The position numbers and the translations under genes are program-made. From assembly GCF_000017625.1 (NCBI RefSeq), contig NC_009712.1:992001-1056000 (forward strand): a stretch of DNA of 64,000 bases, read 5' to 3'. Below the pieces are notes generated by a model that did not search any database, was not told the origin of the DNA, and worked only from the letters and a program-made list of their open reading frames with translations. How positions within the stretch are numbered: the stretch's first letter is position 1; the number at the start of each line of letters is the position of its first letter. The stretch is from Methanoregula boonei 6A8 (GTDB taxonomy: Archaea > Halobacteriota > Methanomicrobia > Methanomicrobiales > Methanospirillaceae). Below are positions 1 to 64,000 of the stretch, piece by piece.

Positions 1-108
1 AACACAGCCCCAGAGCACAAAGAGGACAAAGCGCGTGTCGATCCTCCCGATAAATGCGGCGAGAAAAATAAACGGGAGGAGGTAGGCTGCCGCAAGTACC
101 AGGTCCAA
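1..108 (-). CDS. membrane protein, N-terminal fragment cut by the window edge
   Basis: The reverse strand reads an open frame from a TTG codon at 108 to the window edge, giving about 36 residues that are almost entirely hydrophobic (LDLVLAAAYLLPFIFLAAF, then a short charged IGRIDTRF turn and a second hydrophobic run). A GGTGAT sequence five bases upstream of the TTG matches the anti-Shine-Dalgarno end of archaeal 16S rRNA and supports this start, and the frame is closed by a stop four codons upstream. The pattern resembles the first two helices of a polytopic membrane protein. A PrsW-type intramembrane protease is one possibility, but the fragment is too short to assign a family. Confidence 0.45.
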   Translation of the reverse strand, partial: MDLVLAAAYLLPFIFLAAFIGRIDTRFVLFVLWGCV

Positions 109-783
109 CGTGCATCACCGCGTCCGGCCGGGCACCCTGGCGCCGGCAGTACCATTCATGTCTGCGTACCGGATGTTTAGTTCTTTGATTCGGATTATGA
201 TGCAGGAAACAGGGCAGTTTTTTTATTAAACCTTTTAGAGTGAAAGAATTTTTTTCGTTAACCGGGCATTTAACAGCCTTATTGTTCCATATTCATCTGC
301 CAGATTCTGGCGCGCTTGAGAGAAAACCTCTGCACAAGGGAAAATTTGCTTGAATGGGGCACTATACGGACGCCGGCAAAAAATCAGGTAATGCATACTA
401 AAGCCGGTTCACCTTGGTGTCATGATACCGGATTCTCCGGTAAAGCCCGGGCCAGCCGGGTTTACCGGATCCTCTATTATCCCCCCGGATAAAAAAAAAT
501 TGCCGGCCCGACGGATGCGCCACGGCAGCCGGGTGCCCCCTTCATTCCCTCTCAACCGTAAGGGTACTAAAAAAAGCAGGTGCCTGTGATTTTTTGGGAC
601 TTTCCTATTTGTCCCTGTCCACCTCAATTCCTGATAAGTGAAGATTTTTTTTCAGTTATGCATGAGTTTATTGCGGCAGTGGACTACCTAAAATCATATC
701 AGTGGAACGCAATAAGACACCGGGAAGATTCCCGTCCGGGGATTTTCCTTTAAAAAAAAACAGTTGCGGGCCACGGGGGATAT
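109..783. other. intergenic region without a convincing gene
   Basis: The segment is rich in homopolymer T and A tracts (181-300 and 640-660) and has no open frame with a ribosome site and family-like sequence. A 72-codon reverse frame at 409-627 is low-complexity and looks accidental. The only structure seen is the GC-rich inverted repeat at 437-468. Confidence 0.6.
437..468. repeat. GC-rich inverted repeat (hairpin)
   Basis: CCGGTAAAGCCCGG at 437-450 pairs with CCGGGTTTACCGG at 456-468 across a five-base loop, with one extra base in the left arm. It lies within a long intergenic region with no adjacent T tract that would make it an obvious terminator. A role as transcript end, protein site or mobile remnant cannot be told apart from sequence alone. 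Confidence 0.6.
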
Positions 784-1401
784 ATGAACGGGATACCCAG
801 TGAACCAGGCATGGGGCCGGCGGCCCCTGCTGCAGTAGAAGAAGAGATCGTCTTTCTTGAACCAGGACAGGAAAAAGCGCAGAATATCGCAAAAGCCATC
901 TCGCACCAGAACGCCGGCGATATCATGTCCCTTCTCTCGACCGAAGGGCCCATGAAGCTCTCGGATATTGCCACCCGGATGGATCTCTCCACCAATGCGG
1001 CAAAGTACCATGTGGAGAACCTCAAAAACGCCGGGCTTATCGAGATCGCAAATACCCGGTACAGCGTCAAGGGCAAGAAGATGAAGGTGTACCGGCTTAA
1101 AAACCAGGTCTTCATTGTAGCCCCCGGTATGGTATCCGGCCCGGCACTCCGGGCGGTGCTGTTGAAATACGCGTCCCTCTGCGGGATCTTTATTGTGGCG
1201 TTTGGGCTCTTTGTGGTCCAGCCGTTTGTCACATTCTCGCCCGGATCGCCTGGCAGCATATCCGGCTCGATCTGGCAGGGTACGACACTGCCTGCCGCAT
1301 ATCCCTCGCCCCTTGTCCCGGCCCTCGTCCTTGCCGGGATCGTAACCCTGCTTGTGTTTGCCGGTACTGAAGTGCTCGAATATGGGAAAAACCGGGCCTG
1401 A
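784..1401 (+). CDS. membrane-anchored winged-helix (ArsR-like) transcriptional regulator
   Basis: The protein has 205 residues. Residues about 35-105 form a winged-helix domain: a helix-turn-helix (GPMKLSDIATRMDLSTNAAKYHVENLKNAGLIEI) followed by a basic wing (VKGKKMKVYRLKNQ). Two hydrophobic segments follow at about 130-150 and 172-192, so the DNA-binding part is probably cytoplasmic and tethered to the membrane. Membrane-bound ArsR-like regulators are common in Methanomicrobiales and may sense envelope or membrane signals. The N-terminal 30 residues are Pro/Ala/Glu rich and probably disordered. The gene stands alone, with the rhomboid gene 230 bases downstream on the same strand. The target genes are unknown. 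Confidence 0.75.
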   Translation: MNGIPSEPGMGPAAPAAVEEEIVFLEPGQEKAQNIAKAISHQNAGDIMSLLSTEGPMKLSDIATRMDLSTNAAKYHVENLKNAGLIEIANTRYSVKGKKMKVYRLKNQVFIVAPGMVSGPALRAVLLKYASLCGIFIVAFGLFVVQPFVTFSPGSPGSISGSIWQGTTLPAAYPSPLVPALVLAGIVTLLVFAGTEVLEYGKNRA

Positions 1402-1630
1402 AATCAGTGTCTTTGGACAATACAACAATCTTCCCTTTTTCCCGGTGTAGCAGGACACGCCGCACCGGTTTTGTTTTTCGGATTGTCCTTGTGTGTGCGC
1501 CGGCACCTGCAGCCCGCGGCACCGTATGCAAAACCGTTCCCTTTTTTTAAGGTTCAGTCCCCCTCACACCCTTTCTTCATATACCCGTATGACCGATATA
1601 CCGGGCAACAGGAACTCACGGGAAGCAGCC

Positions 1631-2527
1631 ATGAGCGTATATACAAGAATCCGGGATGCCCGGTCAAGGGTCAATCTCCGGCTCTTTACCTTTTACCTCG
1701 CGATTGTCCTTATCATCCCGGCGATCACCACCCTGATCGAGTACCTGGTGACCGTTAATCCCGGGCTTCGGGCCGATCTCCGGATCGACATGCAGAATTT
1801 CCATCTCTACCAGGTGTTCACTTCATCGTTTGTCCACCTGAACTTTGATCATTTCCTTGCAAACGTAACTGCCTACCTGCTGATCGCCGTGTACGGACTG
1901 GTGCTTGCAACACTGGTCAACCGCAAGCGGCTCTATCTTGTGGCAAGCAAGATCATTGTCGTCATCTTTGTGCTCTTTGGGGCGGCATTTGCCATTTTCA
2001 ATGCCACAACAACCTACTATGCCGGCCTTTCAGGGATAGATTCGGCCCTTGCCGGGCTCCTCCTGCTTTTCTGGCTTTTGTACTTAGAGCATACCGCCAA
2101 GCAGAGGATGCGCCATTATTACGGGCTTATCCTCTTTTTTATCCTGGCACTCTCCGCCGGCATCGTGGCACGCTACATCCTCCTGTACCATGCGGGCAGA
2201 AACGCCCTGCTCCTTTCCCTTCTTGTCTTCTTTGTCGTTCTTGGTGCACTGTGTGTCTTTTACTACCGTGATCAGTTTTTCGACCTGTACCGCGTTCTTG
2301 GGGAATTTTCCTGGTCTTCGCGCATTATCACTGTGGCGATCATTGCCATCTTTGCGTTTTTTGTCTGGAATCTCTTCCCCGAGCGGCTGGCCAACCTGAG
2401 CGTGACTGCAGGCATCCCGCTCCATCTTGCAGGCATTGTTATAGGCATCCTTGCCGGGTACTTCCTGTTTGCGTACCTCGAAGGGTTCGCGTATTTCTCC
2501 GATGAAAAAGAGGTGATCTCAAGGTAA
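1631..2527 (+). CDS. rhomboid-family intramembrane serine protease
   Basis: The 298-residue polytopic protein has the hallmarks of rhomboid proteases: an H-x4-H-x3-N pattern (HLNFDHFLAN, residues 69-78) in the second helix, a GLSG motif with the candidate nucleophile Ser134, and a late helix with the candidate general base His265 (HLAGIVIGILAGYF). Rhomboids cleave substrate transmembrane helices inside the bilayer. The open frame extends 46 codons further upstream, but that part is not hydrophobic or conserved-looking, and a GGAAG sequence lies just ahead of the ATG at 1631, so I chose this start. About eight helices are predicted by eye. The substrate is unknown, and the neighbours do not suggest one. 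Confidence 0.78.
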   Translation: MSVYTRIRDARSRVNLRLFTFYLAIVLIIPAITTLIEYLVTVNPGLRADLRIDMQNFHLYQVFTSSFVHLNFDHFLANVTAYLLIAVYGLVLATLVNRKRLYLVASKIIVVIFVLFGAAFAIFNATTTYYAGLSGIDSALAGLLLLFWLLYLEHTAKQRMRHYYGLILFFILALSAGIVARYILLYHAGRNALLLSLLVFFVVLGALCVFYYRDQFFDLYRVLGEFSWSSRIITVAIIAIFAFFVWNLFPERLANLSVTAGIPLHLAGIVIGILAGYFLFAYLEGFAYFSDEKEVISR

Positions 2528-2544
2528 GGTGCGGCAGGAAACAA

Positions 2545-3126
2545 TTATCCGATCGCGGCAAGGATCTCATCCGTGGTCCGGACCCTGCCCATCCGTTTTA
2601 GGACAAAGTTTACTGCGGCATGGTGCTGCTCTGCGGTCATCGAGGCCATCGCATCCTCAGAAAATACCTGCTCAAAGCCGTACTCGTAGGCAAAGCGTGC
2701 CGTGCTTTCCACACCGTAATCGGTGGCGATCCCGCACAGCACGATCGTATCCATTCCTCTCCGCCTGAGCTGGAGTTCGAGATCCGTGCCGTAGAATGCA
2801 CCCCACTGTTTCTTTCCTATTATCACATCAGTGGGAACAGGCGCGATCTCCGGGACAAATTCCGACCAGTCCGGGGGCATGGTCCCGGGCCGGGAAAAGG
2901 TTGTATCGCTTGTTACCGCAAGCATGGTCTCCGGTGTCGAGACCACGTGCACCAGGAAGACCGGCATGGCATTTTTCCGGAATGCCTGAACCAGCCGGGC
3001 GGCGTTTCTTATGACATCTGCTGCAGAATGAGGCTCTGTAGGCCGGGCGGCAATTCCTTTCTGGAGATCGATAACGACAAGTGCGGTTGTTTTTTTGGGA
3101 AGACTGAGTTCCGGCATAGTGATCAC
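2545..3126 (-). CDS. isochorismatase-like hydrolase (YecD-type)
   Basis: The 193-residue protein has the isochorismatase-like fold: the N-terminal strand ALVVIDLQ carries the conserved Asp20, IIGKKQWGAF supplies the conserved Lys105 or Lys106, and CGIATDYGVESTARFAYEYG is the signature strand-helix. In cysteine hydrolases of this superfamily the position after TDY is the nucleophilic Cys; here it is Gly138, as in the true isochorismatase and YecD branches. The C-terminal EDAMASMTAEQHHAAVNFVLKR and the final RVRTTDEIL closely resemble Escherichia coli YecD as I remember it. YecD has no firm reaction. The gene is transcribed toward the rhomboid gene, with its stop only 17 bases away. Confidence 0.8.
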   Translation of the reverse strand: MITMPELSLPKKTTALVVIDLQKGIAARPTEPHSAADVIRNAARLVQAFRKNAMPVFLVHVVSTPETMLAVTSDTTFSRPGTMPPDWSEFVPEIAPVPTDVIIGKKQWGAFYGTDLELQLRRRGMDTIVLCGIATDYGVESTARFAYEYGFEQVFSEDAMASMTAEQHHAAVNFVLKRMGRVRTTDEILAAIG

Positions 3127-3223
3127 GGGAAGGTAGGGTGCGGGCTGTTATTTATGCACTGTGGTGACTGCAGGCCCGTTCTCCGGGGCGTTCTTTGGGC
3201 AGTCCGGCGCCCTTCCCTGCCGG

Positions 3224-4720
3224 CTACATCATGCCATCCGGGGGAATTACCCCGGACTCCGCGGCGTACTCCTTGTCCGGCACATCACGGGTCACGCGGA
3301 TAATGACAACCACGGCAATGCAGAGGACAAACGCGACCAGGTACACGGCCTGGTACCCGAGCACGGAGAGGGCCGGGGTCAGCTTTGCGACAAGCGGCGT
3401 ACCGTCCCGGGGGATGCCGGCCATGTACATGCGGATGGCAAAGACGCTCTGGAAAAAGGCGATCCCGGCAACCATGCCCACGTGCCGGACGGTCATGAGC
3501 ACGCCTGACCCGTCTCCCACCGAATCGGGAGGGCAGTGGCCCATGACCAGCCGGGCATTGGGGCCAAAGAACGCGGCGGTGGAGACCCGGGTGATGAGCA
3601 TGCCGGCCACGATTACAATCACAAAGGTGAGGGGGTTAAAGGTAAAGAAGATGAGAAATCCACCGGCGGCAAGCCCGACTGCGGCCATGGAGATAAGAAT
3701 GCTTCCGTGCCGGTCGGCAAGGCTCCCGGCTGCCGGGGCAACAAGGATCGAAAGGAGCGCCGGGGCAGTCATGATCAGGCCGGCAAGCGACGGGTCAAGG
3801 TGCCGGGAGTTGATCAGGTACAGCGGCATGAGGTACGTGACCCCGGAAAAGAGGGTGGTGACGATCAGGCAGGCAAGGATGCCCAGGCAGAAATCGCGGT
3901 TGTGTACAAGCGCCGGGTTGATGAGGGGATCGGGGTTATGCCGCTCGCGCATAATAAAGATCCCGCCGATGATCGCGCCGACAATAAAGAGGAGCAGGAG
4001 CACCGCGTCCGGTGTGCCCGGTACCTGGAAGAACGTAAATGCCGCAAGCATGAGCACCAGGGCCGCGACAAAAAGCGACGGGCCGGTGAAATTGAGGGGT
4101 TTTTGTTCGGTGGTCCCGGACGCGGACGGGAGGCAGTACCAGCTCAATACAAGGGTGGCAAGGACGATGGGGAGGTTGAGGAAGAAGATCCACCGCCAGC
4201 CGGCGTACTGCGAGACAAAGCCTCCGATACCCGGGCCAAGAGCATAGCCGGCCGCAGACATGGCGATTAAAAGCCCCAGCGATTTACCGCGGACCGAGAC
4301 CGGCAGGTACGTGGTAATGATCGCCGGCCCGATCGCAGAGAACATCGCTGCCCCGGCCCCCTGGAGGATCCTGAACACGATCAGGCTTGTTATGTCCGGC
4401 GCGATCCCGCACAGGAAGGATCCAAGGCCAAAGAGCACAAGGCCCAGCAGGAACATGTGCCGGAACCCGTACCGGTCGCCCAGTTTTCCCATAAAGAGGA
4501 TCAGGCCGGTGATCGTGAGCATATACGAGATGATGATGAGTGTGCCAACGCCCACCGGGATCTGCCACGCCTTAATAATTGAAGGGACGGTGATGTTGAC
4601 CACGCTCATGTCGAGCGCGCCCATCAGCGAGGCAAGCGAAGCCGTGGCTACAATAAGGTGCTGGGCTGGGATGTTGCCGGGATCCGTAAGCGGGCGGAGG
4701 GAGGGTAACGAGAACTTCAA
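3224..4720 (-). CDS. MFS drug-efflux-type transporter (DHA2/EmrB-QacA family)
   Basis: The 498-residue protein has about 14 hydrophobic helices, as expected for the DHA2 branch of the major facilitator superfamily. MFS motif A is visible after helix 2 (GKLGDRYGFRHMF, near residue 78), helix 1 has the MGALDMSVVNITVPSI signature of this family, and motif C-like glycine-rich sequence follows (SAAGYALGPGIGG). Such proteins export amphipathic drugs or metabolites using the proton gradient. The natural substrate cannot be inferred. The gene is monocistronic, with about 100 bases on either side before the next genes, both on the same strand. Confidence 0.85.
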   Translation of the reverse strand: MKFSLPSLRPLTDPGNIPAQHLIVATASLASLMGALDMSVVNITVPSIIKAWQIPVGVGTLIIISYMLTITGLILFMGKLGDRYGFRHMFLLGLVLFGLGSFLCGIAPDITSLIVFRILQGAGAAMFSAIGPAIITTYLPVSVRGKSLGLLIAMSAAGYALGPGIGGFVSQYAGWRWIFFLNLPIVLATLVLSWYCLPSASGTTEQKPLNFTGPSLFVAALVLMLAAFTFFQVPGTPDAVLLLLFIVGAIIGGIFIMRERHNPDPLINPALVHNRDFCLGILACLIVTTLFSGVTYLMPLYLINSRHLDPSLAGLIMTAPALLSILVAPAAGSLADRHGSILISMAAVGLAAGGFLIFFTFNPLTFVIVIVAGMLITRVSTAAFFGPNARLVMGHCPPDSVGDGSGVLMTVRHVGMVAGIAFFQSVFAIRMYMAGIPRDGTPLVAKLTPALSVLGYQAVYLVAFVLCIAVVVIIRVTRDVPDKEYAAESGVIPPDGMM

Positions 4721-4824
4721 CAGATTACACGTTTTGTATAATCACAGATAAAAAGCACCTGTTTTATGAAAGGACCAAAAAAGAAAAATCTCCCCGGCCT
4801 TTGCGGAAAATGCCGGGGGTGTTT

Positions 4825-6441
4825 TCAGCACTTCCTGAGTTTTTCACCCAGCCATGGGACAAAATCCTTTTTTCGGGACATTACCCCGGGAAGCCGGGCG
4901 GGAAGAGGCGTGCCAAAGACTTTCGTAAGCAGCCCGGCATCGCCGGCCCCGTAAAGGTCGCTTGCGTTTTCGGGGATATTGGTAAAGAGGGCAAGCGAGA
5001 GGGCGGCTCCCGATTTGTCCCGGGCTTTTTCAAGCGCCGCGGCAATCTCGCTGTCCCGGGCCCGGTTCCATGCAAAGGCCGGTACCATAACCTGCGCGAT
5101 CTCCACGCTCCGGTCTGCAAGCGTGAAGAGCTTGGTATCCCGGGCCAGGAGGGCATCAAGCGGTACGCCCGAGAGGTCCATGCCGGCTTCGAGGAGTTCG
5201 ACTGCGAGTTTTTCCGCGTCTTCCCCCGCAATCCCCGCCAGGTACTTTACCGCAGTTTGATCCTGGTGGGTTGTTGTGGACATGCGCAGGCCCAGCGTAT
5301 CTGAAAGGATGCCGCACAACAGGATCCCTGCGATCTCCCGTGACGGGCTAAGGCCGGCCTCGCGGAACTTCATGGTAATAATCGTGGAGGTGGCCCCGAC
5401 CGGGTCGTTGAAGAAGCGGATGGGCCGGAGCGTGGTGATCGCCCCGAGACGGTGGTGGTCGATGATCTCCACTACGTCAGCTTCCTCGATCCCGGGGACT
5501 GCCTGCGAGGCCTCGTTGTGGTCGAGCAAAACCACCGGGCGGCGCACGTCATCGAGCAGCGTGGTCCTGGTCAGGATGCCGCGGAGTTTTCCGTCCGGCG
5601 ATACAACGCACGCTGCCCGGAACGTGGAACCAGCAACAACCTGGCGGGCCTTTGCGATCGTTTCGGTGCAGGCAAGGACCGGGACCCTGGTCTCCATCAT
5701 GGCCCGGGCGGGAAGCGCGAGGTTGATCATCTTGCCCACCCCGAACGCGTCGAGTTTTGTGGAAAGGACCGAGACCCGGTGCTGCTGTGCGGCTGAAATG
5801 ACCCGGCTTCCCACCGGCGCGCCTTCCGCAATGATAAGCGCCGCGATCCCTGCCGAGACAAGTGCGAGCTGGGCCGGCTCGTTGTCCCCGACAACCGCAA
5901 TATCCTTCTCGGTCATCTTTGCAAGAGTGACATGCAGGGCATCGATCGCGATATACACCCGGCCTTCAAGCGTTGCATGAGCACTGACCAGGACTTCTGC
6001 AGAAAGGATCCGTGCAAGCGTCCCGATAGGCACCGGTGTCACTGCAAGGGTGGCGAGGTGCAGGGTATCGATGTAGGCATTGGCAAGGGCGTGCTCCCCG
6101 ATCATCCCGGCGGGTTTTCCCTCTGCGTCCGTGATGATCACGTTTCGTAATTCCTCCTTTGCCATGAGGGCGGCAACGTCCACGGCCGGGACATCCTCGG
6201 AAAGGGCAAAGACCGGCTTATACGTGATATCGGCAAGGGTGGGTTCGACCGTGGGAATAAACGCCGGGGCGGCCACACCGTAGCGTTCGAGCATGAACTT
6301 TGACTCGCCGTTAAGTTCCCCGCACCGCGCCGGCACGTACCGGCCCGGCTCGGAACGGTTTTTGAAATCCGCGTACCCGAGCACACTTGCAATGCTGTCC
6401 GTGTCGGGCTGGCGATGGCCAAAGCAGTAGATCTGGGTCAT
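4825..6441 (-). CDS. manganese-dependent inorganic pyrophosphatase with CBS and DRTGG regulatory domains
   Basis: The 538-residue protein is a family II (DHH) pyrophosphatase with an inserted regulatory module. The N-terminal metal motifs are FGHRQPDTDSIAS (residues about 7-19), and the later DHH motif is EIIDHHRLGAI near residue 340, followed by the C-terminal DHHA2 domain ending with SRKKDF. Between them lie one CBS half (VIITDAEGKPAGMIG), a DRTGG-like domain (about 150-240) and a second CBS half (RAACVVSPDGKLRGIL). In characterised bacterial relatives the CBS pair binds adenine nucleotides and tunes the hydrolysis of pyrophosphate to two phosphates. This suggests that energy charge controls pyrophosphate removal here. 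The start at 6441 is immediately followed by conserved sequence. Confidence 0.9.
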   Translation of the reverse strand: MTQIYCFGHRQPDTDSIASVLGYADFKNRSEPGRYVPARCGELNGESKFMLERYGVAAPAFIPTVEPTLADITYKPVFALSEDVPAVDVAALMAKEELRNVIITDAEGKPAGMIGEHALANAYIDTLHLATLAVTPVPIGTLARILSAEVLVSAHATLEGRVYIAIDALHVTLAKMTEKDIAVVGDNEPAQLALVSAGIAALIIAEGAPVGSRVISAAQQHRVSVLSTKLDAFGVGKMINLALPARAMMETRVPVLACTETIAKARQVVAGSTFRAACVVSPDGKLRGILTRTTLLDDVRRPVVLLDHNEASQAVPGIEEADVVEIIDHHRLGAITTLRPIRFFNDPVGATSTIITMKFREAGLSPSREIAGILLCGILSDTLGLRMSTTTHQDQTAVKYLAGIAGEDAEKLAVELLEAGMDLSGVPLDALLARDTKLFTLADRSVEIAQVMVPAFAWNRARDSEIAAALEKARDKSGAALSLALFTNIPENASDLYGAGDAGLLTKVFGTPLPARLPGVMSRKKDFVPWLGEKLRKC

Positions 6442-6658
6442 GGGAAGATTCCTTTTCGCGCCTGATGGTAATGCTGATTTATCATTTGCTTTTCCCGGTT
6501 CATAAGGTACGGGCCCGGCAGTTTTTTTCCCAGATCAGGTGGTATGCCCGGATCCTTTAAGTGCCTTGTAGCCGGCAATTTTTCATCAGATGCGATGAGT
6601 ATGTGGGATGAAATGCAATGGTTGAATATGACTTTTTGACGGAAAAAACCGCATTTTT

Positions 6659-7162
6659 TTAGGAATGAGTACCCTCGATGAGACAAAAAAATAGCGCCAG
6701 CATCCCCATCATTATCAACCATGAACAAAGGATAAGTCCGCTTGTGTCTTCAGCCATATTGTGAATATTACCTCCTTCATTAAGGAGGATGTAACCCGCA
6801 AGCCAGAAGAAAAAAACCATATTGACTGCGATGACTCCAAGAATATATTTTCGATAGCGCTGGTAATACATCTGGATTTCTGCCCATTGCAATGGTTCAC
6901 CGGGGTACCATCCTGCCGGTACCGCCCTCCCGTAAAAGGGAAAACCGGACATAAAGCCCCAGATGAGAAATGCCAGCGGCCAGAATACGGTTACCAGGAC
7001 CAGCAAAACAAGGGCCATCAGGGAAAACGGGAGGTCCTTTGCCCCGGTGTCAGGAAACAGGGTGACGACAATGGGGATGGATGCCAAAGCGAGCCCCCCA
7101 AAAAACAAAATGATATCCTTCCAGTAAGTGTAAATCTCACTGCCCTTTTCCTGCAGGCTCAT
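6659..7162 (-). CDS. hypothetical four-helix membrane protein
   Basis: I do not recognise this 167-residue protein. It has four hydrophobic segments at about 18-36, 45-70, 108-128 and 142-162, with a conserved-looking loop containing PFYGRAVPAGWYPGEPLQW between helices 2 and 3. There is no signal peptide, metal motif or repeat. It is preceded and followed by long intergenic stretches, so it is probably transcribed alone. Nothing in the context gives a function. Confidence 0.6.
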   Translation of the reverse strand: MSLQEKGSEIYTYWKDIILFFGGLALASIPIVVTLFPDTGAKDLPFSLMALVLLVLVTVFWPLAFLIWGFMSGFPFYGRAVPAGWYPGEPLQWAEIQMYYQRYRKYILGVIAVNMVFFFWLAGYILLNEGGNIHNMAEDTSGLILCSWLIMMGMLALFFCLIEGTHS

Positions 7163-7294
7163 CTGCCTGATTTTTTATAAGTGCCCCTATAAAACCCATT
7201 GGTCCGGCCGGGAATGTCCCTGCGGGGGATCAGATTTCCGGGAAGACCCGCTGCCCGATCCGGAATGTTTATCTTTTGTTCCTGCCAAACCATG

Positions 7295-7318
7295 ATAGTT
7301 CGAAATAGAACTATTTCG
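7295..7318. promoter_or_regulatory. palindromic operator upstream of the PadR gene
   Basis: Two nested inverted repeats overlap: CGAAATAG (7301-7308) with CTATTTCG (7311-7318), separated by two bases, and ATAGTTC (7295-7301) with GAACTAT (7308-7314). The site ends 19 bases before the PadR start codon, where archaeal TATA-box or transcription-start sequences are expected. PadR repressors bind palindromes at their own promoters, so autoregulation of the PadR-ABC operon is the likely role; this is inferred and not shown. Confidence 0.65.
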
Positions 7319-7337
7319 GAACCGAACGATCATACCC

Positions 7338-7838
7338 ATGACCAGCCTGTTACAGTTTGCAGCAAAAAAAAGCGAGCGGGCAAGGAGCCTGCTTGCCCTC
7401 TATGTGATCCATTCGCTCTCAAAGGGAGAAAAATCCGGCTATGATATCCTCAAGGAACTCGGGGAGCTCACGGAGGGAAACTGGGTCCCAAGCAAGGGCA
7501 CGCTCTATCCCCTGCTCCACCAGCTTGAAGAGGAGGGACAGATTGTTTCGGTCCCAAAGACCACCGGCGCCCGGGCCCGGGCAGTCTTTTGTCTTACCCC
7601 CCTCGGGAAGGAGACGCTCAAACGGATCCGGGCCCACAGCGGGGAGCACCACAAAAAAATGGCACACTACCGCCAGGTGATTACCGCGATATTTGGCGAT
7701 ACCATCCACCCTGAGCTGAACCTGCTCTTCGAGATAAAGACGCTCCTTGATGAGGTGCAGAAAGAAAATGAGCCGGAGGCAATGAAGATCCTCCGGCGCT
7801 GCCGCGACGAACTTAAAAAGAGTGTGAACCGGACATGA
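7338..7838 (+). CDS. PadR-family transcriptional regulator
   Basis: The 166-residue protein has a PadR winged helix at about residues 15-100: ALYVIHSLSKGEKSGYDIL, the recognition region PSKGTLYPLLHQLEEEGQI, and a wing with RAVFCLTPLGKETL. A C-terminal helical dimerisation region follows. PadR proteins usually repress a neighbouring exporter and release DNA when a toxic ligand binds. Its stop overlaps the start of the ABC ATPase gene (ATGA at 7835-7838), and a palindromic operator sits just upstream, so it most probably controls its own operon with the exporter. Confidence 0.88.
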   Translation: MTSLLQFAAKKSERARSLLALYVIHSLSKGEKSGYDILKELGELTEGNWVPSKGTLYPLLHQLEEEGQIVSVPKTTGARARAVFCLTPLGKETLKRIRAHSGEHHKKMAHYRQVITAIFGDTIHPELNLLFEIKTLLDEVQKENEPEAMKILRRCRDELKKSVNRT

Positions 7839-8821
7839 CTACAGCAGTTGCAGTACACGAACTGACCAAATCGTTTGGCTCCCTTGTTGCCGCGGACCGG
7901 GTCAGCTTTGCCATCGAGCAGGGCGAGATCTTCGGGTTGCTTGGCCCAAACGGCGCAGGAAAGACAACCACGCTCTCGATGCTCTCCACCATCCTTGAAC
8001 CAACCTCGGGATCTGCCACGATCATGGGGATTGATATCCAGAAAGATCAGGATGGCGTGCGAAAGGCAATCGGGATCGTATTCCAGGACCAGAGCCTTGA
8101 CGAGGAACTGACCGCGTGGGAGAACATGGACTTCCACGGCCGGCTCTACCGGATCCCAAAAGAGGTCCGCGAGCAGCGCACCGATGAGCTCCTCAAACTC
8201 GTGGAGCTCTATGACCGGCGAAACGATATCGTCAAGACGTTCTCCGGCGGGATGCGGCGGCGCCTGGAGATCGCACGGGGACTCCTGCACCACCCTCAGG
8301 TCCTCTTTTTGGATGAGCCCACCATCGGCCTTGACCCACAGACACGAAACCTGCTCTGGAAGTACATCGAGACCTTAGCAAAGGAGAAGAACATCACGAT
8401 TATTCTCACCACCCACTACATGGAGGAGGCAGACCGGCTCTGCAACCGGATCGCGATCATCGACCACGGGAAGATCATTGCCATGGACACGCCGGCCCGG
8501 CTCAAGGATGCTATCGGTGGCGACGTGGTGACCATCCACTCGCCGGACACGGCAAAGATCCCAGCCGCGCTCCCTGTACCCTGGGTAAAACGGCAGGAGA
8601 CCCGCGAGGGCGAGATCATCCTGACGCTTGAAAATGCCGAGCAGCATTTAAGCGAGATCGTGACCCGCCTGAACGCTGAGCAGATCGAGATTACCTCGAT
8701 CTCGGTGCACAAGCCAACGCTCGAAGACGTTTTCCTCTCCTACACGGGAAAGACCATCCGTGAAGAGGATATCAGCCGCAAGGATTCGATGCGGATGCAT
8801 TTCCGTATGATGAGGCACTAA
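7835..8821 (+). CDS. ABC-2 type exporter, ATP-binding subunit (DrrA/CcmA-like)
   Basis: The 328-residue ATPase has the Walker A motif GPNGAGKTTT (about residues 39-48), a Q-loop (VFQDQSLDEELT), the signature TFSGGMRRRLEIARGL, Walker B VLFLDEPTIGLDP and the switch His in LTTHYMEEADRL. The C-terminal 100 residues form the extra domain typical of drug-resistance ATPases. It energises the membrane subunit encoded two bases downstream. It overlaps the PadR gene by four bases, so the three genes form one translationally coupled operon. The substrate is unknown, but PadR control favours a toxic or amphipathic compound. Confidence 0.92.
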   Translation: MTTAVAVHELTKSFGSLVAADRVSFAIEQGEIFGLLGPNGAGKTTTLSMLSTILEPTSGSATIMGIDIQKDQDGVRKAIGIVFQDQSLDEELTAWENMDFHGRLYRIPKEVREQRTDELLKLVELYDRRNDIVKTFSGGMRRRLEIARGLLHHPQVLFLDEPTIGLDPQTRNLLWKYIETLAKEKNITIILTTHYMEEADRLCNRIAIIDHGKIIAMDTPARLKDAIGGDVVTIHSPDTAKIPAALPVPWVKRQETREGEIILTLENAEQHLSEIVTRLNAEQIEITSISVHKPTLEDVFLSYTGKTIREEDISRKDSMRMHFRMMRH

Positions 8822-8823
8822 CC

Positions 8824-9573
8824 ATGGATATCGTATACACCATCTGGCTCCGGAGCATGAAGCGGTATGTCCGCTCACGGAGCCGTATCGTGGGCAGCAT
8901 CGCCATGCCGCTCTTCCTTCTGGTCTTTTTGGGTTTTGGCCTCAACTCGGTGGTGAGCGCCGCATCGCTCGGACAGCAGTACATCCTGTTCCTGATACCG
9001 GGCATGGTTGCGATGACCGTGCTCTTTACCTCGGTTTTTTCCGGCATCCAGATCATCTGGGACAAGCAGTTTGGGTTTTTGAAAGAGACGCTTGTTGCCC
9101 CGGTAACACGGCTTGAGATCATGTTTGGCCAGACTGCCGGCGGGGCGACAACTGCGGTGATCCAGGGAATCATCATTATGGTGCTCGCCGTGCTCCTCGG
9201 GTTGCGGATCCAGAACCCGGCCGGGTTCTTCATTGCGCTCGCCTTCATGATCCTTGTCGGGATCGCGTTTACCGCCTTTGGGATCGCGGTCGCTTCAAGG
9301 ATGGAGGACATGACCGGCTTCCAGCTGATCATGAACTTTGTCGTCTTCCCGCTCTTTGGGCTTTCAGGAGCGCTCTTTCCGATCAGCTCCCTGCCTGCAT
9401 GGCTTAAGCCGGTCACCCTGCTCGACCCGCTCACGTACGGCGTTGAAGGGATCCGGTACGGCCTGACCGGGGCCTCGCAGATAAACCCGCTGGTGAGCGC
9501 CGCGGTGATCGGCGGGTTTGCGGTTGCGATGACGCTCGTGGGAGCGTACCTCTTCCGGAAAGTCTCGGTGTAA
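8824..9573 (+). CDS. ABC-2 type exporter, membrane subunit (DrrB-like)
   Basis: The 249-residue protein has the six-helix ABC-2 permease layout: a cytoplasmic start (YTIWLRSMKRYVRSRSRI), helices at about 25-45, 57-80, 105-130, 136-160, 168-185 and 220-240, and the family-typical loop PISSLPAWLKPVTLLDPLTYGVEGIRY ahead of the last helix. It forms the transport channel with the ATPase encoded immediately upstream. It is the last gene of the PadR-ABC operon, and the downstream YbjQ-like gene starts 80 bases later, possibly on the same transcript. Confidence 0.9.
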   Translation: MDIVYTIWLRSMKRYVRSRSRIVGSIAMPLFLLVFLGFGLNSVVSAASLGQQYILFLIPGMVAMTVLFTSVFSGIQIIWDKQFGFLKETLVAPVTRLEIMFGQTAGGATTAVIQGIIIMVLAVLLGLRIQNPAGFFIALAFMILVGIAFTAFGIAVASRMEDMTGFQLIMNFVVFPLFGLSGALFPISSLPAWLKPVTLLDPLTYGVEGIRYGLTGASQINPLVSAAVIGGFAVAMTLVGAYLFRKVSV

Positions 9574-9652
9574 TTCCGGGCAACCCTTTTTTGCACTCCT
9601 ACCGATACTTTTTTTGTTCCTCCGTTCAATTCCTCTGACAGGTGAACCTCAA

Positions 9653-10015
9653 TTGAGCGATGAGATTATTGTTGTCAGCACGCCGTACCTGCCGGGCCAT
9701 AAGATCACAAAGACCCTTGGCTTTACCTGGGGCCTGATAGTCCGGAGCCGGGGCCTGGGGCGGAACATCACTGCCGGACTGCGTTCGCTTGCGGGAGGAG
9801 AGATCCATGAATACACGCAGCTTTTGAACCAGTCACGGCAGGAGGCACTCGACCGGCTCAAAGAGCACGCCGCAACAATGGGCGCAAACGCAGTGATCGG
9901 GGTCTCGTTTGACTCGTCCGAGACCGGCGGGGTCATGACCGAGGTGCTTGCGTATGGCACCGCGGTCGTTGTTGAGCCGGAGACGGGAGCGGCAAGCCCG
10001 GTCCGGCTCGGATGA
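9653..10015 (+). CDS. YbjQ/UPF0145-family protein
   Basis: The 120-residue protein begins with IIVVSTPYLPGHKITKTLGFTWGLIVRSRGLGRNITAGLRSLAGGEI and continues with a helix and the strand ANAVIGVSFDSSE, which is the YbjQ fold (a small pentameric family of unclear function). I place the start at the TTG at 9653 because GGTGA lies eight bases upstream; the open frame runs 13 codons further to another TTG without conserved sequence. Members often accompany transport or envelope genes, but no reaction is known. Confidence 0.8.
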   Translation: MSDEIIVVSTPYLPGHKITKTLGFTWGLIVRSRGLGRNITAGLRSLAGGEIHEYTQLLNQSRQEALDRLKEHAATMGANAVIGVSFDSSETGGVMTEVLAYGTAVVVEPETGAASPVRLG

Positions 10016-10026
10016 CGTCAGGCAGT

Positions 10027-10452
10027 TCACTCTTTTTTTAAGCCTGATGCGGGATCGGGTTCTCCGTTTCTCTTTACCCGGACAAGCGTCAGGATATTCC
10101 GGTGGTTCTTATGCTGGTAGGTCACGATATCTGCGGCCTGCCGGATAAATGCGATCCCGATTCCCCCGGTTGTATCCGGGCCCGGCGCCTGAAGGGGGTT
10201 GTACGCCGGTGCGGAATCGGCAATCTCCACGGTTACTTTTGCGGGTGTTGCCGTGCACCGGATCCCGATCTCACCGGGCCTGCCCTTATAGCCGTGCCGG
10301 ACGATGTTTGTCAGGACTTCCTTTACCGCGGCGCTTATCTCCCGGATCGCGCCCGGCGGGAACTCCTGTGCGCCCATGATCTCTTCGATCTCATCGGTGA
10401 CACGGAAGATCTCTTCTGTTTTTGCCGGGATTTTTATCTCGAAATGGTTGAT
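10027..10452 (-). CDS. RsbW-like anti-sigma/serine kinase ATPase domain protein, apparently with a non-AUG start
   Basis: This is a single HATPase_c domain of the RsbW type: N-box helix EISAAVKEVLTNIVRHGY, then a weak G1 region (DSAPAYNP) and the G2 box TGGIGIAFIRQAADIV. The first ATG of the frame (10377) cuts off the usual first strand and helix. The frame continues upstream with FEIKIPAKTEEIFRVTDEIEEI, which is exactly what RsbW-like domains begin with, up to a stop at about 10468. That extension has no ATG, GTG or TTG; a strong GGAGAGGAG ribosome site lies four bases before an ATC codon at 10452, which I take as the start. The partner is unknown. Confidence 0.7.
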   Translation of the reverse strand: MNHFEIKIPAKTEEIFRVTDEIEEIMGAQEFPPGAIREISAAVKEVLTNIVRHGYKGRPGEIGIRCTATPAKVTVEIADSAPAYNPLQAPGPDTTGGIGIAFIRQAADIVTYQHKNHRNILTLVRVKRNGEPDPASGLKKE

Positions 10453-11150
10453 GGCTCTCCTCTCCTGTTACCGGCCCGGGTGATTCCATCCGTGTACGAG
10501 TGTTGGAGAGGCCGGGATTTAAGGGGAGGGTACAGGGGTGGATCCGTCATGGGACTTCCTGGGCTGTCTCACAAATACCGTCTCCGGGAAAGATACGCTC
10601 CCCTGTGGAAAAATACGCCCAGATCGAGCCCGGATTTCCCATTTCCGATCCGGCTCCTTCCCGGAAAAGCCCGTAAAACGCCCGGATTGAGTTCGCGTGG
10701 AAAAGAAGCCTGAAATGAGCCCTGTTTGCCGAAATACGCCCGCTTTCGATGTCAGATATTGGCTACCAAAGGCCCATAAATCGAGGATCTTTTTGCCACG
10801 TAGTTTTACCCATCCGGGCCCGGATCGGCCAACAGAACGCGGCTATTGCAATCTTTTTTTCCGACGGAGAGAAGGAAAAAAATGGGGGGATCGGTATATG
10901 GTTCTGATATTTAGGCAGTTGATTTGCATATCCTACCGGGGTAAAAGAGTACTCGTTGACTCCCCTCTTATCCGGCCCTGCCATATACCACAAAATTTCG
11001 TCCCCGCAATCCGTGTAAGATGACGAGGTGAGAGGGTGAAGTACCCATCATCGTCATTTGCCCATCTGATCGTATTTGCGGGTCTGGCGTTTCATGGATC
11101 TGGTTTTCTTCATTAAGACCGGTTTTTCCATTTTCAGGTTTGCCAGTGTT
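10453..11150. other. intergenic region holding a dispersed repeat
   Basis: There is no convincing gene. The middle is occupied by dispersed repeat copy A (10587-10849). A 108-codon frame at 10697-11023 runs through the repeat and is not credible as protein. Further on, TGACGA near 11020 and TCGTCA near 11051 could form a weak long-range hairpin. Confidence 0.6.
10587..10849 (+). repeat. dispersed intergenic repeat, copy A
   Basis: About 260 bases match copy B at 17413-17672 at roughly 88-90% identity by eye, with shared blocks such as CCCGTAAAACGCCCGGATT, TTCGATGTCAGATATTGG and GGCCCATAAATCGAGGATC. Copies A and B have the same orientation; a diverged member lies at 26660-26955. Differences between A and B fall mostly at amino-acid-changing positions in the one open frame they share, so this is repeated DNA and not a conserved protein. 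No terminal inverted repeats, target duplication or transposase were seen. Confidence 0.8.
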
Positions 11151-11537
11151 TCAACTTCCCGTATACAGTACCGCCCAGTATATTGTCCTGATAAGGCGGT
11201 GAAGCGGCTTTTTGCCCAGTGAGGCTTTGCTGATGACGCTAAATACCCCATACCGGTATGCTTTTTTTCTTACGGTGCGAGAATCATTGGCAGTGAAAAG
11301 AATAAACGGGGTTGAGGTACCCCGGGAGCGCAATTCGCGAAGCAACATAATCCCGTTCATGCATCCTTGCATGTCGTACTCAGAAACAATCGCATCTGCC
11401 GATGACGTTTGCAACCATTCAAGGGCAGATTCTCCGGAATTGAGGATCTTTACCGTAAACGACCCTATCCTTTCGCAGAGTGCTGCAACAATCGTGCAGG
11501 TATCCGGATTGTTATCGACATACAGGAGATGGATCAT
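11151..11537 (-). CDS. stand-alone receiver-domain protein with Glu at the phosphosite
   Basis: The 128-residue protein is one receiver (CheY-like) domain without an output domain: first strand IHLLYVDNNPD, third strand ADAIVSEYDMQGCMNGI, fourth strand FILFTANDS and fifth strand SVISKAS with the conserved Lys. The aspartate that normally takes the phosphate is replaced by Glu53, and one acidic-pocket residue is Asn9. A Glu at this position often mimics the phosphorylated state, so the protein may act constitutively or as a binding module. It is the last gene of the COG1361-LolD-MacB-like operon, nine bases behind the permease, and may modulate that exporter. Confidence 0.8.
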   Translation of the reverse strand: MIHLLYVDNNPDTCTIVAALCERIGSFTVKILNSGESALEWLQTSSADAIVSEYDMQGCMNGIMLLRELRSRGTSTPFILFTANDSRTVRKKAYRYGVFSVISKASLGKKPLHRLIRTIYWAVLYTGS

Positions 11538-11546
11538 GGGGATATC

Positions 11547-12755
11547 TCACTCGTGCCTCAGTGCATCGATCGGGTTAAGATTAGCCGCCTGCCACGCCGG
11601 GTATACTGCACAGGCAATGCAGATGATAATCCCAAACACCACACCTTCCACTACCGAGCTCATACTGGAAACCGTAAACAGGTACTTGGTAGTACCAAGC
11701 ATCAGCGCACTCACCGCATAACCCGCAAGGAGGCAGAGAACTCCTCCGACAAGGCTCCCAACGACACCGATAATCCCGGCTTCGTAGATGAACATGCTCA
11801 TCACCTCCCGTTTCTGGGTGCCGATGCTGCGCATGATCCCGATCTCCTTGATCCGCTCAGATACCGACATCATCATGATGTTGAAGATGGAGACGCCGGC
11901 TACTACCATGGAGATGCCGCCGATTGCGGTGACAAAGAGCGTTACTGTACTAAATGTCGAATAGATCGTTGCAAGCGTTGCCTGGCTGTCGGTGACCGTT
12001 ACGGTCTTCTCCCGGGTATTCCGGTTGAGCTGCTTTTCAATGGTTGTTGTGACCCCGGCGGTAGTGCCGCTTGTTACCTTTACGACAACCTCATTGTACT
12101 CATATTGATCATTGTACGTGTTCTCAAACCAGTCCTGGGTAACAACGATCGCACTGTCCGTGCTGATATCAAAACTCATCCCCCGCTCCGGGATGATGCC
12201 GGTCACCCGGAGTGTCCCGTACTCGCCATCCTGCCCGATCGTGATCCGGGATCCGACCTGGACATTATGGTCCGATGCGAACGTCGCCCCGACAAGGCAG
12301 CCGGAATTCCCGTTACTGTAGTCCCCGGATTGAAGAGTGGGAAGCAGGTCTTTTACCTTGTCGGTCGGGAGGCCGTAGATAGTTGCCACGATGTCGGTGC
12401 TGCCCACGCCGACCGACATGTGTTCGGATGTGGAGTGGACCGGGATCGCAACGTTCGGGGCAACGGCCCGTTCGATCTGCTGGTAATTCTGGTCGGAAAG
12501 GTACATGTTCTGTGAACTTCCCCCACTGCCTCCGCCACCCGGTCCCATTCCGCCGCTGCCGGAGTATGGGGTGACGATCACGCTGTCTCCCACGGACGAG
12601 AGGCTGGAACTGATATCCTGGGTCATGCTGTTCCCAAGAATTCCCATGGCGCCGATGGCAACTACCCCGATAATGATCCCAAGCATCGCAAGGGACGAAC
12701 GAAGCATATGAATCCGGATATTGCGTTTTGAGATCTCCCAGAAAATCCCGCTCAT
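11547..12755 (-). CDS. MacB/LolC-like ABC transporter permease (FtsX family)
   Basis: The 402-residue protein has the MacB layout: an N-terminal helix (about 21-42), a large extracytoplasmic MacB_PCD domain (about 45-260) containing a glycine/serine-rich stretch near residue 65, then three C-terminal helices of the FtsX domain (about 275-300, 325-355, 365-390) ending LNPIDALRHE, the family's typical tail. Type VII ABC exporters use mechanotransmission to drive substrates or partners at the outer membrane face. It overlaps the ATPase gene by four bases (ATGA) and is followed by the receiver gene. No MacA-like adaptor is present; the COG1361 gene occupies that place in the operon. Confidence 0.88.
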   Translation of the reverse strand: MSGIFWEISKRNIRIHMLRSSLAMLGIIIGVVAIGAMGILGNSMTQDISSSLSSVGDSVIVTPYSGSGGMGPGGGGSGGSSQNMYLSDQNYQQIERAVAPNVAIPVHSTSEHMSVGVGSTDIVATIYGLPTDKVKDLLPTLQSGDYSNGNSGCLVGATFASDHNVQVGSRITIGQDGEYGTLRVTGIIPERGMSFDISTDSAIVVTQDWFENTYNDQYEYNEVVVKVTSGTTAGVTTTIEKQLNRNTREKTVTVTDSQATLATIYSTFSTVTLFVTAIGGISMVVAGVSIFNIMMMSVSERIKEIGIMRSIGTQKREVMSMFIYEAGIIGVVGSLVGGVLCLLAGYAVSALMLGTTKYLFTVSSMSSVVEGVVFGIIICIACAVYPAWQAANLNPIDALRHE

Positions 12756-13423
12756 GATGCGATTCTCCCGTCAACGATCCGGACCGTCCGGTCCGTGTAC
12801 TCTGCAACATTGGGGTCATGGGTCACTACAATGATCGTAGCACCTTTCCGGTGCAGCTCGCTCATGAGTTCCATGATGCTTGCCCCGGTCTTTGAATCGA
12901 GGTTACCTGTCGGTTCATCGCACAGGAGGATATCGGGATCATTGATAAGTGCCCGGGCTATTGCGACCCGCTGCTGCTGGCCGCCGGAGAGTTCGAGCGG
13001 GGTGTGGGTGTACAACCGTTCATCGAGCTGGACGGCGCGGAGTTTTTCAATTGCCTTGTTCTCATCTACCTGCCGCTGCGACTTGAGCATCTGGGGAAAA
13101 TTGACGTTCTCGATAACGTTTAACAGGGGGAAGAGGTTGAAGTACTGGAAGATAAATCCGATCCGGTCCCTCCGCAGGTTGGTGAGTTCGGTGTCGTTCA
13201 TATCGCGGACCCCGATCCCGGAGATAAAGATATCCCCGTATGTGGGCGTATCAAGGCAGCCCATCATGGTAAGAAGTGTTGACTTGCCGGAACCGGATGG
13301 CCCCATGATCGAGATGAACTCCCCGTGTTCCACGGAAAAGGAGATATGGTTTATCGCAGTCACATCTCCCGATTTGAGTGGGTAAATCTTGACGACATCC
13401 TTAAACTGGATGACCGGTGCCAT
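12752..13423 (-). CDS. LolD/MacB-type ABC transporter ATPase
   Basis: The 223-residue ATPase carries Walker A GPSGSGKSTLLTMMG (about 40-54), Q-loop FIFQYFNLFPLL, signature LSGGQQQRVAIARAL, Walker B ILLCDEPTGNLDS and switch His (VVTHDPNVAEY). LLTMMGCLDTPTYG and EPTGNLDSKTG are typical of the LolD/MacB branch. It powers the MacB-like permease encoded directly downstream with a four-base overlap, and is itself nine bases downstream of the COG1361 gene, which places all of them in one operon transcribed leftward from about 14.7 kb. Confidence 0.92.
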   Translation of the reverse strand: MAPVIQFKDVVKIYPLKSGDVTAINHISFSVEHGEFISIMGPSGSGKSTLLTMMGCLDTPTYGDIFISGIGVRDMNDTELTNLRRDRIGFIFQYFNLFPLLNVIENVNFPQMLKSQRQVDENKAIEKLRAVQLDERLYTHTPLELSGGQQQRVAIARALINDPDILLCDEPTGNLDSKTGASIMELMSELHRKGATIIVVTHDPNVAEYTDRTVRIVDGRIAS

Positions 13424-13432
13424 GACCTGGCC

Positions 13433-14701
13433 TCACTGTTTCCGATTCTTTTTCATATACAGGTAGCCGCCCGCACCGATCACGACAATGGCAACAACGA
13501 CAAGCACCGGGAGCATTCCCGGACCGGCATTGCTTTGCGAAGCCTGCTGGGCAGTTGTCAGGTCAATATCCTGGGTTGAAGTGATCACGTTGCCGTCACT
13601 ATCCTTGAAGGACTGCTTGAGGGGAATGCTCTTTGTTCCCTCAGGGACGGAGAAGGTAAGTTCGAAACTGCCGAAATCGTCAGGTTTGAGTGTCCCGATC
13701 ACGTAATTCTGGTAGGGATCTTCCGGAACTGCCGGGGAAAGAGCGGTGATCGTTACACCATTTGCATTTAAAAGTCCGGCATTGGTTGAATCACCGTTGA
13801 CCGTGTAGACCGTGCCATTGGCGGTAATAACGATGTTGCTCATCACCGGGTCGGCCTGCTGCTTGTCTGTGGTGAACTGGATTGGAAGGGTCGAATCGAT
13901 GCTGTGTGCGTTATCGCCATTGTCGTAACCGACCACCAGGTTCAGGGTGGTGGGTGCATTTGGTGTAACCGTGAAATTGACCAGCGTCATGGCTCCTGAC
14001 GGGAGGTCCCCAATATAGGTCTGCGATGGCGTAAGTGTAGCGCCATCACCGGAAACCGTGAAGATCACATTGTGTACATCGTCGGACCGGGGGTTTGCGA
14101 TCTGCACGCTGATCGTGTTCTTCTTTCCCTGGGTATAGGCATCCGGCTGGTCCTGGATGGTCATGACCAGCGGGCGGTTATCCACCTTGACCAGTCCTTG
14201 GTAGTGCATGGACTCGCCATCCTGGAACGAAAGGGAGAAGGTGGGGTAGTAGTTGCCGTCACTCGCATTGGTGGTAATCGAAAACGTAAACGGCTCTGTC
14301 TGGAGAGGACCGATGTTTTGCGAGGAATCATAGGTACCGCTTGTCAGCCGGATATCGGTATCGCTGAACGATGCATGATTTACCACCATGCTCGTGTTGG
14401 TATTGCCGTTGATCACCTGGTACGTGACCGTACCGCTGTCACCGGAAAAAAAAGCGCCCGGGTAATACGTAACATTAGAGACATATACGCTGGAATCTGC
14501 CGAGAGAGAATAAGGCGTAGGGTAGGCAGACACCGGAATCGCAAAGATCCCCAGCGTAACGGCAAGGAGCAAAAATATCCCGCTCACGGAGCCGGGGAAT
14601 TTTTTTTGTCTCACTCTTTCCTGCATCTGGCCGGCCGGTCTTTCCGTTGGGGAAAGTTTCCCGTTATCGGGAGTGGCCCGTGGGTGTATGGTCTGGATCA
14701 T
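13433..14701 (-). CDS. COG1361 surface protein with signal peptide and C-terminal anchor
   Basis: The 422-residue protein has an N-terminal export signal (about residues 38-60, VSGIFLLLAVTLGIFAIPVSA), a long region of beta-sandwich repeats of the CARDB/NEW3 type seen in COG1361 proteins (for example VQIANPRSDDVHNVIFTVSGDGA and GTLKPDDFGSFELTF), and a C-terminal membrane helix followed by Lys/Arg (LPVLVVVAIVVIGAGGYLYMKKNRK). It should sit outside the cell anchored at its end. GAGGA lies eight bases before the ATG at 14701, supporting this start over the internal Met26. It is first in the operon with the MacB-like exporter, so it may be its extracellular partner. Confidence 0.82.
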   Translation of the reverse strand: MIQTIHPRATPDNGKLSPTERPAGQMQERVRQKKFPGSVSGIFLLLAVTLGIFAIPVSAYPTPYSLSADSSVYVSNVTYYPGAFFSGDSGTVTYQVINGNTNTSMVVNHASFSDTDIRLTSGTYDSSQNIGPLQTEPFTFSITTNASDGNYYPTFSLSFQDGESMHYQGLVKVDNRPLVMTIQDQPDAYTQGKKNTISVQIANPRSDDVHNVIFTVSGDGATLTPSQTYIGDLPSGAMTLVNFTVTPNAPTTLNLVVGYDNGDNAHSIDSTLPIQFTTDKQQADPVMSNIVITANGTVYTVNGDSTNAGLLNANGVTITALSPAVPEDPYQNYVIGTLKPDDFGSFELTFSVPEGTKSIPLKQSFKDSDGNVITSTQDIDLTTAQQASQSNAGPGMLPVLVVVAIVVIGAGGYLYMKKNRKQ

Positions 14702-14720
14702 ATATTGTTCCTCAAGTGTT

Positions 14721-14740
14721 GTAGTAATTTTCTTTACTAC
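14721..14740. promoter_or_regulatory. inverted repeat in the divergent promoter region, site 1
   Basis: GTAGTAA (14721-14727) and TTACTAC (14734-14740) form perfect seven-base arms around a six-base spacer, 20 bases upstream of the COG1361 start codon. Together with the related site at 14790-14809 it lies between the exporter operon and the divergent TrmB-type regulator, which is the probable binding protein. Confidence 0.6.
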
Positions 14741-14789
14741 TTTCAGGATCCCGTATATGAGTCAGGACTTAAAAAATGTATTCATCACA

Positions 14790-14809
14790 GTAGTTAAATT
14801 TTTAACAAC
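14790..14809. promoter_or_regulatory. inverted repeat in the divergent promoter region, site 2
   Basis: GTAGTTAAA and TTTAACAAC form a near-perfect AT-rich palindrome (core GTTAA/TTAAC) ending about 21 bases before the TrmB-type start codon. It shares the GTAGT-TAA half-site with site 1, as expected for two sites of one regulator controlling both directions. Confidence 0.6.
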
Positions 14810-14830
14810 TCAATGCTAACAAGGAGTCAT

Positions 14831-15703
14831 ATGGAGAGCGTCTCCCCGGATCTGGTAAAAGCACTCAACGAGCTCGGGCTCTCGACCACAGAGGCTGTTG
14901 TCTACGCTGCGCTGGTCCTGTATGACAACGCGGAAGCAAAAGATCTCATCGAATATCTCTCGCTGTCCAAGCCAAGCGTGTACGAGGCACTTGACCGCTT
15001 GTCAGATATCGGACTTGCCGTAAAAAGGGTCTCAAAGCCGGCGCGGTACAGCCCGGTATCCCCGCATCTTGCCATCGATCTGATTTTGGGCAGTCACCGG
15101 AAAGCCGCAGACCGGGCACTTGCCGAGCTTGAAAAACTGGAGCACTTAAAGGTCGGGACCGAAAAAGAGGAAGCGCTCTGGACCATTTACGGGGACAAGA
15201 GCACGGAGTATAAGATCCGCGATCTTTTCAGGAAAGCAAAAAAGGAGATCGGGTGCATGATCGGGGAACGGTATCTCCCATGCCTCGAGGATATCCACAT
15301 AAAGGATATCCCGCTGCAGCTGCTCGTTATATCCGAAAAACCCGGTCTCGAACAAAAACTAAAAGAGCAGTTCCCGGGAAAGAAAGCCTCCATCCGTGTC
15401 ATCTCCCCGGCAGCATTTTCAACCCCTCCTCCCTTTGCCCCCCCGGAGTTTAAAGAGATGCAGAAGCTCATGACGGTTGAAAACATCCTTGAACTGATCG
15501 TTGACAATGAAGAAATGCTCTTAGTCCCGCCGTTTATTACCAACACCATCTCGGTTCTCAACACGCGGAACAAGGGTGCGGTTCTCCAGATCAAAATGAT
15601 GAACCAGATGAACTGGAAGCGTTTCATTAAAGGAGGGGAGGGGGATGCGTTTCCTTCTTCCCCGCAGCCGGCCCCCGGGAAGAATCAAAAGCCGGGCAGT
15701 TAG
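14831..15703 (+). CDS. TrmB-family transcriptional regulator
   Basis: The 290-residue protein starts with a TrmB-type winged helix (residues about 8-80): LNELGLSTTEAVVYAALVL, then LSLSKPSVYEALDRLSDIGLAV and KRVSKPARYSPVSPHLAID. A short coiled region and a C-terminal sensor-like domain follow. AAGGAG ends four bases before the ATG at 14831, so I chose it over the ATG 18 bases upstream. TrmB proteins in archaea bind palindromes and respond to sugars or other small molecules, but the present C-terminal part does not show a clear sugar-binding motif. The two inverted repeats upstream suggest control of itself and of the divergent exporter operon. Confidence 0.85.
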   Translation: MESVSPDLVKALNELGLSTTEAVVYAALVLYDNAEAKDLIEYLSLSKPSVYEALDRLSDIGLAVKRVSKPARYSPVSPHLAIDLILGSHRKAADRALAELEKLEHLKVGTEKEEALWTIYGDKSTEYKIRDLFRKAKKEIGCMIGERYLPCLEDIHIKDIPLQLLVISEKPGLEQKLKEQFPGKKASIRVISPAAFSTPPPFAPPEFKEMQKLMTVENILELIVDNEEMLLVPPFITNTISVLNTRNKGAVLQIKMMNQMNWKRFIKGGEGDAFPSSPQPAPGKNQKPGS

Positions 15704-16073
15704 GGAGTATCCTCCCTGAGACCGGCCGCCCTTTGCAATAACGCCCTTTTTTGCTCCTGCCCCCTCCTGCGGCCCATCCGGAAAATCAGGGCGAAAAAAA
15801 GCCCGCTGTATTGCAGGTTTAAACGGCCATATTTTTGGCCGGATTTAAAAAATAATGGCAAAATGGCGTTTTTTCCGAGGGCGTGGACACCATTTCCTGT
15901 GGAACCGGAAAAAGAGGTTACCGGAACGGTAATCCGGGCTCATTTCGGGCCCGGAAAAGCGTAGCCCGAATGGGGTTTTGGCCTTCCCAAACCTCTCGTT
16001 GACAGCCCCCATGGGAAGATGCGGACAGAGCTGTCCGAGTGAGCAGCTATCCTTATTGCCCCGCTCTTTCAAA
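15704..16073. other. intergenic region with hairpins
   Basis: There is no convincing gene. Just downstream of the TrmB-type gene are two small hairpins: GGGC (15789-15792) with GCCC (15801-15804) around an A-rich loop, and CGGCCA (15824-15829) with TGGCCG (15836-15841); either may mark the transcript end. Further on, CATTTCGGGC near 15940 and GCCCGAATG near 15963 can pair. Parts of 15890-15990 faintly resemble the reverse complement of the dispersed repeat (GGGCTCATTTC), but the match is too weak to call. Confidence 0.5.
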
Positions 16074-17018
16074 ATGTATGGGAACATGGCCAAGCCTTTC
16101 AGACAACATTATGAATCGTTTTTGCGGTATGCCCCGCTCAGTATCGTTGGGGTCTGCCTGTTGGCCAGTGTCGGCTGGATTGCCGCTTCTGATTACCTGA
16201 CCTATTACTTCGTCCGCGGCAACCAGAATTTTTTCATGATATCCATCGCAGCCGATCTGGCATATATCTGTTTTATCACGGTATTCCTGTATGTGGCTAT
16301 CCGGTATTACCTCAATGAGATCCAGACGGTAAACCGGCGCGCATACGAAACACTGAAACAAAGCGAGCAGGACTGCCGGATTACCAATCACAAACTTCAC
16401 CTGATGACAGATATCGCGTACCAGGATATCCAGAATAAGATCAACAGCGTGATCGCATTCTCCGATATGAGCAGGAGCAAGACCCCGGAGCAGCGCGAGG
16501 CATTCCGGCAGAAAGGGGTCCAGCAGCTTAAACAGGTTCTCGATCTCATCGCCAAGACCAAGGATTACCAGCAGATGGGGGTGGAGCGCGAGACGTGGGT
16601 TGATGTGCAGGAAACCGTGAAAACCCAGTGGGCCCATGTGGATTCGCCGCCGGGTGTCACCATGTCTGCGGACGTGCACGGGTTACGGATCTATACCGAT
16701 CCGGTGATCGAGCGCGTATTTTTCAACCTCATGAGCAATGCCATCAAGCACGGCAAAACCACGAAACATATCAGCGTATCCGTGGAGGAAACCGATGGCG
16801 GTGCGGTGCTCCGGTTTGAGGATAACGGGATCGGCATTGCAGCCGCACATAAACCGCAGATCTTCGAGCGGATTGTAGGCGGTCCCGGCAAGTTCCACCT
16901 GTTCTTTGTCAGGGAATGCCTGACCCTGTACGGGATGTCCATCGCAGAGACCGGGGAAGAGGGGAAAGGCGCCCGGTTTGAGATCCGCATCCCGTGGAAG
17001 ATGTGCCAGGTGGCATAA
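16074..17018 (+). CDS. membrane histidine-kinase-like protein lacking the phosphoacceptor histidine
   Basis: The 314-residue protein has two membrane helices (about residues 22-43 and 57-80), a coiled linker and a kinase-like core. In related methanogen kinases the dimerisation helix contains an RHDI-N motif; the aligned part here is AYQDIQNKI, with Gln in place of His. The ATPase domain keeps the N-box (NLMSNAIKHGKTTKH) and G1 (EDNGIGI), but the second glycine box is altered (GGPGKFHLFF in place of GxGLGL). It may therefore be a non-catalytic sensor or scaffold. The start is uncertain between 16074 and 16086, since neither ATG has a well-placed ribosome site. Confidence 0.75.
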   Translation: MYGNMAKPFRQHYESFLRYAPLSIVGVCLLASVGWIAASDYLTYYFVRGNQNFFMISIAADLAYICFITVFLYVAIRYYLNEIQTVNRRAYETLKQSEQDCRITNHKLHLMTDIAYQDIQNKINSVIAFSDMSRSKTPEQREAFRQKGVQQLKQVLDLIAKTKDYQQMGVERETWVDVQETVKTQWAHVDSPPGVTMSADVHGLRIYTDPVIERVFFNLMSNAIKHGKTTKHISVSVEETDGGAVLRFEDNGIGIAAAHKPQIFERIVGGPGKFHLFFVRECLTLYGMSIAETGEEGKGARFEIRIPWKMCQVA

Positions 17019-17822
17019 CCTTCTTTATCCTGTGTAATGCCCTTTCTCTGCCGACAGGCAGGACATCGGCAGTAACCGATCTGCCCTGTGTTGTTTTTTG
17101 GATCGGATTTGGATACTGCCCTGCCGGAATTAAAAACATCGGCAGCATGCCTGCCGGCCTATTGTTCCGTGATCTCCTGAAATCCGCATGCTGCCGCGTC
17201 CCTGCGGGCGGGTTTTAGCGTGATGCAAATGATGCGGTCTTCCCCAGTGCTTTTTTCCTGAGCACGTTGCATTCCGCCGACTTGTCGATAAGGATCGTCA
17301 GGTTTGCGAAATTATCATTCAATGTATAGAATGATTATTCGATAAAAAGAACAACCAACTTCTTCCAAAACAGGCCTTCTCTTCCCAGCCACAGCTCTAT
17401 ACCTGGCCCCAAAAGGGAAGATCCCCTACAAAAAAATAAGCCCAAATCAGGCCCGGATTTCCTCTTTCCGACCCGGCCCCCTCCCGGAAAAGCCCGTAAA
17501 ACGCCCGGATTGGGTTCGCGTGGAAAATAAGCCTGAAATGAGCCCCGTTTGCCGAAATTCGCCCGCTTTCGATGTCAGATATTGGCCGCCAAAGGCCCAT
17601 AAATCGAGGATCTTTTTGCCATGTAGTTTTTCCCGTCCGGGCCCGGATCGGCCAACAGAACGCGGCTATTGCGAAAGTTGTTTTTGGCAGATCCTCCGAC
17701 GTGGATTTAGGGGGGTGGCCGGGAAATGGGGGTAAAACGGACCGGTGGGGGTTGGTGGCGGCTTGGCCGGTCCTGTCACTCTGCCATAATCCTTATCCTG
17801 ATGCATCAGGAGAATATACGTG
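17019..17822. other. intergenic region holding a dispersed repeat
   Basis: No gene is supported here. The region holds dispersed repeat copy B (17413-17672) and, at 17314-17335, an AT-rich inverted repeat (ATCATTC and GAATGAT around an eight-base loop). It forms the left border of the defence island that starts at 18105. Confidence 0.6.
17413..17672 (+). repeat. dispersed intergenic repeat, copy B
   Basis: This is the same-orientation copy of the repeat at 10587-10849. The best-conserved blocks are CCCGTAAAACGCCCGGATT, TTCGATGTCAGATATTGG, GGCCCATAAATCGAGGATC and GGCCAACAGAACGCGGCTA. It lies 430 bases upstream of the restriction-modification genes, and a diverged, rearranged member lies on the far side of the island at 26660-26955. 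Confidence 0.8.
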
Positions 17823-17996
17823 ATGGAAAAGATCGGAAGAACAGGAATCCTTCTCGCGATCACCGGATTTATCGTGGCGATCGTCTTGTCCTGGCTGAAT
17901 TTCCTGTTTTTTATTTTCGGCATCATCCTGATCGGTGCAGGATTGATCTGCCTGCAATCCGATCCCCCGAAATGGACTGAATTACGCGGGAGATAA
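17823..17996 (+). CDS. small two-helix membrane protein (57 aa)
   Basis: A short frame encodes 57 residues with two hydrophobic segments (GILLAITGFIVAIVLSW and FLFFIFGIIL, running on into IGAGLICL) and a polar tail ending in KWTELRGR. GGAG lies ten bases before the ATG, and a GTG codon directly ahead of it could also start. Codon use looks like that of the neighbouring genes, with many wobble-position G and C. It sits between repeat copy B and the type I restriction operon. I do not recognise a family; small membrane proteins of this kind are common and usually uncharacterised. Confidence 0.55.
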   Translation: MEKIGRTGILLAITGFIVAIVLSWLNFLFFIFGIILIGAGLICLQSDPPKWTELRGR

Positions 17997-18065
17997 GTTG
18001 CCGCGGGTGTGTTGCCTGTGTTCATGACTTTCCCAATCAGAACCGCAACAAATAACGCTACAGAA

Positions 18066-18075
18066 TTTATAAAAT
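18066..18075 (+). promoter_or_regulatory. TATA box of the hsdRMS operon
   Basis: TTTATAAAAT lies 30-39 bases ahead of the hsdR start codon, the position expected for an archaeal TATA element on a transcript with a very short leader. It is embedded in an imperfect palindrome (CAGAATTTAT followed by AAAATCCTG), which could let a repressor cover it. Confidence 0.6.
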
Positions 18076-18104
18076 CCTGTATTATTCACCGGTCTTGAAC
18101 AGCC

Positions 18105-20786
18105 ATGAGCGAAGAGCCTGAGGTAGTGACGCGGAAAAAAAGGATCGATCCCCAGCTGAGAGCTGCGGGATGGACCATTGCACCCTATCAGGCAGGCATG
18201 GATCTCTCCCGGTATTCCCGGTACGCCCTTGAGGAATTTCCAACCACTAATGGACCGGCCGATTATGCACTCTGCCTTGACGGGAAGATCGTTGCCGTAA
18301 TCGAGGCAAAGAAACTCACGCTCGGCCCGCAGAATGTTCTCACCCAGGCCGAGCGGTACGCTCAGGGGATCTCCGGCAGCCCGTTCAATTATTCCGGGTT
18401 CCGCGTCCCTTTTATCTATTCAACCAATGGCGAGATCATCTGGTACCACGATCTCCGCAACTCTTTGAACCGGTCCAGCACGGTTTCGCATTTTCATACC
18501 CCTGACGCACTTGCTGAACGGCTGAAGGATAAATTCGAGTCTTCATGCCAGCACCTTTTTGAATGGGAAAATGTGCACCCGATGATCCGCCCCTACCAGG
18601 CCGAAGCGAACGCGGCAATCGAGCAGGCCATCCGGGACCGGAAGCGCCAGATGCTTGTGGCGATGGCGACCGGGACTGGCAAGACCTACACGATGGTAAA
18701 CGAGACGTTCCGGCTGATGGAATCCGGTGTGGCCAAGAGGATCCTGTTTCTTGTGGATCGCCGGGCTCTTGCTGCTCAGGCAGTCAAGGCGTTTGCGTCC
18801 TTTGAAGCACGGCCGGGGCTGAAGTTCGACAAATCGTACGAGGTCTACAGCCAGAGGTTTTTCCGGGAGGATTTTGAGGAGGAAGAGAAGTTCGATCCCA
18901 AAGTACTTCCCTCGAATTATCTTCTTGAGCCAAAACCCGGTCTTGCATTTGTTTATGTCTGCACGATCCAGCGGATGACGATCAATCTCTTCGGGCGTAA
19001 TGCGGTTTTTGGTTCCAGCGATGAACCGATCGATGAGGATGCCGAGCAGATGGATATCCCGATCCATGCCTTTGATCTCATTATTGCTGACGAGTGCCAC
19101 CGGGGATATACCGCTGCGGAACAATCGGTGTGGCGTAAAACGCTCGATCATTTCGATGCGATCAAGATCGGCCTGACGGCAACACCGGCGGCTCATACAA
19201 TGGCATATTTCCGGGAGATTGTGTACAAGTATGATTATGCCCGGGCTGTGCGGGAAGGATTCCTTGTCGATTACGATGCAGTTGCGCTTGATTCGAACGT
19301 GCGGATGAACGGGATCTTCCTGCAGGCCGGCGAGCAGGTCGGGGTGATCGATGCATCATCGGGTGCCCAATCGTTCGACAACATGGAGGACGAGCGGCAG
19401 TTTGATACAACTGAAGTCGAGCGTTCGATTACCTCGCCGGATTCCAACCGGAAGATCCTTTCCGAGATCCGGAAGTACGCAGAAGAGCACGAGCAGCGGT
19501 TCGGAAGGTTCCCGAAAATCCTGATCTTTGCCGTGAATGACCTGTCGCATACCTCTCATGCAGACCAGCTGGTGGATATTGCCCGGGACGTGTTCGGGAA
19601 AGGTGATTCGTTTGTCCAGAAGATCACAGGCAAGGTTGACCGGCCTCTCCAGCATATCCGCGAGTTCAGGAACCGGCCAATGCCTGCCGTTGTGGTGACG
19701 GTGGACATGCTCTCAACCGGTGTCGATATCCCGGACCTGGAGTTCATTGTTTTCCTGCGGCCGGTGAAATCCCGTATCCTCTTCGAGCAGATGCTTGGCC
19801 GGGGAACACGCAGGGGCGAGCGATGCCCGGATAAATCCCACTTTGTTGTCTTCGATTGTTTTGGCGGGACGCTGCTTGATTATTTCCGGCAGGCAACCGG
19901 GATCACCGCTGAGCCTCCCGAGAAGGAGACACGATCGATCGTGCAGGTCATCAAGGATGTCTGGGACAACCGGGACCGGGACTATAATATCCGGGTACTG
20001 GTCCGGAGACTCCAGCGGATCGACAAAGAGATGAGCGGACATGCCCGCGACCTGTTCGCTGCATATGTTCCGCTGGGCGACCTGAAACGCTATGCAAGCG
20101 ATCTTACCCATGCCCTCGGGCAGGATTTCACCGGAACGATGACCCTTCTCCGGAACCCGGCATGCCAGGACCTGCTGCTTCACTATCCCCGGCCCGAGCG
20201 CTCGCTGCTGGTTGCGTACGAGAATGTGGATACAGTCAGTTCCCGGTATTTGATCCGGGACTCAGCGGGACACGAATACAAGCCGGAGGATTATCTCACA
20301 GCGTTCTCAACTTTTGTTAAGGAAAACCCGGAACATATCGAGGCAATCCGGATCCTGCTGGACCGGCCAAAAGACTGGGGAACGGACGCACTCTCCGAGT
20401 TAAAGCAGAAACTTGCGGCCACCCGGTACCGGTTCACGGTCGAAAACCTCCAGATGGCACACAAGGTGCGGTACAACAAGGCGCTCGTGGATATCATCTC
20501 GATGGTAAAACACGCCGCCCGCGAGGAGGAGCCGCTCTGTACTGCAGAGCAGCGGATCCACCGGGTCTTCGACAAGATGTCCCTTGCCACCTCATTGACT
20601 CCCGAGCAGCAGCAGTGGCTCGATAAAATCCGTGAACATTTAATTGCGAACCTCTCAATCAGTAAGGACGACTTTGATAGCATCCCGATCTTTGCGAATG
20701 TCGGCGGGTGGGGCAAAGCGAACCGGGTCTTTGACGGGCAGCTGCCCGACCTGATCCGGCAGTGGAATGAGGCTATTGCAGCATGA
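18105..20786 (+). CDS. hsdR: type I restriction enzyme, R subunit
   Basis: The 893-residue protein has the N-terminal nuclease motif of HsdR (Asp53, then IEAKK with Glu67 and Lys69, and QAERYA downstream), a superfamily II motor with Walker A ATGTGKT at 188-194, a DECH box (IIADECHRG, about residue 330), TATPA as motif III, and motif VI QMLGRGTRRGE. The C-terminal part resembles the EcoEI-type R subunit that docks on HsdM-HsdS. It cuts DNA lacking host methylation after ATP-driven translocation. Its stop overlaps the hsdM start by four bases (ATGA). All catalytic residues appear present. Confidence 0.95.
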   Translation: MSEEPEVVTRKKRIDPQLRAAGWTIAPYQAGMDLSRYSRYALEEFPTTNGPADYALCLDGKIVAVIEAKKLTLGPQNVLTQAERYAQGISGSPFNYSGFRVPFIYSTNGEIIWYHDLRNSLNRSSTVSHFHTPDALAERLKDKFESSCQHLFEWENVHPMIRPYQAEANAAIEQAIRDRKRQMLVAMATGTGKTYTMVNETFRLMESGVAKRILFLVDRRALAAQAVKAFASFEARPGLKFDKSYEVYSQRFFREDFEEEEKFDPKVLPSNYLLEPKPGLAFVYVCTIQRMTINLFGRNAVFGSSDEPIDEDAEQMDIPIHAFDLIIADECHRGYTAAEQSVWRKTLDHFDAIKIGLTATPAAHTMAYFREIVYKYDYARAVREGFLVDYDAVALDSNVRMNGIFLQAGEQVGVIDASSGAQSFDNMEDERQFDTTEVERSITSPDSNRKILSEIRKYAEEHEQRFGRFPKILIFAVNDLSHTSHADQLVDIARDVFGKGDSFVQKITGKVDRPLQHIREFRNRPMPAVVVTVDMLSTGVDIPDLEFIVFLRPVKSRILFEQMLGRGTRRGERCPDKSHFVVFDCFGGTLLDYFRQATGITAEPPEKETRSIVQVIKDVWDNRDRDYNIRVLVRRLQRIDKEMSGHARDLFAAYVPLGDLKRYASDLTHALGQDFTGTMTLLRNPACQDLLLHYPRPERSLLVAYENVDTVSSRYLIRDSAGHEYKPEDYLTAFSTFVKENPEHIEAIRILLDRPKDWGTDALSELKQKLAATRYRFTVENLQMAHKVRYNKALVDIISMVKHAAREEEPLCTAEQRIHRVFDKMSLATSLTPEQQQWLDKIREHLIANLSISKDDFDSIPIFANVGGWGKANRVFDGQLPDLIRQWNEAIAA

Positions 20787-22216
20787 GTGACGTTGTCCAA
20801 AAACTGTGGGGGTTCTGCCACACCCTGCGGCATGACGGTATCGATTACGGGGATTATATCGAGCAGATCACGTATCTCCTGTTCATCAAAATGGCCGATG
20901 AGCGGGGCGTGAAACTTCCCGAAGGCTGCGACTGGAAAACCCTCATGGAGAAGTCCGGGACCAACCTCTCCGATCATTACGTGGACGTACTACGGACGCT
21001 CGGGCAGCAGCCCGGTCTTCTTGGCGATATCTTTGCCGGTGCTCTTTCGCGGTTCACCAACCCGGTGAACTTAAAGAAACTGATCGGTCTGATCGATGAG
21101 ACCGCATGGACCGAACTCAACGTTGACGTGAAGGCCGAAGCGTTCGAGGGGCTTCTTGAAAAGGCGGCGAGCGAGGGAAAGAAGGGTGCCGGCCAGTACT
21201 TTACGCCGCGTATCCTGATCCAGTCGATTGTCCGGTGCATGAAACCCGATCCCCGGAAGAAAGCGGATTTTGCGATCTGCGATCCCGCGTGCGGGACCGG
21301 CGGGTTCCTTGTCTGCTCGTACGAATGGCTGCTGGAACAGACCAAAGGCGGAGCACTGGATCGCGATGTGGCGAAACGTGTCCTGAAGGATACGTACTTC
21401 GGGCAGGAACTTGTTGCCCGGCCGCGCCGCTTAGCGCTGATGAACCTCTTTCTCCACAATGTCGAACCCGTGATCAAATACGGGGACTCGATCTACGAGA
21501 ACCCGGACAACCGGCGCTTTGATGTGGTGCTGACCAACCCGCCATTTGGGACAAAAGGCGCAAACCAGGCACCGGACCGGGATGACTTCGTGGTCTCCAC
21601 GTCCAACAAGCAGCTCAATTTCGTGCAGCACGTGATGACGATCTTAAAACCCGGCGGACGGGCGGCGGTCGTGGTGCCGGACAACGTGCTCTTTGCTGAC
21701 CAGGCCGGCGAAGTGTTCAAGGTACTGACCGAGGACTGCAACCTCCACACGATCCTAAGGCTCCCGAACGGCACCTTCACCCCCTATTCCCCGGGCACGA
21801 AAACAAACGTCCTCTTCTTCACAAAGGGTTTCCCCACCGAAACGATCTGGGTGTATGACGACCGGACGAACGTGCCGGGGATCACGAAGAAGGACCGGCC
21901 CTTAACACCCGAATATTTCGCGGAGTTCGAAAAAGTATACGGCGCCGACCCGAACGGCGGCTCGAAGCGCAATGCAGCTGACTCGAAAGAAGATCGCTGG
22001 CACTCGTTCCACCTCAGCGAGGTCAAGGAGCGGAACTACAAGATCGATTCGCTCAAGTGGCTCAAGGACGATTCGCTCGATGATGCAGACGACCTGCCGG
22101 AGCCGGAGGAACTCGCCACCGATGCGATTGCGGAGCTGCGGGGAGCGATGGACGAGCTCCAGAATGTTGTGGTGCTGCTGGAGAACGGTAATGGAAATGG
22201 AGCGAATGAACAGTGA
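20783..22216 (+). CDS. hsdM: type I restriction-modification DNA methyltransferase, M subunit
   Basis: The 477-residue protein has an N-terminal HsdM helical domain (ITYLLFIKMADERG, residues about 29-42), the S-adenosylmethionine motif DPACGTGGF (167-175) and the N6-adenine methyltransferase motif NPPFG (252-256). GQYFTPR at 138-144 is also typical. It methylates adenine in the sequence chosen by HsdS and forms the M2S core. It overlaps hsdR upstream and hsdS downstream by four bases each, so the three subunits are translationally coupled. Its GC-rich composition matches the host genome, unlike the recognition parts of hsdS. Confidence 0.96.
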   Translation: MSDVVQKLWGFCHTLRHDGIDYGDYIEQITYLLFIKMADERGVKLPEGCDWKTLMEKSGTNLSDHYVDVLRTLGQQPGLLGDIFAGALSRFTNPVNLKKLIGLIDETAWTELNVDVKAEAFEGLLEKAASEGKKGAGQYFTPRILIQSIVRCMKPDPRKKADFAICDPACGTGGFLVCSYEWLLEQTKGGALDRDVAKRVLKDTYFGQELVARPRRLALMNLFLHNVEPVIKYGDSIYENPDNRRFDVVLTNPPFGTKGANQAPDRDDFVVSTSNKQLNFVQHVMTILKPGGRAAVVVPDNVLFADQAGEVFKVLTEDCNLHTILRLPNGTFTPYSPGTKTNVLFFTKGFPTETIWVYDDRTNVPGITKKDRPLTPEYFAEFEKVYGADPNGGSKRNAADSKEDRWHSFHLSEVKERNYKIDSLKWLKDDSLDDADDLPEPEELATDAIAELRGAMDELQNVVVLLENGNGNGANEQ

Positions 22217-23586
22217 GCCTGACAGTTCCCGTTGCTGAAATTATCAATAGTTCAACAAATCCTCTACTTGCGATTGATCCCTCTTGGGAGCGCGTGCCTC
22301 TTGGAAAAATCGCAAAAGTACTGAATGGTTTTGCATTTAAATCAGAATTGTTTAACGATAAAAAAGGTACGCCTCTTATCCGCATTCGGGATATCGGAAA
22401 TAACAAAACAGAGTGTTATTATGACGGTGTATTCGATGAAGCATATGTCATACATCCGGGGGATTTGCTCGTAGGGATGGATGGGGATTTCAATTGTTCT
22501 ACATGGCGAGGTCCAAAAGCCTTACTCAATCAACGGGTTTGTAAAATTGAAGTTAATATTGAACAATACAACAGAAAATTTTTAGAATATGTTTTACCGG
22601 GATATCTGAAAGCTATCAATGAAAATACCTCTTCGCAAACAGTGAAACATCTATCGTCACGATCAATCTCTGAAATACTTCTTCCAAATCCTCCACTAAC
22701 CGAACAGCAGCGCATCGTCGCCCGTGTCGAAGCCCTCCTGTCGCACGTCAACGCCGCCCGCGAACGGCTGAGCCGGGTGCCGTTGATCATGAAAAAGTTC
22801 CGGCAGGCAGTGCTCGCGGCGGCGTGTAGTGGAGGGTTGACGGAGGGGTGGAGAAAGGAGAATCCGGATATTGAAGAAGCAAATAAATTAGTCAAACGTC
22901 TAGAATCTATAAGAAAGCAATTTAAAATCCGCGAAATTTCTTCAATAGATAATTTAGAATTATCTGACCTGCCAGATTCTTGGACTTGGATTCGTTTAGC
23001 TAATATTGCTATCGTAATGGATCCTGATCATAAAATGCCAAAAAGTTCAGACGGTGGAATAATCTTTATTTCTCCAAAAGACTTCAAAGAAAATTATCAA
23101 ATTGATATGACAAAAACAAAACGGATATCCGATGAAGAGTTTTTAAGATTATCTAAAAAATTCGTCCCTAGACCGTTGGATATTTTATATTCAAGAATTG
23201 GCGCAGATTTGGGGAAAGCAAGAAAAGCACCCCAAGATATCAAATTTCATATATCATATAGTTTGGCGGTAATCCGACAACTGGGTGAAATGGAAAATTC
23301 TGATTATTTGTTTTGGTTATTAAATTCAATGTTTATTAGGAATCAGGCATTCGAGAATGTGCGAAGCATCGGCGTTCCTGATTTGGGATTAAGGGATATT
23401 GATAATTTTATAATCCCCCTCCCACCCCTTGCCGAGCAGTACGAGATCGTCCGGCGTGTCGGTTTACTGTTTGAGCGTGCGGATGCCATTGATCGCGAGG
23501 TTGAAGCGGCGACCCGGCGGTGCGAGCGGTTGACGCAGGCGGTACTGGGGAAGGCGTTCAGAGGAGAATTAACGAGGAATTTATGA
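22213..23586 (+). CDS. hsdS: type I restriction-modification specificity subunit
   Basis: The 457-residue protein has two target recognition domains (about residues 15-160 and 245-400), each followed by a helical spacer with the usual LTEQQRIVARVEALL and LAEQYEIVRRVGLLF beginnings. Each recognition domain should read one half of a bipartite DNA site. Base composition is a striking mosaic: recognition domains (22240-22690 and 22850-23400) are AT-rich with many A-ending codons, while the conserved spacers (22700-22850 and 23420-23580) are GC-rich like hsdM. That pattern suggests exchange of recognition domains by recombination in the conserved parts. It overlaps hsdM and the next gene by four bases each. 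Confidence 0.94.
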   Translation: MSLTVPVAEIINSSTNPLLAIDPSWERVPLGKIAKVLNGFAFKSELFNDKKGTPLIRIRDIGNNKTECYYDGVFDEAYVIHPGDLLVGMDGDFNCSTWRGPKALLNQRVCKIEVNIEQYNRKFLEYVLPGYLKAINENTSSQTVKHLSSRSISEILLPNPPLTEQQRIVARVEALLSHVNAARERLSRVPLIMKKFRQAVLAAACSGGLTEGWRKENPDIEEANKLVKRLESIRKQFKIREISSIDNLELSDLPDSWTWIRLANIAIVMDPDHKMPKSSDGGIIFISPKDFKENYQIDMTKTKRISDEEFLRLSKKFVPRPLDILYSRIGADLGKARKAPQDIKFHISYSLAVIRQLGEMENSDYLFWLLNSMFIRNQAFENVRSIGVPDLGLRDIDNFIIPLPPLAEQYEIVRRVGLLFERADAIDREVEAATRRCERLTQAVLGKAFRGELTRNL

Positions 23587-24869
23587 CTACCCCAATTGAT
23601 ATGCAAAACCTTTCGCGTATTCAGGAAACAATACAAGTTGCAGTCAACTATTATTCTAACGATGACAGAGAAAAACTTGGAAAATTTCCATCAAGTCATA
23701 GGATTGAAGAAATTGTTTCAAGAAAAATAATCCAGATCCCTCGTGAAGAATTTCTTACATACTACCTGTTATTCAATAAAGGATCTGGCGTCCCTGAGTA
23801 CAGGAATTACCGTGCTGTATGTCAATATACAGCGGATGCACTTTCTGACATGCGGCATAAAATTCTTTTTAATGGCAAGTCGTTATCAGCAGCACCGCAT
23901 TTAACAGATCCACATTCATCTCTACCAGAACACTTGGGAGAAGCTGCAGGTTTATCTGTAATAAGTAGGATCCATGGCCTTATTGATGCTGACTGGTGTC
24001 CGATAAAAAAAATGAAAGGGGCAGATGCACAAAAAACTTTTGATTTTCAAATCGCAAGTACAGGAACCGACATCATTCAGGTAGAAACCAAAGGGAGTAT
24101 AGTCGAAATAAATTTTGAGAAATCTGATCCAATTTACGCACATAAATCAAACATTAAAGAAAAAAAACAGACATTAGACGAATTATCAAAAAATAATAAA
24201 GATCTAAATCGTGCAAATATTCGTTATGGGACAATTAGTGCTGTCGATCAACGCAAAGATGGAATTATTCACTGTTGGCTGACTGATCCTGAACCTGAAA
24301 TAATTTTGACGGATCCTAAATTACTTCGTCTCTTTATTCGATTGAGATTTCTATTGGGGTGGATCAGTTTCTTCAGCCCACGTTCCCATTTTTCAATTGC
24401 TCTTTCGACAAGAATTAATTGTTTAGAGAAAATTAAAAATCCCTTCGAATTAGATAAAATTCCTTTAAGGAAGGTCAATGGAGAAGAATTTAGCTATCAT
24501 CCATATCTATACGAAGAGCGAGAATTTGATTTTTTTAAAAATAAATCTCATGTTACCGATGGTCCCGCGGGAGGAATCGTTCTTAAAATATCTGAAAACG
24601 AATTGATGTTCTTTGGAATGCAGGAAGACCTCATTAGTATTGCAAATTACCAAAATTTCGAGGAAATTCTCAATTTCGACTTTCCATCTGATATCATCGA
24701 TAAAAAAGTTGAGTGTGTATTGCCGATAAAAACCTTCAAAGAATTGGATCTCAAATTATCGGACTTAGATTACGTAGGTAAAAATAGAGAATTTGTAAAA
24801 TTCTTTTTAAAAGGTTCATTGATCTACAACTCTTCCGGTCTCGTCTTTGGTCCGTTATCAGTAATGTGA
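23583..24869 (+). CDS. uncharacterised fourth gene of the type I operon, PD-(D/E)XK nuclease-like
   Basis: I do not recognise the family of this 428-residue protein. The ATG at 23583 overlaps the hsdS stop (ATGA), so it is co-translated with the restriction subunits. Residues 118-170 read as a possible PD-(D/E)XK core: helix HLGEAAGLSVISRIHG with Glu120, strand KTFDFQIAST with Asp154, then IIQVETKGS with Glu168 and Lys170. The rest has no motif I can name. The gene is strongly AT-rich, like the hsdS recognition domains and unlike hsdR and hsdM, which suggests that it entered or varies together with them. It could be an accessory nuclease, an alternative effector or a regulator of the system. 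Confidence 0.75.
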   Translation: MTTPIDMQNLSRIQETIQVAVNYYSNDDREKLGKFPSSHRIEEIVSRKIIQIPREEFLTYYLLFNKGSGVPEYRNYRAVCQYTADALSDMRHKILFNGKSLSAAPHLTDPHSSLPEHLGEAAGLSVISRIHGLIDADWCPIKKMKGADAQKTFDFQIASTGTDIIQVETKGSIVEINFEKSDPIYAHKSNIKEKKQTLDELSKNNKDLNRANIRYGTISAVDQRKDGIIHCWLTDPEPEIILTDPKLLRLFIRLRFLLGWISFFSPRSHFSIALSTRINCLEKIKNPFELDKIPLRKVNGEEFSYHPYLYEEREFDFFKNKSHVTDGPAGGIVLKISENELMFFGMQEDLISIANYQNFEEILNFDFPSDIIDKKVECVLPIKTFKELDLKLSDLDYVGKNREFVKFFLKGSLIYNSSGLVFGPLSVM

Positions 24870-24883
24870 TCTTAATAATTTAT

Positions 24884-25171
24884 TCAGATTATATTCCGGG
24901 CCTTGAGATGCGTGAGATATTCCTCATAACTCTTCGTGCAATCGATAAACCGCATCATCTCATTCTTTGATTCGAAATGGAGCTGCTTGTACATTACAGC
25001 CAGCAGATCATCGGATATATCCTTCAGATTCCCATGCTGGCCGATCTTTGTCCGGACATTCGTAATTTCATTGTTCGAATTCATCAGATAGAAATAACAA
25101 TGGTCACTTTTTACCCTGACAAAGCCCTTTTTCAGCGCAGCTTTCGAGAAATCGCGTTGCTTGATGGGCAT
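24884..25171 (-). CDS. HicA-like toxin candidate
   Basis: The 95-residue protein begins with KQRDFSKAALKKGFVRVKSDHCYFYL, which resembles the HicA double-stranded-RNA-binding-like fold (helix, then a GF-V-K strand and a Ser-Asp-His turn where HicA has its catalytic His). It is longer than classical HicA (about 60 residues) and ends with a helical tail (KDISDDLLAVMYKQLHF, then a Cys/Tyr-rich end). HicA toxins cleave mRNA. The gene begins two bases after a large protein with a HicB-like C-terminus, the arrangement expected of an antitoxin-toxin pair. It converges with the type I operon, with 14 bases between the stops. Confidence 0.6.
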   Translation of the reverse strand: MPIKQRDFSKAALKKGFVRVKSDHCYFYLMNSNNEITNVRTKIGQHGNLKDISDDLLAVMYKQLHFESKNEMMRFIDCTKSYEEYLTHLKARNII

Positions 25172-25173
25172 GA

Positions 25174-26229
25174 TCAGGCCTCTATCTTGAGCTCGCCAAA
25201 CTTCGTGCGGTAGTCGTTTGGCTCAAGATACGTCTGAAGATTTTGTTTGATCTTCCGGGATTTTTCCGACAGCTTCGCATCTTTGAAGGCAAGATATCCA
25301 ACAATGAGAGACTCCAGGCTTTCCTTTAACGAGGAGAGCGCCTGCTCGTACGTGCTTCCATATCCCTCCAGCGACAACTCTTCGTTCGCAAGGCACCAGT
25401 GATTGTCCTTATCATCGTAGGATACACGGATGTTAACCGGCTGGCGGAAGGTAAACTCGTCAAGAGTGTCCAAAGTGATCGAATTAAAGGACTGGATATC
25501 CTTGACAACTTCCATCTCCTTTAACCGGGCTCTTTTGCTCATGACACCATTCACCGTCACCGACGATTTGAAGAACGCCCTGACATCCTTCTCCCAGTCA
25601 GCAGGATAATCGCATTTAATCGTTTCATTGTCGAGAGTTTTGATGGTAAACGATCGCGGTTCGTCGCCCTTGATGCGGGTGATGACGCCTTTGATCTCAA
25701 TCGCCGACTTCCGGTAATATTCGGAGATAAGGCCTTCAATGTAAGCCTCGCGGTGTGAAGGTAAGACTACAGGATTTCTCGGCTTCTTCGTATCATAGCC
25801 GACTTTCACGCTGAATTTGTTTTTCCTGGAGAGCATTCCCCGGAAACTTTCAAGGAACCGGATAATCTGCGACGGGTCCTCAAAGTCACGTTCGATCTTC
25901 TCACGGAATTCATCAGTGTTTTCGATGAGTGCGTTGATGAGGTCCTGGAGATCAAAAACCATCTCATCGAATACAAGGGATTCCCTGAAGAGTTCGGTGG
26001 TAAAATCGAGCGGCTGAAAAGCAACCGCTACGCTTCCTTTGCCGGTATTCGTAAGATATAATTTGAAATCCGTTTTTGGATGTTCCCCGTATTTTGTCTG
26101 TTGAAAAACGTCGACGACTTTCTGGAGATTGGTTAAAATTTTTCCAAAGGTGTATGCCTCGATCTTATGATCGGTGACAATTTTTCCATCGATGATGAGC
26201 CAAAATTTTTTGGTCTCATGTCCTGCCAT
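25174..26229 (-). CDS. large protein with a HicB-like C-terminal domain, antitoxin candidate
   Basis: The 351-residue protein has an N-terminal part (1-250) that I cannot assign, containing a beta-rich segment around 185-240 (IEIKGVITRIKGDEPRSFTI and similar), and a C-terminal domain at about 265-325: NIRVSYDDKDNHWCLANEEL followed by YGSTYEQALSSLKESLESL. The latter has the strand-strand-helix pattern of HicB antitoxins. The gene directly precedes the HicA-like gene with two bases between. Classical HicB proteins are 70-150 residues, so the extra 250 residues are unusual and may sense a trigger or bind another target. There is no obvious DNA-binding domain. Confidence 0.6.
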   Translation of the reverse strand: MAGHETKKFWLIIDGKIVTDHKIEAYTFGKILTNLQKVVDVFQQTKYGEHPKTDFKLYLTNTGKGSVAVAFQPLDFTTELFRESLVFDEMVFDLQDLINALIENTDEFREKIERDFEDPSQIIRFLESFRGMLSRKNKFSVKVGYDTKKPRNPVVLPSHREAYIEGLISEYYRKSAIEIKGVITRIKGDEPRSFTIKTLDNETIKCDYPADWEKDVRAFFKSSVTVNGVMSKRARLKEMEVVKDIQSFNSITLDTLDEFTFRQPVNIRVSYDDKDNHWCLANEELSLEGYGSTYEQALSSLKESLESLIVGYLAFKDAKLSEKSRKIKQNLQTYLEPNDYRTKFGELKIEA

Positions 26230-27035
26230 AGTTATTCATCCGCAGATAAACTCATAAACCTTCTTCTATACAATTGGATCGACTGTCCATATCCGGTAAA
26301 ATATTCTGAAATCTTTATCGTTTTAAAAAGGTCCAATTCAGATTTTGGATCCGTTATTGCAGAGCTTCACCAATGGTTCGGATGAAAAATAATTATCGGT
26401 GATCCATCTGTACGAAGAACAGAGTACCCAGTGCCGGTATTCCGATATACCAGAAGACGGCTCCCCAGAACCCGATCCAGACCAAGGTGCCTAACGGATT
26501 TATTGAATGGAGCAAATTTTCAGGGAATGACAATCAAAATTATGATAAATACTCAAGGACCGAACTCAGGATATTCAGGTTTGTCCGTATTGTCTCATGG
26601 AACCTTCCCTAAGACCATACCTAATCCGGGCCCAAATTGAGCTCCGATGACCCTTTTTCAGATCCAAAAAAGCCCGTATCGGGCTCCGTTTAAAAATAAG
26701 CCTAAATCAGCCGTATTTTTGCAAACGGACGATTTTAACAAGGCTCATAAAGGCCCTTTCCTGCCCCGATCTCATCTCAAACGGGTTTTCGGTCGATCCC
26801 GGAAAAAGGTGCCAAAAAAAGGCCTCTATGGGCCGATTATGGGCATTTTATGGGGCTCAATTTTGGCGTATTTTGGCGAATAAAGCGATTAAAATGGGTA
26901 TTTTCCACACGAACCCTATCGGACGGTTTTACGGGCGTATTTTTGGCGTATTCTTGGGGAAAACGCAGAGGGGATTTCGGCATCCGTCCTTATCGCTCAT
27001 CCCCTCCGGAGCGCAAACATGTTCACCTGCCGTTG
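26230..27035. other. intergenic region with a rearranged dispersed repeat
   Basis: No gene is supported. AT-rich sequence next to the HicB-like gene is followed at 26660-26955 by a diverged member of the dispersed repeat family. Frames of 60-130 codons here (26647-26883, 26828-27214) cross the repeat and have low complexity. The region forms the right border of the defence island. Confidence 0.55.
26660..26955. repeat. dispersed intergenic repeat, diverged and rearranged copy C
   Basis: On the reverse strand, 26955-26815 reads ACGCCCGTAAAAC, then GGGTTCGTGTGGAAAATA and later GGCCCATA, closely related to copies A and B (CCCGTAAAACG, GGTTCGCGTGGAAAATA, GGCCCATAAA). On the forward strand, 26668-26712 also carries AAAAGCCCGT and AAAATAAGCCTAAAT, which match the forward sense of the same element. 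The copy therefore looks like two diverged half-elements in opposite directions. The translated reverse sense of B and the forward sense of C share the IFH-NPI--FYG pattern, showing common descent. Confidence 0.6.
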
Positions 27036-28058
27036 TCAGATTTTCAGTAATCGCTCCGCGTTTCCGTGCGCTATCTTATGCTTGTCCGCGTCGCTCACGG
27101 GCAAATGATCCAGGAAGGTGCGGGCTTCCGCCATCGAGCCGTAGGGATAATCGGCGGAGAACATTATCCGGTCGGCCCCGACCTGGAGGTAGAGATCCAG
27201 GAAGGTCGGGGTAAAGTTGAACCCGCTGAAGGAATAGTACACATTTTCCTGGAGATACTCCGCAACGGTTTTGTCCAGCTTTGTTACCTCCTTTGGTAAT
27301 CCCCGGTTAAGCCGGGGCATCATGAACGGGAGGGATTCTCCCAGGTGACCAATCACGATCCGGAGATCCGGGTACTGGTCGAACGCCCCGCCAAGGATCA
27401 GGCGGAGGACGTGGACCGCGGTCTCGATATGCCAGCCCCACCCGTGCCGGGACAGGCCAAAGGTTACCTCCGGTGAAAAACCTGCGTAATAGGCTTCAGT
27501 TACCGGCGCGGGCGGCGGTGTCGGGTGGATGCAGAGCGGGACCCCGAGCATTTCGGCGCGTTCAAGGATCGGCCAGAAGAATTTGTCATCGAGATAACGA
27601 CCGTGCGTATGCCCGTTGATCCATCCTCCCACAAAGCCATGCTCTTTAACCATGCGTTCCAGTTCGTCCGCGGCAGCATCCGGCGCGGCGGTCGGCAGCG
27701 TGGCAAACCCGGCAAACCGGTCCGGGTGCCGGAGCACTGCCGCCGCAAGATAGTCATTTGCTTCACGCGCCAGGTCTTTTGCCGCAGCAGCGTCGAGCTG
27801 TTGCACCGAAGGATCGGTCAGCGACAATACCTGCAGATCGATACCCGCGGCATCCATCCAGCCGATCCGCTCCTCCCCAAGGTCCAGCAGGTCGTCGACA
27901 ATATTCCTGCGGCCCACATTCCCCGGCAACACGGGCTGTCCGCGGAGTTTTTTCCCCGGGCCGTTCAGAAATGCCGGGCTTGCATAGTGCTCTTCAAGCG
28001 TGATCGTCCTCAACGGGCCGGGATCACGGGAACGGGGTGCAGCTGCCTTCTTTGCCAT
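27036..28058 (-). CDS. amidohydrolase-family protein (Amidohydrolase_2, ACMSD-like)
   Basis: The 340-residue TIM-barrel protein has the motifs of the amidohydrolase_2 family that includes ACMSD and aromatic-acid decarboxylases: ITLEEHYASPAF near the N-terminus (Glu and His as first metal ligands), CIHPTPP for the next His, VIGHLGESLPF, and the late catalytic Asp in FSADYPYGS. Such enzymes decarboxylate or hydrolyse aromatic acids using one metal. The exact substrate is unknown. An ATG at 28058 fits a nearly leaderless transcript; a GTG six codons upstream (28076) is the alternative. The gene lies close to the four-component methyltransferase operon, but a shared role is only a guess. Confidence 0.82.
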   Translation of the reverse strand: MAKKAAAPRSRDPGPLRTITLEEHYASPAFLNGPGKKLRGQPVLPGNVGRRNIVDDLLDLGEERIGWMDAAGIDLQVLSLTDPSVQQLDAAAAKDLAREANDYLAAAVLRHPDRFAGFATLPTAAPDAAADELERMVKEHGFVGGWINGHTHGRYLDDKFFWPILERAEMLGVPLCIHPTPPPAPVTEAYYAGFSPEVTFGLSRHGWGWHIETAVHVLRLILGGAFDQYPDLRIVIGHLGESLPFMMPRLNRGLPKEVTKLDKTVAEYLQENVYYSFSGFNFTPTFLDLYLQVGADRIMFSADYPYGSMAEARTFLDHLPVSDADKHKIAHGNAERLLKI

Positions 28059-28140
28059 GAACCCGGTTCTTGGCACAGGACTAAAAATAGGTTCTCATAG
28101 ATCCATCCGGGTGTGCAGCCGGGATCGGCAAAACCTTCGG

Positions 28141-29061
28141 TCACACCCCGGAATCGAGCTGTGCCTGGATCTTTTCCGCAACAGGTTCTGATGCTGCATC
28201 GAGCGGAACAAGACGGATCTGATCCGCGGAAGTAACACCTATTCCTAACTCAGAGGCACGGGCGATCTGCTCCTGGGAGAAAATTGTTCCCTCGCTCACA
28301 TCGTGGGACGTGCCAAAGGAGCGGAGCAGTGCAACCCCGGTTGCATCGATGGCAACCCGGTCCCGCCCGCCGATAATTACGTTGGGGCGAATGAGTTTTC
28401 CTTTGTCCGGCCCGCCGGTTGCAAATCCCTCGGTCGCATCCATGAGCACGAGATCGGTGGAATAAAATGTGTTGATCTCGGCAATCATCGCCCGCTGGTG
28501 GGGCGAGGTGTGCAGTTCGCCCATGAAGTCGTAATCAAGGCCGGGGACCCGCTTTGCGACAAGGCCGACAGAATTTTTTAGCGACATCGTGAAATGTCCC
28601 CCGTACCGGTGGGTCTTGAGGCAGCAGGTTTGTATAACACGGTCTGCCCAGGTAAAGACATTGGCAATGAAAAAACCCCGTTGCCAGTGAAGCCCGGGCG
28701 CCTGGATCTCCTGCCAGCCGTTCCGTTCGATCTCGTCCAGCACAACAACAGAAAACCCGAGCTCCTGTGCAAGAGAGAATACGCCACGGTTTTCAAGCAC
28801 GGTCCTTGTCGCCCCCATCCCGCTGCGTTCAGCAAGCGTGAGATGTGCCGGCCCCTCGTTCAGGATGGAATCTGCAATCCCCCGCAGCATATCGATATGT
28901 GTCGAAGCAGGGAATGGGTCGTCACTGTTGAAATTTGCCTTGAGAGCCACGCCGGCTCCTGACAATACGGAGAGATCGAACTCCTCAAGGATTGCGTGAA
29001 GCCCGCCGATACGGTCAGTCGCATCCGCGATAAAAATGTCTGTCTGCCCTTGCCCGGTCAT
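28141..29061 (-). CDS. DUF362 domain protein
   Basis: The 306-residue protein matches the DUF362 pattern: VALKANFNSDDPFPASTH near residue 38, then LAERSGMGATRTVLE, a central CCLKTHRYGGHFTMSLKNSVGLV around 148-170, and LMDATEGFATGGPDKGK near 210 followed by VAIDATGVALLRSFG. DUF362 proteins are widespread in methanogens; many carry ferredoxin-type clusters, but I see no CxxCxxC motif here, so this is the bare domain. The reaction is unknown. It is 82 bases upstream of the amidohydrolase on the same strand, so they may be co-transcribed. Confidence 0.8.
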   Translation of the reverse strand: MTGQGQTDIFIADATDRIGGLHAILEEFDLSVLSGAGVALKANFNSDDPFPASTHIDMLRGIADSILNEGPAHLTLAERSGMGATRTVLENRGVFSLAQELGFSVVVLDEIERNGWQEIQAPGLHWQRGFFIANVFTWADRVIQTCCLKTHRYGGHFTMSLKNSVGLVAKRVPGLDYDFMGELHTSPHQRAMIAEINTFYSTDLVLMDATEGFATGGPDKGKLIRPNVIIGGRDRVAIDATGVALLRSFGTSHDVSEGTIFSQEQIARASELGIGVTSADQIRLVPLDAASEPVAEKIQAQLDSGV

Positions 29062-29216
29062 AATGTCCCCGGTGAATCCTTATTATTGCGGGAGGAGATG
29101 AATGCTCGCTCTTTGCAGATCCGGAATAAGGTACCAAAGACGTTACCGGGAAAACCGGGGAAATCGCCATTTTCACAACGCAAATGATGTGCATGAAGTA
29201 TCCCGCGTTCCAGGAT

Positions 29217-29303
29217 GTATCACTGATACTTTCCCATTGATATCACCAATTAGAGATACGTATCAGTGATATGTTTAAGTAGTTATCACTCCAAAGTGAT
29301 AAC
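29217..29303. promoter_or_regulatory. cluster of TATCAC palindromes upstream of the AbiE-like operon
   Basis: Four related palindromes crowd into 87 bases directly before the start codon at 29305: GTATCACTGATAC at 29217-29229 (perfect), TGATATCA at 29238-29245, GTATCAGTGATAT at 29260-29272, and perfect nine-base arms GTTATCACT (29282-29290) and AGTGATAAC (29295-29303) with a four-base spacer. The last one ends one base before the ATG, so bound protein would block transcription start or translation. AbiEi antitoxins are known to bind repeats at their own promoter, and the winged-helix part of the first gene product is the likely binder. Confidence 0.75.
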
Positions 29304-29304
29304 C

Positions 29305-30330
29305 ATGGAATTCCCCGAAATTCCAGAGACTGCCGAGGAGTATGTCAGGAAACAGTTAGGCATCCCGCCGGATTCAAGAGATCTGGAACCGGAGAAACTG
29401 GCCAATCTCTATGATGCCCTGAATGTTGTCCTTCCCCTGCGACCGGACCATATTATCCAGAATCAGGGTATAATCTATTTCGTCGAAATGAAAAAGGGTT
29501 CCGTGACCCTCGATACACTTGCACGGATGAATCTTAACCGGGATATCTGGCAGAAAAAACCCGGTCGTCCGGAGGTTCGGCTGGTTCTTGCTGCAAAAAC
29601 CATCAATAAACGGGAAGAAGAACTGGCCAGGGATCTCGATATCCAGATTATAAAACTCCCTTGGGCAATCAGCTCCCCCAAAGATCAGGAATACAAATCC
29701 TCCAATGTTCGTATCAGTTCCGATAAATCCTGGAGAATCATTACCCGCCTGCTTAAGGAAAAAAATACCTCCATCCGTCAATTGGCAATAAAAGAGAACG
29801 TATCGTACGGGTGGACGCACAAGGTTATCGAAATCCTCAGCGAACAAAACATCGTCCGTAAAGAGGGTGGCTACGTAACCATCGCGGATGTGAAAAATCT
29901 CCTGAATGGCGTTGCATGGGAGCGGCCCATGAAAAATTTACAGGAGGAAGAACTTTTTGTGAATTTTACCGGAGCCCACGTGGCCGCACAGGAAATAACC
30001 CGGGCACTCAAGGATCAAAAAATCCCCTTTGCTTTCACGAGTTATACCTCTGGAGGACTTTACACATCGTATGCATTCCGGCAGGATGTTATCTGTCTCT
30101 ATCTCGAAAAGGGAGCAATTGATCAGTTTAAGGAAAATTTTGGTACAACCCAGGAGAACAATGTCCGTGCCATAATTTACACTCCGGACCGGGATGTATT
30201 CACTCATACACAGGAAAAAGAATCCATTGTCATCACCTCCCCCTCCCAGACATTGCTCGATCTTGCGGGACTTGGGTACAGTGCAATGGACCTGACCATG
30301 GCGATGGTGGAGAGATATGCCGGTTTATGA
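29305..30330 (+). CDS. AbiEi-like antitoxin/regulator with nuclease-like N-terminal domain
   Basis: The 341-residue protein has three parts. Residues 1-125 look like a restriction-endonuclease-like fold: RPDHIIQ with Asp48, then IIYFVEMKKGS with Glu61 and Lys63. Residues about 140-205 form a winged helix (ITRLLKEKNTSIRQLAIKE and a wing with VRKEGGYVTI). Residues 215-341 resemble the AbiEi C-terminal domain (IPFAFTSYTSGGLYTSYAFR and a strand with ICLYLEKG). The ATG at 29305 begins directly after a palindrome, and a frame extension upstream crosses that operator. The gene overlaps the nucleotidyltransferase gene by 14 bases, the order of a type IV antitoxin-toxin pair. Confidence 0.72.
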   Translation: MEFPEIPETAEEYVRKQLGIPPDSRDLEPEKLANLYDALNVVLPLRPDHIIQNQGIIYFVEMKKGSVTLDTLARMNLNRDIWQKKPGRPEVRLVLAAKTINKREEELARDLDIQIIKLPWAISSPKDQEYKSSNVRISSDKSWRIITRLLKEKNTSIRQLAIKENVSYGWTHKVIEILSEQNIVRKEGGYVTIADVKNLLNGVAWERPMKNLQEEELFVNFTGAHVAAQEITRALKDQKIPFAFTSYTSGGLYTSYAFRQDVICLYLEKGAIDQFKENFGTTQENNVRAIIYTPDRDVFTHTQEKESIVITSPSQTLLDLAGLGYSAMDLTMAMVERYAGL

Positions 30331-31066
30331 TCCTGGTCCTGAGATCATTGAGACATCTGCTGCGGAACTCCGGAAAATTGTATCCTGGGCTAACGCGTCC
30401 GGTCCGGGTCCCGAATTACAGAATATTGTGCTGATCGGGGGTTGGGCTGTAGATGCATATAATCCGTATTTTGGATCGGTGGATATTGATCTCGTTACCG
30501 ATGACAGGATCCGTGAATCGTTAATCGGGTACCTGACAACCCGCGAAGGATACCATCCACGAGTCCATTACCCGGTTAATACCGTCGAGAAAGTCACACC
30601 CTATGGCGAGATTATTCTCGATTTCATTCCCCGGGAAACACCCTATCCGTATGAAGGGCACCGTGAGATACCGTATACGATGGAAATTCTCACGGGCAAC
30701 ACCGTGTTCCGGAATGTGCGGGGAGGAGCGGGAATTTTGGTCCCGAACAGATCGGTTCTGCTGCTGTTGAAAATGAAAGCCGCATGGGACAGAACGTACA
30801 GGATTCTCCATCAGACATCCGCAGATGTCCGGTGGGAAGGAATGAAAAAAATTAAGGATTGTGCCGATATCCTTGCGCTGATCGATCCCCGTCGCGGGGG
30901 ACGCGAAATCGATTTGGAAATTCTCGGGCAGGAGATCTCACGGGCCGGGTTTCTCAGGGAAGTTATCGTACAAATACCTGGTTTGGACGCAGTCAGAGAT
31001 CGATACCGGCGGATGGACCGACAGGAAATTCGTCGGGTATGTGAGGACTTTATCTCCTTGTTGTAG
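30317..31066 (+). CDS. AbiEii-like nucleotidyltransferase, toxin candidate
   Basis: The 249-residue protein has a DNA-polymerase-beta-like nucleotidyltransferase core: VLIGGWAVDAYNPYFGSVDIDLV gives the GG motif (41-42) and the S-x-D-x-D pattern with Asp56 and Asp58, and IILDFIPRE gives the third acidic residue, Asp102. The C-terminal half is helical. AbiEii/MenT-type toxins transfer nucleotides to targets such as tRNA acceptor ends. The start lies 14 bases inside the end of the AbiEi-like gene. The upstream palindromes probably control both genes. The family assignment rests on motif order and gene pairing; other MNT-type toxins share the core. Confidence 0.75.
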   Translation: MPVYDPGPEIIETSAAELRKIVSWANASGPGPELQNIVLIGGWAVDAYNPYFGSVDIDLVTDDRIRESLIGYLTTREGYHPRVHYPVNTVEKVTPYGEIILDFIPRETPYPYEGHREIPYTMEILTGNTVFRNVRGGAGILVPNRSVLLLLKMKAAWDRTYRILHQTSADVRWEGMKKIKDCADILALIDPRRGGREIDLEILGQEISRAGFLREVIVQIPGLDAVRDRYRRMDRQEIRRVCEDFISLL

Positions 31067-31147
31067 TTTTTGAGTAAATGACCTGCTCCCCTGATGCATA
31101 ATCTCAACAAATTCTAAAAAAACTCTTGGCCGAAGGATCCCCCGGCC

Positions 31148-32404
31148 CTAATACGTCCCGTATTTCTTCACGGCCTCTAACACAGCCCTGACATTCTCCG
31201 GCCGGGCTTCACCAGATATGCCACCGTCCGCACCCGGGTAGATCATCATGCCGCCCTGCTTGCAGTCGTCAAGCATTGACTTCATGTAATCGTCCACCTT
31301 CTGTGGTGTGCCTCCGATGAGAAGCGAGTTAGGCGGGCCAGATACGAGAACCACATGGTCATCGAGCACCTCCCGGACTTTCCTCGGGTCGGTCTTGTCA
31401 AAGACCGCAACGATCTTTCCTTTCGGGAGATCGAGGAGGGTTTCCAGGTGCGCATCGTGCCGGCCCTCAAAGAGGATGTACGGCGTCTGGCCCATGTTGA
31501 TCACTTCGAGAAGCACCTTCTTTAACGACGGCCAGTAGAACTCGTTGTACTGCTTCGGATTGAGGTACTCGGTTAAGTGCAGCGGGAAGAAGCACTCGAC
31601 CACGTTTGTCCCAAGGGCCTTTTTGACCTCGGGCGGGACGGCACCGCTCAGCCGGGCCGATTCGATCAAGGGCTCCACGAGCGCATCCGCGGACTGCTTC
31701 ACGAGATCGGGCTTGCGGTAGATGTCGAGCACGACATTTTTTATGTCCCGCAAAAAGTCGCTCACGAAGTCGAGCGGGGCATAACTCCACGAGGTCGGGA
31801 ACGTCGGGATGCCCATCTGTCCGAGCTGCCCGATAACCGCCATCTGCGCCGCCCCGGATTTTGAGAGTTCCGCGCCGTAGGCAAGCATCGCAGCGTTTGC
31901 CTCAGGAGATCCCAAATCAGCAAGTGCCGGGCACATCCGCGGCAGCGCAACCCGGTTCAAAAAGCCGGACGGGTCGGCGATGAGCTGGCCATACTCCTCC
32001 GGTTTCATGATCTCCTTTCCCACGAACTGCGGGTGGGAGGAAGCGTCGAGTTCCACACCGGGCCATTTCGTGTACACGTCTTTTAAGATCTGGTGGAACG
32101 GGCCGGTCATGAACCGCGCCCCTGATGCAAGCGGCGGGTTGTTCTTCATGAACGTGAGTACCATGTTCATCCCCTCAAGGCCGTTTAAGACCAGCAGCGA
32201 ATCAAAGTCAAAGTCTTTGGCAGTCTTCATCGCTGCATCGTGGTTCTTCCCGTAATCGAAGAATATCTCCTGCGCCGTGTACCCCGCGTACCGCCCGTGG
32301 AAGAGATCCACCATCGCGGTGACCGGCACCCGGTCCGGCTCTTTACCCGCAATAACGGTCTCAAGCCGGGCAAGCTTCTCCCGGTAAATCTGTGCGCCGT
32401 CCAT
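31148..32404 (-). CDS. UroD-family methyltransferase, MtoB-like methyltransferase I candidate
   Basis: The 418-residue protein belongs to the uroporphyrinogen-decarboxylase-like methyltransferase family (COG0407): VIAGKEPDRVPVTAMVDLF at the N-terminus, a TIM barrel with a middle VIGQLGQMGIPTF, and a late ILFEGRHDAHLETLLDL. In MtaA/MtbA-type enzymes the late loop carries an H-x-C zinc pair; here it reads RHDAHLE without Cys, so it is not a standard methyl-corrinoid:CoM enzyme. It is six bases downstream of the corrinoid protein gene, and the operon also holds MtrH-like and RACE genes. By analogy with Mto systems it may take a methyl group from a methoxylated or other methylated substrate. Confidence 0.8.
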   Translation of the reverse strand: MDGAQIYREKLARLETVIAGKEPDRVPVTAMVDLFHGRYAGYTAQEIFFDYGKNHDAAMKTAKDFDFDSLLVLNGLEGMNMVLTFMKNNPPLASGARFMTGPFHQILKDVYTKWPGVELDASSHPQFVGKEIMKPEEYGQLIADPSGFLNRVALPRMCPALADLGSPEANAAMLAYGAELSKSGAAQMAVIGQLGQMGIPTFPTSWSYAPLDFVSDFLRDIKNVVLDIYRKPDLVKQSADALVEPLIESARLSGAVPPEVKKALGTNVVECFFPLHLTEYLNPKQYNEFYWPSLKKVLLEVINMGQTPYILFEGRHDAHLETLLDLPKGKIVAVFDKTDPRKVREVLDDHVVLVSGPPNSLLIGGTPQKVDDYMKSMLDDCKQGGMMIYPGADGGISGEARPENVRAVLEAVKKYGTY

Positions 32405-32410
32405 CGCTCT

Positions 32411-33046
32411 TCACGCCCCGGCAAGCTGCTTGATCTTCCTCACACCCACGGCCGCATCATCCGCCCATTCGTCTGCGCCGGTGTGCTCTTTTGCTTCCTC
32501 ATCGCACCGCCCGCCGCCGATAATGATCTTTACCTGCGAACGGAGCCCGGCGGCTTTTATCGCATCGATGGTCTTTTTCATCGACTCGATCGCCTCGGTG
32601 AGAAGGCCGCTCATGCTCACGACTTTCGGGTGATGGTCCTGGATCGCCTTGATAAATACGGCGGGCGGCTGGTCAACGCCGATATCGATAATCTCAAAGC
32701 CCTCGGCCTCGAGGAGCGCCGAGACAATGTTCTTCCCGATATCGTGCACGTCCCCTTCCACAGTACCGACAAGGATTGTGCCCTTGCTTGCCATCTTGTG
32801 CTCGCCAAAGACCGGCTTTAAGAGGGCCATTGCCTGCGAGAGGATCTCGCCGGCCATCATGAGATCGGAGACAAAGTACCGCCCCTCCTCGAAGCGTTTG
32901 CCCACGATATCGGTAGCCTTCCTGATATCCTCAAGGATCAGGAGCGGGGCTTCCTTAGCAGCAATCCTTTGGTTCAGGAGGTCGATACAGGTGGTCTCAT
33001 CGAGATCGACAAGAGCGTTGACAAAAGCATCTCGTGTGTCTGCCAT
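32411..33046 (-). CDS. methyltransferase corrinoid protein (MtbC/MtoC-like)
   Basis: The 211-residue protein has the two domains of methyl-carrying corrinoid proteins: an N-terminal four-helix cap (about 1-85, with RFEEGRYFVSDLMMAGEIL) and a Rossmann-like B12-binding domain with GDVHDIGKN (about 98-106; His is the lower cobalt ligand), then SMSGLLT and the late IIIGGGRC. It holds a cobamide whose Co(I) state accepts a methyl group from methyltransferase I and passes it on. It lies between the RACE gene, 100 bases upstream, and the UroD-family gene, six bases downstream. Confidence 0.93.
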   Translation of the reverse strand: MADTRDAFVNALVDLDETTCIDLLNQRIAAKEAPLLILEDIRKATDIVGKRFEEGRYFVSDLMMAGEILSQAMALLKPVFGEHKMASKGTILVGTVEGDVHDIGKNIVSALLEAEGFEIIDIGVDQPPAVFIKAIQDHHPKVVSMSGLLTEAIESMKKTIDAIKAAGLRSQVKIIIGGGRCDEEAKEHTGADEWADDAAVGVRKIKQLAGA

Positions 33047-33146
33047 GGTACACCCCTAATAATGCGGGTATTTCACAAAGCAATACTATGCCGGGGGGTT
33101 ATAATAGGTTTCCACCCGTGACAGTCCCCGGCCGGGAATATTTTTT

Positions 33147-34985
33147 TTAAGAGCGGCGCTGTGCCGCTTCAGGAGAGATCGGGATGGACCGGAGGTATTC
33201 CCGGTTAAAGGACTTCTCCACCGAGAGCTCCACGTACTGAACCTTTGTAAGCACCGACCGGATCGCTTCGCGCTCGTGCACGGAGAGGAGCGCAAGCTGA
33301 GATCCGCCTACCGCAGTCTCCCCGGCAAACACGACACGGTCCGGGGGCACCTGCGGGAGGAGTTCAAGAGCCATCGCATTCCCGATATTTATGTGCGTGC
33401 CAAAGGAGCCGGCAAGGTACACCCGGTCGAGATTTTTCGGATCGATCCCGTACTTCTCCGCAAGGATCGTCCAGCCGGCCCGAAGCGAGCCTTTCGCAAG
33501 CAAAAATTCGTTGATGTCCTTTTCCGTGACCGTAATCTCCCGGCCGGATTCTGTCTCCTCTTTTGGCGCTACAATAAATTTCGGGACTCCGTCGGTTACG
33601 ATCCGGGGATTGGCAAGGTTGGCAAACTTCCCGTTCTTTGTGATGATCCCGGCCGAGAAGAGCGAGGCCACGAGATCGATGATCCCGCTCCCGCAGATCC
33701 CCTTTGGCTTCCCGTTCCCGATCGTGGTGTACGAGACCTTCCCGTCCTCGATCTTCACAGACTCTATGGCACCGCCCACCGCTTTCATGCCCGAACTGAT
33801 CTGCGCCCCTTCAAATGAGGGCCCCGAGGGGGCAGAGCAGACCACGATCTTATCGGAGTTCCCAAGCATCAGCTCCGAGTTTGTCCCGATGTCGATCACA
33901 AGGCTGCATTCCTGCCGCTCGTAAATTTTCGTGAGCATCAGGTCCGCTACTGCATCCGAGCCCACGTAGCCGGCAATAAGCGGGAGCGAGGTAACCCTTC
34001 CCTCGGGGTTGATTGCAAGCCCGAGCTCCTTTGCCGGGTAACTGACCGGCGCAGAATGACCGGGGAGGAAGGGGGAGACGCCGATGTACTTCGGGGTGAT
34101 GCCCAAAAAGAGGTGGTGCATCACGGTATTCCCGTCAAAGACGATCTCGTAGATCCGGTCCTTGGAAATCTCTGTTGCCCCGCACATTTTGGCAATAAGC
34201 GTGTTGACCGTCTCCACCACGAGGTACCGGAGCCGGTACAGGTTCCCGTTGTCTTTGGCCGCAAAGGTGATCCTTGAAACCACGTCCTCGCCGTACATGA
34301 TCTGCGGGTTCTCGGCATGCTCCGCTGCAAGGGTTTTCCCGGTGGCAAGGTCAACAAGGTGGCAGATGATCTTGGATGAGCCGATGTCGATCGCAACGCC
34401 ATACTGCTCTGTGGTTGTGTCCCCGGCCTCCACGGTAAGGAGCCGGTCGTTCCAGATCACGGCGGTTACATCCCAGCCGGCAGAGCGCAGCGTATCGGGA
34501 AGCACAGACAGGACCGGGAGCGGGATCCCGGAGGGTACGAACGGCAGGGCAGAGACCAGCCGCTCAAGGTCCGGGCGGGTGTCCTCTAAGGTTGGCGGGA
34601 AAAGGTGACACCGGACCTTTTGTACCGCGGGAGCGAGCGCAACGTTTCCTTCGAGAGCGGTGCCGGAAATCTCCCGGGCCGCAGTCCTGCTTTCGGGAAG
34701 GACATACACGGTAGCTTTGCCGGAGAGCACCCGGGCCTGGCAGGCCAGCCGCAGTCCCCCGGCAAGCTCGGCAGCAGTGAGCTGTTTTGCCTCCTTCTGC
34801 GTGGGGGGTGCAATCGTGCCGTAGGATTTGGTGATCTGCACCCGGCACTTCCCGCAGATCCCCGAGCCGCCGCACTCGCTCCGGAGCGTGATGCCGGCGC
34901 CCCGTGAGAGTTCGAGGATGGACTGAGGGGGACCTTCAACCGTCTTCCCGTCGGGTTCGAACGTAATGGTGACCGTATCTGCCAT
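33147..34985 (-). CDS. RACE-type reductive activator of corrinoid proteins (2Fe-2S, DUF4445)
   Basis: The 612-residue protein starts with a [2Fe-2S] domain: Cys38, Cys44 and Cys47 in SECGGSGICGKCRV and Cys82 in LRLACQ. A linker and a large actin-like ATPase-type domain follow (GVAIDIGSSKIICHLVDL near 208 and LVIDIGTNSELMLGN near 367), which is the DUF4445/COG3894 architecture of RACE proteins. These use ATP and electrons to reduce accidentally oxidised Co(II) corrinoid back to Co(I). Methanol and methylamine systems of Methanosarcina use RamA (4Fe-4S) for this; a RACE protein is typical of demethylase operons of acetogens and Mto operons. It is encoded 14 bases after the MtrH-like gene. Confidence 0.92.
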   Translation of the reverse strand: MADTVTITFEPDGKTVEGPPQSILELSRGAGITLRSECGGSGICGKCRVQITKSYGTIAPPTQKEAKQLTAAELAGGLRLACQARVLSGKATVYVLPESRTAAREISGTALEGNVALAPAVQKVRCHLFPPTLEDTRPDLERLVSALPFVPSGIPLPVLSVLPDTLRSAGWDVTAVIWNDRLLTVEAGDTTTEQYGVAIDIGSSKIICHLVDLATGKTLAAEHAENPQIMYGEDVVSRITFAAKDNGNLYRLRYLVVETVNTLIAKMCGATEISKDRIYEIVFDGNTVMHHLFLGITPKYIGVSPFLPGHSAPVSYPAKELGLAINPEGRVTSLPLIAGYVGSDAVADLMLTKIYERQECSLVIDIGTNSELMLGNSDKIVVCSAPSGPSFEGAQISSGMKAVGGAIESVKIEDGKVSYTTIGNGKPKGICGSGIIDLVASLFSAGIITKNGKFANLANPRIVTDGVPKFIVAPKEETESGREITVTEKDINEFLLAKGSLRAGWTILAEKYGIDPKNLDRVYLAGSFGTHINIGNAMALELLPQVPPDRVVFAGETAVGGSQLALLSVHEREAIRSVLTKVQYVELSVEKSFNREYLRSIPISPEAAQRRS

Positions 34986-34999
34986 GCGAATCCCCGGAC

Positions 35000-35872
35000 C
35001 TAGAGCGTAACGTATTCCTTTGCCCGGTACGCGTACCGGTACGACGTGTCAATGGTAAAAACCGCAGGAAAGACGTACGCGGAATCCTCCACCGGCCCAT
35101 ACAGCAGGAAGTCTGCGCCAAGGATGACCGGCATCAGGTTTGCAACCACATCGGCCGAGCGCACGGCATCTTTCCCGAAAAGGTTTTTCACCCCCGACCA
35201 CGTGGAGATCGCATTATGAGCCGCAGACCCGCAGGGGTACCCGAACCGGTTTTTTATCTCCATCGCGGCTTTCCCCGAAGGGGTGAGACTGGGGACGTCC
35301 ATCACGAACGTATCAACAAGGATATTGGAAACGCCAATCCCTTCGAGCCGTGGCGCAAGATCGGCCACCACCGCCACCCGGTCGGCGCTGCTCGTGATCT
35401 TTTTTGTGTACGCAAGGAGGATCACGGACCGTGTCCCGTTCTTTTTGAGCGCATCAAACTCCGGCTCTTTTGTCTCGATCGAGACCGAGTTGTAGATGAT
35501 CCGGTCCGAGAGCCCCGCTTCCTGTGCATACTCTGCCGCGGCAATCTTCACGTCAACGCCGGGTGAATCGATTAAAAACGGCCTGTCGCTTGCGCCCGCG
35601 ACAAAATCAATGTACTTCTTGATAGCGTCGGGTGTCGAGCCCACAATATCGAGGAGCGCCGGGCAGCCGGTCTTGTCCGAGAGCTCGGCCTGCTGCTTGA
35701 TCAGGGCATCGGCCGCGTCCTTATCGAAGATGCCGGCCCGCTCGTCGCTTACGATCTTATGCCGGGAATAAAAGATGCTCCCGATAAGTAATGTCGGTGT
35801 CTCGCCGGGTTGCCCGCCGATCTTCACCCCGCCTATTTGGTATTTTTTCTGCACGGCCTTAAAGAAAAACAT
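35000..35872 (-). CDS. MtrH-like pterin methyltransferase, MtoA-like methyltransferase II candidate
   Basis: The 290-residue protein is a TIM barrel of the MtrH family: FFKAVQKKYQIGGVKIGGQPG at the start, then TLLIGSIFYSRHKIV, a middle FLIDSPGVDVKIAAAEYAQE, and near the end FGYPCGSAAHNAISTW. MtrH moves methyl groups between tetrahydromethanopterin and a corrinoid. True mtrH lies in the eight-gene mtr operon, whereas here it heads an operon with corrinoid protein, RACE and UroD-family genes, as in Mto systems, where this subunit loads the methyl group on the pterin. I start it at the ATG at 35872; the frame runs 78 codons further upstream into Arg-rich, clearly non-coding sequence. Confidence 0.85.
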   Translation of the reverse strand: MFFFKAVQKKYQIGGVKIGGQPGETPTLLIGSIFYSRHKIVSDERAGIFDKDAADALIKQQAELSDKTGCPALLDIVGSTPDAIKKYIDFVAGASDRPFLIDSPGVDVKIAAAEYAQEAGLSDRIIYNSVSIETKEPEFDALKKNGTRSVILLAYTKKITSSADRVAVVADLAPRLEGIGVSNILVDTFVMDVPSLTPSGKAAMEIKNRFGYPCGSAAHNAISTWSGVKNLFGKDAVRSADVVANLMPVILGADFLLYGPVEDSAYVFPAVFTIDTSYRYAYRAKEYVTL

Positions 35873-35890
35873 GGGTAACGCACACAGCCT

Positions 35891-35906
35891 GCTGCCGAAA
35901 GGCAGC
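35891..35906. other. short perfect hairpin in the leader of the methyltransferase operon
   Basis: GCTGCC and GGCAGC form a perfect six-base stem around a four-base loop, 18 bases upstream of the start codon at 35872 on the reverse strand. It could affect ribosome access or mark a protein site. It is too small to be a known cobalamin riboswitch. Confidence 0.4.
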
Positions 35907-36171
35907 GATCTCCTTCGTATCTGTGAAAATACTATTGGGAGCCGATAAATATCTTCTGCCGGAGACCCCCGGCCGCGTCCCGGCAAGACCCGTTTTGATC
36001 TTCCGGCAATGTTGATCGATGACCGGAAACGGTACCGGCCGGCAAGAGACGTGATTGGAGGGGAACGCCGGCTGTATCCTGGATTTGTTCCCCTGTCAGG
36101 GATCAACGAGTATTCTCGTGACTTGTCAGAGGGATATTCTTATTATCATATATCCACATATACCCATGTAT

Positions 36172-36432
36172 ATGTCCCAGGTAACCACCGTGAGGATGCG
36201 GACCGATACAAAGGCGCTTCTTGATGATCTCAAACTCTCTCCACGAGAGACGTACGATGACGTGGTCCGCCGTCTGGCAGAATCTGCTTATGATGATGAG
36301 CCCATGACAAAAGAAGAGATTAAAGCAATGGAGGAAGGCATTGCAGATATCAAGGCCGGTCGCATCCGCTCGCTCCGGGACGTTATGAAGGACCTTGGCG
36401 ATGACGACGTGATTTCATCAGGGACTTCGTGA
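36172..36432 (+). CDS. antitoxin of a RelBE-type pair
   Basis: The 86-residue protein starts with a short strand and ribbon-helix-like segment (SQVTTVRMRTDTKALLDDLKL), followed by RETYDDVVRRLAESAYDDEPM and an acidic helical tail that would wrap the toxin. Archaeal antitoxins of this VapB/RelB-like style are common. I start at the ATG at 36172 because conserved-looking sequence begins there and AT-rich promoter-like DNA (TTATTATCATATAT) lies just upstream; an in-frame ATG two codons earlier is possible. It is followed after four bases by the RelE-like gene. Confidence 0.72.
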   Translation: MSQVTTVRMRTDTKALLDDLKLSPRETYDDVVRRLAESAYDDEPMTKEEIKAMEEGIADIKAGRIRSLRDVMKDLGDDDVISSGTS

Positions 36433-36436
36433 TTTC

Positions 36437-36703
36437 GTGTACCAGATCCGGTTATCGCGAAGGGCGGAAAAGGACCTGGCAGCGATCCCCCGGGAGCATC
36501 GTATCCACATTGAACAAAGACTCGAAGAATTTGCTGCACACCCTGAGGCACGTCACGATGTGGTAAAAGTCAGGGACAGCCCGAAGGTTGCCCCGCGTTA
36601 CCGGATGCGGATCGGGGAATACCGGGCAACGTTCTTTATCTTTCGCGATATCCTTCTCATTGAAATTATCACCATCGGGAAAAAGAAGAACTTTGACTAT
36701 TAG
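36437..36703 (+). CDS. RelE/ParE-family toxin
   Basis: The 88-residue protein has the RelE fold pattern: YQIRLSRRAEKDLAAIP, a helix with HIEQRLEEFAAHPE, then strands VVKVRDSP, YRMRIGEYRATFFI and ILLIEIITIGKKKNFDY. Basic residues of the core (Arg in YRMRIGEYRATF and the Lys-rich end) fit a ribosome-dependent mRNA interferase. The ending HR-x-x-Y of classical RelE is replaced by KKKNFDY. It pairs with the antitoxin gene four bases upstream. It is probably an autonomous stabilisation or stress module unrelated to the flanking methyltransferase and polyamine operons. Confidence 0.85.
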   Translation: MYQIRLSRRAEKDLAAIPREHRIHIEQRLEEFAAHPEARHDVVKVRDSPKVAPRYRMRIGEYRATFFIFRDILLIEIITIGKKKNFDY

Positions 36704-36814
36704 TCACGTTTGAGAATCCTTTTTCTTACGAACAAAGATAGTTCGTTTCCCTGCGCTCTGGAAAAAGAACAAAACTGATTGTTCATTTCCTCCGTAATCC
36801 GCACGAAAAAAAAG

Positions 36815-38008
36815 TTACTGGTTGATGTGGAACACTTTTGCCGGGGGAAACCCGTTGAAGTACGTTGACGAGGCAATGGAGTACGCCCCGATGTTTACCG
36901 AGTACACGAGATCGCCGATATCGAGTTCGGGGAGCTCGGCGGAGAGCGTGATCGTATCGAATGCATCGCAGGTCGGCCCGAATACGGCCGAGATCTGGCG
37001 CGGTCCTTCCTTGAAGGCAAGCACCGGGTAGGTGCAGTGGTCAAAGACCTGCCCCGAGTAGGTGTGGTACACGCCGTCGTTGATGTAGTAGCAGGGTTTG
37101 CCGTCGCGGTAGGCCTTCCCGACAACCTTTGCCACAAGCGTGCAGGCATTGGCCACTAAGAACCGCCCGGGTTCGGCAAGAATCTCCATGTCGTCCGGGA
37201 AGAGCCGGGCGATCTCCGCTTTGAGCTTGACCGCGAGTTCCTCGATGGATCGGACCTCGGGATTGTACTTCACGGGAAAGCCGCCGCCAATATCCAGGAT
37301 CCGGATCTTCCTTCCGGTCCGGTGCTCGGTCTCCTCTATGATATTGGCCGAGATCTGGAGTGCCACTACGTAGTTTTCGAAATTGGTGCACTGGCTGCCT
37401 ACGTGGAAACTGAGGCCCTCGACAACGAGGCCGAGATCGAATGCAGCCTTGATAAGGTCAACGGCCTCACCCGGGTCTGCCCCGAATTTGGATGAGAGCT
37501 CGACCATGGAGCCGGTGTTTGGGACCCGCAACCGGAGCACAAGGCCGGCCTGTGGCGCATGTTGCCGGATCTTTTTGAGTTCCTCGATGTTGTCAAACGT
37601 CACCAGTGGCTTGTACTGGTTGAGTTCCTCTAAGGTCTCGATGGGCTTGATCGTGTTTGCGTAGATGATCCGGTCCCAGATGAAGTCCTGCCGTTCTTTG
37701 TCCGGCATATCCTTGATGAAATTGTGCACGATCATGAACTCGGGCATGGAAGCGACATCGAAACTCGCGCCGAGATCCATAAGGGTTTTTACAATCCCGG
37801 GGTTCGAGTTCGCCTTGACGGCAAAATAGGCCTGGATTTTTGGGAAATTTTTCTTGAACTCGCGGTAGTTCTCCCGGATCTTTGCATGGTCGATCACAAA
37901 AAGGGGAGTACCTTCTTTCCTTGCCAAAGCCTGAAACATCTCGCTACTTCCGCGGTCCATATGGGATACCGCATTGTCCTGCCCGCATGCGCTGCCTGTG
38001 GTTGTCAC
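36815..38008 (-). CDS. ornithine/lysine decarboxylase (fold type III, PLP)
   Basis: The 397-residue protein is a group IV amino-acid decarboxylase: IQAYFAVKANSNPG holds the PLP Lys65, LSFHVGSQCTNF and RILDIGGGFPVKY hold phosphate-binding sequence, ILAEPGRFLVA follows, and VFGPTCDAFD carries the catalytic Cys347 of ornithine decarboxylases. It should make putrescine (or cadaverine) from ornithine (or lysine). A GTG start at 38008 has GGAGG seven bases upstream. It follows the homospermidine synthase gene after 34 bases, which fits ornithine as substrate and putrescine as the product needed for homospermidine. Confidence 0.9.
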   Translation of the reverse strand: MTTTGSACGQDNAVSHMDRGSSEMFQALARKEGTPLFVIDHAKIRENYREFKKNFPKIQAYFAVKANSNPGIVKTLMDLGASFDVASMPEFMIVHNFIKDMPDKERQDFIWDRIIYANTIKPIETLEELNQYKPLVTFDNIEELKKIRQHAPQAGLVLRLRVPNTGSMVELSSKFGADPGEAVDLIKAAFDLGLVVEGLSFHVGSQCTNFENYVVALQISANIIEETEHRTGRKIRILDIGGGFPVKYNPEVRSIEELAVKLKAEIARLFPDDMEILAEPGRFLVANACTLVAKVVGKAYRDGKPCYYINDGVYHTYSGQVFDHCTYPVLAFKEGPRQISAVFGPTCDAFDTITLSAELPELDIGDLVYSVNIGAYSIASSTYFNGFPPAKVFHINQ

Positions 38009-38042
38009 GTCCGTTCCTCCGGTGTTGTCCGTACAGTGTGAT

Positions 38043-39485
38043 TCATCTTACAAATAAGAAGTTTTTGAATTGCCAGACATCATCCCTGTCGAAATCGTTA
38101 TCCGGGTTCTCGCGGAAATAGACCGTCCGGTTTTTTAAGGGAGTCCAGTCTGAGGGCCCGGACCAGAATTCCCCGAGGTAGGGTTTTGCAATATCCAGGA
38201 CAAACTGGTGGGGCAGGTCGTCAGGCAGGCAGAAGCCTTTTTTCGGGTTCTCGATCATCCACATCACTGCGGAGACCACTCCTAGCGCGACCTGGATCGT
38301 GGTTGCGTTCTGGCCCGGTGCAAGTTTTCGAGCCTCTTCAATCGAGAGAATGCTCCCTGTCCACCATGAGTTATACGGGTGGCCCATCAGAAGTGCGCCA
38401 AGAATGTCGGACCCTTCCGAGATCTCCCGGTCGTTCATGATACGGACCCGGGACTGGAGCTCGTAGTTCCTCCCCCGCAGTTCATGGAGCGAGGCGATCG
38501 TTGCATCGCAGGGCATGTACGCGTAGTTCACGGTCGGACGGTAGATCGCTTTGCCATCCTTCCAGACCGTCCAGCGGTCGGAGATCCCGAATGCCTCGCC
38601 GTGCCGGATCACCATGCCCACGATCTCCTGCTCGGGCACCCAGGATCGGACCCAGGTGTTGATCCCCATGTGATGGATCATGATCGCGTTTTTCGGGCCG
38701 TCAGTTGGCACATGTGCACCGGGTGGCAGCTCCTTCTCGTGGGTACCCCACCCGATCTCGGCAGGGGCTGTACCCTCTTCGAGCAGCCCCTCGATGCACC
38801 AGGTGCCGACAAATTCGTCCACAATTTTTGGAAACCGGGAGATCTGGGTGTCACGCTCGGAGCAGTGGATCACCTTGATTCCGACTTCCATGGCAAGCTC
38901 GTTGAATTTCTGCTCAGCGATGAGGCGTTTGAAGCGCGCAGGATCCTCTGCAAGCCCGTCCTCGATCATCTTATGGGCGATATCAACAAGGCCCTGCTTG
39001 GTCATGTGCGAGATAAGCCCCGGGTTTGCCCCATGATCTACCACGCAGGTTGTGGAGTCTGCCCATTCCCGGGTCAGCTCCCGCAGTTTCATCTGCCGGT
39101 AGTACAGGGATTTTTCTACGGGGCTTGCCGTATAGCGCTCGCCCAGCGGGTCCCATGCCTCCACGGACGTGTTCACGTACAGCACGTTGTGGTCATGGCA
39201 CCACTGGACGATCTCGCCGGCATCGATGTTCCAGGCAAGATCGACAAGGAGACCGCCCTCGCCAAGGGTTTCTGTAAGAATCGATGTAAGGTTTTCCGGG
39301 GTGATCTTCCGTTTGAGGAAACGGAGACCCCGGGTCGTATAGGCCTTGAGGTCCTGGGATTTATCTTTAAAATCAACAATCGTGATATTCTCGAGCGGAA
39401 TATTGACGTGACGCAGCAGGATCGGGAGCGTACACTTGGAAACTGCGCCGTACCCGATGATCAGTACTTTGTTTTTAAAATCCAT
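38043..39485 (-). CDS. homospermidine synthase
   Basis: The 480-residue protein has an N-terminal Rossmann NAD site (VLIIGYGAVSKCTLPILLRH) and the saccharopine-dehydrogenase-like fold of bacterial-type homospermidine synthase, with typical stretches such as LVDLAWNIDAGEIVQWC, YVNTSVEAWDP, CVVDHGANPGLISHM and YNSWWTGSILSIEEAR. The NAD-dependent enzyme joins two putrescine units to sym-homospermidine and releases ammonia. AGGAGG lies seven bases before the ATG. It is the first gene of a two-gene operon with the decarboxylase that supplies putrescine. Confidence 0.92.
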   Translation of the reverse strand: MDFKNKVLIIGYGAVSKCTLPILLRHVNIPLENITIVDFKDKSQDLKAYTTRGLRFLKRKITPENLTSILTETLGEGGLLVDLAWNIDAGEIVQWCHDHNVLYVNTSVEAWDPLGERYTASPVEKSLYYRQMKLRELTREWADSTTCVVDHGANPGLISHMTKQGLVDIAHKMIEDGLAEDPARFKRLIAEQKFNELAMEVGIKVIHCSERDTQISRFPKIVDEFVGTWCIEGLLEEGTAPAEIGWGTHEKELPPGAHVPTDGPKNAIMIHHMGINTWVRSWVPEQEIVGMVIRHGEAFGISDRWTVWKDGKAIYRPTVNYAYMPCDATIASLHELRGRNYELQSRVRIMNDREISEGSDILGALLMGHPYNSWWTGSILSIEEARKLAPGQNATTIQVALGVVSAVMWMIENPKKGFCLPDDLPHQFVLDIAKPYLGEFWSGPSDWTPLKNRTVYFRENPDNDFDRDDVWQFKNFLFVR

Positions 39486-39641
39486 TCCAGACCTCCTGGG
39501 CTAAACGCATTAACCCGGTGTATTTTACGCGTTCTGACGTAATAAAATCATAATAAAATGTGATTTTCCCTGGGGATGAACAATTGAACTCACGGGTCCT
39601 TTTGGGAAAAAGGGAGCGTGTCCGATCACCGGTAAATCTCT

Positions 39642-40823
39642 TCACGTTCGGGAACCGGGATTTTCCGGAAACTGGTTTGATGGGCACCTGTCCTTGTACC
39701 ATTCCCTCAGGAATACAAGGATCGTGATCAAAAACAGGCTGATCGTTTGCGGGTACGTGTCAATAATATAGGGTAGTGAATCCGACGGATCGATCCAGGG
39801 ATAATACCATACGAAAAGCGGCAACAGGGAAATCAGGCCAAAAAACAGCATCTTCCCGCGATAACTGCTCTCCTTAAACAGGAAATACAGGGGGATAATA
39901 AGGATGATGAAATCATAGGGCTTTATCCGCGGGAGAATCATGAAGAGGAACAACATTCCCAGTGAGTAGAGTGCCAGTTCATTTTGCCGGTTTTTCCGGA
40001 TACAATACCACGCTGCTCCTCCGATGAGGCAGACAAAGACTGCCGAGACCGCCGCTAAAGGTAAGATCCCTCCGATACCTGCCCGGGCCAGCAGATCTCC
40101 AAACATGGAAAATGGCGAGGGTGTGTTGTACCCGCCGGAGTCATAAAGGGGACTTGAAGTCCCGGTGATGGTGGCAAGGTAGGCTGATAAGAGGGACGGG
40201 CTTATCCAGAGGGTGAGAATGAAGAGGGCTGCTATCACACCGACGGACAGGAAAATATATTTCAGGCGTTCGATCCACGAACGCTTAATTATGAGATATA
40301 ATGCGATAAACGGGATGGTGATAAGAGAGATCGCTCCGGCGAGGCCCATAAGTATCGATGACTGCCAGAATTTCTTTTTTACAAGCAGGGTCAGTATGCA
40401 GGAAAACAAAAAGAGAAAAAGAACGTCTTTGTTTCCCGTGATAAAGTTCCAGAAAAGGGAGATAAACCCGGTAAAAATGAGCGTTGCAAAAAAAAAGTAA
40501 TCAGGTTTGTTATCCAGGGTAAGGATAAGATAACCGCCTGCGATAATCAGGACAACGAGAAGCGCATAATAGATCCATATACTCTGGAAGATAGCAAAAA
40601 ACTGGAGCAGCCAAAAAAAGAAGAGTGTGTGGGGCGGATAAGTAAACGGGAGATTGTCCCCGGTGTACTGGTTGACATTTGCAACATCGTAGGGGTTCTG
40701 GTTATGATCGAAGGCCTGTACCGCCCCCATGAATACCCGGTAGTCCCAGCCGGATCCCGGATCGGAAACACCCAGCGCCAGGGGCACTGCAGCAAGGCAG
40801 ATAAGAAGGATACAAAATGCCAC
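39642..40823 (-). CDS. polytopic membrane protein, GT87-like mannosyltransferase family
   Basis: The 393-residue protein has about ten hydrophobic helices and an early extracytoplasmic loop GSGWDYRVFMGAVQAFDHNQNPYD, then FTYPPHTLFFFWLL, which is the DUF2029/GT87 pattern (Asp pair in the first loop, YPP motif). Such enzymes use polyprenyl-phosphate sugars to build surface glycans. The GTG start at 40823 is uncertain: the open frame continues upstream through a basic, cytoplasmic-looking segment but without a standard start codon, and GGAGG at about 40855 is too far from the GTG. It is a single gene; base composition is more AT-rich than its neighbours. Confidence 0.72.
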   Translation of the reverse strand: MAFCILLICLAAVPLALGVSDPGSGWDYRVFMGAVQAFDHNQNPYDVANVNQYTGDNLPFTYPPHTLFFFWLLQFFAIFQSIWIYYALLVVLIIAGGYLILTLDNKPDYFFFATLIFTGFISLFWNFITGNKDVLFLFLFSCILTLLVKKKFWQSSILMGLAGAISLITIPFIALYLIIKRSWIERLKYIFLSVGVIAALFILTLWISPSLLSAYLATITGTSSPLYDSGGYNTPSPFSMFGDLLARAGIGGILPLAAVSAVFVCLIGGAAWYCIRKNRQNELALYSLGMLFLFMILPRIKPYDFIILIIPLYFLFKESSYRGKMLFFGLISLLPLFVWYYPWIDPSDSLPYIIDTYPQTISLFLITILVFLREWYKDRCPSNQFPENPGSRT

Positions 40824-41179
40824 GTATGCATATTTCCAGAGATCCTGTGACCTCCCCGCGGTGATCCCGCTTTTTCTTGTCCCATTCCGTTTGTTTTTGG
40901 CAGATCGCGCTATTATTTCACAACCCGATTCTTTGCATATTTCTTAAACATGCGCTTATTTAAGTATAATGAGATGTGGATTTTACCCGGTTGACCGGGA
41001 AAAACCGTGTCTTTTCAAAACCGTGAACTCTTGATCATGGCTATTGCTTAATTGTCCCTTTACATGAACCTGCAAAACCAGCCGCATCGATACTATGGCA
41101 AGAACCGGAAACGGGTGATACCTGCGATTGGAAACTCCCGGAATAAAGACAGTTCTTTAGGGAGGAGGAGAATAATAGT
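40824..41179. other. intergenic region between divergent genes
   Basis: No complete gene is supported. The left part continues the reading frame of the GT87-like gene without a start codon. AT-rich sequence near 40955-40975 (CTTATTTAAGTATAAT) could hold TATA elements for either direction. A strong GGAGGAGGAG ribosome site lies at 41161-41170. Confidence 0.5.
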
Positions 41180-41224
41180 ATGCATTGGCAGGTGATCCTC
41201 TGTCGAAACGGGCCGTTGATCTGA
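41180..41224 (+). CDS. possible 14-codon leader peptide before the SepCysS operon
   Basis: An ATG at 41180 lies nine bases after GGAGGAGGAG, the best-placed start in the region, and encodes MHWQVILCRNGPLI before a stop. It overlaps, in another frame, the TTG-started helical gene at 41185. It contains one Cys and one Trp codon. It could be a regulatory upstream frame coupled to supply of Cys-tRNA, or an accident of the ribosome site serving the TTG start. Confidence 0.3.
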   Translation: MHWQVILCRNGPLI

Positions 41225-41382
41225 TCTTTTCCGCAACCTACCTTCTTACCGACCTCCGCATGATCCTGCGCGAGACTGCCCCCACGCACGAACTCGACGA
41301 GCGCCAGCGGGCCGAGGCAGCCCGGTTGCTCGAAAACCTGGAACGCCAGGTCAGTTCACTCAAACAGGAGATGCTCAGATGA
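41185..41382 (+). CDS. small helical protein translationally coupled to SepCysS
   Basis: The 65-residue protein is almost all helix: RAVDLIFSATYLLTDLRMIL, a short break at ETAPTHEL, then a charged coiled helix ERQRAEAARLLENLERQVSSLKQEMLR. The start is a TTG at 41185 with GGAGGAGGAG 14 bases upstream. Its stop overlaps the SepCysS ATG (ATGA at 41379-41382), so the two are made together. As I recall, in other methanogens SepRS, SepCysS and the scaffold SepCysE share helical N-terminal extensions that hold the complex together; this protein may be a free-standing version. That link is inferred from position and helix pattern only. Confidence 0.65.
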   Translation: MAGDPLSKRAVDLIFSATYLLTDLRMILRETAPTHELDERQRAEAARLLENLERQVSSLKQEMLR

Positions 41383-42557
41383 AATGCGGGAACGGGATCG
41401 AGGCCCGGCAGGTAAATGAGCTTTTCATCAACGTGGACCCGATCCAGGCCGGGGGGCGGCTGACCGGCGATGCGATCAAGGCGATTATTGCGTACGGCGA
41501 TGGTTACTCGGTCTGCGACAACTGCAGGAAACCCAATCGCCTCGATTGTATTGCAAAGCCCCCGATCGCGGAGTTTCACAAGGATGTTGCTGCCTGGCTC
41601 AACATGGACGCAGCCCGGATGATGCCCGGTGCCCGGCGGGGGTTCCAGGCCGTGGCCCACACGTACGTAAGCAAGGGCAACCCGGTGCTTCTTACCTCGC
41701 TCTCGCACTACACCGAATTCCTCGCGGTTGAGGGCGCAGGAGGGGTTGCCTGTGAGATCCCGGCCGACAGCAATCACCTGGTCACCCCGGATGCTGCAGC
41801 GGCAAAGATCGAAGAAGTAAAACAAAAGTTCGGGAAAGCCCCGGTCCTTGCCATCATCGATCACGTGGATTACCAGTACGGGAACCTTCACGATTTTGCC
41901 GGGATCGCAAAAGTGGCACACCAGTACGATGTGCCGGTCCTGTACAACGGTGCGTATACAGTCGGTACCATGCCGGTGGACGGGAAAGTTATCGGTGCGG
42001 ATTTTATTGTCGGCTCGGGCCACAAGAGCATGGCCTCCCCCGCCCCCTCGGGAGTCCTTGCCACGACCGCAGAACGGGCAAAAGAAGTGTTTCGCACAAC
42101 CGGGATCACGGGGGATGTGACGGGCAGAAAATTCGGGATCAAGGAACCGGAGCTGATGGGCTGCACACTCATGGGCGCAACCCTCGTGGGCATGATGGCC
42201 TCGTTTCCCCATGTAAAGGAGCGGGTAAAGCATTTCGATAAGGAACTCGTCAACAACCGGATCGTCATGGAAGCACTCCTCTCCATTGAAGGGACAAAGA
42301 TCTTATCTGAATATCCACGAAAACATACGCTCACCCGGGTCGATACCACCGGATCCTTCGACAGGGTGGCTGAAACCCACAAGAAGAAAGGATTCTATTT
42401 CTCATCCGCCCTCAACGATAAGGGAATCTTCGGCCTCATCCCCGGTGCAACCCGGATCTGGAAGTTCAACACCTACGGGATGACAGAAAAGCAGACCCGG
42501 TACCTTGCCGATGCGTTTGTTGCGGTGGCTCAGGAGAACGGGCTGCCTGTGAAATGA
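41379..42557 (+). CDS. pscS: O-phospho-L-seryl-tRNA:Cys-tRNA synthase (SepCysS)
   Basis: The 392-residue PLP enzyme converts O-phosphoseryl-tRNA(Cys) into cysteinyl-tRNA(Cys), the second step of tRNA-dependent cysteine formation in methanogens. The N-terminal catalytic cysteines are in YSVCDNCRKPNRLDC (Cys46, Cys49, Cys57), substrate sequence ARMMPGARRGFQAV follows, PLP-binding Asp and His are in AIIDHVDYQYG, and the PLP Lys lies in GSGHKSMASPAPSG. The start overlaps the preceding small gene by four bases. SepRS, the partner that makes the phosphoseryl-tRNA, is not in the window. Confidence 0.95.
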   Translation: MKCGNGIEARQVNELFINVDPIQAGGRLTGDAIKAIIAYGDGYSVCDNCRKPNRLDCIAKPPIAEFHKDVAAWLNMDAARMMPGARRGFQAVAHTYVSKGNPVLLTSLSHYTEFLAVEGAGGVACEIPADSNHLVTPDAAAAKIEEVKQKFGKAPVLAIIDHVDYQYGNLHDFAGIAKVAHQYDVPVLYNGAYTVGTMPVDGKVIGADFIVGSGHKSMASPAPSGVLATTAERAKEVFRTTGITGDVTGRKFGIKEPELMGCTLMGATLVGMMASFPHVKERVKHFDKELVNNRIVMEALLSIEGTKILSEYPRKHTLTRVDTTGSFDRVAETHKKKGFYFSSALNDKGIFGLIPGATRIWKFNTYGMTEKQTRYLADAFVAVAQENGLPVK

Positions 42558-42688
42558 CGAGTTATCCGCCCGTTTTCATTTTTTCTCTTATTTACGGGCA
42601 CCACTGCTTTTATCATAATGGCTGATGAAAAGAAAAACAGTGGCCGGATTGTTCAGGCAGTGTGCAAAGCCACAAATGAGGCCCCGTT

Positions 42689-44173
42689 ATGCTCAAAAAC
42701 ATTGTCAGCCCGAAAAACCGGCTCGATAAAAAGACGTTTGACAAAAAGATCGCTCCACTCCAGGAACGTATGGGCGTACTCCAGCGGGCCCTGCACGATG
42801 CCCGCATTCCGGTTATCCTTGTGATGGAAGGCTGGGACGCGGCAGGGATCACCCGCTCCACCAAGATGGTGATCCAGTCCCTGGACCCCCGGGGCTTTAC
42901 CCTCCACACGATCGAGCAGCCCACGGATGAAGAACGGGCCCGTCCCTTTATGTGGCGGTTCTGGATCCGGCTGCCTCCCCGGGACCGGATCGCGATCTTT
43001 GCCAGGAGCTGGTACAGCCGTGCGATCTCTGCTGAAATGCAAAGGCCCAGCTGGACCAAGTCCCTTGCCGGGCGGATCATTGCGATCAACAATTTCGAGC
43101 GCCAGCTTGCCGATGACGGGGCGATCATCCTCAAGTTCTTTTTGCATATCGACAAAGATGAACAGCAGCGGCGTTTTGTAGCCCGGGAAAGCGATCCCCT
43201 CAAAGCATGGCTCGTGACCCCTGCGCTCTGGGACCTCCACAAGCATTACGAGAACTCTCTCCCGGTGGTTGAAGACCTCCTCAAAAAGACCGATACCGCA
43301 TCTGCACCATGGCATATCCTGGATGCAACCGATGAGAATTTTGCGGTCCTCGAAATCTATTCGGCCCTGATTGCAATCCTGGAAAAGACCCTTGACCGCC
43401 AGGCAAAGGGAAAACCAAAAAAGCCCGGCGATCCTCTTCTCCCGGAGAAATGCCCGGTCAGGCGAGGTCATAATGTAAAATCCGGGGAAAAGACCTGCAC
43501 ACGGGAGGAGTGCCAGCCCGACCTTGACCGGCTCCAGGAAGAGATGCCCCGGCTCCAGGCGCTGCTGTTCAAGCGCAAGATCCCGCTTATCATCCTGTAC
43601 GAGGGATGGGATGCAGCAGGGAAAGGGGGCAACATCACCCGGCTTGCACGGTACATGAACCCCCGTGGTTATGACGTGGTGCCGGTCTCTGCTCCCGATG
43701 CTACGGAAACAAGCCACCATTATCTCTGGCGGTTTGTCAGGAACTTCCCCCGGGACGGCCACATCGCGATCTTCGACCGGAGCTGGTACGGCCGCGTGCT
43801 TGTGGAGCGCGTGGAGAACTACTGTACGAAGTACGAGTGGCAGCGGGCGTACCGCGAGATCAATGACATGGAGGCAGACTTCGTGTATTCAAGCGGCGGG
43901 GGCATTGTCAAGTTCTGGCTGGAGATCAGTAACGAGGAGCAGCTCCGGCGTTTCGAACAACGGGAGAACGATCCGCTCAAGCAATGGAAAATTACCGATG
44001 AGGACTGGAGGAACCGGGAGAAGTGGGACCAGTACAATACGGCAATTGATGAGATGCTGGCCCGGACCAACACGAAGATCGCACCCTGGAACGTTATCGA
44101 ATCCGATGACAAGTGGCACGCCCGGGTAAAAACACTGGAAATCGTGGCAGAGCATTGCCGGAACCTGCTCTGA
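42689..44173 (+). CDS. two-domain PPK2-family polyphosphate kinase/phosphotransferase, paralogue 1
   Basis: The 494-residue protein contains two PPK2 domains (about 12-235 and 265-490). The second has an intact phosphate-binding loop, YEGWDAAGKGGNITRL, followed by the lid YLWRFVRNFPRDGHIAIFDRSWYGRVL; the first has the degenerate version MEGWDAAGITRSTKM and RSWYSRAI. This matches class II PPK2 enzymes (polyphosphate:AMP phosphotransferase type), in which only the C-terminal domain keeps the active loop. The likely reaction is AMP + polyphosphate to ADP. A second copy follows 212 bases downstream on the same strand. Confidence 0.88.
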   Translation: MLKNIVSPKNRLDKKTFDKKIAPLQERMGVLQRALHDARIPVILVMEGWDAAGITRSTKMVIQSLDPRGFTLHTIEQPTDEERARPFMWRFWIRLPPRDRIAIFARSWYSRAISAEMQRPSWTKSLAGRIIAINNFERQLADDGAIILKFFLHIDKDEQQRRFVARESDPLKAWLVTPALWDLHKHYENSLPVVEDLLKKTDTASAPWHILDATDENFAVLEIYSALIAILEKTLDRQAKGKPKKPGDPLLPEKCPVRRGHNVKSGEKTCTREECQPDLDRLQEEMPRLQALLFKRKIPLIILYEGWDAAGKGGNITRLARYMNPRGYDVVPVSAPDATETSHHYLWRFVRNFPRDGHIAIFDRSWYGRVLVERVENYCTKYEWQRAYREINDMEADFVYSSGGGIVKFWLEISNEEQLRRFEQRENDPLKQWKITDEDWRNREKWDQYNTAIDEMLARTNTKIAPWNVIESDDKWHARVKTLEIVAEHCRNLL

Positions 44174-44385
44174 TACGTTCAAAAATACGCTGGTCCTTCC
44201 GGAACAAGGTCTGGTCTGGCTGCCTCGTGCTCAAACCGGCCCGGCCGTACGGGCACCCATACCTCATGATGGGGCAGAGCGTGACCCGGCACGGCGTCTG
44301 ATACCAACAATTGCTTTTATGATATAACCCGGCAAAGGTGACATTGCCAGGACTGCTCTTTGCCATTCCGGCAAAAGGAGACTCC

Positions 44386-45876
44386 ATGCTGAAAAAGTGC
44401 GACCTGACCGAAAAGATCGACCAGAAGACCTTTGATGAGAAAACAGGGCCGCTGCAGGCGCATCTTGGGCAGCTGCAACGGCAGCTCCATGCCGAGAAAA
44501 TCCCGGTAATTATCCTCATCGAAGGCTGGAATGCCGCGGGAATTTCACTCACGGTCAAGGAGCTTATCCGTTCTTTTGACCCCCGGGGGATCGAGCTTTC
44601 AACTATCGGATCCCCTACTGATGCAGAGCAGCACCGTCCGCTGTTATGGAGGTTCTGGAACCGCATCCCTCCCAAAGGCGGGATTGCCATCTTTGACCGG
44701 AGCTGGTACAGCCGGGCGCTCGCGGAGACCACCCGGCACCCGGCCTGGGAAAAACGCGTTGACACGGCTATCCAGTCCATCAACAGGTTTGAGCGTCAGC
44801 TTGCCGATGACAACACGATCATCGTCAAGATTTTCCTTCATATCAGTAAAAAAGAGCAGGAAAAACGTTTCATTGACCGTGAAACAAACCCCCTTACCTC
44901 GTGGATGGTAACCCCTGAGGACTGGGATTTCCACGGCGAGTATGAGACGTATTTCCCGCTTATCGATTCTTTCCTTAGAAGGACCAGTACTCCCGGTGCA
45001 CCCTGGACGGTCATTGGTGCCGATGATACCCGGTACGCCATTCTTACCGCTTACAAGACGGTCATAGCGGCCCTTGAAAAGAGAAAAACGGGCAGGGACG
45101 GTATATCCGGGAAGGAGCATGCCACGTACACCCCCGATCTAGTCCCGGCGAAACGACACGAGGAAAAACCGGCCCGGCTCGATAAGGAGACCTACGAAAA
45201 ACGACTCGCGGCCGCACAGCTGATGCTCGGCGATATGCAGTCCATCCTTTTCAAGCGCAATATCCCGCTTATTATTATCTTTGAGGGAAGGGATGCCGCG
45301 GGGAAAGGGGGCACCATAATGCGCCTCACTCGTGACTTAAACCCGAGAGGCTACCGGGTCACACCCGTTGGCGGCCCAAACGAATTTGAAAAAGATCATC
45401 ACTATCTCTGGAGGTTTATACGGAAATACCCCCGCCAGGGCCATACGACGATCTATGACCGGAGCTGGTACGGCAGGGTCCTTGTGGAACGGGTGGAAGG
45501 TTTTTGCACCCGGGCTGAATGGAAACGGGCCTATTCCGAGATAAACGAAGTAGAGGAAGAATTCCGCTCGTGGGGCGGAGGAATTTTGAAATTCTGGCTG
45601 GAGGTCAGCCCCGAAGAGCAGCTCAAACGGTTCCAGGGGCGGGAAAAAGACCCGTCCAAGCAATGGAAGATCACTGAAGAAGACTGGCGGAACCGGGAGA
45701 AATGGGACCAGTACAGCGAAGCCATTGATGAGATGTTTGAAAAAACAAGTACGAAAAACGCACCATGGATCGTAATAAACTCGGATGATAAATGGAATGC
45801 ACGGATAAAAACCGTTGAGACTGTCTGCGAGTACGCCGAGCGCCTGCTTCAGGTAAGATACCAGCACTACAGTTAA
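44386..45876 (+). CDS. two-domain PPK2-family polyphosphate kinase/phosphotransferase, paralogue 2
   Basis: The 496-residue protein has the same two-domain plan as the preceding gene: N-terminal domain with an altered loop (IEGWNAAGISLTVK) and C-terminal domain with FEGRDAAGKGGTIMRL and the lid FIRKYPRQGHTTIYDRSWYGRVL. Note FEGRDAAGKGG where most members have GWDAAGKGG, an Arg for Trp change next to the active loop. AAGGAG lies five bases before the ATG at 44386, so the 16 residues upstream in the frame are excluded. The two paralogues have clearly diverged and may differ in nucleotide preference (AMP versus ADP or GMP). Confidence 0.88.
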   Translation: MLKKCDLTEKIDQKTFDEKTGPLQAHLGQLQRQLHAEKIPVIILIEGWNAAGISLTVKELIRSFDPRGIELSTIGSPTDAEQHRPLLWRFWNRIPPKGGIAIFDRSWYSRALAETTRHPAWEKRVDTAIQSINRFERQLADDNTIIVKIFLHISKKEQEKRFIDRETNPLTSWMVTPEDWDFHGEYETYFPLIDSFLRRTSTPGAPWTVIGADDTRYAILTAYKTVIAALEKRKTGRDGISGKEHATYTPDLVPAKRHEEKPARLDKETYEKRLAAAQLMLGDMQSILFKRNIPLIIIFEGRDAAGKGGTIMRLTRDLNPRGYRVTPVGGPNEFEKDHHYLWRFIRKYPRQGHTTIYDRSWYGRVLVERVEGFCTRAEWKRAYSEINEVEEEFRSWGGGILKFWLEVSPEEQLKRFQGREKDPSKQWKITEEDWRNREKWDQYSEAIDEMFEKTSTKNAPWIVINSDDKWNARIKTVETVCEYAERLLQVRYQHYS

Positions 45877-46028
45877 TCCCGGTCTCCGGGAGCGGGTACC
45901 GCTAAAAGCCAGTGTCCCGCTAACGCAACCCGGCTTTACCTCATATCCGCACTCCTGGTGCCAGTCATCCATTTTTCCCCGGGGCAGGAACAAAACTCTT
46001 TAATCGGCGGAGAGAATAGTGTACTGAA

Positions 46029-46661
46029 ATGGCAAAAAAGGCGAGCAAAAAGGTTGAAGAGGAACCCCTGAAACTCTTCTACATCTTCTATAACCAGGAG
46101 CGCTGGGACAACTGGGTAAAGTCGCTTTCTGAGGCGAGTTTCGAGGTAGACCCGAAAAGCGACGAGATGCCCGAGGGCTTCCGGGTACTGGACAGTTTCT
46201 CGGTAGACATCACCCTTGCCGTGCTCAAGATTGTCAAGCTGTACCAGAACAAGCGGTTCAGCAGGGAAGAGACGCTGGATAAGCTTGCGGCAGTCGAGGC
46301 TATTGTCATGTCCGAGGCCCCGAAAGGCGATCTCGAGGAGATAATTGAGATCCTCCAGCTTCCAAAGCTCGTCCTCTTTGCCTCGTCCCGCCGGTACCTT
46401 GGCGGCGAATTTGATAAGGACATAAAAACGCTTGTAAAAAAGGGCAGGGAAGCAATCGACAAGGACATGGAGCAGGCGTTAGAGATTGCATCCAATATCG
46501 GTGCCGCGGTAATCGATGGCGCTGCCTGCTGCGGGAAGTACGTCAAGGATGATCTCGAGAACCCGACCCTGTTTGACGAGTGGCTCATCGAATGCGAGCG
46601 GATGTTTGAGGCCATGGGCTCGCTCAAGAATTTCGATGAATCGACCGGAGAAGACGAGTGA
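46029..46661 (+). CDS. DUF2150 family archaeal protein
   Basis: The 210-residue protein is a conserved euryarchaeal family of unknown function, recognised by LKLFYIFYNQERWDNWVKSL at the N-terminus, the helix LDSFSVDITLAVLKIVKLYQNKRFSREETLDKL, and a C-terminal AAVIDGAACCGKYVKDDL followed by FDEWLIECERMFEAMGSL. It is mostly helical, acidic at the end and has no membrane segment. Two adjacent cysteines near residue 166 are noticeable. It overlaps the next gene by four bases (GTGA), a coupling that may point to a joint role. Confidence 0.75.
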   Translation: MAKKASKKVEEEPLKLFYIFYNQERWDNWVKSLSEASFEVDPKSDEMPEGFRVLDSFSVDITLAVLKIVKLYQNKRFSREETLDKLAAVEAIVMSEAPKGDLEEIIEILQLPKLVLFASSRRYLGGEFDKDIKTLVKKGREAIDKDMEQALEIASNIGAAVIDGAACCGKYVKDDLENPTLFDEWLIECERMFEAMGSLKNFDESTGEDE

Positions 46662-47110
46662 TCGCCGGCAGGGCGCGGTTCCGTCACGCAAAAAAGATTG
46701 AGCGTCTTTGCGGCTACCGGGTACCTGAATTTGCCTTTTCCCCGGTGATGCTCGAGACCGTCACCTCCCGTTTCAATTTCGATGCGCTGGATTTTGCCGT
46801 CCGCGAACAGCTCCTCCGCTTTTTTGACGATTTCCTCCGGTGCAAATGCAGGAACTCCCCGCTTTGCGGATGCCCGGAAAAAAAGTTTGCCAAAAAGGTG
46901 ATCGAGCTGCGCGAGAACGGCCTCGACCACCGCCAGATCGCTGCCTATCTTTCCGATGAGTACGGGATCGAGATCTTTCCTGCGGATGTACTCTCTTTTT
47001 TGGAAGATTCCGTGCATGTGCTTGAAGCAATCGCGGACGTGGCGCACCTCCATGGTGAAGAGGCCCTGGCCGCAAAAACCGCGGATCACATCCGGCTCAT
47101 TGAGCGTTAG
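46658..47110 (+). CDS. DUF5814-like cysteine-motif protein
   Basis: The 150-residue protein has a Cys cluster CKCRNSPLCGC (about residues 64-74) followed by a helical region GLDHRQIAAYLSDEYGIEIFPADVLSFLED. This resembles, from memory, the C-terminal domain of archaeal DUF5814 proteins, where it follows a helicase; here it stands alone. The four cysteines could bind zinc. It begins with GTG overlapping the DUF2150 stop. No function is known. Confidence 0.6.
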   Translation: MIAGRARFRHAKKIERLCGYRVPEFAFSPVMLETVTSRFNFDALDFAVREQLLRFFDDFLRCKCRNSPLCGCPEKKFAKKVIELRENGLDHRQIAAYLSDEYGIEIFPADVLSFLEDSVHVLEAIADVAHLHGEEALAAKTADHIRLIER

Positions 47111-47719
47111 GGTGTCTGCCGTCGTTCATCCAGAAAGCATATATTACAAAATGTAATACTTATTTTACGTGGTACCTGTTCAGACCATGCAGGACCCGCG
47201 ATAAGGCACAAAAAAGACCGGAGAAAAAAAAGACAACCCCCCTTAGTATGCAGGAAAGCCCGGCACAGCCGGGAACACTTGCATACGTACCAGGCCGGCT
47301 CCGGCGGCAGGCCGCATACTATACATAATTAACACAAAAAAGGAGATGATAGGAAACAGGAGCATTACCGAAAACACCGTTCCCCCGCCCACCAGGAGAG
47401 GCGGGAAACTATGCCCGGGGCCCGTACTTTCTGTTTGGATCCCCGGTATTCGCCAAAAAATCCGCTCCCCTGCCTCCACCCGGCGGGGAGTCGGATCCCC
47501 GGCGTTATCGGGAAGACAAAAACGTACCCCGGCATGGCAGAACAACAAGTACTCTTCATCAGATCCAATCCATCCAACAGATACCTGTCGTTATCCTGCA
47601 GGGAACACCCCTGCCGGTTTTTTTATGATCGCTTGTACCGGTCGAGTACGAGCGGATCCGGGATCTCTTTTCCGGGTATAATGCAAAGAAAAATCGGACG
47701 AATCTTCTCTTGTGCGCGA
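47111..47719. other. intergenic region without a convincing gene
   Basis: Sequence after the DUF5814-like gene is AT-rich (TATATTACAAAATG near 47140), then carries an A-rich run around 47224. Open frames here (for example 47411-48235 forward) overlap the PfpI-like gene on the other strand and have no family resemblance. I see no RNA gene or repeat. Confidence 0.55.
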
Positions 47720-48244
47720 TTACCAGAATTCGTCACTGAGCTCTTTTACTACCGCTTCTGCAAACGCCTTTGCAGCAGCCGGGCCGTTTGCGGTTATGAT
47801 CCGACCATCGGTTACGACCAGGTCTTTGGTTACAAGTGCCCTTCCCTTCTTCATCTCCAGCACTGCAACCGGGCTGTCATACACGGTTGCCTTCTTTCCT
47901 TTGAGGATCCCGGCTTTTGCAAGCACCACCGGCGCAAGGCAGATTGCGGCAACCACCTTATCCTTCCCGTGGAAATAACTTGCAAGCTGCACAAGTATAT
48001 CGTCTTCCCAGAGGTATGTCTGACTTCCCGCGCCCCCGACAATAATCAGGCCCTTGTAGTTATTGGGGTCGATCTCGTCAAACGAGAGGCTGGCGGTTGC
48101 CTTTCCTCCAAGCATTCCCGTGCAGGTGCCGGCCCGGGTAGAGGCGATATCAAAGGCGATCCCGGCTTTTGTGAGGGCCGCAACCGGCTCTGCCAGTTCC
48201 TCGTCACGGTACTTTTCCGGAGCTATGGCAATTAGTGCTTTCAT
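47720..48244 (-). CDS. DJ-1/PfpI-family protein
   Basis: The 174-residue protein has the DJ-1/PfpI fold with the nucleophile elbow VVAAICLAPVVLAKAG (Cys102) and the conserved N-terminal Glu in RDEELAEPVAAL. In PfpI proteases the residue after Cys is His (AICHGP); here it is Leu, so a Cys-His protease pair is absent. Members act as chaperones, glyoxalases or amidotransferase-like enzymes. The frame extends 85 codons upstream, but that part is Ser/Arg-rich and not family-like, so the ATG at 48244 is chosen. Confidence 0.85.
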   Translation of the reverse strand: MKALIAIAPEKYRDEELAEPVAALTKAGIAFDIASTRAGTCTGMLGGKATASLSFDEIDPNNYKGLIIVGGAGSQTYLWEDDILVQLASYFHGKDKVVAAICLAPVVLAKAGILKGKKATVYDSPVAVLEMKKGRALVTKDLVVTDGRIITANGPAAAKAFAEAVVKELSDEFW

Positions 48245-48377
48245 TGTTTCCGGGATGTTCCTTCTTCGTATTTGAGGTTTGGCCCGGCTCCCTGCAATGG
48301 AGATTTGCGGCGGGACATACCGCATAATGGGGATAGCAGGAGTACTGTCTGAAAAAAGGGTAATGTCGGGAGAATTT

Positions 48378-49067
48378 TCAGGGCTTTTTAACGATCGAAT
48401 TGATAATATTATCCATGATCGCTTCGCTGCGGTTCTTGAGCCCGAATCCGACGATGATAGCGATCGCAGCGCCAAGACCAAGCCCGATGCCCCAGGCAAT
48501 CGGGGTCACGAACGTGTAGATGATCGTGAGGTCGAGCATCAGCTGGGAAAGGGCGAGGATCGTGATCGCAAAGTAGAGGAAAAGGCGGATCAAAAACAGG
48601 ACCGGTGTAATGAGCTGGATATCCTGCTGTGCATAGTACCGCCCCAGGAAATCGATGAAATAATCCGCAAGAATGAATCCCACGATAAGGATGATGATGA
48701 AGGCGACAATGTGGGGGATATACTCCACGATTGTGGTCATAAGCCTGCTCATGTACTCCATGTCAAGGATATTTACTGCCGCAAGCACGGCAATCATGTA
48801 CACGAAAAGCCGGACAAAGATATCTCCTATATATCCTACAGTGATCCCGGCCTTTTTGACCGAACCGGCAAACGAGGTCTGATCGGCCACCTGCTCGACA
48901 AAGTGCTGCTCGCCAATCTTGTCAAGAACGATCCGTACTGCCCTGCCAAGAAGGCGACCGACAATCCAGCCGATGAGCAGCACGATAAGCGCCCCGATGA
49001 CGCTTGGGGCATAGTTCATCACCGTTGCATTCCACTGGTCAGTAACACTGGTTACAACATCAACCAT
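48378..49067 (-). CDS. MscS-related membrane protein with conserved TM-helix domains
   Basis: The 229-residue protein contains the short membrane domain found in small MscS-like proteins (PF05552 style): PSVIGALIVLLIGWIVGRLLGRAVRIVLDKIG and later PHIVAFIIILIVGFILADYFIDFLG, plus three other helices and the glycine-rich end GIGLGLGAAIAIIVGFGLKNRSEAI, which resembles the pore-helix start of mechanosensitive channels. The MscS beta domain is absent. It may be a minimal channel or a channel regulator. Of the possible starts, the ATG at 49067 has GGAGG eight bases upstream. It is divergent from the HTH-PAS gene. Confidence 0.78.
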   Translation of the reverse strand: MVDVVTSVTDQWNATVMNYAPSVIGALIVLLIGWIVGRLLGRAVRIVLDKIGEQHFVEQVADQTSFAGSVKKAGITVGYIGDIFVRLFVYMIAVLAAVNILDMEYMSRLMTTIVEYIPHIVAFIIILIVGFILADYFIDFLGRYYAQQDIQLITPVLFLIRLFLYFAITILALSQLMLDLTIIYTFVTPIAWGIGLGLGAAIAIIVGFGLKNRSEAIMDNIINSIVKKP

Positions 49068-49124
49068 TTCCATCTCCTCCAAATTTCAGATACCTGTATG
49101 TTTTGATTCATATGCTTTGTCGAA

Positions 49125-49187
49125 TTTATATATAAATATTTCTCATAAAGACGATACATATGGATAATTTACAACAATTATAAATGT
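49125..49187. promoter_or_regulatory. divergent promoter region with two TATA boxes
   Basis: TTTATATATAAATATT at 49125-49140 lies about 58 bases from the leftward start at 49067 and is itself nearly palindromic. AATTATAAATG at 49177-49187 lies about 42 bases before the rightward start at 49229. These fit separate archaeal promoters for the MscS-related and HTH-PAS genes; the HTH-PAS protein could control both. Confidence 0.55.
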
Positions 49188-49228
49188 TGACTGGAGCATA
49201 GAGTACCTTTACAGAAGATCGGATTGTC

Positions 49229-50578
49229 ATGATGCAGGATTACCAGCAGGAACTTGGCCAGATCAAGAACCTTCTCAGGCAAAATCCGGAGGGAATGAGC
49301 GTTACCGATATTGCAAAAGCGCTCAAGAAGAACAAGAACACGACCGGGCGGTACCTGGATATCCTGCTGATATCAGGACAGGTGGACATGCGGACGTACG
49401 GCATGGCCAAGGTCTTTACTCTCTCCCAGCGCGTCCCGCTCTCTGCCATGCTCAGTTATTCAAAGGACCTGATCATGGTCCTTGACAAGGAATCCCGCAT
49501 CACCGATATCAATGAAAATTTTGCTACACTCCTGCGCATTGCCCGAAAGGATGCCATAGGAAAAAATGTTGCTTATCTCAACTCCCCCGAGGTAGATGTC
49601 CGCGATTTTATCCACACCCTCTCTGCGCCCGGCACCCGGGAATCGGAGCGTATTGTTTCATTTGCAGTAAAGGGGTCCGGGGAACGGATCTTCAAGCAGA
49701 AATCCGTTCCCACGGTTTTTGATGATGGCCAAAGAGGCCTTACCATTATCCTTTCCGATGTAACTGAGGAGATCGTAAAAGAGCGGGAGATCCGGGAGCG
49801 GGAAGAACAGTTCCGGATGATGGCTGAGAATATCCAGGACGGGCTGATCATTTTAGAAAATGACCGGTGCACTTTTGTGAACCGGAGGGTTGCTGAGATC
49901 ACCGGTTATACCTTTGAAGAACTCTGGGCAATGGATCCCATGGCAACAATCATAGATCCCGAGGACCAAAAAAAGCTGGAGCCGATCCTTGAACTCCGCA
50001 AAAAACCAGCCCAGGGAGTTACCGAGTTCCAGGGCCGTATCCGGAGGAAAGATGGTGTTTTCCGGGATGTTTATCTCAGGACCACCAGCCTCAAGCATGA
50101 AGAGACCTGGTTTGCGTTTGTTATCATGACCGATATCACCGAGCTGCGGACCAAGGATGCCGCACTCTTTGAAAGCGAACAGCGGTTCCGGATGATGGCA
50201 GAAAACATCCAGGACAGCCTCTTTATTATCGAGAACGAGCAGCTGGTCTATTCCAACCGGCGTCTCAGTGAGATCACGGGATATTCGGGTGAAGAGCTGC
50301 TTGCGAAGAGTCCCCGGGACCTGATTGCTCCTGAAGACATGCAGCGGATTGAGGAACTTTACACCAAATCCGTGGCCGGTGCCGGGCCGGCGCAGTTCCG
50401 GAGCTGGGTGCGGTGCAAAAACGGGGAAAGCCGGTTTGTGTACGGCCATATCAATTCTGTCAGCTCCGGCCAGACCGTGAGCACGTACATCACCATGACA
50501 GATATCACGGAATTTGCACAGCGCGAACAGGCGCTGCAGGATCGTATCCGGGAGCTGGAGAAGTCCATCGGGCAATAA
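49229..50578 (+). CDS. HTH-PAS one-component regulator with three PAS domains
   Basis: The 449-residue protein begins with a winged helix (residues about 8-65: LLRQNPEGMSVTDIAKALKKNKNTTGRYLDIL), then three PAS domains (about 72-185, 195-315 and 320-440), the last two being near-repeats that start with EQFRMMAENIQDGLIILEN and EQRFRMMAENIQDSLFIIEN. The GYT-EEL and GYS-EEL helices of PAS cores are clear. No kinase or receiver follows, so sensed signals (redox, ligand or light) probably act directly on DNA binding. This architecture is common in Methanomicrobiales. It is divergent from the MscS-related gene. Confidence 0.85.
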   Translation: MMQDYQQELGQIKNLLRQNPEGMSVTDIAKALKKNKNTTGRYLDILLISGQVDMRTYGMAKVFTLSQRVPLSAMLSYSKDLIMVLDKESRITDINENFATLLRIARKDAIGKNVAYLNSPEVDVRDFIHTLSAPGTRESERIVSFAVKGSGERIFKQKSVPTVFDDGQRGLTIILSDVTEEIVKEREIREREEQFRMMAENIQDGLIILENDRCTFVNRRVAEITGYTFEELWAMDPMATIIDPEDQKKLEPILELRKKPAQGVTEFQGRIRRKDGVFRDVYLRTTSLKHEETWFAFVIMTDITELRTKDAALFESEQRFRMMAENIQDSLFIIENEQLVYSNRRLSEITGYSGEELLAKSPRDLIAPEDMQRIEELYTKSVAGAGPAQFRSWVRCKNGESRFVYGHINSVSSGQTVSTYITMTDITEFAQREQALQDRIRELEKSIGQ

Positions 50579-50777
50579 GAAGATTCGTGTGTACCATTTT
50601 GCCCGATGCTTAACTCCGGGTTTGCGCTGGATAACTCATGTGGGATCTCTGGCAGGATGGTACTGAATTCACGTGCGGGTACCGTTGTCTGCTGTGGTGT
50701 TTTTTATATTTATCAATAAAATTCTCCCGTGAAAACAATGGCGTTTATAATATCTATGTATGACCGATGAGCCAAAC

Positions 50778-50787
50778 GCTTAAATAT
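50778..50787 (+). promoter_or_regulatory. TATA box of the COG1361-RND operon
   Basis: GCTTAAATATA begins at 50778, about 50 bases before the ATG at 50836, in an otherwise AT-rich stretch; GAGGA lies at 50827-50831 as ribosome site. This is the likely promoter for the block running to 57270. Confidence 0.5.
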
Positions 50788-50835
50788 AGAAAATTCAAAC
50801 AGGTACCAAGCTTTTCGATACTATAGAGGACTTGC

Positions 50836-52188
50836 ATGATCACACGCGATACTCCCTTATCCCCCGTCAACCGCACGGTTTTTCCGGCCTGCGCCAGCCT
50901 GCCGCGGCTGTTATGCCTGGTTTCGCTCGCTCTTCTCGTGTTTGCTGTCCTGCCGGTGAGTGCAGGAGATCAGTACATGGCAGGGAACCCCGAGCTCTCT
51001 GCGCATATCAGCGGCACCAATGAATTTTCTCCCGGGGACGATGTCAGCCTGCCGGTTGTCATCGACAACACCGGGCTAAACCAGTACTTGATCGTAAACT
51101 CAGGGATCATAAGCCCCACTGATCTTTCGAACACGGCCAAGCAGCTGACCGTTGCGCTCGGAGCCGGGGATGCACCGCTTGTAGTTAAGGCCGACCCGCA
51201 GGTTGTCGGCGATCTTGCTGCAAGCAACAGTGCCACGGCTTCATTCCATATCACCGTGAACCGGTATGCCCCGGCCGGAATATACCAACTGCCGGTTGTC
51301 CTGAATTACACGTATCTGTACCAGGCAAACCAGGAAGGTACCGAGGCGCTCAACTATCAGTACAAGAGCATCAACGAGACGGTCTTTGTCCCGATCACCA
51401 TCAAGCCGGAAGTTCAGATTGCGGTCACCAGCGTTGAGGCAGCAAATCTGAACGCCGGGATCGAGGGTTATGTCAATCTGACCGTTGAAAACGTGGGGTC
51501 TGATAACGGCAGAAATGCGGTAGTCCGGATCCAGCAGAACGACCAGAGCCCGATTACGCCGGCTGAAGGCAGCGTGTACATCGGGGACTTTCCGCTTGGC
51601 GCGATATCCAACTGCACGTTCCGGGTATCTGTGGCAAGCACTGCCCAGCAGAAGACCTACCCGCTCGATGTGCTGGTAACGTACAAGAATTATGAGGGAG
51701 ATTACGTGGACTCTCCCATAGAGACCGTGGGGGTTCCGGTAGGCCAGAAAGTGGCGTTTGCGGTAACCCCGGTCAGTGCATCAGTCCGGCCTGGTGCCAA
51801 TGCCGTAATCACCTACCAGTTCCAGAATACGGGCGGGACCACCGCGTATAACGCCGAAGCGCGGATAAGTGCGATTGACCCCTTCACCAGTAACGATGAC
51901 ACGGCTTTCCTTGGCACCATGGCACCCGGGGATGTACGGACTGCATCGTTTGCTGTATCTGTTGATTCGGGTGCTACCGTCAAGGAATATGGCCTGGATT
52001 CCGAGGTTATCTACCGCGATGCGCTCGATAACCAGTTCACCTCCGATCCTCTCAAGGTCAATGTTGAGGTTGTGCATGCTCCCTCCCTGACCGAAGCAAT
52101 CGGCCTGCCCGGTCTTATCGTCATTATCCTGGCCGTTCTTGCAGCGGCAGGCTATGCAATCTATCGCAGGTGGTTTAGACCCCGGTAA
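50836..52188 (+). CDS. COG1361 surface protein, first of three by the RND exporter
   Basis: The 450-residue protein has a signal peptide (about 25-47, LCLVSLALLVFAVLPVSAG), CARDB/NEW3-type beta repeats (for example SGTNEFSPGDDVSLPVVIDN near 60, EGYVNLTVENVGSDNGRNAV near 210 and VITYQFQNTGGTTAYNAEARI near 320) and a C-terminal helix followed by Arg (IVIILAVLAAAGYAIYRRWFRPR). It should be anchored in the membrane with its body outside the cell. It is followed after 105 bases by the RND exporter and shares its whole plan with the two proteins after the exporter, so the four genes probably work together. Confidence 0.85.
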   Translation: MITRDTPLSPVNRTVFPACASLPRLLCLVSLALLVFAVLPVSAGDQYMAGNPELSAHISGTNEFSPGDDVSLPVVIDNTGLNQYLIVNSGIISPTDLSNTAKQLTVALGAGDAPLVVKADPQVVGDLAASNSATASFHITVNRYAPAGIYQLPVVLNYTYLYQANQEGTEALNYQYKSINETVFVPITIKPEVQIAVTSVEAANLNAGIEGYVNLTVENVGSDNGRNAVVRIQQNDQSPITPAEGSVYIGDFPLGAISNCTFRVSVASTAQQKTYPLDVLVTYKNYEGDYVDSPIETVGVPVGQKVAFAVTPVSASVRPGANAVITYQFQNTGGTTAYNAEARISAIDPFTSNDDTAFLGTMAPGDVRTASFAVSVDSGATVKEYGLDSEVIYRDALDNQFTSDPLKVNVEVVHAPSLTEAIGLPGLIVIILAVLAAAGYAIYRRWFRPR

Positions 52189-52293
52189 TTCTTTTTGTCC
52201 GGGCTGCAACGTGCTACCCCGGCACACCAAAAAAGGGATATGACTGTTACATTCCGAAGAACCGGTTAACCGAACAGATTACAACGAATCACC

Positions 52294-54627
52294 ATGATCG
52301 ACCAGATCTTTAGTGCCATTGCCCATACCGTCAACCGCCGGCCCAAACTGGTAGTCGGTATTATCGCCATGGTATTTATCATCGCCCTTTTTGGCATGAC
52401 TATGATCACCATGCAGACCGGGGATGACACCTATTTAAACAAGAACTCACAGGCAGGAGTAATCAATACAGAATATACCAACACCTTCAACAAAGATTCG
52501 CTAATCCTGATCATTGAAACCAGTGACCCGGTAAGTCCCACCGTACTCAACTATATGGACCGGCTGGAGACAGATATCCGGCAGCAACAGCATATTACCA
52601 GCGTGTCAAGCGTTGTGGATATCCTCAAGGAAGAGAATAATGGTATCCTGCCCCAGTCCACGGGAGAGATTAACGCACTGGTCAACCAGATGCCCCCTGC
52701 AGTACAGGCAACTGCGGTTCCGTCAAACGTGCTAACTCTCGTGCAGGTCCAGCTGGATCCCGGACTCTCGGACACTACAGAAACCTCGGTTCTTAACTCT
52801 GTGCAGCTGGCTGTCGACCAGTCCGACCCTCCTGCGGGAGTGACCGTTGAGGTATCGGGTCAGCCCGCATTCAACGCCCAGATGCAGGCTGCCATGGGAT
52901 CCCAGATGGGCATCCTGATAGGGGCTGCAATGATCCTGATGGTTATTGTGATGGGTCTCCTCTTCTCCTACGTCAGCCACCGGTTCCTGCCGGTCGTGTT
53001 TGTGGGACTGGGTCTTACCACGGCCATGGGTCTGATGGGCCTTGCCCATATCCAGCTGAATATGGCCGTACTGGGCGCCTTCCCGGTCATGATCGGTCTG
53101 GGGATTGATTACGCGATCCAGTTCCATGCACGGCTCGATGAGGAGTCCCGGAAAGGCAGCCTTGACGATGCAGTCTATATGACCATCACCCGCACCGGCC
53201 CTGCCGTGATGTACGCTATGCTCGCCACTTCGCTGGGATTTGCTGCGATGTTTATCTCCACTGTGCCCATGATCCAGTCCTTCGGCCTTGTGGCTATGAT
53301 CGGGATCATGAGCTGTTACTGCGTCTCTCTGGTAGGTATCCCGGCCGTAGCCCATGTGATCCACTATAAACCCCGGCCCCAGGTGCCCAAGGTCTGCTAT
53401 GCAGTAGGTGAGGATGCCTGCGAGTTCCTGCCCTCCGCACCTCAGAAAAAGCAGAAAAACTCCTGGTCATATGGCCAGTTCCTGACCAGCACTTCGGTAA
53501 AAATCGCCAAAAACCCGGTTCCTATCCTGCTCATTGGTGCGCTCATCGCCGTTATTGGATTCCAGATCGATCCCCTCATCCCCATAGAAGCAAACCAGAA
53601 CAACTTCGTGCCGAGCGATATGCCCGCAAAGATCGAGATTGACAAGGTCACCCGTATCTTGGGATCCACAACAACTGCCGACTTCTATGTTCAGGGAGCC
53701 CGCGTCACGGATCTCGATACGTTGCGGTGGATCAAGAGTTTCCAGGATTATGAGCTCGCTCATCATCCCCAGATCACTTCAGCTACTTCCATTGTGACCT
53801 ACATTATGGCTTATAACGGAGGAACCATGCCGCAGACGCAGAGCCAGGCAGATGCGGCACTCGCAAAAATTCCGCAGAGTATTCGGGATGAGTACCTCAG
53901 CGGATCCATGCGCGGCGTGATCACCTTCGGAATGACCAATCTCCAGATCCCCCAGGAGGAAGATCTCAGGAACGTCATGGTCAACGATATCGCGTTCCTC
54001 CAGCCACCCGTCGGGATATCCGTCCAGCCTACCGGCTCTTTCGAGGTATTTACCTCGCTAATCGGGGGAATGTCTGAATCAAAAGACGAGATGACCTTCC
54101 TTGGCTTTGTCCTCATCTTTATCTTCCTTGCGGGAGTCTACCGCCACTTCCACGCGATCTCCCCTCTCATCCCCATCATCTTTATCGTTGGCTGGAATGC
54201 CGTCATGATGGAGATCCTCGGTATCGCCTACTCTCCCCTCACAGCCACCCTCGGATCCATGACCATTGGTGTCGCTGCCGAGTACACCATTCTCGTGATG
54301 GAGAGATATTCTGAGGAGGAAGAGCGCCTTCATGACCATACCGCTGCCATCCAGGAAAGTGTCAGCAGGATTGGAACAGCCATTACGGTCTCGGGCCTTG
54401 CGACCTTTTTTGGGTTCTCTGCTCTCTGTCTTTCAGACTTCCCCATCATCAGTAACTTCGGAGTATGTACGCTCATAGCGGTAGGGTTCTCGCTGGCTGG
54501 TGCCATCTTCATTATGCCTGCTGTCCTCTCCCTGATGGGCCAGTTTACCGAATGGCTGGAGACCAGGAAACACCGGCACCAGATCGTACCAGAGACACTT
54601 CCAGAAACAAAAAATCCAGATGTGTGA
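52294..54627 (+). CDS. RND-superfamily exporter (HAE3/MmpL type)
   Basis: The 777-residue protein has twelve membrane helices in two halves, each with an N-terminal helix, a soluble extracytoplasmic domain (about 45-195 and 435-600) and five clustered helices. The signature GAFPVMIGLGIDYAIQFHARL near 258-278 and the matching TIGVAAEYTILVMERYSEE near 655 hold the acidic residues that carry protons in MmpL/HAE3 members. It exports lipophilic molecules or moves membrane components using the ion gradient. Archaea lack the outer-membrane channel and MacA/AcrA-type adaptors, and here three COG1361 surface proteins surround it. The downstream gene starts 24 bases later. Confidence 0.92.
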   Translation: MIDQIFSAIAHTVNRRPKLVVGIIAMVFIIALFGMTMITMQTGDDTYLNKNSQAGVINTEYTNTFNKDSLILIIETSDPVSPTVLNYMDRLETDIRQQQHITSVSSVVDILKEENNGILPQSTGEINALVNQMPPAVQATAVPSNVLTLVQVQLDPGLSDTTETSVLNSVQLAVDQSDPPAGVTVEVSGQPAFNAQMQAAMGSQMGILIGAAMILMVIVMGLLFSYVSHRFLPVVFVGLGLTTAMGLMGLAHIQLNMAVLGAFPVMIGLGIDYAIQFHARLDEESRKGSLDDAVYMTITRTGPAVMYAMLATSLGFAAMFISTVPMIQSFGLVAMIGIMSCYCVSLVGIPAVAHVIHYKPRPQVPKVCYAVGEDACEFLPSAPQKKQKNSWSYGQFLTSTSVKIAKNPVPILLIGALIAVIGFQIDPLIPIEANQNNFVPSDMPAKIEIDKVTRILGSTTTADFYVQGARVTDLDTLRWIKSFQDYELAHHPQITSATSIVTYIMAYNGGTMPQTQSQADAALAKIPQSIRDEYLSGSMRGVITFGMTNLQIPQEEDLRNVMVNDIAFLQPPVGISVQPTGSFEVFTSLIGGMSESKDEMTFLGFVLIFIFLAGVYRHFHAISPLIPIIFIVGWNAVMMEILGIAYSPLTATLGSMTIGVAAEYTILVMERYSEEEERLHDHTAAIQESVSRIGTAITVSGLATFFGFSALCLSDFPIISNFGVCTLIAVGFSLAGAIFIMPAVLSLMGQFTEWLETRKHRHQIVPETLPETKNPDV

Positions 54628-54651
54628 GAAAATCGTTACAGAGGTTATGCT

Positions 54652-55947
54652 ATGAAATTATACACAACCTGTACAATAGTCCTGTTTGTTGCGGCGGTAC
54701 TCTGCGTAATGCCGGTTCTTGCCCAGGACAAATATCTCGGTGGCTCACCGCAGATAACGGCGTATATCGCCGGGACCAACGAGTTTTCACCCGGTGAGGA
54801 CGCGACGATCACGGTAGTTATCCAGAACAGCGGGACTGCAGATGTCCTGTTCCTCAACCAGGGAACGCTGCCTCAGGCGGATATACCCACGACCGCGAAG
54901 TTATTGACGGTATCTCTTACTTCCGGAGGGGCGCCGATCAACATCACGACCGGTCCGCAGGCACTCGGGGATCTTGCGAGCCCCGGGATCACGAGTGTAC
55001 CGTTCACGGCGAAGATCACCACGGATGCGAACATGGGATCCTACACGCTGCCGCTTGAGGTGCAGTACTCGTATCTCTCGAACAGCCTGGCAAACCAGCC
55101 GGCAAGCGACGAGGTCAACCCGGAGTATTCACCGGTAAACGTAACCATTCCGCTCACGGTCCGGATCCAGCCGGTGGTCCAGGTCACGGTACTGGACGCC
55201 GAGGCGTCGGGCCTTGCGGTCGGAACGGAAGGCTATGTCAACCTGACCCTCAAAAACACGGGGTACCAGGATGGTACCAAAGCGACCGTGCAGATCCTGC
55301 AGCATGGTGACAGCGCAATCTACCCGACCGATAACAGCGTCTGGATCGGCGACTTCCCGCGCAATGGCACGGTCACCTGCCAGTACAAGGTCTCGGTCTC
55401 CGACAATGCCCAGCAGCAGACCTATCCGGTCGATGTGGAGGTGACCTATACCAACTCTGACGGTAACGTAGTCACATCCGCGATCGATACTGTGGGTATC
55501 CCGGTGGCCGGCAAGATCACCTTTGCCGTGGTCTCTCCCCCGGCAGAGGTAGTCCAGGGTGCAAATACCGTGATCACTATCACCTACCAGAACACCGGTG
55601 CGATCACCGCGCGGAGTGCCGAGGCACGGCTCACCACCTATGCCCCACTCTCAAGCGATGATTCCCTGGCCTATCTCGGCGATATCCCCCCGGGTGGAAC
55701 CGTGACTGCACGCTATGCCATATCCGCCGATACTAACGCCGCAACCAGGACCTATCCCCTCGATACCGAGGTCAGGTACCGCGATCAGCTCGACAACAGC
55801 CAGGTCTCCGATACCTTTACCGCAAACGTTACCGTCACCCAAAAACCTCCCACATCCCCCCTGGTACAGGCTGCTGAAATTGTCGCTGCCATCGCCATTA
55901 TCGCGGCGGCCGGATATTACTTCTTTGTGATGAGAAAAAAGAGATAA
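54652..55947 (+). CDS. COG1361 surface protein, second of three by the RND exporter
   Basis: The 431-residue protein has a signal peptide (about 3-23, ending in MPVLAQD), the same opening SPQITAYIAGTNEFSPGEDATI as its paralogues, beta repeats of CARDB type (VNLTLKNTGYQDGTKATVQIL and VITITYQNTGAITARSAEARL), and a C-terminal helix with a KKR tail. It starts 24 bases after the RND gene and ends 12 bases before the third COG1361 gene, so all are on one transcript. The paralogues presumably form a surface complex with the exporter; direct evidence is lacking. Confidence 0.85.
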   Translation: MKLYTTCTIVLFVAAVLCVMPVLAQDKYLGGSPQITAYIAGTNEFSPGEDATITVVIQNSGTADVLFLNQGTLPQADIPTTAKLLTVSLTSGGAPINITTGPQALGDLASPGITSVPFTAKITTDANMGSYTLPLEVQYSYLSNSLANQPASDEVNPEYSPVNVTIPLTVRIQPVVQVTVLDAEASGLAVGTEGYVNLTLKNTGYQDGTKATVQILQHGDSAIYPTDNSVWIGDFPRNGTVTCQYKVSVSDNAQQQTYPVDVEVTYTNSDGNVVTSAIDTVGIPVAGKITFAVVSPPAEVVQGANTVITITYQNTGAITARSAEARLTTYAPLSSDDSLAYLGDIPPGGTVTARYAISADTNAATRTYPLDTEVRYRDQLDNSQVSDTFTANVTVTQKPPTSPLVQAAEIVAAIAIIAAAGYYFFVMRKKR

Positions 55948-55959
55948 CTGGAGAAACGG

Positions 55960-57270
55960 ATGATACCTACACTCATGAGAAGACATAAAGGACGGATTAT
56001 CATACTCCTCCTTGTTCTTGCGGCATTTCTTGTCTCGCCGGCGTTTGCGGGGACGAGATATTTCGAAGGAAGCCCGAATCTGACGGCATATGTTAGTGGC
56101 GCAAACCAGTTTGCACCAGGAAGTTCCATCCAGATCCCGGTGGTGATCAAGAACACGGGAATAAATACGTATTACGAGGTGGCATCAAATATTGTCGACC
56201 GTGCGGATGTCCCCACAACGGCGAAGTTTGTGACAGTTGCGATGGGTGCGGGAAATGCACCTGTAGTTATCAAGACTGACCCGCAGATGATCGGTGACAT
56301 CGCAAGCCAGGACCAGCAGACCGCTACCTTTTCAGCTACCGTCAATGCGGATGCAGCGGGTGGCACCTATACCCTCCCGCTCAACATCACTTACCAGCAG
56401 TTTTCTCATGTCGACCAGTACGGGATGGACACATTCCAGTATTATTATGTCCCAATGAACGTGACACTCACCGTACCGCTGGTCATTAAATCAGAGGTGA
56501 TTCCTGAGGTGATTTCAGCGACCTCTGACAACCTCGTCGCAGGAGCGGACGGTTACGTGAACCTGACGATTAAAAACATCGGGTCGTTTGACGGGACCAA
56601 GGCAACCGTCCAGATTGTCCAGAACGATGATAGTCCCGTCAGTCCGGTGGACAGCAACGTGTATATCGGGGATTTCCCGGCCGGCAGCACCGTTTCCTGC
56701 CAGTACAAGGTGGCAGTGGCAGACACGGCTCAGAACAAGACCTATCCCGTCGACGTTGTTGTGAACTACCAGAACGACGAGGGTGATATGGTACCCTCCC
56801 AGTCCCAGACCGTGGGCATTGATGTAGGCAACAAGGTAAATTTTGCCATCCAGATCTCTCCCATCGAGATGAGCCCGGGAAGCAAACACACCATCCAGAT
56901 CGAATATCAGAATACCGGTGATACCATGGTTTACAGCGCACAGGCACGCATCAGTGTAGCCGCACCCTTTACCAGTTCCTCTGATGTCGCCTACCTGGGA
57001 GATCTCGCACCGGGACAGACCGCGGTTGCCACCTACCAGATCAGTGTTGCAAGCGATGCTACCCTCAAGGAGTACGGCCTTGATTCTGAGATCCGGTACA
57101 ACAATGCCATCGGCGATACCTACGTCTCCGACCCCATGAAAGTCACCATTGATGTACAGAACCTCACCGGTCTTGAGGGCATCATCTCCAACCCGGTATA
57201 TCTCTCCCTTATCGCTGCCGTGATTATCGGCATCATTTATGCTATCATCCATACCCGGAAGAAACACTAA
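55960..57270 (+). CDS. COG1361 surface protein, third of three by the RND exporter
   Basis: The 436-residue protein has a signal peptide (about 10-30, GRIIILLLVLAAFLVSPAFAG), the opening SPNLTAYVSGANQFAPGSSIQI shared with the two paralogues, CARDB-type repeats (YVNLTIKNIGSFDGTKATVQI and IEYQNTGDTMVYSAQARISV), and a C-terminal helix ending HTRKKH. Its last repeat (LKEYGLDSEIRYNNAIGD) closely follows that of the first paralogue (VKEYGLDSEVIYRDALDN), so these two are more related to each other than to the middle copy. GGAG lies six bases before the ATG. Confidence 0.85.
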   Translation: MIPTLMRRHKGRIIILLLVLAAFLVSPAFAGTRYFEGSPNLTAYVSGANQFAPGSSIQIPVVIKNTGINTYYEVASNIVDRADVPTTAKFVTVAMGAGNAPVVIKTDPQMIGDIASQDQQTATFSATVNADAAGGTYTLPLNITYQQFSHVDQYGMDTFQYYYVPMNVTLTVPLVIKSEVIPEVISATSDNLVAGADGYVNLTIKNIGSFDGTKATVQIVQNDDSPVSPVDSNVYIGDFPAGSTVSCQYKVAVADTAQNKTYPVDVVVNYQNDEGDMVPSQSQTVGIDVGNKVNFAIQISPIEMSPGSKHTIQIEYQNTGDTMVYSAQARISVAAPFTSSSDVAYLGDLAPGQTAVATYQISVASDATLKEYGLDSEIRYNNAIGDTYVSDPMKVTIDVQNLTGLEGIISNPVYLSLIAAVIIGIIYAIIHTRKKH

Positions 57271-57455
57271 ATCAATCTCGACGATTCAGTCAGTATATAT
57301 ACGGGAATACCCCTCTTTTTTCGCGAAAGGAGAGAAATGCAAAGACAGAGCAGCTTGCAAAAGAAGAGAATATCTTTTCCCTGGGCCGTGTGCCCTCTGC
57401 CTGCAAGTGTTTATCCGCCGGTCCTGCAAACGAATAGCAGCAGCGTGACACAACG

Positions 57456-58898
57456 ATGACCTCTCCCCAGTTTCTCCCGATTCCTCCTCAACTACGTGCG
57501 CTGGCCTGTGAAACCCTCAACCGCCGCGTTGGAAGGCTCCCCCTGATAAAGGATGGCGTGGAAATTACCGAAACACTCGTGGGAACTACCCTTGAATGCC
57601 TGAACGCGGAGGCAACACGGACCCTGCCGGTAAAAACAGCGGCCGGGGAATCTTTCTGCCCGGGTCTTGATCAGTGCCTGAGCGGGCGACTTGGCGGGGA
57701 GAGAAGTACTGAAGCGGTGGTCATGGCCGGGGTTCTCACGGATGCCGGTCTTGGGGAACCGGCTGTAATCCTTGATGCGGCGACCCACCACCAGATCCGG
57801 GGGATCCGCCTTCTCTCTGCATGGGCCTGGCATATCGGGTCCGGGGAGGTGGTTTCCCCAGGTACCTGTCAGTATACAGGTGACGGGGACGGGTGGCTTG
57901 CCTGCTGCCCGGTCTGCAGGACCGGGATCCTGGGTCAGGTGACCGGCAAAAGGCTTTTTGGCATCCCTCCGACTGATTACTACCTTGACTGTTCTCACTG
58001 CGGTGCCAAGTTTATCCCGGAGAAAGACCGGTTCCGGCTTGTATCGATTGCCCGGATCTCCGATCCCCGCTGGCGGCAGTATCTCAATTCCTGCAGGACG
58101 CCGGAGGATTGGGCTGCCTTGCTCCGGGAGGAGACCACTGCACGCCAGGTACGACCTGCGCGAAGTATCGCCACGTCACGGTACCGCATCTCTCCCCCAA
58201 AACCCCAGCCGGTTCTGAGGGAATTCCCGGTTCAGCGGGCTGAAAAGATCGCTGTGCCGGTTGAAGGTGTGGCCGTTCCCTTCTCTTCCATCAGGGATGG
58301 CTCCCTTGTGGTGTCGGGCACCACAAAGACGCTCTATTTCCGGCCGGTCACACTCCGGTTTTTACGCGGGACCCGGCACGATCTCTTCTGCCATGCAGAG
58401 CGCAGTCTCGAACAGGTACTCAACAGCCCGGTATATGCTGATGTAAAACCACTTCTGGCGCAAGAGTACGAACGCTATCTCCCGCTCCGCATTGGCCCGG
58501 TGACAGAAGAACTCAGGAAAAAAAGTGATCCTCGGTACCGGCAGCTCCTGAACCGATACGGCGACCGGGAGTTCAGCTCATTTGCTGTGGAGGATCCCGT
58601 CATCGGGCAGAAGAAAGGTGTCCTTCTTGTGTTCCTCCAGGGAAAACTTTGTTATATTACTGCCTGTCATACCACTTTTTCTGATCTTATCGACCGCACT
58701 TTTGGCACGATCTCGCCCGATTGCTGTTATCTTGACGGGAATGCAGATGCCTGCCGGATCAACAGCCTGGCCACTGCGTTCCGTGATGGGCCGGTCTTCT
58801 GGATCCACGAGAACGACGATGACCGTGCCATTGAGGTTCTTGTGGCCGATTTGCAGGACCGTTACCTGAAGGGATTTTCTGCTCCGGCAGGAACCTGA
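57456..58898 (+). CDS. unknown protein with internal zinc ribbon
   Basis: I do not recognise this 480-residue protein. It has a zinc-ribbon-like pair, CCPVCRTG and CSHCG (about residues 150-185), in an otherwise uncharged N-terminal half (with SAWAWHIGSGEVVSPG), and a C-terminal half with strands such as GVLLVFLQGKLCYITACHTTFSDLID and LATAFRDGPVFWIHENDDDRAIEVL. There are no membrane helices or signal peptide. The ATG at 57456 is not preceded by a clear ribosome site. The next gene on the same strand also encodes a zinc-ribbon protein, 76 bases downstream, so a joint role is possible. Confidence 0.55.
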   Translation: MTSPQFLPIPPQLRALACETLNRRVGRLPLIKDGVEITETLVGTTLECLNAEATRTLPVKTAAGESFCPGLDQCLSGRLGGERSTEAVVMAGVLTDAGLGEPAVILDAATHHQIRGIRLLSAWAWHIGSGEVVSPGTCQYTGDGDGWLACCPVCRTGILGQVTGKRLFGIPPTDYYLDCSHCGAKFIPEKDRFRLVSIARISDPRWRQYLNSCRTPEDWAALLREETTARQVRPARSIATSRYRISPPKPQPVLREFPVQRAEKIAVPVEGVAVPFSSIRDGSLVVSGTTKTLYFRPVTLRFLRGTRHDLFCHAERSLEQVLNSPVYADVKPLLAQEYERYLPLRIGPVTEELRKKSDPRYRQLLNRYGDREFSSFAVEDPVIGQKKGVLLVFLQGKLCYITACHTTFSDLIDRTFGTISPDCCYLDGNADACRINSLATAFRDGPVFWIHENDDDRAIEVLVADLQDRYLKGFSAPAGT

Positions 58899-58974
58899 CC
58901 GGAACAGAGAATTTTTCATATCCTATGCAAACATTATATTTATTCAATCAGGTCAGGGAGCAGGGAGATATCGG

Positions 58975-60423
58975 ATGAAAAAGTGTCCGCATTGCGGGAT
59001 GAATATCCGGGATAACGTCGAGGTCTGCGGGTACTGTGGAGGTGAGATCGTCTCACGGCCGCAGGGCGCTGGGGTAAAGGGAGCTGCGGCCCAGAACCGG
59101 AATGTCCCGCCCCGGGTTGCCCAGAAGGCACCTGTCGCTCCCCCTGCGGATGCCGCAGACGGGGTTGAAGGCGAAGAAGAAGAGGGCGGGGGACTCTCGA
59201 AGATCCTCCAGCCCGGGGAACAGGTGCTGATCGGGTCCCTGAATGTCTCGGTAAAAAAATTCTTTTTCCACGCGTATCTCACCAACAAGCGTATCTTCCT
59301 GATCGATACCCAGGAAAAGAAACTCAAGGTCACGGCAAAGGACATCCCTCGTGAAACGATTGCCGATAGTATTGTGGAGTATTCGGAAAATGCCGACCCG
59401 GTGCTTGTACTTTCGGTAAAATCCTCTGATGATGATGTCAAGACCATGAAACTGGTCTTTTCCCAGAACGGGTCCGACCGTACCGGAGAGATCGATGACT
59501 GGATAGCCCTGCTTGGCCGTGAACCTGAGGCAAAGAAGCCTGGCAGGCAGGCAGCCTCGCCTCAGAAAGCATCCGAACCCGAGCCCGAACCAGAAGAAGA
59601 GTTCGTACAGGAAGTGGAGCCGGAAGAAGAGGAGTCTCTTCCTGCACCACGGGCGGCAAAATATCCGGTCCGCCAGGAGGCGTTGCGCCCGTCGCGAAAA
59701 CCCCTCAAGGAACATGAACGCCAGCCCCCGGTAAAACGGCTTATCCCCCTGGCCCGTGAACCGGAACCAGAGCCCGAACCCGAACCTGAACCCCTGCCCC
59801 CGGTCCAGCAGCCCCAGAGGAGGGTTCAGGTAAAGTCTGTTGAGGAGCCGCAGCGCAGGGTGCCTGCTGTACGTGGTGTACCTGCACCTGTGAGAGGTGA
59901 CACCCAGCCGGTCAGGAAACCGGAAAGCCAGACTGCCGTGCGGGCGGCGATGAACTCCCCGGTACAGCCGTTGCGGCAAACCATGGTCCAGCCGGCAAAG
60001 AGTAGTATCTCGGAACCGGTCCGCCGCCCCCTGCCGGATGCAACCCGGGAAACACTGTCCGATGAACGCCCGGTAGTACGGAAGGCCGCAGTCCCTGAGG
60101 TACCGGCGGATGCCCCGCAGTTCTGCCATAACTGCGGGAAGAGACTACCCGGCGAGGCCAACTTCTGTCCTGGCTGCGGGACGCGTCTTGGGCGTTCGCG
60201 GACCGATCCGGCGGCCGCAGCCCGTGCTTCAAAGACCCTGCCCCGTCCTGTGGCAGCAGTCGCCCCTCCGCCTGCTCCTCCGTCTGCGGCCCAGCGCCGC
60301 GTCCCCCGGATAGAAGAGATTAATGAAGATGAAGACGAGGAGGTCCAGCCACGGCGGCCCCCGGTCAAAAAGACCCCCAAGGGCAGTGACATGACCATCC
60401 TGCAGAAATTCCTCCGGCGCTGA
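58975..60423 (+). CDS. zinc-ribbon and PH-like domain protein with long Pro/Glu-rich linker
   Basis: The 482-residue protein starts with a zinc ribbon (CPHCG and CGYCGG, residues 4-23), followed by a PH/GRAM-like beta domain at about 75-180 (LQPGEQVLIGSLNVSV, FHAYLTNKRIFLIDT, then a closing helix IDDWIALLG). The middle (about 185-380) is disordered, with Glu-Pro repeats (EPEPEPEPEP) and many Pro/Arg/Gln, and a second zinc ribbon (CHNCGKRLPGEANFCPGCGT) lies near residue 385. The last stretch is basic and Pro-rich. PH-like domains bind lipid or peptide at the membrane. The protein may be a scaffold; no function is known. Confidence 0.7.
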   Translation: MKKCPHCGMNIRDNVEVCGYCGGEIVSRPQGAGVKGAAAQNRNVPPRVAQKAPVAPPADAADGVEGEEEEGGGLSKILQPGEQVLIGSLNVSVKKFFFHAYLTNKRIFLIDTQEKKLKVTAKDIPRETIADSIVEYSENADPVLVLSVKSSDDDVKTMKLVFSQNGSDRTGEIDDWIALLGREPEAKKPGRQAASPQKASEPEPEPEEEFVQEVEPEEEESLPAPRAAKYPVRQEALRPSRKPLKEHERQPPVKRLIPLAREPEPEPEPEPEPLPPVQQPQRRVQVKSVEEPQRRVPAVRGVPAPVRGDTQPVRKPESQTAVRAAMNSPVQPLRQTMVQPAKSSISEPVRRPLPDATRETLSDERPVVRKAAVPEVPADAPQFCHNCGKRLPGEANFCPGCGTRLGRSRTDPAAAARASKTLPRPVAAVAPPPAPPSAAQRRVPRIEEINEDEDEEVQPRRPPVKKTPKGSDMTILQKFLRR

Positions 60424-60569
60424 ATCCGGATAACCCTCCCATAATCTCTTTCTCTCCTATATTTCTGGGAGAAATATTTTCGTGCCCGTTTTTTTCAGAA
60501 AGAAGAAACGGTTATATGAAATCCAGTCTCTTCTATTAGTACGATTACTTGAGAAACCGAGGAAATTTA

Positions 60570-61772
60570 ATGAAAAGAAATATCCAGATCGAAGCGTTGA
60601 ATCAGATTCCCCTTGAAAAGCAGCGGATTGAACTTGTTGAACGCAAGTGCCTCGGCCACCCCGACAGTATTGCCGATGGAATAGCTGAGTCGATCTCCCA
60701 GGCGCTCTGCCGGGAGTACCTCAAGGAGTTCGGGGCCGTCCTCCACCACAACACCGACCAGGGTGAGGTTGTTGCCGGGGAATCGTGCCCGAAGTTCGGC
60801 GGGGGGAAGATGATCCGCCCGATCTACGTGCTTATCGACGGCCGGGCCACCAAGCAGTTCAACGGCGTCACCATCCCCACCGATACGGTTGCAGTCGAAG
60901 CTGCACACGAGTACCTGCATAAGATCCTTCCTGAACTCAACCTGCAGCGCGATGTTATGATCGACAGCCGGCTCGGGACAGGTTCTACCGATCTGCGGGA
61001 TGTCTTCAAGCCCCGCCAGGGAAAAGTCCCGCGCTCCAACGATACCTCGTTTGGTGTCGGGCATGCACCGTTCTCCGATGTAGAGACCATTATCCGGAAT
61101 ACGTCCGAGTATATCGATACCAAACTCCGCAAGAAATACCCGGCCATCGGCCAGGACATTAAGATCATGGGCCTGCGGGACGGGAACACGATTACGCTGA
61201 CCGTTGCCTGCGCTATTGTCGACCGGTACTGTGCGGACATCAGGGAGTACCAGGAATACATGGGCCTCCTGACCGAAGAGATCGGTAAAGTGGCAAAGAA
61301 GAGCACCAAGCGCAAGGTTGTCGTAAATCTCAACACCGCAGACGATATCAAGAGTAAGAGCGTGTTCCTGACCGTCACTGGCACATCGGCCGAGATGGGA
61401 GATGACGGCTCGGTAGGTCGGGGTAACCGCTGCAACGGGCTTATCACCCCTAACCGTCCGATGAGCATGGAGGCGACAAGCGGCAAGAACCCGATCAACC
61501 ATATCGGGAAGATCTACAACCTCCTCTCAACACAGATTGCACAGGAATCGATCAAAAAGGTCGACGGTATCGAGGAGATGTACGTCCGCCTGCTCTCCCA
61601 GATCGGAAAACCAATCGACCAGCCACTTGTTGCAAGTGTCCAAGTGCTGCCAAGAAAAGGTGTCACCCTCCAGGAGATCAACGGCGAGATCCAAGCGATC
61701 GTTGACGACAATCTTGCCAATGTTACCAGCATCACGGAGAAGGTAATCCGTGGCGAACTCAAGACCTTCTAA
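60570..61772 (+). CDS. S-adenosylmethionine synthetase, archaeal type
   Basis: The 400-residue enzyme makes S-adenosylmethionine from ATP and methionine and belongs to the archaeal family (COG1812), which differs strongly from bacterial MetK. Typical stretches are ERKCLGHPDSIADGIAES near the N-terminus, HHNTDQGEVVAGESCPKFGGG, IDSRLGTGSTDLRDVF, VGHAPFSDVE and GTSAEMGDDGSVGRGNRCNG. The ATG at 60570 follows GAGGA; the frame extends seven codons upstream. The start of hisG lies about 65 bases downstream, and the product feeds the methylation and cofactor pathways of the methanogen. Confidence 0.95.
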   Translation: MKRNIQIEALNQIPLEKQRIELVERKCLGHPDSIADGIAESISQALCREYLKEFGAVLHHNTDQGEVVAGESCPKFGGGKMIRPIYVLIDGRATKQFNGVTIPTDTVAVEAAHEYLHKILPELNLQRDVMIDSRLGTGSTDLRDVFKPRQGKVPRSNDTSFGVGHAPFSDVETIIRNTSEYIDTKLRKKYPAIGQDIKIMGLRDGNTITLTVACAIVDRYCADIREYQEYMGLLTEEIGKVAKKSTKRKVVVNLNTADDIKSKSVFLTVTGTSAEMGDDGSVGRGNRCNGLITPNRPMSMEATSGKNPINHIGKIYNLLSTQIAQESIKKVDGIEEMYVRLLSQIGKPIDQPLVASVQVLPRKGVTLQEINGEIQAIVDDNLANVTSITEKVIRGELKTF

Positions 61773-61836
61773 AACCAGGAAAGGCAAAATACCCAATCCT
61801 GCCCCGGCGGCGGGAAACGCCTCTTCTTTTTCAGGT

Positions 61837-62694
61837 ATGATCCGGCTTGCCATCCCGAACAAGGGACGGATTGCAGCCCCGATCATGGAACTCATGGAGA
61901 AAAGCGGGCTCCATCTTACCGAAGGTTCCGAGCGCCGGCTGATTGCCCGCACGCTCGACCCTCATGTGGAAGTTCTCTTTGCCCGGCCCATCGATATCCC
62001 CGAGTACGTAGCCACAGGTGCGGCGGACCTGGGTATTACCGGTCACGATATGGTTGTCGAGCGGGAGTCCGATGTGGAAGAGATTCTCGATCTTCAGATA
62101 GGAAAGGCAAAGCTCGTGCTTGCGGTCCGCGAGGAGTCGGATATTGCATCCGCAGGCGACCTCAAAGGCGCAAAAATTGCAACTGAGTTCCCGACCATCA
62201 CCCGGCAGTACTTTGCAAAACACCACGTGCCGGTCACGATTGTCCTTGTCGGTGGTGCCTGCGAAGCAACGCCTCACCTTGGGATTGCCGATGCAATTGT
62301 GGATCTCTCCAGCTCGGGGACCACCTTAAAGACCAACCACCTCCGGGTGCTCGACGAGGTACTTACCACGTCTACGCACCTTATTGCCAACCGCGCCTCG
62401 CTTGCGGCCAAACGGGAAAAGATCGATGAGATCCATCTTGCCCTCGAGAGCGTGGTGCGGGCACGGGGGCAGTGCTACCTGATGATGAACGTGAAACGCG
62501 CGGCGCTTGAAAAGGTAAAAGGAGTCCTCCCCGGGCTCTCTGGCCCGACGGTCATGGATGTGGCCTCGACCGAGGACATGGTCGCGGTCCATGCCGTGGT
62601 AAATGAAGAACGGGTGTATGCACTGATCAACTCCCTGAAGCGGGCGGGGGCACGTGACATCCTGGTCCTGTCCATAGAAAGGATGATCCGCTGA
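61837..62694 (+). CDS. hisG: ATP phosphoribosyltransferase (long form)
   Basis: The 285-residue enzyme catalyses the first histidine-pathway step, joining ATP and phosphoribosyl pyrophosphate. The start [20 protein letters not shown], then [50 protein letters not shown] and the C-terminal regulatory ACT-like domain (about 210-285, ending [16 protein letters not shown]) mark the long, feedback-inhibited form that needs no HisZ. The frame extends 29 codons upstream to a GTG inside the SAM synthetase gene, but the family begins at [10 protein letters not shown], so I use 61837. hisA follows after seven bases. Confidence 0.95.
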
Positions 62695-62701
62695 TTGTGC
62701 C

Positions 62702-63412
62702 ATGAGAATCTTTCCTGCTGTGGATATCCTTGGGGGAAGGTGCGTCCAGCTTGTGCAGGGAAAGCGGGAGAGTGCCACCGCGTATGGTGATCCCCTTACC
62801 TGCGCACGGCGCTGGATCGATGCCGGGGCCGATGCCCTGCATGTGGTCAATCTTGATGGCGCATTTGGGGATTCTGCAAAGAACGCAGATCTGATCCGCG
62901 GACTGGTAAAAGAGACCGGTATTGAGATCGAACTCGGAGGCGGGATCCGCTCGGTAGAAGATGCCGCCCGCTGGCTGGATACCGGGGCATCAAGGATTAT
63001 TCTCTCGACTTTCGCGATTAAGGAGCCCGAAAGCATCCGTACCCTCTCGCAGGAATTCGGGAGCGACCGGGTGATGGCTGGCGTGGATGCGAAGGGCGGT
63101 CAGGTTGCGATCCATGGCTGGCAGGAGACCGCAGGAGACTATATCGGGTGGGCACAACGGTTCGAACAGCTCGGCGCCGGTTTCCTCCTGTACACGAACG
63201 TCGATGTCGAAGGGCTCCAGGGCGGGATCGCTGCCGGGCCGGTCCGCCGGCTTATCGGGAATGTCAGGATCCCGGTGGTCGTTGCCGGTGGGGTATCGGC
63301 GCGTGCGGATGTGGCACTCTTAAAAGAGTCCGGGGCCTACGGCGCAGTGCTCGGGTCGGCGCTGTACAGCGGAAAGATTAACCTTTCAGAGGCTCTAGAG
63401 GAATCTCGATGA
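62702..63412 (+). CDS. hisA: phosphoribosylformimino-5-aminoimidazole carboxamide ribotide isomerase
   Basis: The 236-residue TIM barrel opens with [19 protein letters not shown] (the catalytic Asp is in the first strand), includes the phosphate-binding [24 protein letters not shown], the second catalytic Asp region [18 protein letters not shown], and the late [12 protein letters not shown] and [13 protein letters not shown]. It opens the sugar of ProFAR to PRFAR in histidine synthesis. It starts seven bases after hisG and overlaps hisB by four bases (ATGA). Confidence 0.95.
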
Positions 63413-63987
63413 ACGTTTCGCTTGCGCGGGAGACAAAAGAGACAAAAATTGCGCTCACCTTTGACCCCGAAGGGACAGGGAAGGTCGCGGTGGAGACCGG
63501 CATCCCGTTCTTCGACCACATGCTCACCGGTATGGCCCGGCACGGGGGATTTGATCTCACCTGCACAGTCACGGGGGATCTTGGTGTTGACAGCCACCAC
63601 ACGATCGAGGATACCGGCATTGTCCTTGGCGATGCGATAAAAGCGGCAATCGGTGAGGGGAGAGGGATCCGCAGGTTTGCCCATGCGATAATCCCGATGG
63701 ACGAATCCCTTGCACAGGTGGCCCTCGACTGCGGCGGGCGGGGCTATCTTGTCTATACCGGCACATTCGGGGCCCGGACGCTCGGGAACATTCCTCCCGA
63801 CCTCTTCGAGCATTTCTTTTATACGCTCTGCATCCATGCGGGCATTACGGCCCATATCCGGTTTACCGGCAGGAACGACCACCACCAGTGCGAGGCAATG
63901 TTCAAGGCATTCGGGATTGCCCTTGGCGAGGCACTGGCAAAGAGCGGGAAAACAAAAGAGATCCCAAGTACGAAAGGGACATTCTGA
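63409..63987 (+). CDS. hisB: imidazoleglycerol-phosphate dehydratase
   Basis: The 192-residue enzyme removes water from imidazoleglycerol phosphate in histidine synthesis. Two pseudo-repeats with metal-binding motifs are visible: [33 protein letters not shown], then [17 protein letters not shown] and [23 protein letters not shown], the last His-His-x-x-Glu being a manganese site. RSxV-type linkers are short, as in other archaeal HisB. It is the last complete gene in the window and overlaps hisA by four bases. Confidence 0.96.
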
Positions 63988-64000
63988 AGACCATTGGGAT

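Follow-up and report, generated by a model that had tools for sequence, protein, structure and literature searches.

A predicted Mto-type O-demethylase operon in the methanogen Methanoregula boonei 6A8

Introduction

In environmental genomics the Methanomicrobiales are commonly scored as purely hydrogenotrophic, for example in work on Stordalen Mire (PMC10805028) and on marine sediment (PMC11840676). Four adjacent genes of Methanoregula boonei 6A8 raise the question of whether a member of this order can also draw methyl groups from methoxylated compounds. The genes lie in the window analyzed here, a 64-kb stretch that corresponds to positions 992001-1056000 of the complete 2,542,943-base genome. 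A preliminary description of this DNA had assigned them to the same set of protein families as the archaeal Mto system and had treated their presence in a CO2-reducing order as a surprise.

Two archaeal Mto systems serve as points of comparison. In Methermicoccus the reactions of MtoB, MtoC, MtoD and MtoA have been demonstrated, and the methyl group goes to a pterin (H4F as H4MPT analogue), not to CoM (Kurth et al. 2021, PMC8630106). In Archaeoglobus fulgidus, induction of the mto cluster AF_0006-AF_0013 has been shown when cells grow on 2-methoxyphenol (PMC8359953).

Results

Four intact genes encode all the Mto components

Four intact open reading frames were found on the minus strand, from 35872 to 31148, encoding in this order an MtrH-like protein, a RACo-type activator, a corrinoid protein and a UroD-family protein. 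In transcription order, consecutive genes lie 14, 100 and 6 bases apart. The preliminary description had claimed a four-part operon with this order and extent, and the intact frames with their Pfam support confirm it.

The first gene (35000..35872) is mtoA-like and encodes a predicted methyl-corrinoid:H4MPT methyltransferase of the MtrH family (290 aa; PF02007, E 6e-97). Note that the E-value was scored on a TTG-extended reading frame, while the 290-aa protein starts at the ATG at 35872. The second, mtoD-like gene (33147..34985) encodes a 612-aa protein, the predicted RACo-type reductive activator of the corrinoid protein (PF00111, PF17650, PF17651 and PF14574), in which the Fer2, RACo linker, middle and C-terminal domains each score above cut-off. 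Its N-terminal [2Fe-2S] domain carries a cysteine cluster, read in the sequence as CGGSGICGKC plus one later Cys, as had been proposed for a RACE-type activator. The third, mtoC-like gene (32411..33046) encodes a corrinoid protein of 211 aa with B12-binding and B12-binding_2 domains (PF02310, PF02607); it reads VEGDVHDIGKN and so contains the GDVHDIGKN motif reported before. Finally, the mtoB-like gene (31148..32404) encodes a predicted UroD-family substrate:corrinoid methyltransferase of 418 aa (PF01208, 57 bits versus a cut-off of 23.9). Thus, Mto components A, B, C and D are all encoded side by side, and the E-values, together with a gene order that is conserved in other genomes, exclude chance.

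The four proteins are orthologous to A. fulgidus MtoABCD

For these comparisons we used a reference genome that we take to be that of A. fulgidus. Its gene order matches the published one (PMC8359953). In the trees of all four proteins, the nearest relatives were the Methanomicrobiales orthologues, followed (with Jordarchaeum where present) by the Archaeoglobaceae Mto proteins. All four components cluster with their A. fulgidus MtoABCD counterparts (AF_0009, 0007, 0006 and 0010, respectively), one clade per gene and with 53-68% identity, so the proposed Mto family set stands.

The MtrH-like protein, 53% identical to the AF_0009 MtoA, groups in the MtrH tree with this and the other Archaeoglobaceae MtoA proteins, distinct from the mtr-operon MtrH of its own genome; PDB 8z9u also groups with the Archaeoglobaceae MtoA. 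The RACo-type protein (53% identity to the A. fulgidus MtoD, AF_0010) falls in a clade with the Archaeoglobaceae MtoD, far from the two CODH/ACS-linked RACo paralogues of the genome. The corrinoid protein is 68% identical to the AF_0006 MtoC and shares its clade.

The two clusters differ in layout. The A. fulgidus order is MtoC-MtoB-MFS-MtoA-MtoD, followed by one more gene each for a corrinoid protein, a UroD protein and an MFS transporter, whereas the M. boonei order is A-D-C-B, with a single B and without a transporter. The hosts differ as well, since M. boonei is a methanogen and A. fulgidus a sulfate reducer. With the Methermicoccus shengliensis MtoABCD (PMC8630106), which we compared at the level of protein families, the M. 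boonei operon shares the component families and the proposed acceptor, H4MPT; M. shengliensis differs in its methylotrophic growth, in having both MtoB1 and MtoB2, and in its transporters.

The UroD-family protein belongs with MtoB

The preliminary description had noted a UroD-family methyltransferase that lacks the HxC motif. This is correct: the MtaA-type His-x-Cys zinc site reads L-F-E at residues 311-313. Both this replacement and the score against NF004889 (34 bits versus a cut-off of 244) place the protein outside the MtaA/MtbA methylcobamide:CoM methyltransferases, and with 28.9 bits versus an equivalog cut-off of 302.95 it is not a HemE either. Its scores against the curated models for HemE, for MtaA/CmuA and for methylcobalamin:CoM methyltransferase all lie far below cut-off. 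The phylogeny, which had been proposed as a check, gave the same answer, grouping the protein with A. fulgidus MtoB and apart from HemE and the MtaA/MtbA-type proteins, in a clade (support 100/100) with Methanomicrobiales, Archaeoglobaceae (AF_0007 MtoB) and Jordarchaeum proteins. Its sequence keeps 104 of the 108 residues that are invariant in the rest of this clade, similar to other members.

An AlphaFold model of the protein (pLDDT 94.6) has a confident UroD-type fold. Among solved structures it is matched best by UroD and by 4ay7/4ay8, a methyltransferase from Methanosarcina mazei (TM ~0.59); Foldseek returned generic UroD-fold matches only, and the CdmB entry was absent among the matches listed. 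We also looked for a zinc motif of the acetogen O-demethylases in the form E-x14-E-x20-H, to which we give no weight; the motif in this form is absent from the UroD protein and from the relatives checked.

UroD relatives differ in substrate within the superfamily, as illustrated by CdmB of Acetobacterium dehalogenans, which takes chloromethane (PMC13222342). Another possibility, which we consider unlikely, could be that the M. boonei operon has the same architecture but accepts a different methyl donor, such as a haloalkane (as in Cdm) or a small methylated compound, with the methyl group still ending on H4MPT. CdmB (PDB 9rui) is the sole solved relative of the UroD protein found by sequence; it is likewise a UroD-fold methyltransferase without the zinc HxC motif, from a three-component system with an activator (PMC13222342). 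Moreover, there is no transporter gene adjacent to the operon, and a small hydrophobic substrate would need none. Against this, the two proteins are just 34% identical, while the nearest characterized relative, the A. fulgidus MtoB AF_0007, reaches 62%; the position of Glu313 is occupied by Gln in CdmB and in its near relative L069_8; and CdmB, which is chloromethane-specific and has H4F as acceptor, falls in a separate clade. When CdmB was forced to group with the Methanomicrobiales UroD proteins, the topology was rejected (AU p = 5.9e-5). The UroD protein thus lies outside the CdmB clade of the Cdm chloromethane system, and a CdmB-like function is unlikely.

The operon is a complete, dedicated set

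The operon UroD protein is the only one in the genome, which therefore encodes neither MtaA nor HemE. The initial concern that the MtrH-like protein might be the sole MtrH does not apply: a second one is encoded at positions 538347-539333 of the genome, among mtr-like genes, and groups in the tree with a solved MtrH. Two further RACo genes are present, both clustered with CdhD-family corrinoid subunits and one of them also with CdhC (CODH/ACS clusters), and therefore the operon RACo is free to serve the operon corrinoid protein. One additional B12-binding_2 protein in the genome has a different layout. The four genes are, then, a complete and dedicated set.

These data also bear on the idea that the operon carries out an anabolic or housekeeping corrinoid methyl transfer, for instance for CODH/ACS or methionine synthesis, and handles no external substrate. 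The corrinoid protein does match methionine-synthase cobalamin domains as well. Yet the CODH/ACS clusters possess their own RACo genes, the best relatives of the four proteins are the catabolic Mto proteins, and the patchy distribution described below misfits a housekeeping role, all of which makes this idea hardly credible.

No MFS transporter gene was found inside the operon or beside it. The genome has 16 MFS matches elsewhere, none of them for a protein like the one MFS of the gene array in genome G013 (see below) with which they were compared. We treat the MFS as accessory because the other Methanomicrobiales operons also lack one, with the exception of G013, which has two.

Distribution in the Methanomicrobiales

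Including M. boonei, 9 of the 150 sampled Methanomicrobiales genomes carry the UroD gene. Among them are Methanoplanus limicola (G031) and a genome (G043) that we take to be Methanolacinia petrolearia; further carriers, from a separate scan, are Methanogenium marinum, M. cariaci and one Methanofollis MAG. G043 has a matching operon with the same order and a UroD protein 69% identical to that of M. boonei; under the same assumption it represents another genus and family, and its operon is followed by a gene resembling PLP-type decarboxylases and by an amino-acid permease gene. The MtrH-RACo-CP-UroD order is kept in the well-assembled carriers, across Methanolacinia, Methanoplanus and Methanogenium.

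Within Methanoregula, 3 of 39 genomes carry the UroD gene, whole or in part: it is intact in M. boonei alone, and 2 of the 38 others have fragments. The gene is rare in this genus and therefore dispensable. Methanoregula sp. STF2_46 (L077 1-2357) carries an MtoB C-terminus that runs off the contig edge and, downstream of it, another, degraded MtoB copy with a broken frame.

The M. boonei copy branches beside all other Methanomicrobiales copies in three of the trees (MtrH, RACo and corrinoid protein). This agrees with a long-standing presence in the order followed by many losses, although transfer within the Methanomicrobiales could conceivably account for it too. An ancestral operon of this kind might also survive in M. 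boonei as a decaying or silent remnant that is out of use. Such a fate would suit the low counts of carriers, the contig-end piece and degraded second copy in the Methanoregula assembly just described and the missing transporter beside the M. boonei operon. We nevertheless find it quite improbable, as all four frames are intact, the clade-invariant UroD residues are almost all kept, and both gene order and close spacing are preserved.

Further clusters were seen in other archaea. In a Methanomicrobiales genome (G013:C3:286000-325999; L025, L026), one array combines 6 or 7 MtoB-type genes, several of them accompanied by a corrinoid-protein gene of their own, with two MFS transporters and a single MtrH/RACo pair; possibly this methanogen uses several methoxy substrates. 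Jordarchaeum (L040, L041) has an Mto cluster whose MtoB is 60% identical to the M. boonei UroD protein; in L040 the order is Archaeoglobus-like, with a gene resembling the AF_0008 MFS between MtoB and MtoA.

Neighborhood of the operon

An amidohydrolase-2 protein with a LEEH motif near its start is encoded at 27036-28076 (minus strand), 3 kb downstream of the operon. Decarboxylases of gamma-resorcylate, 5-carboxyvanillate and 2,3-dihydroxybenzoate are among its best solved relatives, and a search of the other 149 sampled Methanomicrobiales gave no match at E 1e-20. A DUF362 protein gene (28141-29061, minus strand) adjoins it on the same strand after a 64-base gap. We rejected both genes as parts of the operon: two opposite-strand genes lie between, and neither is conserved beside the operon in relatives.

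These two intervening genes (29266-31066, plus strand) overlap each other and have no Pfam match; they look like an AbiEi/AbiEii-type pair. Close by, at 18105-23586, is an apparent type I restriction-modification system, and the surroundings of the operon may thus be rich in defense genes.

Discussion

Our results suggest that the four genes, orthologous to A. fulgidus mtoABCD, probably form a working archaeal Mto-type O-demethylase operon, through which methyl groups reach H4MPT and, from there, methane. The individual catalytic steps, the substrate and the use of the operon by the living cell are what we infer. The UroD protein (MtoB) would take the methyl group from a methyl-O compound, most probably a methoxylated aromatic, and load it onto MtoC, the corrinoid protein, in its Co(I) state. 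From the resulting methyl-Co(III), the MtrH-like protein (MtoA) would pass the group on to tetrahydromethanopterin. With ATP and low-potential electrons, the RACo-type protein (MtoD) would re-reduce any corrinoid that drops to Co(II). Methyl-H4MPT would enter the Na+-pumping Mtr complex and, through Mcr, yield methane, or be partially oxidized to CO2. We propose the route to H4MPT on grounds of homology, since the reactions of MtoA and MtoB have been shown for Methermicoccus (PMC8630106). Orthology to MtoA points to H4MPT rather than CoM as the acceptor, and the absence of MtaA/MtbA agrees with this.

Going by nearness, a link between the amidohydrolase and methoxybenzoate use is tempting. A peat-dwelling CO2-reducing methanogen could in that way derive some of its methane from methoxylated aromatic acids, with Mto taking the methyl group and the 27036-28076 enzyme the carboxyl of the product, a scenario that we regard as doubtful.

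The presence of the operon in a CO2-reducing order was confirmed, but the surprise attached to it had been overstated, as putative methoxydotrophy genes had already been named in Methanolacinia petrolearia and Methanothermobacter tenebrarum (Kurth et al. 2021, PMC8630106). In the literature searched we found no earlier report of an Mto system in Methanoregula. The M. boonei operon therefore joins a known system, already reported in one other species of the Methanomicrobiales.

Entry at methyl-H4MPT would retain the energy-conserving Mtr step, unlike the use of methanol or methylamines. With an intact Mto operon present in a Methanoregula that can be cultivated, methyl uptake from lignin-type aromatics by some Methanomicrobiales can be tested directly and, if true, the assignment of methane sources in peat would change.
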